Assembly: GCF_030209445.1 (NCBI RefSeq)
Contig: NZ_JARVSD010000031.1
Location: 1-41,855, forward strand
Source of the DNA: Promicromonospora sp. MEB111
GTDB lineage: Bacteria > Actinomycetota > Actinomycetes > Actinomycetales > Cellulomonadaceae
DNA: 41,855 bases
Direction of reading: 5' to 3'
In this document: positions 1-41,855 of the stretch, piece by piece
Layout: the number at the start of each line of letters is the position of its first letter
How positions within the stretch are numbered: the stretch's first letter is position 1
The notes under the pieces: model-generated
What the model was told of the DNA's origin: nothing
Seen by the model: the letters and a program-made list of their open reading frames with translations, nothing else
The model's database searches: none
Program-made: the position numbers and the translations under genes

Positions 1-492
1 GGGCGGCGCGAACCGCGCCGCGCGGCCCTGCTGGGGCGCGGGCGGCACGGGTGCGCTCGCCGGGCGCGAGCCGAAGGGGCTCGGCGGGGCGCTCTGCTGG
101 CCGGGCCCGCCGGGCGCGCCGTGGCCGCCGGGGGCACCCTGGCCACCGGGTCCGGACGGAGCGCCCGGACGGCCCTGGCCCCCACCGGGGCCGAAAGGCG
201 ACGGGTTGCCACCGGGCTGCTGCACCGGCGTGAGCCGGCCCGTCGCGTCCACGCCGCGCGAGCCACCCGTCGCCTGCGGGGGCCGGGCGACCGGCGGGTT
301 GGACGGGTTCGGCGACCAGCCGCCCTCGGGAGCAGGGGCGGGTGCGGGCGCGCCACGGTGCGGAGGCTGCTGACCGCCCTGCGGCGGGTAGGCACCACCG
401 CCGGCACCACCACCGGCGGCGGCAGCCGCGGCGGCAGCCTCACGCTCGCGGATCTCGCGGCGCGTCATGGGACGACCCTTGTTGTCACTCAT
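1..492 (-). CDS. Gly/Pro-rich hypothetical protein, 3' end beyond window
   Basis: The frame is open from an ATG at 492 to the window edge, 164 codons with no stop, so the C-terminus is missing. The ATG overlaps the nadD stop by 8 nt, which fixes it as a translationally coupled member of the nadD operon. The protein begins [18 protein letters not shown], a basic stretch, then an alanine run, then a long Gly/Pro/Gln-rich region with collagen-like GPGG, GAPGG and GGPGQQ steps and no hydrophobic segment in the visible part. An internal Met at codon 9 is a possible alternative start. I do not recognise a family. A position just after nadD is often held by poorly characterised proteins in actinobacteria. 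The visible part looks intrinsically disordered, so any folded domain would lie in the missing C-terminus. Confidence 0.72.
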
Positions 493-1099
493 CGTGAAGA
501 CCTCGATACAGTCCGTGCTTGGCGATGTACTGGACCACGCCGTCAGGCACCAGATACCAGACCGGCAAACCCTCCTCGGCCCGACGACGACAGTCGGTCG
601 AGGAGATAGCTAGTGCAGGAACCTCGAGTGTCGTCACGCCGTCCCGAGGAAGCCCGTCCACGGTGAGCATGTGCCCTGGCCGTGTGACAGCGACGAAGTG
701 TGCCATGTCCCAGAGCTTCTCGGCATCCTTCCACGAGAGAATCTGCTGGATGGCGTCCGCTCCCGAGATGAAGTACAGGTCCGCGTCCGGGCGCTGCGTG
801 CGCAGGTCGCGGAGCGTGTCCACCGTGTAGGTGAGGCCCGCCCGGTCGATGTCCACACGGCTGACCGTGAAGCGCGGGTTCGACGCCGTGGCGATCACCG
901 TCATGAGATAGCGGTGCTCCGCCGGGGTGACCCGCTGCTTCTGCTTGAAGCCCGGACGGCCGGTGGGAACGAAGACGACCTCGTCCAGCTCCAGCTGCGC
1001 GACCGCCTCGCTCGCGGCGACGAGGTGACCGTGGTGGATGGGATCGAACGTGCCGCCCATCACCCCGATGCGCGGCCTGGTCCCAGTGGGGGCACTCAT
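485..1099 (-). CDS. nadD: nicotinate-nucleotide adenylyltransferase
   Basis: NadD transfers AMP from ATP to nicotinate mononucleotide, giving deamido-NAD in the cytoplasm, an essential step of NAD synthesis. The 204-residue protein has the nucleotidyltransferase signature [11 protein letters not shown] at residues 15-25, with the HxGH motif. It has a SGADA segment mid-protein and the C-terminal ISSTDCRRR segment from about residue 165 (the ISSTxxR motif). Length is normal for the family. It starts with ATG at 1099 and overlaps the next gene by 8 nt. Upstream on the same strand lie a 50-residue membrane protein and proA, matching the common actinobacterial order proB-proA-nadD. Seen: motifs and order. 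Inferred: activity. CoaD (35891-36403) is a distant relative, but its motif set differs. Confidence 0.96.
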
Positions 1100-1144
1100 G
1101 CGGTGCGTGCGCTCATCTGGTCGTCAGGCTCCCGTCTAGATGGA

Positions 1145-1297
1145 TCAGTGCCGGTTGCCGACGTTGCGGAACGCGTACGTGACGACCAGCGCGGCCACGA
1201 GTGCGCCGAAGGCGATCAGGCCGAGCGCGATCGGGGCGATCGGCTCGTTGGCGTGCTCCGAGGCGGCCTCGGCAGCCAGGACGGCGGTGTGCAGCAC
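1145..1297 (-). CDS. 50-residue single-pass membrane protein
   Basis: This small gene starts with GTG at 1297 behind an excellent ribosome binding site (AGGAGGAACACCC then GTG) and stops with TGA at 1145-1147. The product has a short, partly acidic N-terminus (AAEAASEHANEP), one hydrophobic helix at about residues 20-41 (IAPIALGLIAFGALVAALVV) and a short C-terminal tail ending YAFRNVGNRH. Negative residues before the helix and positive ones after it suggest N-out/C-in. It lies 45 bp upstream of nadD and 126 bp downstream of proA on the same strand. From memory, a similar small membrane protein with an AFRN-x-G-x-RH ending occurs at this place in other Micrococcales. The function is unknown to me. 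Confidence 0.82.
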   Translation of the reverse strand: MLHTAVLAAEAASEHANEPIAPIALGLIAFGALVAALVVTYAFRNVGNRH

Positions 1298-1423
1298 GGG
1301 TGTTCCTCCTAGTCGAACAAGCTCAGGTGGGCTTTAGTCTCTCACGGACGAATTGCGGCGGGCACACCGCGGCACTGGGTCGCAAGGAGATCCTGCGGAG
1401 GTCTCCAGGACGCCAACGAGCTC

Positions 1424-2767
1424 TCACGGCTTGACGTGGCCGTCGCCCGTGACCACCCACTTCGTGGTGGTCAGCTCGGTCAGCCCCATGGGGCCGCGCG
1501 CATGCAGCTTTTGCGTGGAGATGCCGATCTCGGCACCCAGGCCGAGCTCGCCGCCGTCGGTGAACCGGGTCGACGCGTTCACCATCACCGCCGCGGAGTC
1601 CACCTCCGCGACGAACCGGTCCGCCGCCGCGATGTCCCGCGTCACGATGGCCTCGGTGTGCCCGGAGGACCAGGTGCGGATGTGCTCGATCGCCTCGTCC
1701 AGCGACGGGACCACCCGCACGCCGAGCTCCAGCGCGAGGTACTCCGTTGCCCAGTCCTCGTCCGTGGCGGGAAGCACGGTGGCTCCCTCCGGGGCAAAGG
1801 ACAGGGCTGCCGGGTCGCCGTGCAGCACCACGCCGGCGTCGGCCAGCGCGGCGAGCGCCGCCGGGAGGAAGGCCGGGGCGGCGTCCTCGTGCACGAGCAG
1901 CGTCTCGGCCGCGTTGCACACGCCGACGCGCTGGGTCTTGGCGTTCATCACGATCGCGACGGCCATGTCGACGTCGGCCGTGGCGTCCACGTAGACGTGC
2001 ACGTTGCCCACGCCCGTCTCGATGACCGGCACGAGGGACTCGCGCACGACGGTCTGGATGAGGTCGGCGCCGCCGCGCGGAATCAGCACGTCCACCAGGC
2101 CGCGGGCCCGCATGAGCGCCACGCCGCCCGCGCGGCCGTACGGGTCGATCGACTGGACCAGGTCGGCGGGCAGGCCGCGCGCCGCCAGGGCGCCCTGCAT
2201 CACCGCGACGATCACCGCGTTGGACGCCGCCGCCGCGCTGCCCCCGCGCAGGATCACCGCGTTGCCGGACTTGAGGGCCAGGCCCGCGGCGTCCACGGTC
2301 ACGTTGGGTCGGGCCTCGTAGATCATGCCGACCACGCCCATCGGGACACGGACCTGGCGCAGGCGCAGGCCGTTCGGCAGGGTCTGCCCGCGCACGACCT
2401 CGCCGACCGGGTCGGGCAGGCCGGCGACGTCGCGCAGCGCGGCCGCGATCTGCCCGATCCGCTCGGGGGTCAGCGCGAGCCGGTCCAGCAGGCCGTCCGA
2501 CATCCCGTTCGCGCGGCCGCGCTCCAGGTCCTCGGCGTTGGCGGCCACGATCTCGTCGGCGGCCGCCACCAGAGCGTCCGCGACGGCGCCGAGCGCGGCG
2601 TCCTTGGTCATGCGGTTGGCCGTGGCCAGGGTGCGCGAGGCGACCTTGGCGCGCCGGGCGACGTCGTGCACGGCGGCGGTGACGTCGGTGCCCGACGGCG
2701 GCGGGGTGCCGGCTCCCGCGGAATCGCCCCCGGCAGGTGTCGCCTCGTACTGGCTCACGATCGTCAT
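1424..2767 (-). CDS. proA: glutamate-5-semialdehyde dehydrogenase (gamma-glutamyl phosphate reductase)
   Basis: ProA is the second enzyme of proline synthesis. It reduces gamma-glutamyl phosphate with NADPH to glutamate semialdehyde in the cytoplasm. The 447-residue product has the aldehyde-dehydrogenase-like fold markers [12 protein letters not shown] (about 151-162), [12 protein letters not shown] (about 165-176) and the catalytic cysteine in [10 protein letters not shown] (Cys284). Family length is about 415-430, and the excess is an N-terminal Gly/Ser/Pro-rich extension of about 30 residues. ATG 2767 has no strong ribosome binding site, so the true start could be a little downstream. ProB lies upstream on the same strand, but a secreted hydrolase gene separates the two. 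Confidence 0.96.
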
Positions 2768-2830
2768 GCGTCGAGAGTACGTCGGGTGCGGGCGATGCCG
2801 AGGACGATTCCGTGGTGCGGACCTGGCCGG

Positions 2831-4288
2831 TCACCAGGACGGGCGGGCGGCGCGCGGCGGGACGAAGTGCGCGAACGCGGGCTCGTGCCGGGACACCCCG
2901 GTCACCGGGTCGAAGATCCCGAAGCAGTCGGGTCCGAGCCGCCACGCGGCCCGGTTCAGCGCCCTCGGGCTCAGCGACGGCCAGCGCCCGGTCTCGACCC
3001 GGCGCTCGAGCGCCCGTAGTGCGACGAGCTCCTCGGCGACGCTGACCGTCAGGTGGGCGCCGCGCTCCACGTAGACGCTGCGGTACCGGCCCGGGTGGCC
3101 GGCGTCGGCGATCCGGTCGCCGAAGGACCGCTCGTACGACGGCGGCGCCCCGCCGTCACCGGTCGTGTGCAGGGTGAGCACCGGCTGCGGCGTCGTGCCC
3201 TCCGGGCGGTGCCGCACCAGGTTCGCCCGGGCGTCCGGCTCCGCCTCGATCACCGGCTCCGCGGCGAGTGCCGCGAGGTCGTCGGACAGGTCGGCGCCCG
3301 GGGCCGCGGCGTAGGCCTGGCGCACCTCGCGCAGCGCGCCGGAGTGCCGCAGCCGGTGCGCCCAGTCACCGTCGAAGGAGGCCGACGCGTTGCCGCCCAG
3401 CTTCTCCTCCCAGTCCACGCGCGCCGTGGGGCCCAGGCCGGTCGTGTAGGCCCAGATGAGCCACTGCGCCTGGCCGTCGATCCACTCCTGGAGGTCCTCC
3501 GGCTCCGGGCGCGACACGTCGTACCAGCCGGTGATCGTGTTGAGGGAGGCGATGAGCGAGATCCGGGCGCGTCCCTCCGGCGTCTCCAGGGCGGCCGTCA
3601 GCGCGTCGGCCAGGGCGGCGCGGCTCGCCACCGGCTTGGTGGGGTGCACCAGCTCGATCGGGTCGCCGTCGCCGTCGGTGCCGTCGGTGAGCAGGGTCCT
3701 CGTGGCCAGGTTCACGTCGAGGATCGCGTCGAGCATGCCCACCACGTCGATGGCGCCGCCGATCGTGAGCACGCCGTCGATCCGCTCGGGCTCGGCCTCG
3801 GCGTGCTTGATCGCCGTGACCGCGCCCATCGAGGCCCCGGTGGTGAAGGTGCGCTCCGGCTCGCCCACGTGCTGCTCGAACCAGTCGAGCAGCCGCGACT
3901 GGTCCTGGACGGCGGTGGGGACGGTGAAGTCGAGGCCGCCGCCCTGGAAGAGCGAGGCGGCCAGCGCGTACCCGCGGTCGGTGAGCGCCTCCTCCGAGGC
4001 GGGCTGGTTGGCCAGCAGGTGCGGCACCGGGTTGCCCTCGCCGAAGTACTCGGACGGGTAGTTGCCGTGGCTGAAGAGCAGCAGCGTCCCGTTCCAGTCC
4101 TCGGGGACCAGCACGCGGTAGTCGGCGCCCTCGATCTCGCCGGCGTACTCGGTGGGCGGGGCGTGTTCTGCTGAGGCCTGGGCCGGCGGGGCCGTGGCCG
4201 CCTGGGCGGCCGGCGGCCCGGCCAGCAGGGGGACGAGCAGGGCGGTCAGCGCCGCCAGCGCCGTCGCGGCAGGTCGGTTGCGTCGCAT
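2831..4288 (-). CDS. secreted alpha/beta-hydrolase (Ser-Asp-His), substrate unknown
   Basis: The start is ATG 4288, with a GAGGAG ribosome binding site 9 nt upstream; the same frame stays open further upstream but lacks that signal there. The 485-residue protein opens with a Sec signal peptide: MRRNRP, a hydrophobic core to about residue 25, and a probable cleavage after AQA near residue 30. An alpha/beta-hydrolase domain follows: strand and oxyanion region LLLFSHGNYPSE (about 69-80), nucleophile Ser153 in GASMGA, probable Asp in LHTTGDGGAPP and probable His in ERGAHLTVS. It is therefore an exported serine hydrolase, perhaps an esterase or lipase. Its place between proB and proA is unusual and suggests later insertion, though third-position GC matches its neighbours. 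Confidence 0.88.
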   Translation of the reverse strand: MRRNRPAATALAALTALLVPLLAGPPAAQAATAPPAQASAEHAPPTEYAGEIEGADYRVLVPEDWNGTLLLFSHGNYPSEYFGEGNPVPHLLANQPASEEALTDRGYALAASLFQGGGLDFTVPTAVQDQSRLLDWFEQHVGEPERTFTTGASMGAVTAIKHAEAEPERIDGVLTIGGAIDVVGMLDAILDVNLATRTLLTDGTDGDGDPIELVHPTKPVASRAALADALTAALETPEGRARISLIASLNTITGWYDVSRPEPEDLQEWIDGQAQWLIWAYTTGLGPTARVDWEEKLGGNASASFDGDWAHRLRHSGALREVRQAYAAAPGADLSDDLAALAAEPVIEAEPDARANLVRHRPEGTTPQPVLTLHTTGDGGAPPSYERSFGDRIADAGHPGRYRSVYVERGAHLTVSVAEELVALRALERRVETGRWPSLSPRALNRAAWRLGPDCFGIFDPVTGVSRHEPAFAHFVPPRAARPSW

Positions 4289-4364
4289 CCGGGGGCTCCT
4301 CGAGTCGTGCGGCGCGCGTCCGTGCGCAGCCGCCTGACCGGTTGACGGGACTCCCCCGGAGAAC

Positions 4365-5552
4365 TCATCGGCCGGTCTCCAGGACCAGGTCGTCCCGGTG
4401 CACCACCACGCGGTCGTACCCCTCCCCCAGCTCCTTCCGCAGCGCGTAGGTGGAGCGGCCCAACAGCGCGGGCAGGTCGCTCGCGTCGAAGGCGACCAGC
4501 CCCCGGGCGACGACGGCGCCGTCGGGCGCGACGAGCTCGACCGGGTCGCCCGCGTCGAACTGGCCCTCGGCCCGGGTGATCCCGGCCGGCAGCAGCGACG
4601 CTCGGCCGCCGAGCACGGCACGGGCGGCGCCGTCGTCCAGGTGGAGGCGGCCCTGCGTGCGGGCGGCGTGCGCGATCCAGAGCCGGCGTGCCGAGGTGCG
4701 GCGGCCCGTGGCGGCGAAGAAGGTGCCAACGTCGTCCCCGGCGAGCGCGGCGGCCGCGTTGGCGGTGAGCGTGAGGACGGCGGGGACGCCCGCGCCGGTC
4801 GCGATCCGCACCGACTCCAGCTTGGTGACCATGCCGCCGGTGCCGACGGAGCTGCCGCGCGCGGTCACCTCGACGCCCGCGATCTCCGCGAGGTCGTCGA
4901 CCAGCGGGATGCGGCGGGCGCCGGGGCGCGACGGCGGGGCGTCGTGCAGGCCGTCGACGTCGGTCAGGAGCAGCAGGGCGTCCGCGCGCACGAGGTGCGA
5001 CACGAGCGCGGCGAGGCGGTCGTTGTCGCCGAACTTCAGCTCGTCGGTGGTGACGGCGTCGTTCTCGTTGATGACCGGCACGACCCCGAGCGCCAGCAGG
5101 CGGTCCAGCGCGCGCTGCGCGTTGCGGTAGCGGGCGCGGCGGACGGTGTCCTCGGCCGTGAGCAGGATCTGCCCGATCTGGATGCCGAACGCCGCGAACT
5201 CCTCCTGGTACCGGCCGGCGAGCTGGCCCTGGCCCACGGAGGCCGCGGCCTGCATGGTGGCGAGATCGCGCGGGCGGCTCCCCAGCCCCAGCGGCCCGAT
5301 GCCCGCCGACACCGCACCCGACGTGACCAGCACGACCTGGGCCCCCGCGGCCTGCCGGGCTGCGAGCACCTGGACCACCCCGCGCAGCGCGCCGACGTCG
5401 AGGTGCCCGTCCGGGCCGGTGAGCGACGACGAGCCGATCTTGACCACCACGCGCCGGGCGGTGGCGATCACGGACCGCGGGCCGGAGACGGCCGGGCTGT
5501 CCTGGGGTTCCGAGGCGTCGTGGGCGTTCACCGAGGGGTCGAGGGAGTTCAC
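4365..5552 (-). CDS. proB: glutamate 5-kinase with C-terminal PUA domain
   Basis: ProB phosphorylates glutamate on the gamma-carboxyl with ATP, the first and feedback-inhibited step of proline synthesis. Visible motifs are the amino-acid kinase start VVVKIGSSSLTG, LVTSGAVSAG, VINENDAV, FGDNDRLAALVSHLVRA and SVGTGGMVTKLESVRIA. A C-terminal PUA domain (about 120 residues, LHLDDGAARAV to VVHRDDLVLETGR) follows. I chose GTG 5552 (395 aa) because GAGAGGATGAGG lies directly upstream. The frame continues to ATG 5594 (MSERSG) and ATG 5615, so the N-terminus is uncertain by up to 21 residues; either way it carries a disordered extension before the kinase fold. A 44-bp palindrome lies between it and obgE. 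Confidence 0.94.
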   Translation of the reverse strand: MNSLDPSVNAHDASEPQDSPAVSGPRSVIATARRVVVKIGSSSLTGPDGHLDVGALRGVVQVLAARQAAGAQVVLVTSGAVSAGIGPLGLGSRPRDLATMQAAASVGQGQLAGRYQEEFAAFGIQIGQILLTAEDTVRRARYRNAQRALDRLLALGVVPVINENDAVTTDELKFGDNDRLAALVSHLVRADALLLLTDVDGLHDAPPSRPGARRIPLVDDLAEIAGVEVTARGSSVGTGGMVTKLESVRIATGAGVPAVLTLTANAAAALAGDDVGTFFAATGRRTSARRLWIAHAARTQGRLHLDDGAARAVLGGRASLLPAGITRAEGQFDAGDPVELVAPDGAVVARGLVAFDASDLPALLGRSTYALRKELGEGYDRVVVHRDDLVLETGR

Positions 5553-5620
5553 ACCCTCATCCTCTCCGGAGGCCCGCCCGGAACGCTCGCTCATTCCACG
5601 GGCCGGGCACCCCACCGGAC

Positions 5621-5664
5621 GTGTCAGACGTACAGATCACTCGAGTGACCTGTACGTCTGACAC
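5621..5664. repeat. 44-bp loop-free palindrome, family A copy 1
   Basis: Two 22-bp arms meet with no spacer: 5621-5642 begins GTGTCAGACGTACAG and 5643-5664 is its reverse complement with a single mismatch. It lies between the obgE stop (5709) and the proB start on the minus strand. A second copy at 22630-22673, inside the cydC coding sequence, has the same length and matches at 37 of 44 positions. As RNA it would fold into a 22-bp hairpin, but no U-run follows on the minus strand. It may stop or stabilise obgE mRNA, or be a mobile palindromic element. Confidence 0.85.
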
Positions 5665-5708
5665 TGCTCAGGCTCTGCTGGGCTGCCGGCCGAACCTGCG
5701 GCTCCGGC

Positions 5709-7226
5709 TCAGTCGGCGTCGGGGTCGGTCCAGTGGCCCGCCTCGCGCTCCGTCCACAGCTCGCGCCGGGCCTCGGCCTTGGCGTCCATGCGCTCGGTGA
5801 ACTCGCGGCGCTTGTCGCCACGCGTGGGCCGCTCGTTCTGGTCGAGCCGCAGGTCGGTCCCACGGCCGCCCAGCAGCTCCGCGCCGGTCTGCAGCGTGGG
5901 CTCCCAGTCGAAGACGACGGCGTTGTTCGGGTCACCGATCCGCACCTCGTCACCCGCGACGGCGCCCGCCTTGAACAGGCCGTCCTCGACGCCGAGCTTG
6001 GCGAGCCGGTCCGCGAGGAAGCCGACGGCCTCGTCGTTGTTGAAGTCGGTCTGCCGCACCCAGCGCTCCGGCTTGGTACCGCGCACCTCGAACCAGTAGG
6101 CGGTCTCGCCACCCAGCCGGCGCACGGTGAACTTCGACTCGTTCACGGCGCGCGGCCGCAGCACGATCGGCGCGGGCTCCGGCGCGGGGGCGTCCGCACG
6201 CGCCTTCTCCACGACCTCGGCCAGGGCGAACTTGAGCTCGCGCAGGCCCTCGTGGGACGCGGTGGAGATCTCGAAGACGCGCAGCCCGCGCGCCTCCAGG
6301 TCTGCCTTGACGAAGTCCGCGAGCTCGCGCGCCTCGGGCACGTCGATCTTGTTGAGCACGACGAGGCGGGGACGCTCGGCGAGCGGCACGCGGCCGCCCG
6401 CGATGCCGATGTCGCCCGAGTACGCGGCAAGCTCGGCCTCGATCACGTCGAGGTCGCTGATCGGGTCGCGGCCCGGCTCCAGCGTGGCGCAGTCCAGCAC
6501 GTGCACGATCATCGCCGTGCGCTCGATGTGCCGCAGGAACTCCAGGCCCAGGCCCTTGCCCTCGCTCGCGCCCGGGATCAGGCCCGGCACGTCCGCGACG
6601 GTGAACCGCGACTGGTCCGCCTGCACCACGCCGAGGTTCGGCACCAGCGTGGTGAACGGGTAGTCGGCGATCTTGGGACGCGCGGCGGAGATCGCGGCGA
6701 TCAGCGACGACTTGCCCGCGCTCGGGAAGCCCACCAGCGCGACGTCGGCGATGGTCTTGACCTCGAGCTCGACCTCCGCGGTCTCGCCCTCCTCGCCGAG
6801 CAGCGCGAAGCCCGGGGCCTTGCGCCTCGGCGACGACAGCGCGCGGTTGCCGAGCCCGCCCTTGCCGCCGGCGGCGACCACGTACTCCGCGCCCTCGCCC
6901 ACGAGGTCGGCCAGGACGTTGCCGTCCAGGTCCTTCACGACGGTGCCGTCCGGCACACTCAGGACGAGGTCGCCGCCGTTGGCGCCGTCCCGGTCGTCGC
7001 CCATCCCCTGGGTGCCCGACGTCGCCCGCCGGTGCGGCGAGTGGTGGTACTCCAGGAGGGTGGTGGTGTTGGCGTCGACGACGAGCCTCACCGTCCCGCC
7101 GTCACCGCCGTTGCCGCCGTCGGGCCCCGCGAGGGGCTTGAACTTCTCGCGGCGGATCGAGGCGCAGCCGTTCCCGCCGTTACCGCCGGCGGCATGCAGA
7201 ACCACCCGGTCCACGAAGCTGGCCAT
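5709..7226 (-). CDS. obgE: Obg-family GTPase
   Basis: Obg/CgtA is an essential GTPase that binds the 50S subunit and acts in ribosome maturation and stress signalling. The 505-residue protein shows the glycine-rich Obg fold (residues 1-160, for example [16 protein letters not shown] and [12 protein letters not shown]). The G domain has G1 GFPSAGKSS (166-174), switch I FTTL, G3 [10 protein letters not shown] (212-221), G4 NKID and G5 near ISTAS. A C-terminal OCT domain (about 350-430) is followed by a charged tail of about 75 residues ending GHWTDPDAD, an extension typical of actinobacterial Obg. A GAGAGG ribosome binding site precedes ATG 7226. It follows rpmA but is separated from it by a terminator. 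Confidence 0.97.
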
Positions 7227-7285
7227 GTCTCGATCCTCTCAGGTACTGCTCAGGTGGAGCGGCCCAGGGCCGCTCATGAAAAGAC

Positions 7286-7321
7286 GTGAGGGGGCGCACC
7301 GTCACCGGTGCGCCCCCTCAC
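7286..7321 (-). terminator. rho-independent terminator after rpmA
   Basis: A 15-bp perfect stem (GTGAGGGGGCGCACC with its complement) closes a 6-nt loop. On the minus strand it is followed by GTCTTTTC, a short U-run. It lies just 3' of rpmA and 60 bp before the obgE start. It should end most rplU-rpmA transcripts or set their ratio to obgE. No U-run occurs on the plus side. Confidence 0.85.
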
Positions 7322-7335
7322 GCGGAAGCCGAAGC

Positions 7336-7593
7336 TCAGACCTCGGCGGCGACGATGTCGATGACCTTGCGGCCACGACGGGTGCCGAACTGCACGGCGC
7401 CGGCGTCGAGGGCGAACAGGGTGTCGTCCTTGCCGCGGCCGACGTTCACGCCGGGGTGGAAGTGGGTGCCGCGCTGGCGGACGATGATCTCGCCGGCCTT
7501 CACGACCTGGCCACCGAAGCGCTTCACGCCGAGGCGCTGGGCGTTGGAGTCACGACCGTTGCGCGAGGAGCTCGCGCCCTTCTTGTGTGCCAT
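7336..7593 (-). CDS. rpmA: 50S ribosomal protein L27
   Basis: L27 is a large-subunit protein whose N-terminus reaches toward the peptidyl transferase centre. The 85-residue product begins [20 protein letters not shown], the hallmark L27 start, and contains [17 protein letters not shown] and [17 protein letters not shown]. Length is normal. There is no N-terminal extension of the cleaved Firmicutes type. It lies 87 bp downstream of rplU in the same transcript and is followed by a strong terminator. Confidence 0.99.
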
Positions 7594-7680
7594 CTGGCTG
7601 ACCTGTCTTTCGGGACGAAGGAGAAGAAGAAGTATCTGGCTCGCGCGGGCTCACTCGTCAGAGGAGGCCCGCAGCGGAAG

Positions 7681-7989
7681 TCACTTGATGCCGGTGACCT
7701 TGAGGCGGGTCAGCGACTGGCGGTGGCCCTGACGCTTCCGGTAACCGGTCTTGTTCTTGTACTTGAGGATCGTGATCTTGGGACCCTTCTCGTCCCGCAC
7801 GACCTCAGCGGTGACCTTGACCTTCGCCAGCTTCTTCGCGTCGGTGGTCACCTTCTCCCCGTCCACGAGCAGGAGGGCCGGGAGCTCGACGGTCTCACCG
7901 GCGGTCGCCTGGACACGGTCCATGACGACGATGGTCCCGACGGACACCTTCTCCTGGCGGCCACCGGCCTTGACGATCGCGTAAACCAC
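7681..7989 (-). CDS. rplU: 50S ribosomal protein L21
   Basis: L21 binds 23S rRNA in the large subunit. The product starts [18 protein letters not shown] and contains [17 protein letters not shown] and the conserved C-terminal segment [29 protein letters not shown] prefer GTG 7989 (102 aa, the usual family length and start). A TTG at 7995 would add two residues, and a GAGAGATGAG stretch lies upstream of both. It is first in the rplU-rpmA transcript behind a well-formed promoter at 8129-8157. In many actinobacteria rne sits directly upstream; here four unrelated genes intervene. Confidence 0.98.
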
Positions 7990-8128
7990 GTTCAACTCAT
8001 CTCTCTAGTCTTGGCGTGCGCGCACGACGGAGATCATCGGCTTTGCTGTGACTCGCTCCGCCGCGGCGGTCGAGTGCGATGCGCCATGGGCACGCAGGAC
8101 GGGTGCGCAGACAGCACACCGAAGCACA

Positions 8129-8157
8129 AGGTTACGCGATGCCCTCAGCGGGTTCAA
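8129..8157 (-). promoter_or_regulatory. sigma-A type promoter for rplU-rpmA
   Basis: On the minus strand, -35 TTGAAC (8157-8152) and -10 TAACCT (8134-8129) are separated by exactly 17 nt. Transcription should start near 8122, giving a leader of about 130 nt. Of the rest of the 308-bp gap 7990-8297, the only other signal I see is the AGGTGA ribosome binding site of the plus-strand gene at 8298. I cannot identify a known L21-leader structure in it. Confidence 0.75.
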
Positions 8158-8297
8158 ACCGGCGGCGACGTGGCCTTGCCCACCTCGGGGGCCACGCCCC
8201 GTCGAGAGGGCCGGCGGTCCACGACGAGGCCGGTCCGGAATAGAGCACCTGGCGACCTTGATCCGCGTGTGCCTACCCTGGGCTCAGGTGATACCAC

Positions 8298-8888
8298 ATG
8301 GTTTCCGAGCCGGCTGCCGAGCACGACGACATCGCGCGAGCGATGCGCGCCATACCTCGCCGCGACTTCCTGCCCCGGTCCCAGCGCCCGTTCGCCGGTC
8401 AGGACCAGCCGCTGCCGATCGGTCGCGGCCAGACCTCCTCGCAGCCCACGACGGTGGCCGCCATGCTCCGCCTGCTGCGGATTCCGCTCGGCGCGCGAGT
8501 GCTCGACGTCGGCGCGGGCTCCGGCTGGACCACGGCTCTGCTGGCCTACCTGACGGGGCCGCAGGGCTTGGTGCTGGGCGTCGAGCGCGACAGCCGGCTC
8601 GCCGACTGGGGCGCCGCCAACGTCGGCCGCACCGGGATGGGCTGGGCGACGATCGAGCACTCGGCACCCGGCGTGCTGGGCCATCCCCAGGAGGGCGGCT
8701 GGGACCGCGTCCTCGTCTCGGCGTCCGCGGCCGCGCTGCCGCGCACCCTGGTGGAGCAGGTGGGGATCGGCGGCCGAATGGTCATCCCCGTCCGGACGAC
8801 GCTGCTGCTCATCGAACGCCTGCCCGACGGACGCACCCGCGCGACCGACCACGGCGGATACCGCTTCGTCCCGCTGATCGAGGACTGA
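8298..8888 (+). CDS. protein-L-isoaspartate O-methyltransferase-like SAM methyltransferase
   Basis: PCMT-family enzymes methylate isoaspartyl residues in damaged proteins using S-adenosylmethionine. The 196-residue protein has the family's N-terminal pattern: MRAIPRRDFLP, then a GQDQPLPIGRGQTSSQP segment (about 34-50). Motif I VLDVGAGSGW is at 68-77 and later GVERDSRLADWG and WDRVLVSASA follow. A short C-terminal strand region ends LIED. Start ATG 8298 has AGGTGA six bases upstream. The stop lies inside the first unit of a 92-bp tandem repeat, which copies the last codons (IED-stop) twice more downstream. It is alone on its strand before the desaturase. Whether it repairs isoaspartate or modifies another target cannot be told from sequence. 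Confidence 0.88.
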   Translation: MVSEPAAEHDDIARAMRAIPRRDFLPRSQRPFAGQDQPLPIGRGQTSSQPTTVAAMLRLLRIPLGARVLDVGAGSGWTTALLAYLTGPQGLVLGVERDSRLADWGAANVGRTGMGWATIEHSAPGVLGHPQEGGWDRVLVSASAAALPRTLVEQVGIGGRMVIPVRTTLLLIERLPDGRTRATDHGGYRFVPLIED

Positions 8889-9088
8889 GCCGGAGTGCAG
8901 CGCAGGGTGCGGGCCGAGGAACGAGGCACGCGCCCGAAGCGGAGCGCAGGCACAGTCCGACCGAGGGGATCGAGGACTGAGCCGGAGTGCAGCGCAGGGT
9001 GCGGGCCGAGGAACGAGGCACGCGCCCGAAGCGGAGCGCAGGCACAGTCCGACCGAGGGGATCGAGGACTGAGCCGGAGTGCAGCGCA
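8877..9088. repeat. 92-bp tandem direct repeat, 2.3 copies
   Basis: Units start at 8877, 8969 and 9061, each with ATCGAGGACTGAGCCGGAG. The first two full units (8877-8968 and 8969-9060) appear identical by eye; the third stops matching after 28 bp at about 9088. The first unit contains the final codons and stop of the methyltransferase gene, so the duplication copies a gene end plus 80 bp of downstream DNA. There are no spacers, so this is not a CRISPR array. Short open frames inside it are repeats of the same translation and are not likely genes. Confidence 0.93.
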
Positions 9089-9168
9089 CGTCCGAAATGT
9101 CTGGCGAAGGTAAACATACCGTCTTCAATCCTTCGCGAGCCATCCACAACTGCCCCCTGGGACGCCAA

Positions 9169-9184
9169 CCTACGGTCCCGTAGG
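9169..9184. promoter_or_regulatory. palindromic operator upstream of the desaturase
   Basis: CCTACGGTCCCGTAGG is a perfect inverted repeat (7+2+7) lying 77 bp before the desaturase start. Flanking bases extend it with one mismatch (AA on the left, CT on the right). The form fits a TetR-type dimer site. From memory, ACCTACGG-type palindromes precede desaturase genes in other actinobacteria, but I cannot verify this here and no regulator gene is adjacent. The remainder of 9089-9260 contains an AT-richer patch (AAGGTAAACATACC, 9109-9122) that may hold promoter elements, plus a GTGAGGA ribosome binding site just before 9261. Confidence 0.6.
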
Positions 9185-9260
9185 CTCGAGAGCATCTGCA
9201 CGCGGGCGGCACCGTCCAACTCCACGGCTGGGAAGTCGAACCCAAGCATGTGAGGACCAC

Positions 9261-10370
9261 ATGGCCCAAGCTGCCCCCGCCGTCCGCGACGGCTTTCGAC
9301 CGACCGCACCCCGTGATCCCGGCGCCGAGCCCGTGACCAGCACGTACTCGTCGCTGGCCCGCACGGTGCGCGACGCCGGTCTGCTGGGCCGGGCTCACCG
9401 CTACTACGCCTGGGTCCTCGCCGCGCTCACGGTCGCGCTCGGTGGGATCGTCACCGGCTTCGTGCTCCTGGGCGACTCGTGGCTCCAGCTCCTGATGGCC
9501 GGCGCGCTCGGCCTCGTCCTGACCCAGTTCGCCTTCGTGGCCCACGAGGCCTCGCACCGGCAGGTCTTCGAGTCCGGCCCCCGCAACGACCGCGTGGGGC
9601 GGCTGCTGGCCAACGTCGTCGTCGGCATCAGCTACTCGTGGTGGATGACCAAGCACACCAGGCACCACGCCAACCCGAACAAGATGGGCAAGGACCCGGA
9701 CATCGAGAACGACACCATCGCGTTCACGGAGGAGGGCGTGCGACAGAACCGCGGGCTGGTCCGTCTGATCAACCGGTACCAGGGCTGGCTGTTCTTCCCG
9801 CTGCTCACGCTCGAGGGCCTGAACCTGCACCTCATCTCGGTCCGCTCGCTGCTCAAGGGCAGCCCCGAGACCCTGCGCTCCCGCGTCCGCGAGCTCGTCA
9901 CCATCACGATCCGTCTCGGCGTCTACGTCGCGATCCTGTTCTGGGCACTGCCGCCCGGCATGGCCTTCGCGTTCCTCGGCGTGCAGCTGGCCGTGTTCGG
10001 TGTCTACATGGGCGCGTCGTTCGCCCCGAACCACAAGGGCATGGCGATCATCCCCGCCGACAGCCGCATCGACTTCCTGTCCAAGCAGGTCCTCACCTCG
10101 CGGAACATCCGCGGCGGCCGGTTCATGAACATCCTGATGGGCGGCCTCAACTTCCAGATCGAGCACCACCTCTTCCCGAGCATGCCGCGCCCGCACCTCA
10201 TCAGGACCGCGGAGATCGTCCGGGAGCACTGCGCGACGCTCGGGATCCCCTACACGGAGACCAGCCTGGCGCGGTCGTACATGATCGTCGTCAACTACCT
10301 CAACAAGGTCGGGCTCGCCGCACGCGACCCGTTCGACTGCCCGCAGTACACGCTGATGCGCAAGGTCTGA
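9261..10370 (+). CDS. membrane fatty-acid (acyl-CoA) desaturase
   Basis: This 369-residue integral membrane di-iron desaturase inserts a cis double bond into fatty acyl chains and so tunes membrane fluidity. The three histidine clusters are present: HEASH (95-99), HTRHH (132-136) and EHHLFP (301-306). Hydrophobic segments lie at about 50-72, 76-95, 115-130 and 210-240. The FQIEHHLFP context is typical of front-end/linoleoyl-type and actinobacterial acyl-CoA desaturases. GTGAGGACCAC precedes ATG 9261. A palindromic operator upstream suggests control by a lipid-sensing repressor encoded elsewhere. The stop is only 9 bp from the convergent tdk stop, with no hairpin between. The electron donor (ferredoxin/reductase) is not encoded nearby. 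Confidence 0.93.
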   Translation: MAQAAPAVRDGFRPTAPRDPGAEPVTSTYSSLARTVRDAGLLGRAHRYYAWVLAALTVALGGIVTGFVLLGDSWLQLLMAGALGLVLTQFAFVAHEASHRQVFESGPRNDRVGRLLANVVVGISYSWWMTKHTRHHANPNKMGKDPDIENDTIAFTEEGVRQNRGLVRLINRYQGWLFFPLLTLEGLNLHLISVRSLLKGSPETLRSRVRELVTITIRLGVYVAILFWALPPGMAFAFLGVQLAVFGVYMGASFAPNHKGMAIIPADSRIDFLSKQVLTSRNIRGGRFMNILMGGLNFQIEHHLFPSMPRPHLIRTAEIVREHCATLGIPYTETSLARSYMIVVNYLNKVGLAARDPFDCPQYTLMRKV

Positions 10371-10379
10371 CGACCCCGG

Positions 10380-10985
10380 TCATCCCGCGACGGCGGCGTG
10401 CCTCCGACAGCGGGCCTCGTACGACTCCGACCCGCCCACGTGCGCCGCGACCGGCACGAGCGCGTCGTCCGGCTGGGCGGAGCCGGCGTCGGGCACGGGC
10501 GGCGCGCCGGGCAGCCGCACGTGGAAGGCGGCGTCCGCCCCGCAGACGGAGCAGACCGCTGTGAGCTTCTCCACGGACTCGGCCAGCGCCATGAGCTCGG
10601 GCAGGGGTGCGAAGGGCTGCCCGTCGAAGGTGACGGACAGCCCGGCGACGACCACCACGAGCCCGCGGTCCGCCAGGTCGGAGACGACGGGCACCAGGTC
10701 CGCGCCGAAGAACTGGGCCTCGTCGACGGCGACGAGCTCGGTCCCCGGACCGAGCAGGCCGGGGATCTCGCCGGCGTCCGACACCGTGTGCGACGGCAGG
10801 CCCTGGCCGGAGTGCGACGTCACCCGGCCGACGCCGCGCCGGTCGTCCAGGGCGTGGCTCACCACGACCACGCCGCGCCGCGCGATCCGGGCGCGACGCA
10901 CCCGGCGCAGCAGCTCCTCGGACTTGCCCGCGAACATCGGGCCGGCGATGACCTCGAGGCGTCCCGCGCCCAGACCGTCTTCCAT
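10380..10985 (-). CDS. tdk: thymidine kinase (type II, TK1-like)
   Basis: Tdk phosphorylates thymidine with ATP in pyrimidine salvage. The 201-residue protein has the P-loop GPMFAGKS (15-22), the Walker-B-like DEAQFF, a lasso-loop region with VVVAGLSVTFDGQPF, and zinc-ligand motifs CSVCGADA and a C-terminal YEARCRRH. These mark the TK1-like rather than the herpesvirus-like class. The C-terminal part includes a Pro/Ala-rich insert (GAPPVPDAGSAQPDD). The gene is monocistronic or follows the acyltransferase gene. The ribosome binding site before ATG 10985 is weak. A large hairpin lies upstream at 11035-11097. Confidence 0.95.
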   Translation of the reverse strand: MEDGLGAGRLEVIAGPMFAGKSEELLRRVRRARIARRGVVVVSHALDDRRGVGRVTSHSGQGLPSHTVSDAGEIPGLLGPGTELVAVDEAQFFGADLVPVVSDLADRGLVVVVAGLSVTFDGQPFAPLPELMALAESVEKLTAVCSVCGADAAFHVRLPGAPPVPDAGSAQPDDALVPVAAHVGGSESYEARCRRHAAVAG

Positions 10986-11034
10986 GGGTGCCAGTCAAGC
11001 ATCCTGGCGCCCGCCCGACCGGGAGATGAGCGAG

Positions 11035-11097
11035 ACGCCTGGGGAGGGGTGACGGAGACGTAGCAGTGCTCGCTCTCCGTTACCCCTCCCCAGGCGT
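11035..11097. repeat. long hairpin palindrome between acyltransferase gene and tdk
   Basis: Arms 11035-11057 and 11075-11097 (23 bp each, starting ACGCCTGGGGAGGGG) match with one mismatch, around a 17-nt loop. It lies 26 bp beyond the acyltransferase stop, in the position of a terminator, but lacks a U-run. No second copy is seen in this window. Confidence 0.8.
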
Positions 11098-11122
11098 ACA
11101 CACCTCCTGCGGCCGACGACAC

Positions 11123-12280
11123 CTACAGCACGCGCGCCACGCCCGGGATGCGCCGCAGCAGGTAGGCGACGCCCCAGCACAGCGGTACCGACAGGGCGAG
11201 CAGCACCAGGAACTTCACGCCCGCGGGGGCCACGAGCGGCGACAGCAGCACCGCGACGCCCACCAGCACCAGCGGGTGGATGACGTACACCGCGAACGAG
11301 TGCCGCGCGGCGAACCGGGCCCAGGCGGGCTGCCCCGAGAACCGCTCCCGGAACAGCACCAGCAGGCCCACGACCGCGCCGATGGCGACGACGTTCTCGG
11401 TGAGGCTCTGGCCGAGCAGCGCGAGGATCCCGGCGTCCGGCGCGCTCGCGAGGGCCGACACGCCCAGCGCCGGCCCCACCCCGACGAACGCCATGATCAG
11501 CGCGACCCGGCCCTGCCGCACCGTGAGCGCGGTCAGCCAGCCACGGCGCGCGGCGACGAGCCCCGCAACGAAGAGCAGCACGTACTGCGGCAGGTAGGCC
11601 GGCGTCGGGAGGCCGACACCCGCCCAGTACGTACCGAGGGGGACGGCGAGCCGCCAGAGGGCGGTCACGACGGTCAGTACCGCGACGAACCCGGCGATCA
11701 TCCGGAAGCTCAGGGGCTGCGCGGCCAGGGCCGGAACGCCGTCCGCGGCGCCGTCGGCCGGAGCCGCCAGGGCGGCGGGCCGGGCCGCGGACCGTGCCCG
11801 CAGGGCGCGGACCGCCGCGTAGGCGAGCGACATCGCCAGGAGCACCTCGACGAACCACATGGAGCCGGGGTCGCCCGCGCTGAACCAGAAGTGGAGGAAC
11901 GACTCCCCCTGTGCACGGCGCTCGGGCCAGCCCGGCAGGGACAGCACCGGGCGCGCGACCAGCCAGAAGGCGACCAGCGGGACGCCCAGGCGGACGAGCC
12001 GGTCGCGGGCGAACGCGCCCGGCCCCTTGCGGTCCACCGAACCGGGCACGAACAGACCGGAGAGCAGGAAGAAGAAGCCCATGAACCAGAACTGGTTCGC
12101 GACGACGAACGCCAGGAGCGCGAGCCCGGACAGGCTCTCGCTGGGCTCGGTCCAGTACCACATCGGGAGAGCGCCGTAGGTCAGGGCGCAATGGTGGGCC
12201 AGGACCAGCACGGTCAGCAGGATCCGCAGGTTGTCGACGTACCCCAGCCGGGTGGTCGGCCTCGCGGCGATCGTTGTCAT
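11123..12280 (-). CDS. acyltransferase-3 family integral membrane protein
   Basis: The 385-residue protein has about ten hydrophobic helices. It begins with the acyltransferase-3 pattern, LGYVDNLRILLTVLVLAHHCALTY (residues about 11-34), with a His pair in the first helix. Such proteins O-acylate cell-surface glycans, peptidoglycan or small molecules. The C-terminal half keeps SFAVYVIHPLVLVGVAVLL, the usual final-helix motif. I chose ATG 12280 because GGAGACCGAG lies just upstream. The frame stays open to 12442, but that would run through the rne terminator. A second ATG at 12319 lies inside a palindromic operator and lacks a ribosome binding site. Substrate unknown. Confidence 0.87.
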   Translation of the reverse strand: MTTIAARPTTRLGYVDNLRILLTVLVLAHHCALTYGALPMWYWTEPSESLSGLALLAFVVANQFWFMGFFFLLSGLFVPGSVDRKGPGAFARDRLVRLGVPLVAFWLVARPVLSLPGWPERRAQGESFLHFWFSAGDPGSMWFVEVLLAMSLAYAAVRALRARSAARPAALAAPADGAADGVPALAAQPLSFRMIAGFVAVLTVVTALWRLAVPLGTYWAGVGLPTPAYLPQYVLLFVAGLVAARRGWLTALTVRQGRVALIMAFVGVGPALGVSALASAPDAGILALLGQSLTENVVAIGAVVGLLVLFRERFSGQPAWARFAARHSFAVYVIHPLVLVGVAVLLSPLVAPAGVKFLVLLALSVPLCWGVAYLLRRIPGVARVL

Positions 12281-12311
12281 CTCGGTCTCCGTCGTCTCGG
12301 TCTTGCCTCGT

Positions 12312-12337
12312 TGGTTCATTACTCGACTAATGAACCA
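12312..12337. promoter_or_regulatory. 26-bp palindromic operator for the acyltransferase gene
   Basis: TGGTTCATTA (12312-12321) and TAATGAACCA (12328-12337) are perfect 10-bp inverted arms around CTCGAC. The site lies 32 bp upstream of ATG 12280 in an AT-rich island within very GC-rich DNA. The size and centre fit a TetR- or MarR-type dimer site that would block the gene's promoter. No regulator gene is adjacent, so it would be encoded elsewhere. The remaining DNA of 12281-12512 holds the rne terminator and nothing else I can name. Confidence 0.65.
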
Positions 12338-12423
12338 CAGAACGCATGAGGTCCGCAACCACTCTGCGCGAGCAAGTTCCCGGGCAGCCGTCGAAGGCGG
12401 TTCCCGAGCCGCGTGCGGGCACG

Positions 12424-12462
12424 AAAAAACGAGGGCCGCCACCTCGCGGTGGCGACCCTCGT
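12424..12462 (-). terminator. rho-independent terminator of rne
   Basis: On the minus strand, a 15-bp stem (ACGAGGGTCGCCACC, one G-U pair) closes a GCGA tetraloop and runs straight into six or more Ts (12429-12424). It is 50 bp beyond the rne stop and is the clearest intrinsic terminator in the window. Confidence 0.92.
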
Positions 12463-12512
12463 CCGGATCAGGTCAGCGGCCCATCAGCCGCGCCCAGAAA
12501 CCCTTCTTCGGC

Positions 12513-15500
12513 TCAGGCGACCTCGTCGCCAGCTCCTTTGGGCGGTTCCGGCTGCCCAGTGCCGGAGCCCCCCTCCGGCGCGTCGCTCACCGACGTCGCG
12601 GCTTCCGCCGGCGAGTCCGCGGAGGCGGAGGTGTCTGCGGGAGCCGGCGAAGCGGCGGAGGCGGACGACGCGGAGTCCGACGCACCGGACCCGGCGGCGG
12701 GCAGCTGGATCTGGTCCAGCGTGGAGGGCCCGTCCTCCGCCACGTCCTTCGTCTCGTGCGCGTGCTGCGCCGCGGCGGCGATCGTGGCGAGCGTGGCCTT
12801 GACCGCCTCGCGCGCCTCGGACCGCTCCTCGGGCAGGCTGGCGACCGGCGCCGTCTGCTCGGGCGCGGGGGCCGCCTTCTCCTTGACCTCCTTGCCGCGC
12901 TTGCGGCGCGACCGCGCGGCGCGCGGGCTCTCGTCGACCGCGGCGGAAGCGGAGGCGACGCCGGAGCCCGGCTTCTCGATCGGCTCCTCGTGCACGATGA
13001 AGCCGCGGCCCTTGCAGTGCTCGCAGGTCTCGGAGAACGCCTCGACCAGACCCTGGCCCACGCGCTTGCGCGTCATCTGGACCAGGCCCAGCGAGGTCAC
13101 CTCCGCCACCTGGTGCTTGGTGCGGTCCCGGCCGAGGCACTCGACGAGGCGCCGCAGCACGAGGTCACGGTTGGACTCCAGCACCATGTCGATGAAGTCG
13201 ATGACGATGATGCCGCCGATGTCGCGCAGGCGGAGCTGCCGCACGATCTCCTCGGCCGCCTCGAGGTTGTTCCGCGTGACGGTCTCCTCGAGCGTGCCGC
13301 CCGCACCGGTGAACTTGCCGGTGTTGACGTCCACGACGGTCATGGCCTCGGTGCGGTCGATGACCAGCGAGCCGCCCGACGGGAGCCAGACCTTGCGGTC
13401 CATACCCTTGGCGAGCTGCTCGTCCACCCGGTGCACCGTGAACACGTCGGTGTTCTCGACCCACTTGGACACGCGCTCGCGCAGGTCCGGGGCCAGCTCC
13501 TCGACGTAGTGCGCGATCTCGTCCCACGCACCCTCGCCCTGCACCACCAACGACGAGAAGTCGTCGTTGAAGATGTCGCGGACCACGCGGATCGCCATGT
13601 CCGGCTCACCCTGCAGCAGGGCCGGGGCGTTCGCCTTCTTGGACTTGGCCTGGATGGCGTCCCACTGGCCCTGCAGACGCTCGACGTCGGCGCGCAGCTC
13701 GTCCTCGCTCGCCCCCTCGGCGGCGGTGCGCACGATGACGCCCGCGCCGTCCGGGACCACCTCGCGGAGGATCTTCTTGAGGCGCGACCGCTCGGTGTCG
13801 GGCAGCTTGCGGCTGATGCCGGTCATGCCGCCGCCGGGCACGAACACGAGGTACCGGCCGGCCAGCGTGACCTGGCTCGTGAGCCGGGCACCCTTGTGGC
13901 CGATCGGGTCCTTGGTGACCTGCACCAGGACGGAGTCGCCCGACTTGAGCGCCTGCTCGATCCGGCGCGGCTGGCCCTCCAGGCCCGCCGCGTCCCAGTT
14001 GACCTCGCCGGCGTACAGCACGGCGTTGCGGCCCTTGCCGACGTCGACGAACGCGGCCTCCATGGACGGCAGCACGTTCTGGACGCGGCCCAGGTACACG
14101 TTGCCGGCCATCGACGCCTGCGACTGCTGCGAGACGTAGTGCTCCACGAGCACGCCGTCCTCCAGCACCGCGATCTGCGTGCGGCCGTCCTTCTCGCGCA
14201 CGATCATCGACCGCTGCACCGACTCGCGGCGGGCCAGGAACTCGGCCTCGGTGATGATCTGGCGGCGCCGGCCGTGGTCGCGACCCTCGCGGCGACGCTG
14301 ACGCTTCGCCTCGAGACGGGTCGAGCCCTTCAGCGCGGTGACCTCGTCGCTGCGGCTCGTGCGGGCGGCCGCGGCCTCGGCCCGCTCGCCACGGGTGCCC
14401 CGGCGACGCCGGCGCCGACGACGGCTGCCGCCCTCGCCCTCGCCCTCGTCACCCTCCGCGGCATCCTGGCCGGCGTCCTCGGCGTCGCCTTCCTCGTCCG
14501 CGGACGACTGTGCGTCCGCGTCCTCCTCGGACTCGTCGTCCTGGTCCTCGTCCGCCGAGTCGTCCATGTCGTCCGCGCGGTTCGTGCGGCCGCCGCGGCG
14601 GCCCCGGCCACCCCGGCGACGACGACGGCGCGACGGGCGCACCTCCTCGTCGTCGTACTCCTCGAAGTCCTCCGGGGCGAGCTCCTCGAGCTCGACGCCC
14701 TCGGCGACCAGCTCCTCCTCGATGGCGCCGACCTCGTCGACCGCTGCCGCGTCGTCCTCGCTCAGCTCCGCGGCGATGAACTGCGGGGCGGCCGGGACGG
14801 TGGCCTCGGGAGCAGGCGTCTCGGCCGGAGCGTCGCCCGTGGGCTCGGCGTGGGCGGGCGCGCTCTCCTGCACGGCGGGCTCGGCAACGGCCGGCTCGGT
14901 GCTCGGACCCGTGCGGCGCACGGCCCGGCGGGAACCCGACCGGCGGGTGCGGGGCTCCGCGACGGTCTCTGACCGCGCCTCCGTGGGCGCGACGGCGGGT
15001 GCCTCCGCGGCGGGCGCGTCGGCGACGGGCGCCTCGGCCTGCGGCGCGGGGGTCTCGGCCCGAGGGGCAGGCTGCTCGGCGGCCTGCTCGGCAGGGCGGG
15101 CGACCGGACGCGCGAACGTCGGCGTCAGGTCCTGCGGGCGCGGCGGTCCGGCGGGGGCCTGCGCGCGGCGCGAACGGCGCGCCGACGAGTCGTCCGGCGC
15201 CTGGAACAGCAGCGCCGTGGTGGCCAGACGCGGCACGCGCGTGCCGGCCGTGGTCGCGGCGGGCGACGTCGCGGGCTGCGCGGGCGCCTCGGGCTGCTCG
15301 AACGCCGGGCGGCGGCCGCCACGACGTGTGCGGGCCCGCGCGTCGGGCTCGGCCGGGGCCTCGGCGGCGGGCGCTTCCGCAGCGGGCGTCTCGGCGGCAG
15401 CCGGCTCGACCGGGGCATCCTCGGCCGGCGCGGGCTCGACGGCCTGCTCCACGACGGGCTTGCGGCGTGACCGGCTGCGCTTGGGCGCGGGCTCGGGCTC

Positions 15501-16295
15501 CGCCGTGGCCTCGGCCGACGGCTCTGCCGAGGCGGCCTCCGCCGTCGGCTCGGCCTTCCGGCGGGTCCGGCGCTTCGGCGCGGCCTTCTCCGTCGCTTCG
15601 GCGGGCTCGGCGGACGGGCCGCCGGGCAGCACGATGTCGTCGAGGCTCGCGACACCGCGGGCCGGCTCCTCGGCGGCAGCCTCGGCAGCGACGGGCTCCG
15701 GCAGGTCGAGGTCGAGCGGGGCGGCCTGCTCGGCGGGCGCCTCGGGCTCGACGGAAGCCTCGGGCTCCGCGGCAACCTCGGGCTCGGCCGCCACGACGGC
15801 CTCGGGCTCGACCGCGGGCTCGACGGCGGGAGTCGCGTCCGCGGTGATCTCCCTCTCAGCGGGCGCGATCTCCTCGGCCACGACGGGCTCCGCGGCGACC
15901 GGCCGGGCCGCCGTCGGCTCCTCGGCGGGAGCCGCAGCGGCGGGCGCCTCGGCCGCGGTGGGCGAGGAGACGCCGCGCGTGGCGCGACGGCGCGGGCGCT
16001 TGGTGGTGGGCTCACCGGCCGCGGGGGCCGCGGAGGTCGCGACCGCCGCGGTGCCGCCCGTGGTCACGGGCTGGCTCTCCGCCGGTGCGGCGGGGGCGTC
16101 GGACGGGCCGACGACGATGGGCTCGACGTTCGTCGCCGTCGAGACGACGGACCGTGTGGCCCGACGACGCGGGCGCTTGGCCGGCGTCGCGTCCGCCGGA
16201 GCCTCCCCACCAGTGGTGACCTGGGCGTTCGCCTCAGGTGCGTCGTGATCATCCTGTGACCCGATGGTCGAACCGGTGGTGCTGGAAGGCGTCAC
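12513..16295 (-). CDS. rne: ribonuclease E/G with very long disordered N-terminus
   Basis: RNase E/G is the main endoribonuclease of mRNA decay and rRNA processing. The start is GTG 16295, with AGGAGC eight bases upstream, giving 1260 aa; the frame stays open much further upstream without a start signal. About 600 N-terminal residues are low-complexity Ala/Pro/Glu with repeated KRPRRRATR-like basic patches, an acidic stretch and arginine-rich blocks. The catalytic core follows: S1 domain with AAFVDVGKGRNAVLYAGEVNW, metal-binding VVDVNTGKFTG and IDFIDM, and the Zn-link-like CEHCKGRGF. A C-terminal Ala/Pro/Ser tail closes it. This matches actinobacterial RNase E, with disordered arms on both sides of the core. 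The gene has a long leader and its own terminator. Confidence 0.96.
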   Translation of the reverse strand: MTPSSTTGSTIGSQDDHDAPEANAQVTTGGEAPADATPAKRPRRRATRSVVSTATNVEPIVVGPSDAPAAPAESQPVTTGGTAAVATSAAPAAGEPTTKRPRRRATRGVSSPTAAEAPAAAAPAEEPTAARPVAAEPVVAEEIAPAEREITADATPAVEPAVEPEAVVAAEPEVAAEPEASVEPEAPAEQAAPLDLDLPEPVAAEAAAEEPARGVASLDDIVLPGGPSAEPAEATEKAAPKRRTRRKAEPTAEAASAEPSAEATAEPEPAPKRSRSRRKPVVEQAVEPAPAEDAPVEPAAAETPAAEAPAAEAPAEPDARARTRRGGRRPAFEQPEAPAQPATSPAATTAGTRVPRLATTALLFQAPDDSSARRSRRAQAPAGPPRPQDLTPTFARPVARPAEQAAEQPAPRAETPAPQAEAPVADAPAAEAPAVAPTEARSETVAEPRTRRSGSRRAVRRTGPSTEPAVAEPAVQESAPAHAEPTGDAPAETPAPEATVPAAPQFIAAELSEDDAAAVDEVGAIEEELVAEGVELEELAPEDFEEYDDEEVRPSRRRRRRGGRGRRGGRTNRADDMDDSADEDQDDESEEDADAQSSADEEGDAEDAGQDAAEGDEGEGEGGSRRRRRRRRGTRGERAEAAAARTSRSDEVTALKGSTRLEAKRQRRREGRDHGRRRQIITEAEFLARRESVQRSMIVREKDGRTQIAVLEDGVLVEHYVSQQSQASMAGNVYLGRVQNVLPSMEAAFVDVGKGRNAVLYAGEVNWDAAGLEGQPRRIEQALKSGDSVLVQVTKDPIGHKGARLTSQVTLAGRYLVFVPGGGMTGISRKLPDTERSRLKKILREVVPDGAGVIVRTAAEGASEDELRADVERLQGQWDAIQAKSKKANAPALLQGEPDMAIRVVRDIFNDDFSSLVVQGEGAWDEIAHYVEELAPDLRERVSKWVENTDVFTVHRVDEQLAKGMDRKVWLPSGGSLVIDRTEAMTVVDVNTGKFTGAGGTLEETVTRNNLEAAEEIVRQLRLRDIGGIIVIDFIDMVLESNRDLVLRRLVECLGRDRTKHQVAEVTSLGLVQMTRKRVGQGLVEAFSETCEHCKGRGFIVHEEPIEKPGSGVASASAAVDESPRAARSRRKRGKEVKEKAAPAPEQTAPVASLPEERSEAREAVKATLATIAAAAQHAHETKDVAEDGPSTLDQIQLPAAGSGASDSASSASAASPAPADTSASADSPAEAATSVSDAPEGGSGTGQPEPPKGAGDEVA

Positions 16296-16628
16296 GTGAG
16301 GTGCTCCTGTAGCCGGCGTCCGCTCCACACCATGCGGACCGCCAGGCGGTCGGTCGTCCGGTGGATGCGCCGCGGCGAAGCGACACATCTGGACGGAAGT
16401 CTCGGCTGCGGCCCTGTTCCTGCGGTCTTCGCGGACGCCTGCGGCCACGTTCTGTCGTGACTGCGGCACCGCGTGCGGATCGCGGGCAGTGTTGGACTCT
16501 GCAGTCCACGCAGGGATGTGGCCTGCGCGGGTTCGACCAGTATCGCACAGGAGACCATGCCTGCACCGCCCGCATCTGAGCCTTGGGCAACAAAGAGCCA
16601 AACCGCGCTCCAAGTCCGTGTACAGTGC
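16296..16628 (-). promoter_or_regulatory. rne leader / divergent promoter region
   Basis: This gene-free DNA separates divergent rne and cydA. A possible minus-strand extended -10 (TGCGATACT) lies at about 16541-16549, without a convincing -35; it would leave a leader of roughly 240 nt before GTG 16295. The leader is rich in CCGCAG repeats. Long 5' leaders allow RNase E to control its own mRNA in other bacteria; that this happens here is only an inference. I see no open frame worth calling. Confidence 0.4.
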
Positions 16629-16648
16629 CTTGTGAAGACATTCACAAG
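16629..16648 (+). promoter_or_regulatory. Rex (NADH/NAD+ sensor) operator upstream of cydA
   Basis: TTGTGAAGACATTCACAA (16630-16647) is a perfect inverted repeat matching the Rex site form TTGTGA-N6-TCACAA; flanking C and G extend it. It lies about 98 bp before the cydA start and three bases downstream of a possible -10 (TACAGT, 16621-16626), a position where bound repressor would block transcription. Rex control of cydABCD is established in Streptomyces and other Gram-positives. The rex gene is not in this window. Confidence 0.85.
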
Positions 16649-16745
16649 CGACGCCTTCACCCCGTGGCAACGCGCGGACCTGGCAGATCAGGCCTAGCGT
16701 CCCAAGGGAAGAAGCCGTTTCGGAGACACACCTCAGGAGCCCGGA

Positions 16746-18242
16746 GTGGAAGCTCTCGACCTGGCACGCTGGCAGTTCGGCATCACCACCGTCTATCACT
16801 TCATCTTCGTCCCGCTCACGATCGGGCTGGCCCCGCTCGTCGCGATCATGCAGACCGCCTGGGTCCGGACGGGGAACGAGCGGTGGCTGAGGCTGACCAA
16901 GTTCTTCGGCAAGCTCTTCCTGATCAACTTCGCGCTCGGCGTCGTGACGGGCATCGTCCAGGAGTTCCAGTTCGGCATGAACTGGAGCGAGTACTCCCGG
17001 TTCGTCGGCGACGTGTTCGGCGCCCCGCTGGCCATGGAGGCCCTCGCCGCGTTCTTCGTGGAGTCGACGTTCCTCGGCCTGTGGATCTTCGGCTGGGACC
17101 GCCTGAACAAGAAGGTGCACCTGGCCTGCATCTGGGCCGTGGCGATCGCGGTGAACCTGTCGGCCTTCTTCATCCTGGCCGCCAACTCGTGGATGCAGCA
17201 CCCCGTGGGCGCCCGGTACAACCCCGAGACCGGCCGCGCCGAGATGGAGTCCATCTGGGCGATCCTCGCCAACAACACGCTGTGGGCGGCCTTCCCGCAC
17301 GCGGTCGCGGCCGCGTTCCTGACGGCCGGGACGTTCGTGGCGGGCATCGCCACGTGGTGGATGGTGCGGCTGGCCCGGACCAAGAAGCCCGAGTCCGTCG
17401 AGCTCGCCCGGAACGTGTACCGCCCCGCCGTGATCCTCGGCACAGTGGTCATGCTGGTGGCCGGGGTCGGCGTGGCGCTGACGGGCGATGCCCAGGGCAA
17501 GCTGATGTTCGAGCAGCAGCCCGGGAAGATGGCGTCGGCCGAGGCGCTGTGCGAGGGCGAGGAAGCGGCGAACTTCTCGATCCTCACGATCGGCGACCTG
17601 TCCAACTCGTGCGAGGGCGTGCGGCACATCCTGGAGGTGCCCGGCCTGGCCAGCTACCTCGGCACCGGGCACTTCTCCGGACCGGAGAGCTTCCTGCCCG
17701 GCGTGAACGACGTGCAGCAGGAGTACTCCGAGCGGTACGGCGAGACCGACGACGACGGCAACGCCATCTCCTACACGCCGAACCTCGCCGTCACCTACTG
17801 GAGCTTCCGGCTCATGATCGGGTTCGCCGCCGGGTCCGCGCTGCTCGCCCTGGCCGCCCTCTGGTTCACCCGTGGCGGCCGCGTCAGCGACAACAAGTGG
17901 CTCGCCCGCATCGGCCTCATCGCGATCCCCACACCGTTCCTCGCCTCGTCGTTCGGCTGGATCTTCACCGAGATGGGCCGCCAGCCCTGGGTGGTGGCGC
18001 CCAACCCCACCGGCATCGACCAGATCCGCCTGCTCACCATGCGCGGCGTCTCGGAGGTGGTGAGCCCGGGCATGGTGCTCACCTCGATGATCGTCTTCAC
18101 GCTGCTCTACGGCGTGCTGGCCGTGGTCTGGTACCGCCTCATCCACCGGTACGCGATCGAGGGCGTGCCCACGACCGTCCGCGACGAGTCGCCCGAGGCC
18201 GCCCCGGACGACTCCGACCGGCCCCTCTCGTTCGCGTACTGA
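16746..18242 (+). CDS. cydA: cytochrome bd oxidase subunit I
   Basis: CydA carries hemes b558, b595 and d of the quinol:O2 oxidoreductase, a high-affinity terminal oxidase in the plasma membrane. The 498-residue protein starts with GTG 16746 (MEALDLARWQFGITTVYHF; heme ligand His18) behind CAGGAGCCCGGA. Further markers are GIVQEFQFGMNW, FFVESTFLGLWIFGWDRL, the quinol-binding loop region at about 245-330 and the GRQPW motif in FTEMGRQPWVV. Nine or so membrane helices are evident. The quinol loop is of the short type. It is the first gene of cydABDC and is headed by a Rex operator. Confidence 0.97.
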   Translation: MEALDLARWQFGITTVYHFIFVPLTIGLAPLVAIMQTAWVRTGNERWLRLTKFFGKLFLINFALGVVTGIVQEFQFGMNWSEYSRFVGDVFGAPLAMEALAAFFVESTFLGLWIFGWDRLNKKVHLACIWAVAIAVNLSAFFILAANSWMQHPVGARYNPETGRAEMESIWAILANNTLWAAFPHAVAAAFLTAGTFVAGIATWWMVRLARTKKPESVELARNVYRPAVILGTVVMLVAGVGVALTGDAQGKLMFEQQPGKMASAEALCEGEEAANFSILTIGDLSNSCEGVRHILEVPGLASYLGTGHFSGPESFLPGVNDVQQEYSERYGETDDDGNAISYTPNLAVTYWSFRLMIGFAAGSALLALAALWFTRGGRVSDNKWLARIGLIAIPTPFLASSFGWIFTEMGRQPWVVAPNPTGIDQIRLLTMRGVSEVVSPGMVLTSMIVFTLLYGVLAVVWYRLIHRYAIEGVPTTVRDESPEAAPDDSDRPLSFAY

Positions 18243-18309
18243 GGATGCTCCCGCCCCGCAAGACCCCCGACCTCCAGACCCTTCAGACCCTTCAGACAAG
18301 GAAGTGACC

Positions 18310-19359
18310 GTGGACCTCGCACTCCTGTGGTTCTTCATCATCGCGATCCTGTGGACCGGGTACCTCGTGCTCGAGGGGTTCGACTTCGGCGTCGGGATGC
18401 TCATGTCCCTGCTCCCCCGTGGCAGGGCGGAGCACCGGGAGAAGGAACGTCGGGTCCTCCTGAACACCATCGGACCCGTCTGGGACGGCAACGAGGTGTG
18501 GCTGATCACCGCGGGCGGCGCCACCTTCGCGGCGTTCCCCGAGTGGTACGCCACCCTGTTCTCCGGGTTCTACCTGCCGCTGCTCCTCATCCTGGTGGCA
18601 CTGATCGTGCGCGGTGTCGCCATCGAGTACCGCGGCAAGATCTCCGACGCCCGCTGGGCACGGCGCTGCGACGTCGCGATCCAGGTGGGTTCCTGGGTGC
18701 CCGCCCTGCTCTGGGGCGTGGCGTTCGCCAACCTGGTCCGCGGTGTCCAGCTCGACGAGGCGCACCAGTACGTGGGCGGGTTCTGGGCCCTGATCAACCC
18801 GTTCTCGCTGCTCGGCGGCGCCACGACGCTCGTGCTGTTCCTGCTGCACGGGTCCGTGTTCGTGGCGCTGAAGACCGACGGTGAGATCCGGGCGCGGGCG
18901 CGGCGGTTCGCCGGCGTGCTGTCGCTGGTGGCCCTGCTGGTGGCCGGCGGGTGGGCTCTCTGGGCACAGCTCGCGTTCTCCGTGACCTGGACCTGGGCGG
19001 CCGTGGCGGTCGCCGCGCTGGGCCTGGTCGGCGTCGCGCTGACGAACCGGGTCGGGCGCGAGGGCTGGGCCTTCGGGCTGTCGGCCGTAGCGATCGTCGC
19101 GGCCGTGGTGCTGATCTTCGGATCCATGTTCCCTGACGTCATGCCCGGCCTGGACGGCGGGAACTCCCTGACCATCGCCGAGGCGTCGTCGACCCCGTAC
19201 ACCCTGACCATCATGACCTGGGTGGCCGCGTTCCTCACTCCCCTGGTGATCCTCTACCAGGGGTGGACCTACTGGGTCTTCCGGCGCCGGCTCACGGTGG
19301 ACCACATCCCCGCGCCGGCCGGCCTGACCTGGAAGAAGATCAAGGAGTCGGCGTTCTGA
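18310..19359 (+). CDS. cydB: cytochrome bd oxidase subunit II
   Basis: CydB is the structural partner of CydA in the bd oxidase. The product starts MDLALLWFFIIAILWTGYLV and has LEGFDFGVGML (about 22-32), the conserved GPVWDGNEVWLITAGGATFAAFP region, and LLPLLLILVALIVRGVAIEYR-like helix 3; about eight to nine helices are present. I prefer GTG 18310 (349 aa), since AAGGAAG sits at the right distance; GTG 18304 would add two residues. The 67-bp gap from cydA contains a short direct repeat, CAGACCCTT twice. It is in one operon with cydD, which starts 34 bp downstream. Confidence 0.97.
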   Translation: MDLALLWFFIIAILWTGYLVLEGFDFGVGMLMSLLPRGRAEHREKERRVLLNTIGPVWDGNEVWLITAGGATFAAFPEWYATLFSGFYLPLLLILVALIVRGVAIEYRGKISDARWARRCDVAIQVGSWVPALLWGVAFANLVRGVQLDEAHQYVGGFWALINPFSLLGGATTLVLFLLHGSVFVALKTDGEIRARARRFAGVLSLVALLVAGGWALWAQLAFSVTWTWAAVAVAALGLVGVALTNRVGREGWAFGLSAVAIVAAVVLIFGSMFPDVMPGLDGGNSLTIAEASSTPYTLTIMTWVAAFLTPLVILYQGWTYWVFRRRLTVDHIPAPAGLTWKKIKESAF

Positions 19360-19393
19360 GCCGGACCCCGGACAGGTACGGGAACATCACGTC

Positions 19394-21619
19394 ATGAAGC
19401 CCCTCGACCCCCGCCTGCTGCGGCAGGTGCACGCGGCCCGCTGGTACGTGGCGCTCACGGTCGGGCTCGGCGTGGCCGCCGCCGGGCTGATCGTGGCGCA
19501 GGCGCTCCTCATCGCCGCGATCCTGACGCCGGTGGTGCGCGGGGACGGCGTGGCCGGGCCGGAGCTGGTGCGCTCCGTCGCGTGGCTCGCGTTCGTCGTC
19601 GCGGGGCGCGCCGCCGTCGCCTGGGCCCAGGAGCGGTACGCGCTGCGCGCGGCCGCCCGCACCATCGCCGAGCTGCGGCGCGCCGTGGTGGAGGCGTGGG
19701 CGCTGCGCGGCCCGCGGGCGAGCTGGCCGACGGCGGACGGCGGTGGTGTCGCAGGCGGTCCGGCGGCGACAGACGGCGCGGCGCCCGGCAGCAGTACGGC
19801 GGACGGCGGCGCGGCGGCGAACATCCCCGCCGCGGCGTCGGGCAACGGGAGCGGGGCGAGCCCCGAGGCCGAGGTCGCGACCCTCGCGACGCGCGGCCTG
19901 GACGCGCTGGAGCCGTATCTCGTGCGGTACGTGCCGCAGCTCGTGCTGACGGCGCTGCTCACCCCCGCCCTCGTGTGCGTGGTGTTCGGCCTGGACTGGG
20001 TCTCGGCCGTCATCGCGATCGTGACGCTGCCGCTCGTGCCCGTGTTCATGGTGCTCGTGGGGCGGCTGACGGCGGGAACCTCGGAGCGCCGCCTCGCCAC
20101 CGTGGAGCGGCTCGGCGCCCAGGTGCTCGACCTGGTCGCCGGGCTCCCGACCCTGCGCGCCTTCGGCCGGTCGTTCGGGCCGGGCGAACGGGTGCGCGCG
20201 CTGGGCGACGCCTCGCGCAGGGCCACGATGGGCACGCTGCGGATCGCGTTCCTGTCCTCGATGGTGCTGGAGCTGCTCACCACGCTGTCGGTGGCGATCA
20301 TCGCCGTGGGCGTCGGACTGCGGCTCGTGGAGGGCGCCATGTTGCTGGAGCCGGCGTTGGCGGTGCTGGTGCTGGCGCCGGAGATCTATCTGCCGCTGCG
20401 GCGCGTGGGGGCCGAGTTTCATGCGTCGGTGGACGGGGTGGCGGCTGTGGATCGGGCTTTCGCTCTTCTCTCTCGTTCTGCTGGTTCGTTTGGTTCGGTC
20501 CGGTCGGAGGGCGAGGACGTCCCTGCGCCGCCTCGCTCACGCTCGCTCGTTCCTCGCTCCCTCCGCTACGGCTTGACGGCGGCGCAGGGACGTCCTCGCC
20601 CTCCGACCTCGGCTGGTGACTCGCCTCCTGGGGTGGGTGGCGACAGCGACGCCGATGGTGGGGTGGGTGGCAGGGGTCTGGGGCCGGCGGGTGGGGGCGG
20701 CGGTGCAGGGGGTGGTGCGGAGGCCGTGGTGTTGGAGGGGGTTTCCGTGCGGGCTGGGGGGCGGGGGGTGGTCGCTCCTGCCGGGTTGTCGGCTCGGATT
20801 CCGCTCGGAGCCGATGGCGCCGGAGGCGCGGGCGGGGGCCGCGGCGGTACGGGTGGGTTGGTCGTCGCGCTGCGGGGGCCCAGCGGTGCGGGGAAGTCGA
20901 CCGCCGTGCTCACGATCCTCGGGCTGCTGGCACCGGATGCCGGGCGGGTGGGTCTGCTCCTGGGCGACGGCACGTTCCGCGACCTGGCCGACGCGTCCGC
21001 CGACGAGCTCGCGGGCTGGTGGGCCGGGCTCACCTGGGTGCCGCAGCGGCCCGCGCTCCCGCCGGGGCGGCTCCGGGACGTCGTGCTGGAGGGGGCCCGG
21101 ATCGGTGTCTCGGACGCGGACGGCGACCTGGCCCTCGCCGGGGCGGCGCGGTTGACCGGGCTGGACGCCGTCGTCGGCTCGCTGCCCGACGGGTGGGACA
21201 CCCGCGTCGGGCTCGGCGGGGTGGGGCTGTCCGTGGGGCAGCGCCAGCGGGTCGCGCTCACGTCCGCCCTGCTCGACGACGCGACCGCCCGGCCGCTGGT
21301 GATCCTCGACGAGCCGACCGCGCACCTCGACGCGCGTGGCGAGCAGGCCGTGCTCGACACGGTCCGGGCCTGGCGCGACGCCGGGCGGACCGTGCTCGTC
21401 GTCGCGCACCGGGCATCGCTGCTCGCCCTCGCGGACCAGGTGATCGACGTCCGCTCGGCGGCGGACCCGACGGACGCGACGGACCGGGCGGACCGGGCGG
21501 ACTCGCCGGGCTCGTCGGACGCCGCGGACCCGACAGAGCCGGCCACGCCCGCGGGCGGTGCGCCCGGCTCCGCGGACGGGCCGGCATCCGACCTCGCGAT
21601 CGACCGGGGGACACGATGA
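19394..21619 (+). CDS. cydD: ABC transporter CydD, heterodimeric thiol/heme-linked exporter subunit
   Basis: CydDC is an inner-membrane ABC transporter needed to assemble cytochrome bd; glutathione/cysteine or heme is reported as ligand. This 741-residue subunit has a six-helix membrane domain (about 1-350) with an Ala/Gly insert at about 115-155. The ATPase domain shows Walker A GPSGAGKS (495-502), Q-loop TWVPQRPALP, signature LSVGQRQRVAL and Walker B LVILDEPTAHLD. A Ser/Asp/Pro-rich tail ends the protein. It is about 150-200 residues longer than usual. Part of that is a 107-bp palindromic element translated in frame at residues 370-405, followed by a Gly-rich linker. Codons just before the palindrome (20438-20500) use T at third positions, unlike the rest. 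Its stop overlaps the cydC start (ATGA). Confidence 0.93.
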   Translation: MKPLDPRLLRQVHAARWYVALTVGLGVAAAGLIVAQALLIAAILTPVVRGDGVAGPELVRSVAWLAFVVAGRAAVAWAQERYALRAAARTIAELRRAVVEAWALRGPRASWPTADGGGVAGGPAATDGAAPGSSTADGGAAANIPAAASGNGSGASPEAEVATLATRGLDALEPYLVRYVPQLVLTALLTPALVCVVFGLDWVSAVIAIVTLPLVPVFMVLVGRLTAGTSERRLATVERLGAQVLDLVAGLPTLRAFGRSFGPGERVRALGDASRRATMGTLRIAFLSSMVLELLTTLSVAIIAVGVGLRLVEGAMLLEPALAVLVLAPEIYLPLRRVGAEFHASVDGVAAVDRAFALLSRSAGSFGSVRSEGEDVPAPPRSRSLVPRSLRYGLTAAQGRPRPPTSAGDSPPGVGGDSDADGGVGGRGLGPAGGGGGAGGGAEAVVLEGVSVRAGGRGVVAPAGLSARIPLGADGAGGAGGGRGGTGGLVVALRGPSGAGKSTAVLTILGLLAPDAGRVGLLLGDGTFRDLADASADELAGWWAGLTWVPQRPALPPGRLRDVVLEGARIGVSDADGDLALAGAARLTGLDAVVGSLPDGWDTRVGLGGVGLSVGQRQRVALTSALLDDATARPLVILDEPTAHLDARGEQAVLDTVRAWRDAGRTVLVVAHRASLLALADQVIDVRSAADPTDATDRADRADSPGSSDAADPTEPATPAGGAPGSADGPASDLAIDRGTR
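20502..20608. repeat. 107-bp palindromic element inside cydD
   Basis: Perfect 31-bp arms, 20502-20532 (GGTCGGAGGGCGAGGACGTC...) and 20578-20608, flank a 45-nt loop rich in GCTCGCTCG-like steps. The element is read through as CydD residues 370-405, between the membrane and ATPase domains, with no stop in frame. It is the longest perfect inverted repeat I found in the window. Confidence 0.93.
20660..20683 (+). other. potential G-quadruplex motif in cydD
   Basis: Four G-tracts (20660-20663, 20665-20667, 20673-20676, 20680-20683) with loops of 1, 5 and 3 nt fit the canonical quadruplex pattern on the coding strand. Further G-runs continue to 20768. It encodes the Gly-rich linker just after the palindromic element. 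Whether it folds is unknown. Confidence 0.5.
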
Positions 21620-23496
21620 CCGACCAGCTGACCCGGGAGCCGGCCGGTCCGACCTCCCCCACGCCCGGACCGGGCCGCGATCCGCTGCGGCGCATCCTGC
21701 CGCTGCTGGAGGTCCGGCCCGGCAAGGTCGCCGCGGCGATCGCGCTGGGCGTGCTGGCCCTGGCCTGCGCGATCGGGCTCGCCGCCGTCGCCGCCTGGCT
21801 GGTCGCCCGCGCGTCGCAGATGCCGCCGGTGCTCACCCTCTCGGTGGCGGTCGTGTCGGTGCGGGCCTTCGGCATCGGGCGCGGCGTGCTGCGCTACTGC
21901 GAGCGCCTCGCCTCGCACGACGTCGCCCTGCGGGGCATGGCCGCCCTGCGCGCCAACCTGTACGAGCGGCTGGCCGCGGACGACCGGCCGGTCACCGTCC
22001 GGCGTGGCGAGCTCCTGGCGCGGGTCGGGCAGGACGTCGACGACGTCGGTGACGTCGTGGTGCGCGCGATGGTGCCCGCCGGCGTCGCGGTGGTGACGTC
22101 GCTCGGCTCCGTGATCCTGCTGGGTGTGCTACTGCCCGCCGCGGGCGTGGCGCTGGCGTTCTGCCTGGTGCTGGCGGGCGTCGTGACGCCCTGGCTCGCC
22201 GCGCGGGCCGCGGCCCGGACCGAGGCGCGGGGCGCGGCGGCCCGCGGCGAGGTCACGGCGCTGTCCCTGGAGCTCCTGGAGGAGTCGGCGCCGCTGCGCG
22301 TCGCGGGTCGGTTCGACGCGCGGCTGGCCGACCTGGACGCCGCCGACGCGCGTCTGTCCGCCGTCGCCGACGACGGCGCCCGCACCTCCGGCCGCGCCGC
22401 CGCCCTGGGGGCGCTGGCCCAGGGCCTCGCGGTGCTGGCGTCGCTGGCGTTCGGGATCCCGGCGGCGCTGGCCGGGACGCTGTCGCCCGAGGCGCTGACG
22501 GTGATCGTGCTGACGCCGCTCGCCGTGTTCGAGGCGACCGCGGGGCTGCCCGCCGCTGCGGTCCAGCTGCACCGGTCGCGCGAGGCGGCGCGGCGGCTGC
22601 TGGCGCTGCTGCCCGCCGACCAAGCTGACGTGTCAGACACACAGGTCACTCGGGGGATCTGTGCGTCTGACACGTCGGGGGGTGGCGCCGACGCGGCGCT
22701 GCTCACCCTCAGTGACGTCGCCGCGGGCTGGCCCGGTGCGGACGGCGGGCCGGTCGTGGCCGTCGAGGGGGTGTCCCTCACACTGCGGCCGGGGTCGGTC
22801 GTCGCGCTGGCGGGCGCGTCCGGCGTCGGCAAGACGACCCTGCTGATGACGGCGGCCGGGCTGATCGCTCCCGTGGCCGGCATCGTCGAAAGGTCGGTAG
22901 ATCGTGAGGTGATCGGCAGCCCGGACTACCGATCACCTGACGGTCCACCGACCGAGCGGGTCCCGGACGCGCTGTTCGTCGGCGAGGACGGGCACGTGTT
23001 CGACACCACTGTGCTGGAGAATCTCCGGGTCGCGCGCGGGGACGTCACCGCGGACGAGGCCCGCGAGGCGCTCGACGCCGTCGGGCTGGGCGACTGGCTC
23101 GCCGCGCTGCCGACCGGCCTGGACACCGTGGTCGGCACGGACGCGGCGGCGGTCTCCGGCGGCGAGCGCCGTCGGCTGCTGGTGGCGCGGGCCCTGCTGG
23201 CGCCTGCCCGGGTGCTGCTCGTGGACGAACCGGCCGAGCATCTCGACGGGCGGACCGCCGACGCGCTGGTGGACGCCGTCGCCGCGCACGCCCGCGCGAC
23301 GGGCCGCGCGGTGCTGCTGGCCACGCACCGGCTGACGCCGCTGGCCGTCGCGGACGAGGTGCTGCTCCTGGCGGACGGTACCCCGGGCGCACCGGACTCG
23401 GCCGGGGCACCGGCAACCGTCGTGGCCCGGGGCCGGCACGAGGACCTGCTCGCCACGGATCCGGCCTACGCCTGGGCGGCCGCGCAGGAAGCCTGA
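21616..23496 (+). CDS. cydC: ABC transporter CydC, partner of CydD
   Basis: CydC pairs with CydD to form the transporter required for cytochrome bd maturation. The start is ATG 21616, overlapping the cydD stop, giving 626 aa. Six membrane helices span about 35-335. The ATPase domain has Walker A GASGVGKT (400-407), signature VSGGERRRLLVARALL, Walker B VLLVDEPAEHLD and the switch His in LLATHRLTP. Two palindromic elements are translated in frame: residues 339-353, at the linker before the ATPase domain, and 426-446, between Walker A and the Q-loop. Where a Q-loop Gln is expected, I read FVGEDGHVFDTT, so the Gln may be replaced by Glu. The frame is otherwise intact. Upstream frame extension to 21019 is not coding. 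Confidence 0.93.
   Translation: MTDQLTREPAGPTSPTPGPGRDPLRRILPLLEVRPGKVAAAIALGVLALACAIGLAAVAAWLVARASQMPPVLTLSVAVVSVRAFGIGRGVLRYCERLASHDVALRGMAALRANLYERLAADDRPVTVRRGELLARVGQDVDDVGDVVVRAMVPAGVAVVTSLGSVILLGVLLPAAGVALAFCLVLAGVVTPWLAARAAARTEARGAAARGEVTALSLELLEESAPLRVAGRFDARLADLDAADARLSAVADDGARTSGRAAALGALAQGLAVLASLAFGIPAALAGTLSPEALTVIVLTPLAVFEATAGLPAAAVQLHRSREAARRLLALLPADQADVSDTQVTRGICASDTSGGGADAALLTLSDVAAGWPGADGGPVVAVEGVSLTLRPGSVVALAGASGVGKTTLLMTAAGLIAPVAGIVERSVDREVIGSPDYRSPDGPPTERVPDALFVGEDGHVFDTTVLENLRVARGDVTADEAREALDAVGLGDWLAALPTGLDTVVGTDAAAVSGGERRRLLVARALLAPARVLLVDEPAEHLDGRTADALVDAVAAHARATGRAVLLATHRLTPLAVADEVLLLADGTPGAPDSAGAPATVVARGRHEDLLATDPAYAWAAAQEA
22630..22673. repeat. 44-bp palindrome, family A copy 2, inside cydC
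   Basis: Begins GTGTCAGACACACAGG and ends CGTCTGACAC; with flanks the arms are 21 bp (22627-22647 and 22656-22676) with two mismatches. It is the same length as, and identical at 37 of 44 positions to, the palindrome at 5621-5664. Here it is coding, read as CydC residues about 339-353 (VSDTQVTRGICASDT) at the junction of membrane and ATPase domains. Confidence 0.88.
22892..22953. repeat. palindromic element inside the CydC ATPase domain
   Basis: Arms 22892-22916 (starts GGTCGGTAGATCG) and 22929-22953 are 25 bp with three mismatches around a 12-nt loop. It is translated in frame as about residues 426-446 (RSVDREVIGSPDYRSPDG region), in the surface loop where homologues usually carry a short beta-turn after Walker A. 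No second copy is seen in this window. Confidence 0.82.
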
Positions 23497-23512
23497 CCGC
23501 CACGACGCCGGT

Positions 23513-23567
23513 CGACCATGCACCTGCTGCCAGACGGAACCGCGGCCTGGCAGCAACTGCATGGTCG
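23513..23567. repeat. hairpin between convergent cydC and sensor kinase gene, family B
   Basis: Arms 23513-23533 (CGACCATGCACCTGCTGCCAG) is paired with 23547-23567 with two mismatches, around a 13-nt loop. It lies 16 bp after the cydC stop and 39 bp before the kinase stop, so it could serve as a two-way terminator. The inner part TGCTGCCAGACGGA resembles TGCTGCCAGGCGGA in the hairpin at 28759-28829. Confidence 0.83.
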
Positions 23568-23606
23568 TTCGCGGCAGGCTCGCACCACCGACCTGCCGAC
23601 CCGCCG

Positions 23607-24722
23607 TCAGCCGTGCGCCGCCGGGAGCCGGACCGTGACGCAGAGGCCGCCGCCGGCCCGGGGTTCGAGGGCGAGGGTCCCGTCGTGCGCCTCGGTGATG
23701 CTCCGGACGATGGCGAGGCCCAGGCCGACGCCGACGTGGTCGCCGTCGGCTCGCCTGGCGCGTGCCCGCTCGCTGCCGCGCTGGAACGGCTCGGCGAGCG
23801 TGGTCACCAGCCCCGCGGTGAGCCGCTCCCCCGTGTTCTCGACCGTGAGCGTCACCCCCTCGGGTGCCGCCCCGGTGCGGACCAGCACCGTTCCGGCGGC
23901 GCCGTCCGGCAGGTTGTGGACGATCGCGTTGTGCACCAGGTTCGTGGTGAGCTGCAGCAGGAGCGTCGGTGACCCGGTCGTGGGGGCGACGTCGCCCGTG
24001 GTCTCGATCGTGACGCCGCGCCGGCCGGCGAGGGGCAGGAGCGTCTCGGTGGCCTCCTCGGCCAGCAGGGACAGGTCGATGCGTTCCGGCGTGAAGGACC
24101 GCTGGTCGGCGCGGCTGAGCACGAGCAGGGCCTCGGTGAGGTCGATCGCCCGGGAGTTGACGGCGTGCAGCCGCTCGACGAGGTCGCCAGGGGCGCCGTC
24201 CGGGTCCCTGCGGGCCACGTCGAGGAAGGTCTGGGTGATGGCCAGCGGGGTGCGCAGCTCGTGGGAGGCGTTGGCGGCGAACCGGCGCTGCTCCGCGACG
24301 TGCGACTCCAGCCGGGCGAGCATGGCGTCGAAGGCGTCGGCGAGCTCGCGGAACTCGTCCCGGCGGCCGGGCAGGTGGATCCGGTGCGCGAGCGAACCGC
24401 CCGCGGCCCGCCGCGTGGCGTCGGTGACCTGCGCCAGCGGGGCGAGCATGCGGCCCGCGAGGAACCACCCGCCCACCAGGCCGAACACCAGCAGGAACGT
24501 CATCACCACGAGGGCGGCCGGGACGAACACCCGCGGCCCCCAACCGCCGATGAACACCCGGGGGTTGAGGAGCTCGCGCAGGGTGTCGATGCCGGCCGAG
24601 GGCGGGAACCGCAGCAGGAACGCCCACACGACGCCCAGCACGAGGGTGCCGGCCAGCATGAGGAACCCCGTGTAGCTCAGCGTGAGCTTGAGGCGGACGC
24701 TCAGGCCGGGCGCCCTATCCAC
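23607..24722 (-). CDS. membrane sensor histidine kinase
   Basis: This 371-residue kinase has two membrane helices (about 12-37 and 66-88) around a short extracytoplasmic loop of about 30 residues, then a HAMP domain (about 90-142). The HisKA phospho-site is His154 in ANASHELRTPLA. The HATPase domain has an N-box LVHNAIVHN, a G1-like DGDHVGVGLGLAIVRS region and an ending near residue 370. It starts with GTG 24722 and overlaps the response regulator stop by 8 nt, so the pair is coupled. The small loop suggests sensing within the membrane or of an envelope signal. The pair is divergent from a FtsX-type ABC transporter, its probable target. Confidence 0.94.
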   Translation of the reverse strand: MDRAPGLSVRLKLTLSYTGFLMLAGTLVLGVVWAFLLRFPPSAGIDTLRELLNPRVFIGGWGPRVFVPAALVVMTFLLVFGLVGGWFLAGRMLAPLAQVTDATRRAAGGSLAHRIHLPGRRDEFRELADAFDAMLARLESHVAEQRRFAANASHELRTPLAITQTFLDVARRDPDGAPGDLVERLHAVNSRAIDLTEALLVLSRADQRSFTPERIDLSLLAEEATETLLPLAGRRGVTIETTGDVAPTTGSPTLLLQLTTNLVHNAIVHNLPDGAAGTVLVRTGAAPEGVTLTVENTGERLTAGLVTTLAEPFQRGSERARARRADGDHVGVGLGLAIVRSITEAHDGTLALEPRAGGGLCVTVRLPAAHG

Positions 24723-25401
24723 GGCCGGCTTCCGCGGGCGCCGGCAGGTCGATCCGGTAGCCCACGCCCGGCACGGTGGCGATGACCCAGGGCTCGCCGA
24801 GCCGTTTGCGCAGCGCCGAGACCGTGATGCGCACGGCGTTGGTGAAGGGGTCGGCGTTCTCGTCCCACGCCCGCTCCAGCAGGTCCTCGGCGCTGACGAT
24901 GCCGCCGTCGGCGGCCATGAGCACCTCCAGCACGGCGAACTGCTTGCGCGTGAGCGGCACGTACCGGCCGTCGCGGTAGACCTCGCGGCGGAACGGGTCG
25001 AGCCGCAGGTCCGCGATCTCCCGCACGGGCGGGCGGTGGTGGGCCCGACGCCGGTCGAGCGCCCGCAGCCGCAGCACGAGCTCGCGCAGCTCGAACGGCT
25101 TGGTGAGGTAGTCGTCGGCGCCCAGCTCGAACCCGGACGCCTTGTCGTCGAGCCGGTCGGCGGCCGTGAGCATCAGGATCGGCATGCCGCTGCCGGACGC
25201 GACCACGGTCCGGGCGACCTCGTCCCCCGAGGGGCCGGGGATGTCGCGGTCGAGCACCGCGATGTCGTAGGCGTTGACGCTCAGCAGCTCCAGCGCCGTG
25301 TCGCCGTCACCCGCGACGTCGGCGGCGATCGCCTCCAGGCGCAGGCCCGCGCGGATGCCCTCCGCCATCTCGGGTTCGTCCTCGACGATCAGCACACGCA
25401 T
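24715..25401 (-). CDS. OmpR/PhoB-family response regulator
   Basis: The 228-residue protein has a receiver domain with acidic residues in VEDEP and the phospho-acceptor Asp51 in VLDRDIPGPSGDE. Conserved Thr in LTAAD and Lys in DYLTKPF follow. A winged-helix DNA-binding domain spans about 130-222 (LTRKQFAVLEVLM, VRITVSALRKRLGEPWVIATVPGVGYRID). The LDRDIPGPxGDE form is frequent in actinobacterial regulators that sit beside FtsX-type exporters. It starts at ATG 25401, with the kinase gene overlapping downstream. Confidence 0.95.
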   Translation of the reverse strand: MRVLIVEDEPEMAEGIRAGLRLEAIAADVAGDGDTALELLSVNAYDIAVLDRDIPGPSGDEVARTVVASGSGMPILMLTAADRLDDKASGFELGADDYLTKPFELRELVLRLRALDRRRAHHRPPVREIADLRLDPFRREVYRDGRYVPLTRKQFAVLEVLMAADGGIVSAEDLLERAWDENADPFTNAVRITVSALRKRLGEPWVIATVPGVGYRIDLPAPAEAGRG

Positions 25402-25489
25402 GCCCTCGATGCTACGGACCGGCGGTATATCGCGGGCGTATCAAAATTCGCATACACGCCCGCAACGGCCTGCCGCCTTGGCTGGCGCC
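25402..25489. promoter_or_regulatory. divergent control region of response regulator and ABC transporter
   Basis: This 88-bp gap contains an AT-rich island (25424-25455) between inverted arms GCGGGCGT (25432-25439) and ACGCCCGC (25456-25463). GTAT and ATAC lie just inside. Repeated GTAT-like steps at 25424, 25438 and (inverted) 25452 could be half-sites for the adjacent regulator. The centre also likely contains the promoter(s), but I cannot assign clear -35/-10 pairs. Confidence 0.4.
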
Positions 25490-26280
<791 letters not shown>

Positions 26281-26281
<1 letters not shown>

Positions 26282-28737
26282 TGCGCACCGTCCTGCTGCA
26301 GTCGCTGCGCCGCCACCTGCGCCGGTACGTCGCGGCCGCGGTCGCCGTGGTGGTCGCCGTCGCCTTCGTCGTGGCGGTCGGCGTGCTCACGACCGGCGTG
26401 CGGACCGGGATCACCGCCGGCGCCGGGTCGCAGTTCGCGGGCGCCGACCACGTGGTCCGGGACCTCGGCACCCAGAACGCGATCACCTACGCCGCGCAGC
26501 ACGGCGACGACGTCGCCGTCCTCGGCTCGGCCACCCTGCCGCTGCGGGCCGGCGCCGAGCAGGCCCCCGGCAAGTTCGTCGGGAACATCGCCGCCGCGCC
26601 GCGGCTGCGCTGGCAGACGCTCGACTCCGGCCGCTTCCCGGAGCGCACCGGCGAGGCCGTCGTCGACGTGTGGACCGCCCAGGACATGGAGATCTCCGTG
26701 GGCGACGAGATCACGCTCGGGGCCGGGTCCACCGCCGCCGACCTGCGGGTGGTGGGCATCGTGGCGGCGTCCGCGAACCTGGGCCAGGCCGCGGTCTACG
26801 TCACCTTCGAGCAGCTGCTGAACTGGCGCGACGACGAGACCCTCCTGCTCGACCGGGCGGTGGTCGTCGGGGACACCGGCCCGCTGCCCGACGGCGCGAC
26901 GGCGGTCACGCCCGAGGAGCACGCCGCCGAGAGCATGGCCCAGCACACCAACAACGTGAACGTCCTGTCGCTGCTGCTGCTGGTCTTCGCCGGCATCGCG
27001 CTCCTCGTCTCGGTGCTGGTCATCGCGAACACGTTCTCGATCCTCTTCGCCCAGCGGGTGCGCGACCTCGCGCTGCTGCGCTGCGTCGGCGCCACGCGCC
27101 GGCAGGTCATGGGGTCGGTGCGGCGGGAGGCCGCCGTCGTCGGGGTGCTCGCCTCGCTGGTCGGGGTCGCGGTCGGCACCGGCGCCGGCTACGGCCTGGT
27201 CGCCCTGGTCGACGCGCTCACGCGACAGAGCCCGCTGTCCGCTCCCGCGCAGCTCCCGGGCTGGTGGCTGCTGGGCGGGTTCGCGGTAGGGCTGGTGGTG
27301 ACGGCGGTCGCGTCCTGGCTGCCGACCCGGCGCGTCGTCCGGATCAGCCCGCTGGCGGCGCTGCGGCCCGACGGCGCCGTGGACGTGCGGTCGGGCGCGG
27401 GCCGGAACCGGGTGGCGCTCGGGGCGCTGTTCCTGGCCGGCGGCGTCGTGCTGCTGGCGGTGGCGGCCGTGCGGGACAGCACCGTCAGCATGGTGGCCGG
27501 CGGCGGCACGCTGTTCGCGGGCGTGCTCCTCCTCGGGCCCCTGGTGGTCCCGCGGGTGGTGCGGGTCGTCGGGGCGCTGCTCGGCCCCGGCGGGCGGCTC
27601 GCCACGGAGAACGCCGTGCGCAACCCCCGCCGGACCGCGACCACCACGGCGTCCCTGCTGGTCGGCGTCACCCTGACGACGGCGGTGCTCACCGGGCTGG
27701 CCACCACGCGCGCCTCGGTGGACGCGAACCACGGCACCGCGCACCCGCTCGACGTCGCGCTCACCTCGTGGACCGGGCCTCTGGACGCCGCCGTGCTGGA
27801 CCGGGTGCGGGCCACGCCCGGCGTGGGCGAGGCGATCGCCGTCGACGGCGTGCTGGTGGACCTGGCAGGGGCCGAGGGCGCCGGATCGGGCGGGGCCGGC
27901 CGGCCGCTCCTGCTGCTCGGCGCGCCCGACGCGGATCAGGTCGCTCGCGACGGCGGGGCGTTCGCGCGGGTCGAGCCGGGCACGGTCGCGCTGGACGCGG
28001 ACGTGTACGGCGAGGACCCGGCGGAGCGGCTGGGCGACAGGACCGCCGGCACGGTGACGGCGAGCGCCGGCGGGGACGGCGAGCACGACGTCGCCGCCTC
28101 GCCCGTTCAGCTGCGGGTCACCACGGGCACGGGCTGGGGCGGGGCGGGCATCGTCGCCCCGGAGACGCTGACGGACCTGGGCACGCCGCGGACGTACGCG
28201 GTGTGGGTCCGCGCCTCGGCCGACGCCGACCCGGTCGCGCTCCTCGCGGACATGGACACGCTGGCGGACGACATCGGCGCCGACGTCGACAACGGGCTGC
28301 GGGCCGAGGTCGCCGACCACCAGATGCTGGGGACCATCACCGCCGCGACGCTCGGGCTGCTGGGCATCTCCGTGGTGATCGCGCTGATCGGGATCGCGAA
28401 CACGCTGGGCCTGTCCGTGCTGGAACGGGTCCGCGAGCACGCGATGCTGCGCGCGCTCGGGCTCACCCGGCGGCAGCTGCGGCGGATGCTGGCGGCCGAG
28501 GCCGTGCTGCTGTCGGTGACCGCGACCCTGCTCGGCACCGTGCTCGGCGTGGGGTTCGCCTGGGTCGGCTACGAGACGTTCGTCCAGGCGGCGCTCGACG
28601 CCGCGACCTGGCGCGTCCCGTGGGTCCAGCTCGCCGCCGTCCTCCCCGTGGGAGCCCTGGCGGGGCTCGCGGCCGCCGTCCTCCCGGCCCGCCGGGCGGC
28701 CGCCGTCACGCCGACGGCGGCCCTGACCCTCGACTGA
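26281..28737 (+). CDS. FtsX-type ABC transporter permease, duplicated domain
   Basis: This 818-residue permease has the ten-helix actinobacterial arrangement. There is an N-terminal helix (about 15-40) and an extracytoplasmic domain (about 45-220). A first FtsX domain (about 220-360) has LALLRCVGATRRQVMGSV, two central helices follow, then a second extracytoplasmic domain (about 460-680). A second FtsX domain has HAMLRALGLTRRQLRRMLAAE near the C-terminus, ending in helices and PTAALTLD. The two matched coupling-loop motifs show internal duplication. Such transporters export or extract envelope molecules, or confer resistance to membrane-active compounds. The divergent two-component pair probably controls it. 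Substrate unknown. Confidence 0.92.
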
Positions 28738-28758
28738 CGCCGCCGGGCCGCACCACCC

Positions 28759-28829
28759 CCGGTGTTGACCACAGCGGTTGCTGCCAGGCGGAGGGCCCAG
28801 GTGGCAGCAGCTGCTGTGGTCAACACCGG
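28759..28829. repeat. hairpin between convergent permease and oxidoreductase genes, family B
   Basis: Arms 28759-28786 (starts CCGGTGTTGACCACAGC) and 28802-28829 are 28 bp with two mismatches, around a 15-nt loop. It lies 21 bp after the permease stop and 30 bp before the oxidoreductase stop. GACCA-N7-TGCTGCCA within the arms and a RCGGA start to the loop are shared with the hairpin at 23513-23567. Confidence 0.87.
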
Positions 28830-28859
28830 TGGGTCAGCCGGGAGGGCAGCCCCGGGAGG

Positions 28860-30593
28860 TCAGCCGGCTCGGGTCTCCAGGACTGCCATGGCGGCGGCAC
28901 GGCCCGGGATGCCGCTCACGCCACCGCCGCGGCGGGCGCCGGCGCCCGCGAGCAGCACCCGCGGGTGCGGCGTCGCCACGCCCCAGCGCTCGGCGGCACT
29001 GGGCGCGGACCCGGGGTCGACCCAGGTCGCGGCCCCGCTCCCGGCTCCACCGTCAGCCCCGTGCCGAGCCCCGGTCCCACCCGCCGCACCCGGCGCGTCG
29101 GACCCGTGCTCCGCGAACGGCCAGCTCAGGTCGCGGTGGAAGATGTGCCCGCCCGGCAGCCCCACGTCGCCCTCCAGGTCCACGGGGGTGCGCACCTCCA
29201 GGCAGGGCGCGCCGTCGGCGTCGAGCGCGAGCACGTCCTCGATGGGCTCGGCCAGCACGGTGTTCAGGGACGCGAGGGTGGCCCTCAGGGCCCGCTCGCG
29301 GGCGCCGTCCGGGTCGGCGCGGAAGAGCCGGGCCGGCATGTGCAGGCCGAACAGCGTGATGGTCTGCGCCTCGGTCGCGGCGAGCTCCGGGCCGAGGATC
29401 GTCCGGTCGGACAGCGTGTGGCAGTAGATCTCGCTGGGCGGCAGGTCGGGGATGCGCCCGGCGGCGGCCTGCGCGTACGCGTCCTGGAGCTGGGTCAGCG
29501 ACTCGTTGACGTGCAGCGTGCCGCTGAACGCAGCCACGGGGTCCACGTCGTCGCGGAGCCGGGGCAGCCGGCTCAGCAGCATGTTCACCTTGAGCTGGGC
29601 ACCCTCGGGCCCTGACCCGGCAGCCCCGGCCGGTTCCGCGGTGGCCGAACCGGAGGCCGCACCCCGCCCGGCCACGGCGAGCAGCCGCTCCAGCTCCGCC
29701 GGGGCGCACCCCGCGAGCACGTGCCCGGCGGTCACGCCCCGGGTGCGCCCGTCGGCGTCGGTCCAGGCCACCTCGGCGCCCACGGCCCCGGGGTCGACGG
29801 CGGTGACGGTCGCCGAGGTGACGATCGTGGCGCCGGCCGCGACCGCGGCGTCGCGCAGGGCGCCGGAGACGGCGCCCATGCCGCCCACCGGCACGTCCCA
29901 GTCGCCGGTCCCGTTGCCGATCACGTGGTAGAGGAAGCAGCGGTTCTGCCGCAGGGACGGCTCGTCGACGTCGGCGAACGTGCCGATCAGGCCGTCGGTC
30001 GCGGCGACGCCCCGCACGACGTCGTCGGCGAAGGTACGGCGCAGCACCTCACCGAGCGGCTCCTCGAAGAGCGCGCGCCAGGCATCGTCGCCCACGCCGT
30101 CGGCCACGAGGTGCCGCACCGCGGAGCGCGGGAGCAGGGGTTCGGTGAGCGTCGGCGCGAGGCGGCGGGCCACCTCGGCGGTCATCCGGTAGAACCGGCC
30201 CCAGGCCTCGAAGTCGGCGTCGGATCCGGTGAGGCGCCGGAACGAGGCGCGCGTGGCGGCGTCGTCCTGCGTGTCGACCAGCAGGCCGCCGTCGGCCACG
30301 GGCGTGTACGACGACCAGCGGCGCCGCACGAGGCGCACCGGCAGGCCGAGCTCGTCGACGATCCGGCGCGGCAGGAGCGAGACGAGGTAGGAGTAGCGCG
30401 ACAGACGGGCGTCGACGCCCGCGAACGGCCGGGCCGAGACGGCGGCGCCGCCCACGTGGTCGGCGCGCTCCAGGACGAGGACCGAGCGTCCGCCGCGGGC
30501 CGCGTAGGCCGCCGCGGTGAGGCCGTTGTGACCGCCACCCACGACGACGACGTCGTACCGGGCGCGCAGGGGGTCGAGCAGGGAATCGGGCAT
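28860..30593 (-). CDS. FAD-dependent oxidoreductase, phytoene-dehydrogenase-like
   Basis: The 577-residue protein has an N-terminal dinucleotide-binding fold, YDVVVVGGGHNGLTAAAYAARGG (about 12-34), then LVLERADHVGGAAVS. It ends with the second FAD-contact region LLAGAGARRGGGVSGIPGRAAA, typical of the amine-oxidase/CrtI superfamily. It is soluble-looking, with an Ala/Gly-rich insert near residue 310 and another near 520. No carotenoid genes flank it, so carotenoid function is not supported; a general oxidoreductase or pyridine nucleotide-disulfide-like role is possible. ATG 30593 gives the tightest N-terminus, while ATG 30602 and GTG 30617 are in frame and none has a good ribosome binding site. 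It is divergent from the NlpC/P60 gene. Confidence 0.87.
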   Translation of the reverse strand: MPDSLLDPLRARYDVVVVGGGHNGLTAAAYAARGGRSVLVLERADHVGGAAVSARPFAGVDARLSRYSYLVSLLPRRIVDELGLPVRLVRRRWSSYTPVADGGLLVDTQDDAATRASFRRLTGSDADFEAWGRFYRMTAEVARRLAPTLTEPLLPRSAVRHLVADGVGDDAWRALFEEPLGEVLRRTFADDVVRGVAATDGLIGTFADVDEPSLRQNRCFLYHVIGNGTGDWDVPVGGMGAVSGALRDAAVAAGATIVTSATVTAVDPGAVGAEVAWTDADGRTRGVTAGHVLAGCAPAELERLLAVAGRGAASGSATAEPAGAAGSGPEGAQLKVNMLLSRLPRLRDDVDPVAAFSGTLHVNESLTQLQDAYAQAAAGRIPDLPPSEIYCHTLSDRTILGPELAATEAQTITLFGLHMPARLFRADPDGARERALRATLASLNTVLAEPIEDVLALDADGAPCLEVRTPVDLEGDVGLPGGHIFHRDLSWPFAEHGSDAPGAAGGTGARHGADGGAGSGAATWVDPGSAPSAAERWGVATPHPRVLLAGAGARRGGGVSGIPGRAAAMAVLETRAG

Positions 30594-30651
30594 GCACGCC
30601 ATGGTGACACGCGGCACTCATTGCCAGGAACGTTCCATCACAAGACGGTAT

Positions 30652-30667
30652 GTGACCTAATCGTGAC
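30652..30667 (+). promoter_or_regulatory. GTGAC direct repeat, possible MtrA-type site
   Basis: Two GTGAC copies (30652-30656 and 30663-30667) are exactly 11 bp apart; read on the minus strand they are GTCAC repeats. One-turn direct repeats are typical of OmpR-family regulators. GTCACA-like repeats are reported for MtrA, which controls wall hydrolase genes in mycobacteria. The second copy overlaps the proposed -35 of the NlpC/P60 gene. Confidence 0.4.
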
Positions 30668-30691
30668 ATTTCCGCAACGGACGAGTACGGT
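30663..30691 (+). promoter_or_regulatory. promoter of riboswitch and NlpC/P60 gene
   Basis: GTGACA (30663-30668) and TACGGT (30686-30691) are 17 nt apart, a plausible sigma-A pair. A start near 30698 would place the riboswitch about 30 nt into the transcript. Confidence 0.5.
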
Positions 30692-30728
30692 CGATCTCGC
30701 CGCTCCAGAAACGGGGAGGTCCAGGCCC

Positions 30729-30888
30729 GGACGCCGAATCCTGTCACCGGTCCTGAGCAGCCAGAACGTGACAGGGGCGGGGGAACCAGGTAAGCCGGGC
30801 ACGCGAGTGTCCTCGGGGTGAAGCCTCCTTGTGAGGCCGGGTGATCGCTCTCCCCATCCGAACCCGACAGCTCACCTCGTAGGCGTCC
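30729..30888 (+). promoter_or_regulatory. c-di-AMP riboswitch (ydaO/yuaA class)
   Basis: The conserved blocks of the actinobacterial ydaO class appear in order: GGACGCCGAATCC at 30729, a CCTGTCAC/GTGACAGG stem, GGGGGAACCAGGTAA, CTCGGGGTGAAGCC, CCGGGTGATC, then TCCCCATCCGAACCCGACAG and CTCACCTCGTAGGCGT. The closing P1 helix is exact: GGACGCC (30729-30735) with GGCGTCC (30882-30888). P1 ends directly at the GAGGAG ribosome binding site of the gene at 30902. This RNA class binds cyclic di-AMP and in actinobacteria commonly precedes peptidoglycan hydrolase genes. Confidence 0.93.
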
Positions 30889-30901
30889 GAGGAGATCACT
30901 G

Positions 30902-31786
30902 GTGACCGTACTCACCGACCGCACCCACGACTGGGCGGACGACCAGGCAAACCGACCCAGCAACCGGGGGCGGCACCGCGCCGAGGGCCCCGCTCTCACC
31001 CCCTTCACCGCCCTGACCCAGACAGCAGCCGAGAATGCCGCCCGTACCGGCGCCATCGCGGTCGTCACGTCCGGCATGCTCGCGTCGGTCTTCACCCAGA
31101 CCGCCCACACCGCGCCTGCCGAGTCCCACACCCAGACCACGCTCGCCAACAAGACGTTCGACACCAAGACCCGTGCGGGTCTCGCCGAGAACCTCGTGAC
31201 CAAGGTCCAGGTCGCCCACGACGCCGACTTCCAGGCCGAGCAGGGCCACGTCACCGTGACCCCGTACGCCGAGACCGAGGCCGGCATCGCCGAGGCCAAG
31301 GCGAAGGCCGAGGCCGAGGCTCGCGCCAAGGCAGAGGCGGAAGCCAAGGCGAAGGCCGAGGCGGAGGCGAAGGCCGCCGCCGAGGCTGCCGCGGCAGCGG
31401 CCGCCGAGGCCGAGGCAGCCGTGGCGGCAGCCGCCGAGTCCTCTGCGGACCTGGGGCAGCAGGCCGTCAACCTCGCCCTCGAGTACGTGGGCGTGCCCTA
31501 CGTGTGGGGCGGAGCCTCCCCCAGCGGCTTCGACTGCTCCGGGCTCATCCAGTACGTCTACGCCCAGCTCGGGGTCAGCCTCCCGCACAGCTCGGCCTCG
31601 ATGTCGACCGTCGGCTACCAGGTCTCCGCCGCGGAGGCCCAGCCGGGCGACATCGTCTGGACGTCCGGCCACGTCTCGCTCTACGCGGGCGACGGCATGG
31701 TCGTCGAGGCCCAGCAGGAGGGCGTCCCCGTGCACTACACGGAGATGTGGCAGACCAACCCGGTCTTCATCCGGGTGACGGGCTGA
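30902..31786 (+). CDS. secreted NlpC/P60 (C40) peptidoglycan hydrolase
   Basis: C40 peptidases cut stem peptides of peptidoglycan, typically the D-Glu-diaminopimelate bond. The 294-residue protein starts with GTG 30902 after GAGGAG. It has a hydrophilic N-terminus of about 45 residues, a hydrophobic export/anchor segment (about 48-66), then a strikingly regular Ala/Glu/Lys repeat helix (about 125-180, AKAEAEAKAKAE style), likely a coiled or rigid stalk. The catalytic domain spans about 183-294, with GVPYVWGGASPSGFDCSG (catalytic Cys212), His257 in SGHVSLYAG and a polar third residue near 268-270. Riboswitch control by c-di-AMP ties it to turgor and wall homeostasis. A strong hairpin follows the gene. 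Confidence 0.95.
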   Translation: MTVLTDRTHDWADDQANRPSNRGRHRAEGPALTPFTALTQTAAENAARTGAIAVVTSGMLASVFTQTAHTAPAESHTQTTLANKTFDTKTRAGLAENLVTKVQVAHDADFQAEQGHVTVTPYAETEAGIAEAKAKAEAEARAKAEAEAKAKAEAEAKAAAEAAAAAAAEAEAAVAAAAESSADLGQQAVNLALEYVGVPYVWGGASPSGFDCSGLIQYVYAQLGVSLPHSSASMSTVGYQVSAAEAQPGDIVWTSGHVSLYAGDGMVVEAQQEGVPVHYTEMWQTNPVFIRVTG

Positions 31787-31809
31787 CGCCTCCCGCGTCG
31801 CACTTCGGG

Positions 31810-31858
31810 GCGCCCGTCCGGCTTGCCGAGGTTCCTCCCTGGCAAGCCGGACGGGCGC
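31810..31858 (+). terminator. hairpin after the NlpC/P60 gene
   Basis: Perfect 18-bp arms (31810-31827, GCGCCCGTCCGGCTTGCC; 31841-31858) surround a 13-nt loop, 24 bp beyond the stop. The tail TCTGCTTCGTGT is only mildly U-rich, so termination may be imperfect. It separates the riboswitch transcript from the dehydrogenase gene at 31894. Confidence 0.75.
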
Positions 31859-31893
31859 TCTGCTTCGTGTCCCGGTCGGGTAACGTCCCCGGC

Positions 31894-32874
31894 GTGAAGA
31901 TCCTCGTACCGGACGTGCCCTTCGACCTCGACTTCCCGTCCCTGCTGCCCGACGGCGGCGCCTCCTTCGCGCCCGGCGGCACAGACACCGTCGCCACCTA
32001 CGCGATGAACGAGCCGATCCCCGCCGAGCACACCGACGCCGAGCTGCTCGTCACCTGGTCCAGCCCGCCCAAGATCGTGGCCGACGCCGCCGAGCGGCTG
32101 ACCGGCCTGCGCTGGGTGCAGCCCCTCTCCGCGGGACCGGACGTCGCGCTGCGCTCCGGGTTCGCACCCGACGTGGTCATCTCCTCCGGGCAGTCCCTGC
32201 ACGACGACACCGTCACCGAGCACGCGCTGGCCCTGATCCTCGCGTCGGTCCGCCGGATCGACGTGTCCCTGGCCGCGCAGCGGGAGCACCGCTGGGCCAA
32301 GGAGATCGCGTTCGCCCAGGCCGACGGCGTCACCGGCCGCGAGTACTCGCTCGACGGCGCGCGCGTGACGATCTGGGGCTTCGGGTCCATCGCGCTACGC
32401 CTGGCACCCCTGCTGACCGCGCTCGGCGCGCAGGTCACGGGCGTCGCCTCGCGGGCGGGCGAGCGCTCCGGCTACCGGGTGGTCGACGCCGCCGGCCTCG
32501 ACGCGCTGCTGGCCGAGACCGATCTGCTCGTCTCGCTCCTGCCCGCCGTGCCTGCGACGCGGCACATCCTCGACGCCCGGCTGCTCGGCCTGCTGCCGCC
32601 GTCCGCGCGGTTCGTGAACGTCGGCCGCGGCGCGACCGTGGACGAGGCCGCGCTGGAGGACGCCCTGCGCTCCGGGCGGCTGGCCGGCGCGGCGCTCGAC
32701 GTCATGGAGACCGAGCCGCTGCCCGCCGACTCGCCGCTGTGGGACGTGCCGAACCTGATCCTCACGCCGCACGTCGCGGGCGGCCGGCCCCGCGGCGCGG
32801 CCCGCTTCCTGGCCGAGCAGCTCACGGCCTGGCGCACGGGCGGCGACCTCCGCAACGTCGCGACCCGCCCCTGA
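31894..32874 (+). CDS. D-isomer-specific 2-hydroxyacid dehydrogenase
   Basis: The 326-residue protein belongs to the NAD-dependent 2-hydroxyacid dehydrogenase/phosphoglycerate dehydrogenase-like family. The start is GTG 31894 (MKILVPDVPFDL); the open frame continues upstream without start features. It has a glycine-rich nucleotide loop, TIWGFGSIALRLAPLL (about 159-174), catalytic Arg245 in VNVGRGA, Glu272 or Glu274 in VMETEPLP and His293 in TPHVAGG. The usual GxGxxG reads GFGSIA, so the third Gly is Ala. It is followed by a hairpin and the convergent mutM gene. Substrate is not predictable; the serine pathway enzyme SerA is longer and has a regulatory domain absent here. Confidence 0.92.
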   Translation: MKILVPDVPFDLDFPSLLPDGGASFAPGGTDTVATYAMNEPIPAEHTDAELLVTWSSPPKIVADAAERLTGLRWVQPLSAGPDVALRSGFAPDVVISSGQSLHDDTVTEHALALILASVRRIDVSLAAQREHRWAKEIAFAQADGVTGREYSLDGARVTIWGFGSIALRLAPLLTALGAQVTGVASRAGERSGYRVVDAAGLDALLAETDLLVSLLPAVPATRHILDARLLGLLPPSARFVNVGRGATVDEAALEDALRSGRLAGAALDVMETEPLPADSPLWDVPNLILTPHVAGGRPRGAARFLAEQLTAWRTGGDLRNVATRP

Positions 32875-32883
32875 CGCCTCGTC

Positions 32884-32938
32884 GAGTGCTGGGTAGGTGT
32901 TGCTCCGAGCGCTTGGAACCAACACATACCCAGCACTC
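32884..32938. repeat. hairpin between convergent dehydrogenase gene and mutM, family C copy 1
   Basis: Arms 32884-32902 (GAGTGCTGGGTAGGTGTTG) and 32920-32938 match with one mismatch, around a 17-nt loop. It starts 9 bp after one stop and ends 19 bp before the other. Read on the minus strand it has ACCGTTGAGTGCTGGGTAT, almost identical to the arm start of the element at 37188-37260. Confidence 0.87.
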
Positions 32939-32957
32939 AACGGTGCGGGGCGGGCGG

Positions 32958-34139
32958 TCAGAGACCGCGCGGGCGCGGCTGGCAGACCGGGCAGCTGAAC
33001 GACGACCGATTCATGAACGCGTCGCGGCGCACCAGCGCACCGCAGCGGCGGCACTCCTCGTTCTCCCGGCCGTACACGGCGAGCGACCGGTCGAAGTACC
33101 CCGACTGGCCGTTGACGTTGACGTACAGCTCGTCGAAGCTTGTGCCGCCCTGGGCGAGCGCCTCGCGCATCACCTCGGCCGCCGAGTCCAGCACGCGGCG
33201 CACGTCCGCCGCCCGCAGCTTGTCGGTCGCCCGGGCCCAGTGCACCTGCGCTCGCCACAACGCCTCGTCGGCATAGATGTTGCCCACGCCGGACACGACC
33301 GTCTGGTCCAGCAGCGCGCGCTTGACCTGTGTCCGACGGCGGCGGAACCGGCCCACCAGGGCGTCCAGGTCCAGGTTCGGGTCGAGCAGGTCGCGCGCGA
33401 TGTGTGCCACCGGCTCGGGCAGCACGGGCAGGTCGGAGCCGTGGCCGGCGGGAACGCTCGGAGCCGACGGAGCTGATGCGGCCTGCGGAGACGCCGTGCG
33501 CGACGGCGCAGTGATCGGCCGCCGAGCGCCCGACGTCGCGGCAGCACTCGCCCGGGGCGCGCTGCCGTCGGGCACGAGGTCCTGGACGCTCAGGTGCCCG
33601 AAGGTCCGCTGGTCCACGAAGTCGAGGTACCGCGCGCCGGAGGGGGCGCCCTCCAGGTGCAGGCGGACCCGGAGGTGGGGGTGCTGCCAGTCGTCCGCCG
33701 CGTCGGCGGCACCGGTCGGGATCCGGGCGGGCTCCTCGCCCGGGGCCGCGGTCGGCACGGCACCGCGCACGAGGAGCTGGCCCGACATCCCGAGGTGCGC
33801 CAGCAGGGCCGCGGCGGGGCGGGGTTCGGCGGGGGTCGCGGGCTCGGCGGGCTCGGCCGCCGGGGCGGGGTTCGCCGACGGGGCCGCATCGGGCGCCGGC
33901 GCCGGGGCCGAAGCCGAAGCCGCGGCCTCGGGCTCCGTCAGCGGCAGCCAGAGGAACTTGCCGCGGCGCACCGCGGCCGCCAGACGCTGTCCGGTGAGCT
34001 GGTCGCGGAAGGAGTCCGGGCCGCCGTCGTGCCTGCGGACGCTGTACTCGCGGAAGACCTCGACCTCGCGCACCACGGCGCCCACGACGAGCCGGTCGAG
34101 ACCGTCACGGACGGTCTCGACCTCGGGGAGCTCAGGCAC
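32958..34139 (-). CDS. mutM: formamidopyrimidine-DNA glycosylase with two linker expansions
   Basis: MutM (Fpg) excises 8-oxoguanine and cuts the strand by beta,delta-elimination. After Met removal the catalytic Pro is residue 1 ([14 protein letters not shown], with Glu next). Lys61 in RRGKFLWL, the helix-two-turn-helix [25 protein letters not shown] (about 271-295) and a zinc finger with Cys363, 366, 383 and 386 (ECRRCG and FSCPVCQ) are all present. At 393 residues it is about 100 longer than usual. The excess is two Ala/Pro/Ser inserts at residues 69-109 and 194-238, both outside catalytic motifs. GTG 34139 overlaps the rnc stop by 8 nt, so the two are coupled. Confidence 0.96.
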
Positions 34140-34953
34140 CGGCGGCCGGCGCCTTGCTCGCGTCAGACTTGCTCGCGTCCGGCTTGCTCGCGGGAGCCTT
34201 GTGCGCGGCCGACGCGTCGGCGCCGTCGGCCTTGTCGGGCAGCGGGAACTTCTCCAGCAGGGCCCGGTAGGTCTCCTCGGCGGCCCCCTGCTCGGCGTGC
34301 TTCTTCGCGGTGCCGGAACCCGACCCGTAGGTGACGCCGTCGATCACGACGGTCGAGTGGAAGACCCGCGCGTGCTCCGGCCCTTCGAACGTGGCGATGT
34401 AGTCCGGCGAACCGAGACCGCGCTCGGCGGACGCCTCCTGCAGCGAGGTCTTCCAGTCGAGGCCCGCGCCCAGCCCGGCGGCGACGTCGAGCGTCGGGTC
34501 CACCAGCCGGTGCACCAGCGCGCGCGAGGTCTCCAGGCCGTGCGACAGGTACGTGGCGCCGATCAGCGCCTCGACCGTGTCGGACAGGATCGAGTCCTTC
34601 TCGAAGCCGCGCGTGCGGATCTCGCCCTTGCCGAGCAGCACGTACTTGCCCAGGCCGAGAGTGCGTGCGATCGCGGCGAGCGCGCGCTGCGACACCGTGG
34701 CCGCGCGCATGCGCGCCAGGTCGCCCTCCGACTGGTCCGGGTGACGCCGGTACAGCGCCTCGGTGACCACCAGCCCCAGCACCGTGTCGCCCAGGAACTC
34801 CAGACGCTCGTTGGTGGGGATGCCCCCGGCCTCGTGCGCGAACGACCGGTGGGTCAGTGCCAGCACAAGAAGCTCGGGGTCCAGATGGACCCCGAGCTTC
34901 TCGAGCAGCGCGGTAGGTTCCGGCCTCGCCGGGGCCGTCCCGCCCTTGGCCAC
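34132..34953 (-). CDS. rnc: ribonuclease III
   Basis: RNase III cuts double-stranded RNA and matures rRNA. The 273-residue protein has the signature [13 protein letters not shown] (48-60), the second metal site in [12 protein letters not shown], and a dsRNA-binding domain (about 165-235, [29 protein letters not shown] with later [14 protein letters not shown]). The tail of about 35 residues is Lys/Ser/Ala-rich and encoded by a 15-bp repeat. The start is GTG 34953, one base after the rpmF stop. The order yceD-rpmF-rnc-mutM is common in actinobacteria. Confidence 0.97.
34153..34197 (-). repeat. 15-bp tandem repeat in the 3' end of rnc
   Basis: Three units starting CTTGCTCGCG at 34153, 34168 and 34183 encode a (K/S)-x-DASK-like tail. 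Being in multiples of three, copy-number change would keep the frame. Confidence 0.8.
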
Positions 34954-34954
34954 G

Positions 34955-35149
34955 TCAGCCCGCGTGAACGGTCTTCAGGGCGTCGCGGTAGGTGCGACCC
35001 TTGTAGGTACCGCACGTCGGGCACGCCGTGTGGGGCAGCTTGTTGCCCTGGCACTGCGGGCAGGTCGTGAGGGTCGCTGCGGTGGTCTTCCACTGCGAGC
35101 GACGCGCACGGGTGTTGCTGCGCGACATCTTGCGCTTCGGAACAGCCAC
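34955..35149 (-). CDS. rpmF: 50S ribosomal protein L32, zinc-ribbon form
   Basis: The 64-residue product starts with GTG 35149 (MAVPKRKMSRSNTRARRSQW, the hallmark L32 start) and holds two Cys pairs, CPQC (30-33) and CPTC (43-46), so it is the zinc-binding type. The open frame extends 22 codons upstream, but those overlap yceD and are not coding. It lies 2 nt downstream of yceD and one base upstream of rnc, in a tight operon. Confidence 0.98.
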   Translation of the reverse strand: MAVPKRKMSRSNTRARRSQWKTTAATLTTCPQCQGNKLPHTACPTCGTYKGRTYRDALKTVHAG

Positions 35150-35151
35150 GG

Positions 35152-35808
35152 CTAGCTCTCTTTCGTCTCGTCCGACACGCTCGTAGGTTCGAGCATGCTC
35201 TGTAGCGCCGACCAACGAGGGTCGACCACGTCATGGTGATGACCGGGGTCATCCGCCAGGCGGGCTCCGCACTCGGAGCACAGGCCCGGGCAGTCCTCCC
35301 GGCACAACGGTTGAAATGGTAGTGCAGTCACGACCGAATCCCGAAGCGAGGGCTCCAGGTCGGCCATGTCGTCCTCCAGCACGGACTCCTCGTCCTGGAC
35401 GTCGTCGTCCCCCGCCTCGGCCGATGCGGCGGCCTTCTCGGGATAGGCGAACAGCTCGGTGACGTCGACCGTGAGCTCACGGGAGATGTCGTCGAGGCAG
35501 CGGCTGCACTCGCCCTTGACCGTGCCGCGGACGGTGCCGGAGACCAGCACGCCCTCCATCACGGACTCGAGCCTCAGGTCCAGCTCCAGGTCAGAGCCTT
35601 CCGGGATACCGATCACGGCGGTGCCGAGGTCCGACGGCGCCTGCACGGTCAGGCTGTGCGTACGCATCGTTCCGGCACGCCGAGAGAGCTCGTGCGTGTC
35701 GAGCACGAGCGGCGAGTTCGGTTCGCGGGAGATAACAGGCTCCGATGAGGGCAGAACGAGGACAGCGTCCGGATGGACGATGAGGGGGGTGGACCGGCGC
35801 TCAGCCAC
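35152..35808 (-). CDS. YceD/DUF177 family protein
   Basis: DUF177 (YceD) proteins sit before rpmF in most bacteria and are linked to 23S rRNA metabolism. This 218-residue member has VLDTHELSRRAGTM near residue 35-48, GECSRCLDDISRE (first Cys pair), an acidic segment (about 125-150) and the C-terminal Cys cluster CREDCPGLCSECG. An ending of DPRWSALQSM follows. GTG 35808 is supported by a -10-like TAGGAT 32 bp upstream; the first 30 residues extend beyond the typical family start, so a slightly later start is possible. Confidence 0.92.
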   Translation of the reverse strand: MAERRSTPLIVHPDAVLVLPSSEPVISREPNSPLVLDTHELSRRAGTMRTHSLTVQAPSDLGTAVIGIPEGSDLELDLRLESVMEGVLVSGTVRGTVKGECSRCLDDISRELTVDVTELFAYPEKAAASAEAGDDDVQDEESVLEDDMADLEPSLRDSVVTALPFQPLCREDCPGLCSECGARLADDPGHHHDVVDPRWSALQSMLEPTSVSDETKES

Positions 35809-35839
35809 GAAGGTGACTCAAGCCAGGGACCAAAAAGCA

Positions 35840-35845
35840 ATCCTA
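35840..35845 (-). promoter_or_regulatory. possible -10 element of the yceD-rpmF-rnc-mutM operon
   Basis: TAGGAT on the minus strand, 32 bp before the yceD start, sits in an AT-rich patch. I do not see a convincing -35. A small hairpin (ACGGGCG/CGCCCGT, about 35854-35874) between it and the coaD stop might end coaD transcripts. Confidence 0.35.
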
Positions 35846-35890
35846 CGACATGGAACGGGCGTCACGCGCGCCCGTGCGGGGTGACAGGGC

Positions 35891-36403
35891 TCACGAGCCC
35901 GCGGCAGGCTGTCCCAGCGCGGCTCGCAGGGCCTCCGTGACTCCCGCCGGGACCAGGTCGTCGACCGGCCCGCCGTGCCGCACGATGTCCTTGACCAGCG
36001 ACGACGCGACGTGCGCGTACCGCTGGTCGCCCGGCAGGAAAATCGTCTCGACGCCCGAGAGGTGCCGGTTCATGAGGGCCATCGGCTGCTCGGCGTCGAA
36101 GTCCCCGCCGCCGCGCAGGCCCTTGACGACGGCGACCGCGCCGATCTCCCGGCAGAAGTCCACCAGCAGCCCGGGCACCACGGCGACCCGCACCCGGGCC
36201 AGCTCCGGCTCGGCCTCGGCCGCGGACGCCAGGGCCGCGCGCACGAGCCCCGCGCGCGTCTCGAGGTCCAGCAGGCCGGACTTGCCGGGGTTCTTCGCGA
36301 CGCCAACCACCACGTCGTCGAACATCGTGGTGGCGCGGCGGACCACGTCGAGGTGGCCGAGCGTGATGGGGTCGAACGAGCCGGGGCAGACGACGGTGGT
36401 CAC
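35891..36403 (-). CDS. coaD: phosphopantetheine adenylyltransferase
   Basis: CoaD joins AMP to 4'-phosphopantetheine, the penultimate step of coenzyme A synthesis. The 170-residue product has GSFDPITLGHL (8-18) with the nucleotidyltransferase HxGH-like TLGH, VKGLRGGGDF, NRHLSGVETIFLP and SSLVKDIVRHGG. Two places differ from the most usual form: DFDAEQPM, where a Tyr-Glu pair is more common, and VASSL for SSSL. Length is standard. GTG 36403 overlaps the rsmD stop by 4 nt. Confidence 0.96.
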   Translation of the reverse strand: MTTVVCPGSFDPITLGHLDVVRRATTMFDDVVVGVAKNPGKSGLLDLETRAGLVRAALASAAEAEPELARVRVAVVPGLLVDFCREIGAVAVVKGLRGGGDFDAEQPMALMNRHLSGVETIFLPGDQRYAHVASSLVKDIVRHGGPVDDLVPAGVTEALRAALGQPAAGS

Positions 36404-37164
36404 GCGCCCACGCTATCCGACGACGCCGGGCCCTCGTCCCCGGGCGTGGTGTCCGCGGGCGTGGTGTCCCCGGGCGCGGCGTCCCCGGGCGCGGCGTCCG
36501 TCGGCTCCGCGTAGTAGACGGCCGTCTCGCCGTAGTCCTTGCGCGCGAACGGGGCCAGGCCGTCCGGCCAGGCAGGCTCCGGGGTGCGGGTCGAGCGCTC
36601 GACGACCACGACGGCGCCGTCGGCGAGCACTCCCGGCGTCGCGAGGTGCGTCAGGACGACGGCGAGGTCGTCCTCCGCGAGGTCGTAGGGCGGGTCGAGG
36701 AAGACGAGGTCGAGCCCGCCGACGCCGCCGCCCGGGACGGCCGTAACGCCGCCCGCGCCCGCCGCACCGCCCGCGCCCGCCGTGCCCGCAGCACCGCCCG
36801 CCGCGCGCGCCACGCCCGCCGCACCGGCGACCCGGCCCGCCAGCGCGGCCGCGAACCGCTCGGCGCTCTCCGTGGTGACGCGCACCCCGGTCAGGCCGAG
36901 GGCGGCGACGTTCTTGCGCGCGACGTCGGCCGCGGCGCGCGCGCTGTCCACGAGGGTCACCGCGACCGCTCCGCGGCTGGCGGCCTCCAGCCCGAGCGCG
37001 CCGGAGCCGGCGTAGAGGTCGAGCACGCGGGCGCCGTCGAGCACGTCGAGGTGCTCCAGCCGGGAGAAGATCGCCTCGCGGACTCGGTCGCTGGTGGGGC
37101 GGGTGCCCTTCGCGGGCACCGCGATGGACCGCCCGCCCACCGATCCCGCAACGATCCTGGTCAC
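36400..37164 (-). CDS. rsmD: 16S rRNA (guanine-966-N2)-methyltransferase RsmD
   Basis: RsmD methylates G966 of 16S rRNA with S-adenosylmethionine. The start GTG 37164 gives MTRIVAGSVGGRSIAVP and 254 aa; GTG 37170 is possible. Motifs are RPTSDRVREAIFSRLEH (22-38), SAM loop VLDLYAGSGALGLEA (47-61) and catalytic FLDPPYD (155-161). An Ala/Gly-rich insert of about 40 residues (108-149) precedes the catalytic motif. The last 30 residues are a Pro/Asp/Thr tail encoded by a 15-bp repeat. Both extras are unlike typical 185-200-residue relatives. It is coupled to coaD, the usual actinobacterial pairing. Confidence 0.95.
   Translation of the reverse strand: MTRIVAGSVGGRSIAVPAKGTRPTSDRVREAIFSRLEHLDVLDGARVLDLYAGSGALGLEAASRGAVAVTLVDSARAAADVARKNVAALGLTGVRVTTESAERFAAALAGRVAGAAGVARAAGGAAGTAGAGGAAGAGGVTAVPGGGVGGLDLVFLDPPYDLAEDDLAVVLTHLATPGVLADGAVVVVERSTRTPEPAWPDGLAPFARKDYGETAVYYAEPTDAAPGDAAPGDTTPADTTPGDEGPASSDSVGA
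36436..36495 (-). repeat. 15-bp tandem repeat in the 3' end of rsmD
   Basis: Four units starting GTCCCCGGGCG or GTCCGCGGGCG at 36436, 36451, 36466 and 36481 encode the PGDAAPGDTTPADTTPGD tail. Units differ only at a few positions. Confidence 0.88.
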
Positions 37165-37187
37165 GCCCACGACCCTAACCCGCCCGC

Positions 37188-37260
37188 CGAACCGTTGAGT
37201 GCTGGATATTTGCCCTTCTGGCACACGAAAAAGGGCGAATATCCAGCACTCAGCGGTTCG
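37188..37260. repeat. hairpin between EEP gene and rsmD, family C copy 2
   Basis: Arms 37188-37217 (starts CGAACCGTTGAGTGCTGG) and 37231-37260 are 30 bp with two mismatches, around a 13-nt loop. It lies 17 bp beyond the stop of the minus-strand gene at 37277. The GTTGAGTGCTGG-x-TAT core is shared with the hairpin at 32884-32938, 4.3 kb away. Confidence 0.9.
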
Positions 37261-37276
37261 GGCGGGGGCTGGGGGG

Positions 37277-38254
37277 TCAGGACCAGGGGGTGTCGACGTA
37301 GGCGACGACCGGGAGGTGGTCGCTGGCCGTGCGGGGCAGGGCGCGGACCTCCGTCACCGTGGCGCCGCGGGCCAGGACGTGGTCGATCTGCGCCACCGGG
37401 AACACCGCGGGATAGGTGAACTCGAACCCGGTGGTCGGCGCGGTGACGAGGTTGGTCAGCGGCGCGATCGCGTCGTCGGCCAGCACCGCGTTCAGGTCCC
37501 CCGCAACGATGACCGTCTCGGTCTGCTCGGCGTCGACCGCATCTGCGAGCCGCTGCCCGCTCGCGTTGCGCAGGTCCGTCTCGAAGCCGCCCGTGCCGAA
37601 CCGGACGGACGGGAGGTGCGCGACGAACAGCGCGACGCCCGCGCCCTCGCGCTGGATCACCACGCGCAGGCAGCGGTCCCAGGACGCGTCGACGCCCTCG
37701 GGCCGGATGTCGACGGCCTGGGCCCCCTTGAGCGGGTACCGGGACCAGATCCCGACGGTGCCCTGGGTCTCGTGGTGCGGCAGCGTCTCCGCGAACGCCT
37801 GGGTGAACTGGTCCGCCGTCGTGTCGGACACCTCGGTGAGCGTCACGACGTCCGGCTCGGCCGCGAGCAGCACCTCGGCGGTGCCCTCGACGTCGGTGTT
37901 GGTGTCGCTCACGTTGTGCTGCACCACGGTCAGGTCGCCCGGCGCGGCGGCCTCGGCACGGATCTGCGGCAGGAAGACCCAGATCCAGGCCGCCAGCGGC
38001 AGCAGGACGGCGAGGACCGCGAGCGCCGACCGCCGCAGCAGCGCCGCGAGGATGCCGAGCGGCACCGCGAGACCGAGCCAGGGCAGGAAGGACTGGACGA
38101 GGCTGCCGAGGTCTCCCCAGCGGTTGGGCACGTACTCGTGGGCCACGAGGAGCAGGGCGGCGAGGACGGATCCGAGCGCGAGCAGCCTCCCGCGCTGCCA
38201 CGCGGTCTTCGCGGGCCTGCCCGTGTGGATCGCGTGCCTCGCATCGACCGTCAC
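37277..38254 (-). CDS. membrane-anchored endonuclease/exonuclease/phosphatase-fold protein
   Basis: The 325-residue protein has three N-terminal membrane helices (about 23-42, 53-75, 78-97) and then an EEP domain outside the membrane. Visible EEP markers are VVQHNVSDTNTD (metal-site Asn), VVTLTEVSD (Glu), VAHLPS, VIVAGDLNAV (catalytic Asp-x-Asn), IDHVLARG and the terminal SDHLPVVAYV. Such proteins may be nucleases, phosphodiesterases or lipid phosphatases; targets are unknown. GTG 38254 lies only about 2 nt after the predicted transcript start, suggesting a nearly leaderless mRNA. It is followed by a family C hairpin. Confidence 0.9.
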   Translation of the reverse strand: MTVDARHAIHTGRPAKTAWQRGRLLALGSVLAALLLVAHEYVPNRWGDLGSLVQSFLPWLGLAVPLGILAALLRRSALAVLAVLLPLAAWIWVFLPQIRAEAAAPGDLTVVQHNVSDTNTDVEGTAEVLLAAEPDVVTLTEVSDTTADQFTQAFAETLPHHETQGTVGIWSRYPLKGAQAVDIRPEGVDASWDRCLRVVIQREGAGVALFVAHLPSVRFGTGGFETDLRNASGQRLADAVDAEQTETVIVAGDLNAVLADDAIAPLTNLVTAPTTGFEFTYPAVFPVAQIDHVLARGATVTEVRALPRTASDHLPVVAYVDTPWS

Positions 38255-38262
38255 GGGCGGGG

Positions 38263-38291
38263 ACTCTATCGGTTGTATGTTTCGGGCGTAA
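38263..38291 (-). promoter_or_regulatory. promoter of the EEP gene, near-leaderless
   Basis: On the minus strand, TTACGC (38291-38286) and TAGAGT (38268-38263) are 17 nt apart in an AT-rich patch. A start 7 nt downstream falls at about 38256, two bases before GTG 38254. Confidence 0.5.
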
Positions 38292-38366
38292 GGAGTGAGT
38301 CATCCCGTTCGTGGTAGGCCTCGACCCGGCACCGCCGTCCGACCAGGTCAGACCGGTCAGGCACCG

Positions 38367-40652
38367 TCAGGTGCGCTCCAGGAACTCTTCCTGGTCCTCG
38401 TCGAGCTGCGCGCGGATGGCGCGCGCCAGCTCTGGGAACTCGGTGAGATCGGGGGACGCCGCCACGACGTCGGCGGCCGCGGTGCGGGCCTCCTCGATGA
38501 GCCCGGCGTCCTTGACCACGCGGAGCAGGCGGAGCGAGCTGGCCCGGCCGGACTGCGCGGCGCCGAGCACGTCACCCTCGCTGCGGAGCTCCAGGTCGAG
38601 GTTGGCGAGCTTGAAACCGTCGGTGGTCTGCGTCATGGCCTCCAGCCGGGCGAAGGCGGGTGTGCCGGGTTCGGCGTCGGAGACCAGGAGGCACAGGCCG
38701 GGGTCGCTGCCGCGCCCGACCCGGCCGCGGAGCTGGTGGAGCTGGGAGATGCCGAACCGGTCGGCGTCGAAGATCACCATGGCCGTGGCCTCGGGGACGT
38801 CCACGCCCACCTCGACCACCGTGGTGGAGACCAGCACGGGTGCCGCCCCGGAGGCGAAGGCGGCCATGGCGGCGTCCTTCTGGTCCGGCGGCATCTGCCC
38901 GTGCAGCACACCGATCTCGATCCCGGCAAGCTCCGGCCGCGAGCGCAGCTCCTCGACCACCTCGAGCGCGGCCCGCAGCGGCGGCCGGTCCGCGGCGCCC
39001 GCGGCGCCGGGGTCCGCGGGGTCCAGGAACTCCGGCACGTCGTCGAAGTCCTTGGCCGGGACCTTCGGCTTCTGGCCGTTCTTCTCGTCGTTCTCCTCGT
39101 CCGGGTGGATCCGCGCGCACACGACGTAGGCGCGGCGGCCGGCGTCGACCTCCTCGCGCACGCGGGCCCAGGTGCGGTCGGTCCAGCGGACGTTCCCCGC
39201 GGGAACCGCGACGGTCGTGATGCCCGCGCGCCCGGCCGGCACCTCCGTGAGGGACGACGTCTCCAGGTCGCCGAACACCGTCATCGCGACGGTGCGCGGG
39301 ATGGGGGTAGCGGTCATGACCAGAAGGTGGGGCGACACGCGCCCCTTGGCGCGCAGCGCGTCCCGCTGCTCGACACCGAACCGGTGCTGCTCGTCCACCA
39401 CGACGAGGCCCAGGTCGGCGAACTGCACCTGCTCCGACAGCAGCGCGTGCGTGCCGACCACGATGCCGGCCTCCCCGCTGGCGGCCTGCAGCAGCGCCTC
39501 CTTGCGGGCCTTCGCGCCGAGCGAGCCGGTCAGGAGCGCCACCCGGGTGCTGGCGCCCGCGCGCTCGGCGCCGAACAGGGTGCCGCCGTCGGCCAGCGGG
39601 CCCAGCAGGGCGCGCAGGGTGCGGGCGTGCTGCGCGGCGAGCACCTCGGTGGGGGCGAGCAGGGCCGCCTGGCCGCCGACGTCGACCACCTGGAGCATGG
39701 CCCGCAGCGCGACCACCGTCTTGCCGCTGCCCACCTCGCCCTGCAGCAGCCGGTGCATCGGGCGGGGCCGGGCGAGCTCGGCCGCGATCTCGTCGCCGAC
39801 CTGGCGCTGGCCGTCGGTGAGCGCGAACGGGAGGGACGCGTCGAAGTCCGCGAGGATGCCCCGCTGCCCCGCCGGCAGCGGCGGCCGGGCGGTCGCGTCC
39901 TCGGCGGCGGTGCGGGCCCGCCGCTGCGCGAGCGCGGCCTGCAGCACGAACGCCTCCTCGAACCGCATCCGGTGCCGGGCCTGGTACGCCTCCTCCAGCG
40001 TGGCGGGCCGGTGGAGGCTGCGCAGGGCGGCGGCCCGTCCCGGCAGGCCCTGGCGCTGCCGCACCTCGTCGGGCACCGGGTCCGGCACGTCGGCGTCGGT
40101 CAGCGTGTCCAGCACGACGCGCAGCGCGCCCTGGACCTTCCAGCTCGGGATGCCCGCGGCCGCCGGGTAGATCGGGATGGGCTTGGTGGCGTGCTCCAGC
40201 AGCGCCTCGTCGCTGTCGAGGTCGGACTCCTCGCCCATCAGCGTGAAGTCCGGGTGGGTGAGCTGGCGGGTTCCCCGGTACAGGCCGACGGTGCCCGTGA
40301 ACAGGCCCTTCGCGCCCGGGACCAGGCGCTTCTCGTGGTTGTAGAGCGAGCCGCGGTGCTTGCCGAAGAATGTGAGCGACAGGCGGCTGGTGCCGTCCGT
40401 CACCACCACCTCCATCAGCGCCCCGTTGCGGTTGCGCATGGGGCGCACGGTCGCCTGCTCGACCCGCGCGAGGATCGTCACGTGCTCGCCCACCTCGAGG
40501 GCCGCGATGTCCGTGAGCGCGCCCGGGTCGGCGTACCGGCGCGGGTAGTGGCCCAGCAGGTCGCCCACGGTCGTCAGCCCCAGCTTGCCCAGGGCGGTCG
40601 CGGTCCGTTTGTCGAACGCGCGCTCCAGTCGCTCGTCCACCCGTTCGCTCAT
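38367..40652 (-). CDS. recG: ATP-dependent DNA helicase RecG
   Basis: RecG reverses stalled replication forks and moves Holliday junctions. The 761-residue protein starts at ATG 40652 (MSERVDERLERAF); the frame stays open upstream through the DAK2 gene without being coding. A wedge/OB domain (about 50-140, GEHVTILARVEQATVRPMRN) is followed by helicase motifs: Q-like FALTDGQ, Walker A GEVGSGKT (305-312), LLAPTEVLAAQH, DEQH (420-423), TATPIPRT, and motif VI QLRGRVGRG. An insert in the second helicase domain (about 520-560) is polar and Pro/Ala-rich. ATGA overlap with the upstream DAK2 gene shows coupling. Confidence 0.97.
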   Translation of the reverse strand: MSERVDERLERAFDKRTATALGKLGLTTVGDLLGHYPRRYADPGALTDIAALEVGEHVTILARVEQATVRPMRNRNGALMEVVVTDGTSRLSLTFFGKHRGSLYNHEKRLVPGAKGLFTGTVGLYRGTRQLTHPDFTLMGEESDLDSDEALLEHATKPIPIYPAAAGIPSWKVQGALRVVLDTLTDADVPDPVPDEVRQRQGLPGRAAALRSLHRPATLEEAYQARHRMRFEEAFVLQAALAQRRARTAAEDATARPPLPAGQRGILADFDASLPFALTDGQRQVGDEIAAELARPRPMHRLLQGEVGSGKTVVALRAMLQVVDVGGQAALLAPTEVLAAQHARTLRALLGPLADGGTLFGAERAGASTRVALLTGSLGAKARKEALLQAASGEAGIVVGTHALLSEQVQFADLGLVVVDEQHRFGVEQRDALRAKGRVSPHLLVMTATPIPRTVAMTVFGDLETSSLTEVPAGRAGITTVAVPAGNVRWTDRTWARVREEVDAGRRAYVVCARIHPDEENDEKNGQKPKVPAKDFDDVPEFLDPADPGAAGAADRPPLRAALEVVEELRSRPELAGIEIGVLHGQMPPDQKDAAMAAFASGAAPVLVSTTVVEVGVDVPEATAMVIFDADRFGISQLHQLRGRVGRGSDPGLCLLVSDAEPGTPAFARLEAMTQTTDGFKLANLDLELRSEGDVLGAAQSGRASSLRLLRVVKDAGLIEEARTAAADVVAASPDLTEFPELARAIRAQLDEDQEEFLERT

Positions 40653-41855
40653 GCGTCCACCTCCGGCTCCGGCGCGACGGTCTCCGCGCCGAGATGCACC
40701 CCGTCGCCCGGGCGGCCGGTCGACAGGACCACGAGCTCGGCGTCCGGCGCGCACCCGCCGAGAGCGGCGGCGAGCCCGTCGGCCAGGTCGCCGGGCACTC
40801 CGGCGTCGAGCAGCGCCGTCACCACGATGGTGCCCGGTCCGGCAGCCTGCTCCAGCACGTCGACGGCGGCCGCGGCGGATGTGTCGTGGACGGTCAGCCC
40901 GGCGAGGGCCTCGCCCACGACGGCGTGCGCGTCGACGGGGTCGCCGGCCTGGTCCGGCAGTCCGACCGGCAGCAGCGTGCCGAGCGCCGCGAGCGCCACG
41001 ACGGCGTGCACGTCGGTGGCCGACGGCACGGTGATCAGCTCGTCGACGTCGAGCGCACCGGTCCCCGCGGTCACCCCGGGTGCCCCCAGGAGCAGCACCC
41101 GCCGGGCACCGGTCGAGGCGGCGGCCCGCTCGACGTCGTCGGCCACCAGGTCCTCCACGGTGGCGCCGACCCCGCCCGTGAGGAGGACGACGGCGCCCGC
41201 GTGCGCGAGCTCTCCGGCCAGCCCGGGCGCCGACGTGGCGGCCACCACGCCCCACTCGTGCTGGCCGGCCGCCGCGAGGTGCCGCACGTGCACCTGCGCG
41301 AGCGTGCCCGTCCGTGCGGCGTCGGCCGCGATCGCGAGCGCCCTGTCCAGGTGGTCGGTGTGCACGTGGGCCTGCCAGACCGCCGTGCCGGTACCCGCGT
41401 CCCCGCCGACGACGACCACCGAGTCGCCCACCTCGGCGAGGGCGCCGCGCAGCCCGGCGGCAACCGTGTCGGCCTGCTCACCGGCGGGGCCGGTGAGGAC
41501 GAACATGAGCTCGAGGGCGCCCGAGCCGGCACCGTGCGGCTCGGCCTCGCCGCCGGGCGCCGACGACAGGGCGTCGCCCGCGCCCGGCACGCGCGGCAGC
41601 GCACCGGCGTCGAGAAGCTGGTCCAGGGTCACGGCGTCCATGCTGCCGCGCACCACTGACACTCCGCCTGCGTCCGGGTCGCCGAGGGCCGGTCCGCCGG
41701 CTCCGGCCGCACCGGCAGCCGCGACGACGAGCGCGTCGAGCACGAGGACCAGGCCGAGCGCGCCGGCGTCGAGCACGCCCGCGGTGCGCAGCACGTCGAG
41801 CTCGTCCCGGCTGGCCCGCGCGGACGCCCGGGCCGCGGCCGCCGCGGCTGTCACC
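40649..41855 (-). CDS. DAK2/FakA-like kinase-domain protein, 5' end beyond window
   Basis: The frame runs from the stop at 40649 to the window edge, at least 402 codons with no clear start, so the N-terminus is missing. The visible part opens with the end of an Ala-rich DAK2 (DhaL-type) domain, DVLRTAGVLDAGALGLVLVLDAL. It then follows the FakA/YloV layout: a middle domain with LELMFVLTGPAGEQADTV and VVVVGGDAGTGTAVWQAHVHTDHLDRAL, and a C-terminal domain with VVLLTGGVGATVEDLV. FakA phosphorylates fatty acids held by FakB, but membership alone does not prove that substrate. It lies directly upstream of recG, the order common in Gram-positives. It is very rich in Ala and Gly and ends in ETVAPEPEVDA. 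Confidence 0.88.
   Translation of the reverse strand, partial: VTAAAAAARASARASRDELDVLRTAGVLDAGALGLVLVLDALVVAAAGAAGAGGPALGDPDAGGVSVVRGSMDAVTLDQLLDAGALPRVPGAGDALSSAPGGEAEPHGAGSGALELMFVLTGPAGEQADTVAAGLRGALAEVGDSVVVVGGDAGTGTAVWQAHVHTDHLDRALAIAADAARTGTLAQVHVRHLAAAGQHEWGVVAATSAPGLAGELAHAGAVVLLTGGVGATVEDLVADDVERAAASTGARRVLLLGAPGVTAGTGALDVDELITVPSATDVHAVVALAALGTLLPVGLPDQAGDPVDAHAVVGEALAGLTVHDTSAAAAVDVLEQAAGPGTIVVTALLDAGVPGDLADGLAAALGGCAPDAELVVLSTGRPGDGVHLGAETVAPEPEVDA

Follow-up and report, generated by a model that had tools for sequence, protein, structure and literature searches.

The window, the whole stretch of 41,855 nucleotides analysed here, comes from the 6.2-Mb genome of Promicromonospora sp. 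MEB111 and carries cydA, cydB, cydD and cydC in this order, all on the plus strand, as called with our own codon-usage gene caller. CydD and CydC pass the NCBIfam cut-offs of TIGR02857 and TIGR02868, respectively. Comparisons within the genus use 13 Promicromonospora genomes, namely the host of the window (G000) and 12 others, among them Promicromonospora sp. AC04 (G007) and Promicromonospora citrea (G001). The features discussed below are as follows.

5619..5666, plus strand: the other T element of the window, in the intergenic gap separating two minus-strand genes
16746..18242, plus strand: cydA (cytochrome bd subunit I), upstream of cydDC on the same strand
18304..19359, plus strand: cydB (cytochrome bd subunit II)
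19394..21619, plus strand: cydD
20502..20532, plus strand: left arm of the cydD palindrome
20533..20577, plus strand: 45-nt spacer between the two cydD arms
20578..20608, plus strand: right arm of the cydD palindrome, an inverted copy of the left arm
21616..23496, plus strand: cydC
22628..22675, plus strand: T element, a 48-bp palindrome in frame in cydC (residues 338-354, linker between TMD and NBD); VSDTQVTRGICASDT
22891..22954, plus strand: G element, a 64-bp palindrome in frame in the NBD of cydC (residues 426-447); RSVDREVIGSPDYRSPDGPPT
23513..23567, plus strand: hairpin from a third family, which has fewer matches; it directly follows the cydC stop and lies in a convergent gap

A first-pass annotation had placed three palindromes in the open frames of cydD and cydC, and all three are confirmed once arms and frames are checked. 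The cydD repeat has two 31-nt arms (20502-20532 and 20578-20608) that are 100% complementary across a 45-nt spacer; the G palindrome has 31-nt arms (22892-22922 and 22923-22953) that are 84% complementary with no spacer. The middle palindrome is equally real, with 21-nt arms of 90% complementarity and an 8-nt spacer, but its arms lie at 22627-22647 and 22656-22676, not within the 22630-22673 given earlier. Folding z-scores are -10.3 for the cydD repeat, -7.1 for T and -9.1 for G, and in each case none of 200 shuffled sequences is equally stable. A scan for inverted repeats with arms of at least 18 nt, at most 10% mismatch and a spacer of up to 60 nt, for which the G palindrome is too imperfect, returns 10 in the window and none in any of six dinucleotide shuffles. 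Seven of the 10 are intergenic and three lie within called genes; long hairpins are thus common here, and the unusual part is the position inside genes. No Rfam family reaches its gathering score between 16000 and 26000.

The cydD palindrome has a history of its own. Its left arm is native linker DNA common to relatives (G006 matches 29 of the 31 bases, and similar residues are encoded in G008 and G012) and encodes the peptide SVRSEGEDVPAP, while the right arm is private to the host among the 11 genomes with data, none being seen by eye in the other 10. The CydD linker stretch is 342 nt in the host versus 150-210 nt in those 10 genomes. No other copy of the spacer was found, nor any relative of it among the loci compared, and a search of the host genome with the 151-bp cydD region (E <= 0.001, 40 of 77 candidates scored) returned only the region itself and its own arms. 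We reject membership of a repeat family, given the lack of a further copy in these searches and a left arm that is native in other species. As judged from the sequence comparison, the palindrome looks like a recent inverted duplication of native linker DNA, in which 31 bp would have been copied inverted beside itself, probably by template switching during replication. Third-position GC is low (0.68-0.76) around the CydD linker, at 20432-20773 and in G002, G006, G007, G008 and G012, compared with 0.87-0.97 in most other stretches of these genes.

T and G are dispersed repeats. Copies placed on the host genome number 80 for T and 15 for G; 39 aligned T copies define the 48-bp palindrome (one 47-nt copy, L179, is omitted) and 15 aligned G copies the 64-bp palindrome (16 places were fetched, and two short partial matches, C3:52785 and C11:184126, were left out). 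Arm pairing is kept in 93.8% of T cells and 90.2% of G cells in these alignments. Cells changed on both sides of a pair number 39 in T and 25 in G, compared with 17.9 and 10.0 in shuffles that take no account of the relatedness of copies, and none of 500 shuffles reaches the observed counts. T subfamilies differ at three stem positions, with both arms changing together. The end pair is formed in 27 of 33 distinct T copies and 10 of 15 G copies, such that an unpaired GTAG/CGTC tag is absent in most. Two T elements sit at host contig ends (G000:C24:1-44 and C30:420279-420326), where the hairpins have perhaps halted assembly.

Model searches find both T and G in all 13 Promicromonospora genomes. 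Counting both strands together, with 150 candidates scored per genome, T matches number at least 150 in the host and from 16 to at least 150 in the other 12 genomes (at least 150 in G000, G004, G005, G009 and G010), and G matches range from 2 in G001 to 126 in G012. Across the order, a search with the T model under stricter filters than in the genus, considering the best 30 candidates per genome, yields matches at E <= 1e-4 in 8 of 198 genomes including the host; the best score in the 197 other genomes is 40.9 bits, compared with 79.4 bits in the host. In other genera of the same family, matches (12, both strands) occur in one of the 14 genomes listed. The 13-nt core of G is absent from the 79 loci checked for it, and T has no match in viral contigs (exact pattern), plasmids or phages. 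The genus may hold further families of this kind: a hairpin of the type ACCACAGCGG...GCTGCC-like occurs at gene ends of the window (28756-28832) and, by eye, also after cydC in G002 and G011, and these ACCACAGCGG-type hairpins suggest that there are more hairpin families in the genus. The intergenic hairpins at 32880-32942 and 37187-37261 share GAGTGCTGG and its inverse, and perhaps represent one more.

Most copies lie at the 3' ends of genes. The 80 host T copies comprise 33 in convergent gaps, 37 in tandem gaps, 2 in divergent gaps, 2 at contig edges and 6 in called ORFs, one of which (L163, low score) is judged spurious. Divergent gaps hold 2 of the 72 T copies that lie between genes, whereas 29 of 78 gaps of at least 40 nt without T on the same stretches are divergent (Fisher p = 4.8e-8), and in tandem gaps T lies a median of 12 nt from the upstream stop and 70 nt from the next start. 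The 14 G copies outside the window are distributed similarly (6 in convergent and 7 in tandem gaps, 1 within a gene and none in a divergent gap), and only two (L202 and L208) of 37 further loci, mostly from other species, are called divergent. T and G thus lie downstream of coding regions and rarely in divergent gaps, which is the placement reported for REP elements; at these gene ends it is their position and stability that are observed, and a terminator role is putative.

A minority of copies is found in frame inside genes for unrelated enzymes. Among host proteins, CydC and SUMT (cobA; uroporphyrinogen-III methyltransferase, above the TIGR01469 cut-off) contain an internal T, a ThiO-like oxidoreductase that scores below its cut-off has T as its C-terminus, and two further genes take their final residues and stop from T; G is internal to CydC and MshB (below the TIGR03445 cut-off, with MshB structures among its PDB relatives). 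The T inserts share one reading frame (VSDxQ...); of 77 host copies, 58 have this frame open. By cmsearch, G is present in CydC in 9 of 12 genomes with data, one of them weakly, with no match in 3 of 12, and in MshB in 9 of 13 genomes, the MshB frame being split in G012; T is present in SUMT in 7 of 13 genomes and in CydC in 6 of 12, two of them weakly, with no match in the other 6. The same peptide without a palindrome is not seen for G, as CydC and MshB orthologues without the element also lack its peptide, and is seen in part for the left arm in cydD. Some orthologues without a T match retain a shortened or decayed peptide (CydC of G007 and G008; SUMT of G003, G006 and G008), which we read, in the case of CydC, as relics of the element.

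Several further copies cluster around these sites. The CydC linker of G009 contains T with its flank in three tandem copies at 108-nt spacing, all in frame (L141, 4279-4542). MshB has a T match of 41 bits in G005 (L274, 1797-1838) and a weak one of 22 bits in G008 (L270, 2028-2076), and host MshB near residues 93-110 likely contains a T relic, as seen by eye. Extra T copies flank cobA in G004 (L282, 926-973 and 1353-1401) and G009 (L283, 1026-1073 and 1454-1501).

G001 and G011 are nearest the genus root in a tree with supports of 0.80-0.83 (G004 lacks CydC and MshB data, and G012 lacks MshB data); both are without G in CydC and MshB and without T in SUMT, and G011 has a weak T match in CydC. 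The simplest history is that T and G were gained at these sites within the genus and later lost in some lineages, with losses in G006 (G in CydC) and in G007 and G008 (G in MshB) that must be assumed. In other genera the CydC G site is a short loop (Isoptericola, Krasilnikoviella, Xylanimicrobium and Puerhibacterium) or a longer loop of other sequence (Cellulosimicrobium, Oerskovia and Myceligenerans pegani). At the CydC, SUMT and MshB sites, neither a target duplication nor an exact insertion footprint is readable.

We find that the inserts are far less constrained than the folded parts of the same proteins. In CydC, pN and pS are 0.203 and 0.171 in the G insert and 0.230 and 0.152 in the T insert, whereas the transmembrane part has 0.043 and 0.289 and the later NBD 0.065 and 0.326; the T insert of SUMT (0.243 and 0.276) and the G insert of MshB (0.183 and 0.188) behave alike. 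Over inserts of 13-17 synonymous sites each, and from non-independent pairs, pN/pS is 0.9-1.5 versus 0.1-0.23 in the folded flanks. With pN close to pS, the peptides are not conserved as peptides. The CydC linker beside T (residues 353-362) is equally unconstrained (pN 0.349, pS 0.360), so that values near 1 partly reflect the site. In an AlphaFold2 model of CydC (mean pLDDT 87.9), residues 1-5 aside, pLDDT falls below 50 at 340-356, 431-440 and 442-446, in or at the two inserts. The inserts are low-confidence loops in this predicted structure, and an alignment composed mostly of sequences without inserts may be a partial cause of the low pLDDT.

Across species, genic copies also pair more loosely than dispersed host copies. 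The median number of arm mismatches is 6 in 14 genic T copies from several species versus 2 in 71 dispersed host copies (p = 1.6e-8; 3 of the 80 host copies, without a 48-nt core, are left out), a comparison that is biased because the dispersed set consists of the best-scoring copies while the genic copies come from several species; when only host copies are considered, 4 mismatches, the number in the two internal T copies, are also reached by 11 of the 71 dispersed ones. Genic G copies likewise carry more mismatches than dispersed host copies (p = 0.017). Covariation among the copies at one locus is not above shuffles for T in SUMT and is weak for G in MshB and T in CydC; for G in CydC it exceeds shuffles, the count of pairs changed on both sides being reached by 6 of 500. 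The synonymous rate of the CydC G insert, 0.171, is lower than the 0.29-0.34 of its flanks, and this insert may have undergone recent conversion or be constrained at the DNA level. For each genic copy, the closest relative comes from the same locus in 5 of 8 cases for G in CydC, 5 of 9 for G in MshB, 3 of 7 for T in SUMT and 2 of 7 for T in CydC; such counts fit one old insertion as well as repeated conversion and do not separate the two.

Taken together, we consider it likely that T and G are two mobile-repeat families of Promicromonospora that are occasionally tolerated in frame, and that the cydD palindrome is a separate event. Copy number, subfamilies and filled versus empty sites point to multiplication within the genus by a copying process. 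The usual landing place would be directly after stop codons, where a long hairpin most likely ends or protects transcripts; an occasional copy would land in a gene. Only one frame of the T consensus is open, and this does not hold for every subfamily, and the survivors are therefore those in that frame and in flexible loops, probably at the CydC linker (T), an NBD loop of CydC (G), SUMT (T) and MshB (G). There the element, given its open frame, would be translated as a passenger peptide, inherited within the genus with amino-acid drift and a slow loss of pairing. The proposal that all three palindromes resemble the RPE of Rickettsia thus holds for T and G, which form dispersed families, recur in frame in unrelated genes, occupy permissive loops and are absent from several orthologues, and fails for the private inverted duplication in cydD.

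A bolder form of the mobile-repeat reading, which we put forward tentatively and think is probably too strong, is that T and G spread in a free-living actinobacterium without a RAYT, by a process that copies perfect hairpins, that their peptide inserts have repeatedly remodelled conserved enzymes, and that the symmetry of dispersed copies is actively maintained. One candidate for the copying would be a host factor that works on the single-stranded DNA of the lagging strand, with symmetry kept by selection or by hairpin-guided correction. A RAYT-type Y1 transposase (PF01797) was found in none of the 13 genus genomes by a search that, as a control, finds Y1 in 5 of 14. This finding also fits the strongest alternative, namely that both families are fixed sites with a function in DNA or RNA, acting as bidirectional terminators, as protein-binding sites or as uptake-type signals paired as terminators, and that their genic copies became coding after rearrangements. 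The strong 3'-end placement and rarity in divergent gaps, the well-kept pairing of dispersed copies and the two cases in which T provides C-terminal residues and a stop (L151 and L226) all argue for fixed sites. We nonetheless think this account possible but unlikely, as convergence would hardly yield near-identical copies, subfamilies included, at dozens of loci, copy number varies widely between species (for G, from 2 in G001 to 126 in G012, both strands), and the inserts of CydC, SUMT and MshB are internal rather than read-through at gene ends.

The first-pass annotation had also raised a role in transcript folding, and hairpins in cydDC could in principle regulate the operon through such folding or through RNase III processing between subunits. 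The predicted hairpins are indeed very stable, and the CydC G copies retain some covariation, but species without the element, together with looser pairing of genic copies across species, make a conserved folding role in cydDC unlikely. The same elements occupy unrelated genes, the MshB G, SUMT T and CydC T copies exhibit little or no covariation above shuffles, CydC lacks a match to G in 3 and to T in 6 of 12 genomes, and the cydD palindrome is confined to the host among the 11 genomes with data; we regard operon regulation as very improbable. Slightly less probable still is that all three palindromes are one kind of element and that cydDC is a hotspot for its insertion: cydC was indeed entered by two different families, and MshB holds G in 9 of 13 genomes along with T matches of 41 bits in G005 and, weakly, of 22 bits in G008, but the cydD repeat matched itself alone in the host genome and other species carry its left arm as native DNA. 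That the palindromes are accidents of conserved protein sequence, with DNA symmetry arising by chance, is hardly credible, as the SVRSEGEDVPAP peptide of the cydD left arm in relatives without the palindrome is outweighed by the absence of comparable repeats from six shuffles, the many copies elsewhere, insert pN close to pS and the missing G peptide in orthologues without G. A native conserved peptide was likewise dropped as an origin for T and G, on the basis of insert pN close to pS and of peptides that are missing or decayed in orthologues.

The best-known palindromes translated in frame are those of Rickettsia. RPE are described in PMC10969869 and PMC3733652 as dispersed palindromic repeats of several families, about 150 bp long with a CGTC tag at one end, that occur between genes and in frame in unrelated genes whose proteins are likely functional. 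T and G resemble RPE in being dispersed palindromic families found in frame in CydC, SUMT and MshB and absent in some orthologues. Unlike RPE, compared here by description, they are 48 and 64 bp long, nearly symmetric and paired to their ends in most copies, and they reside mostly at gene 3' ends in an actinobacterium with a 6-Mb genome.

REP elements tagged with GTAG/CGTC are described in part of PMC3733652 as small palindromes that lie mainly between convergent or unidirectional genes, with some in genes. T and G share with RAYT-associated REP a position downstream of coding regions and rarely in divergent gaps, but differ from them in that most copies have no unpaired tag and the Y1 transposase was not found in the 13 genomes. 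Membership of the RAYT/REP class is rejected on these two grounds. The RU elements are MITE-like, with terminal inverted repeats, unlike T and G, which are almost wholly stem. In enterobacteria, ERIC and RU are small repeats with ORFs inside genes, according to passages of PMC10969869 and PMC2759123, and the latter gives RU repeats of 103-168 bp.

As long hairpins at convergent gene ends, T and G are also like the intrinsic terminators of high-GC actinobacteria, and several relatives have, by eye, hairpins of different sequence after cydC. They differ from intrinsic terminators in sharing sequence at dozens of loci and in lying also within proteins; to our knowledge, ordinary terminators neither repeat a single sequence at dozens of loci nor occur inside proteins.

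The title of a 2002 paper cited in PMC10969869 calls in-frame palindromes 'a unique but recurrent feature', and REPs inside genes are reported in several species in part of PMC3733652. Among the open-literature titles and abstract openings listed for Promicromonospora, Micrococcales and actinobacterial repeats, none describes such elements in this group. T and G in frame are RPE-like biology in an actinobacterium, and 'three of a kind' is true for two. This adds a second lineage that is unrelated to Rickettsia, has large genomes, yielded no RAYT and offers both empty and filled sites across 13 species. Three questions become testable: how palindromes multiply in the absence of a RAYT transposase, which factors let a peptide insert persist and at what rate a hairpin decays after becoming coding.

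A further inverted repeat of the window, with 21-bp arms and a 2-nt spacer, lies at 34863-34906 near the called ORF start of the RNase III gene rnc (34132-34953, minus strand). RNase III autoregulates its own expression in Streptomyces coelicolor, as stated in part of PMC10126417, and by this analogy we guess that the rnc hairpin may be a self-cleavage site.
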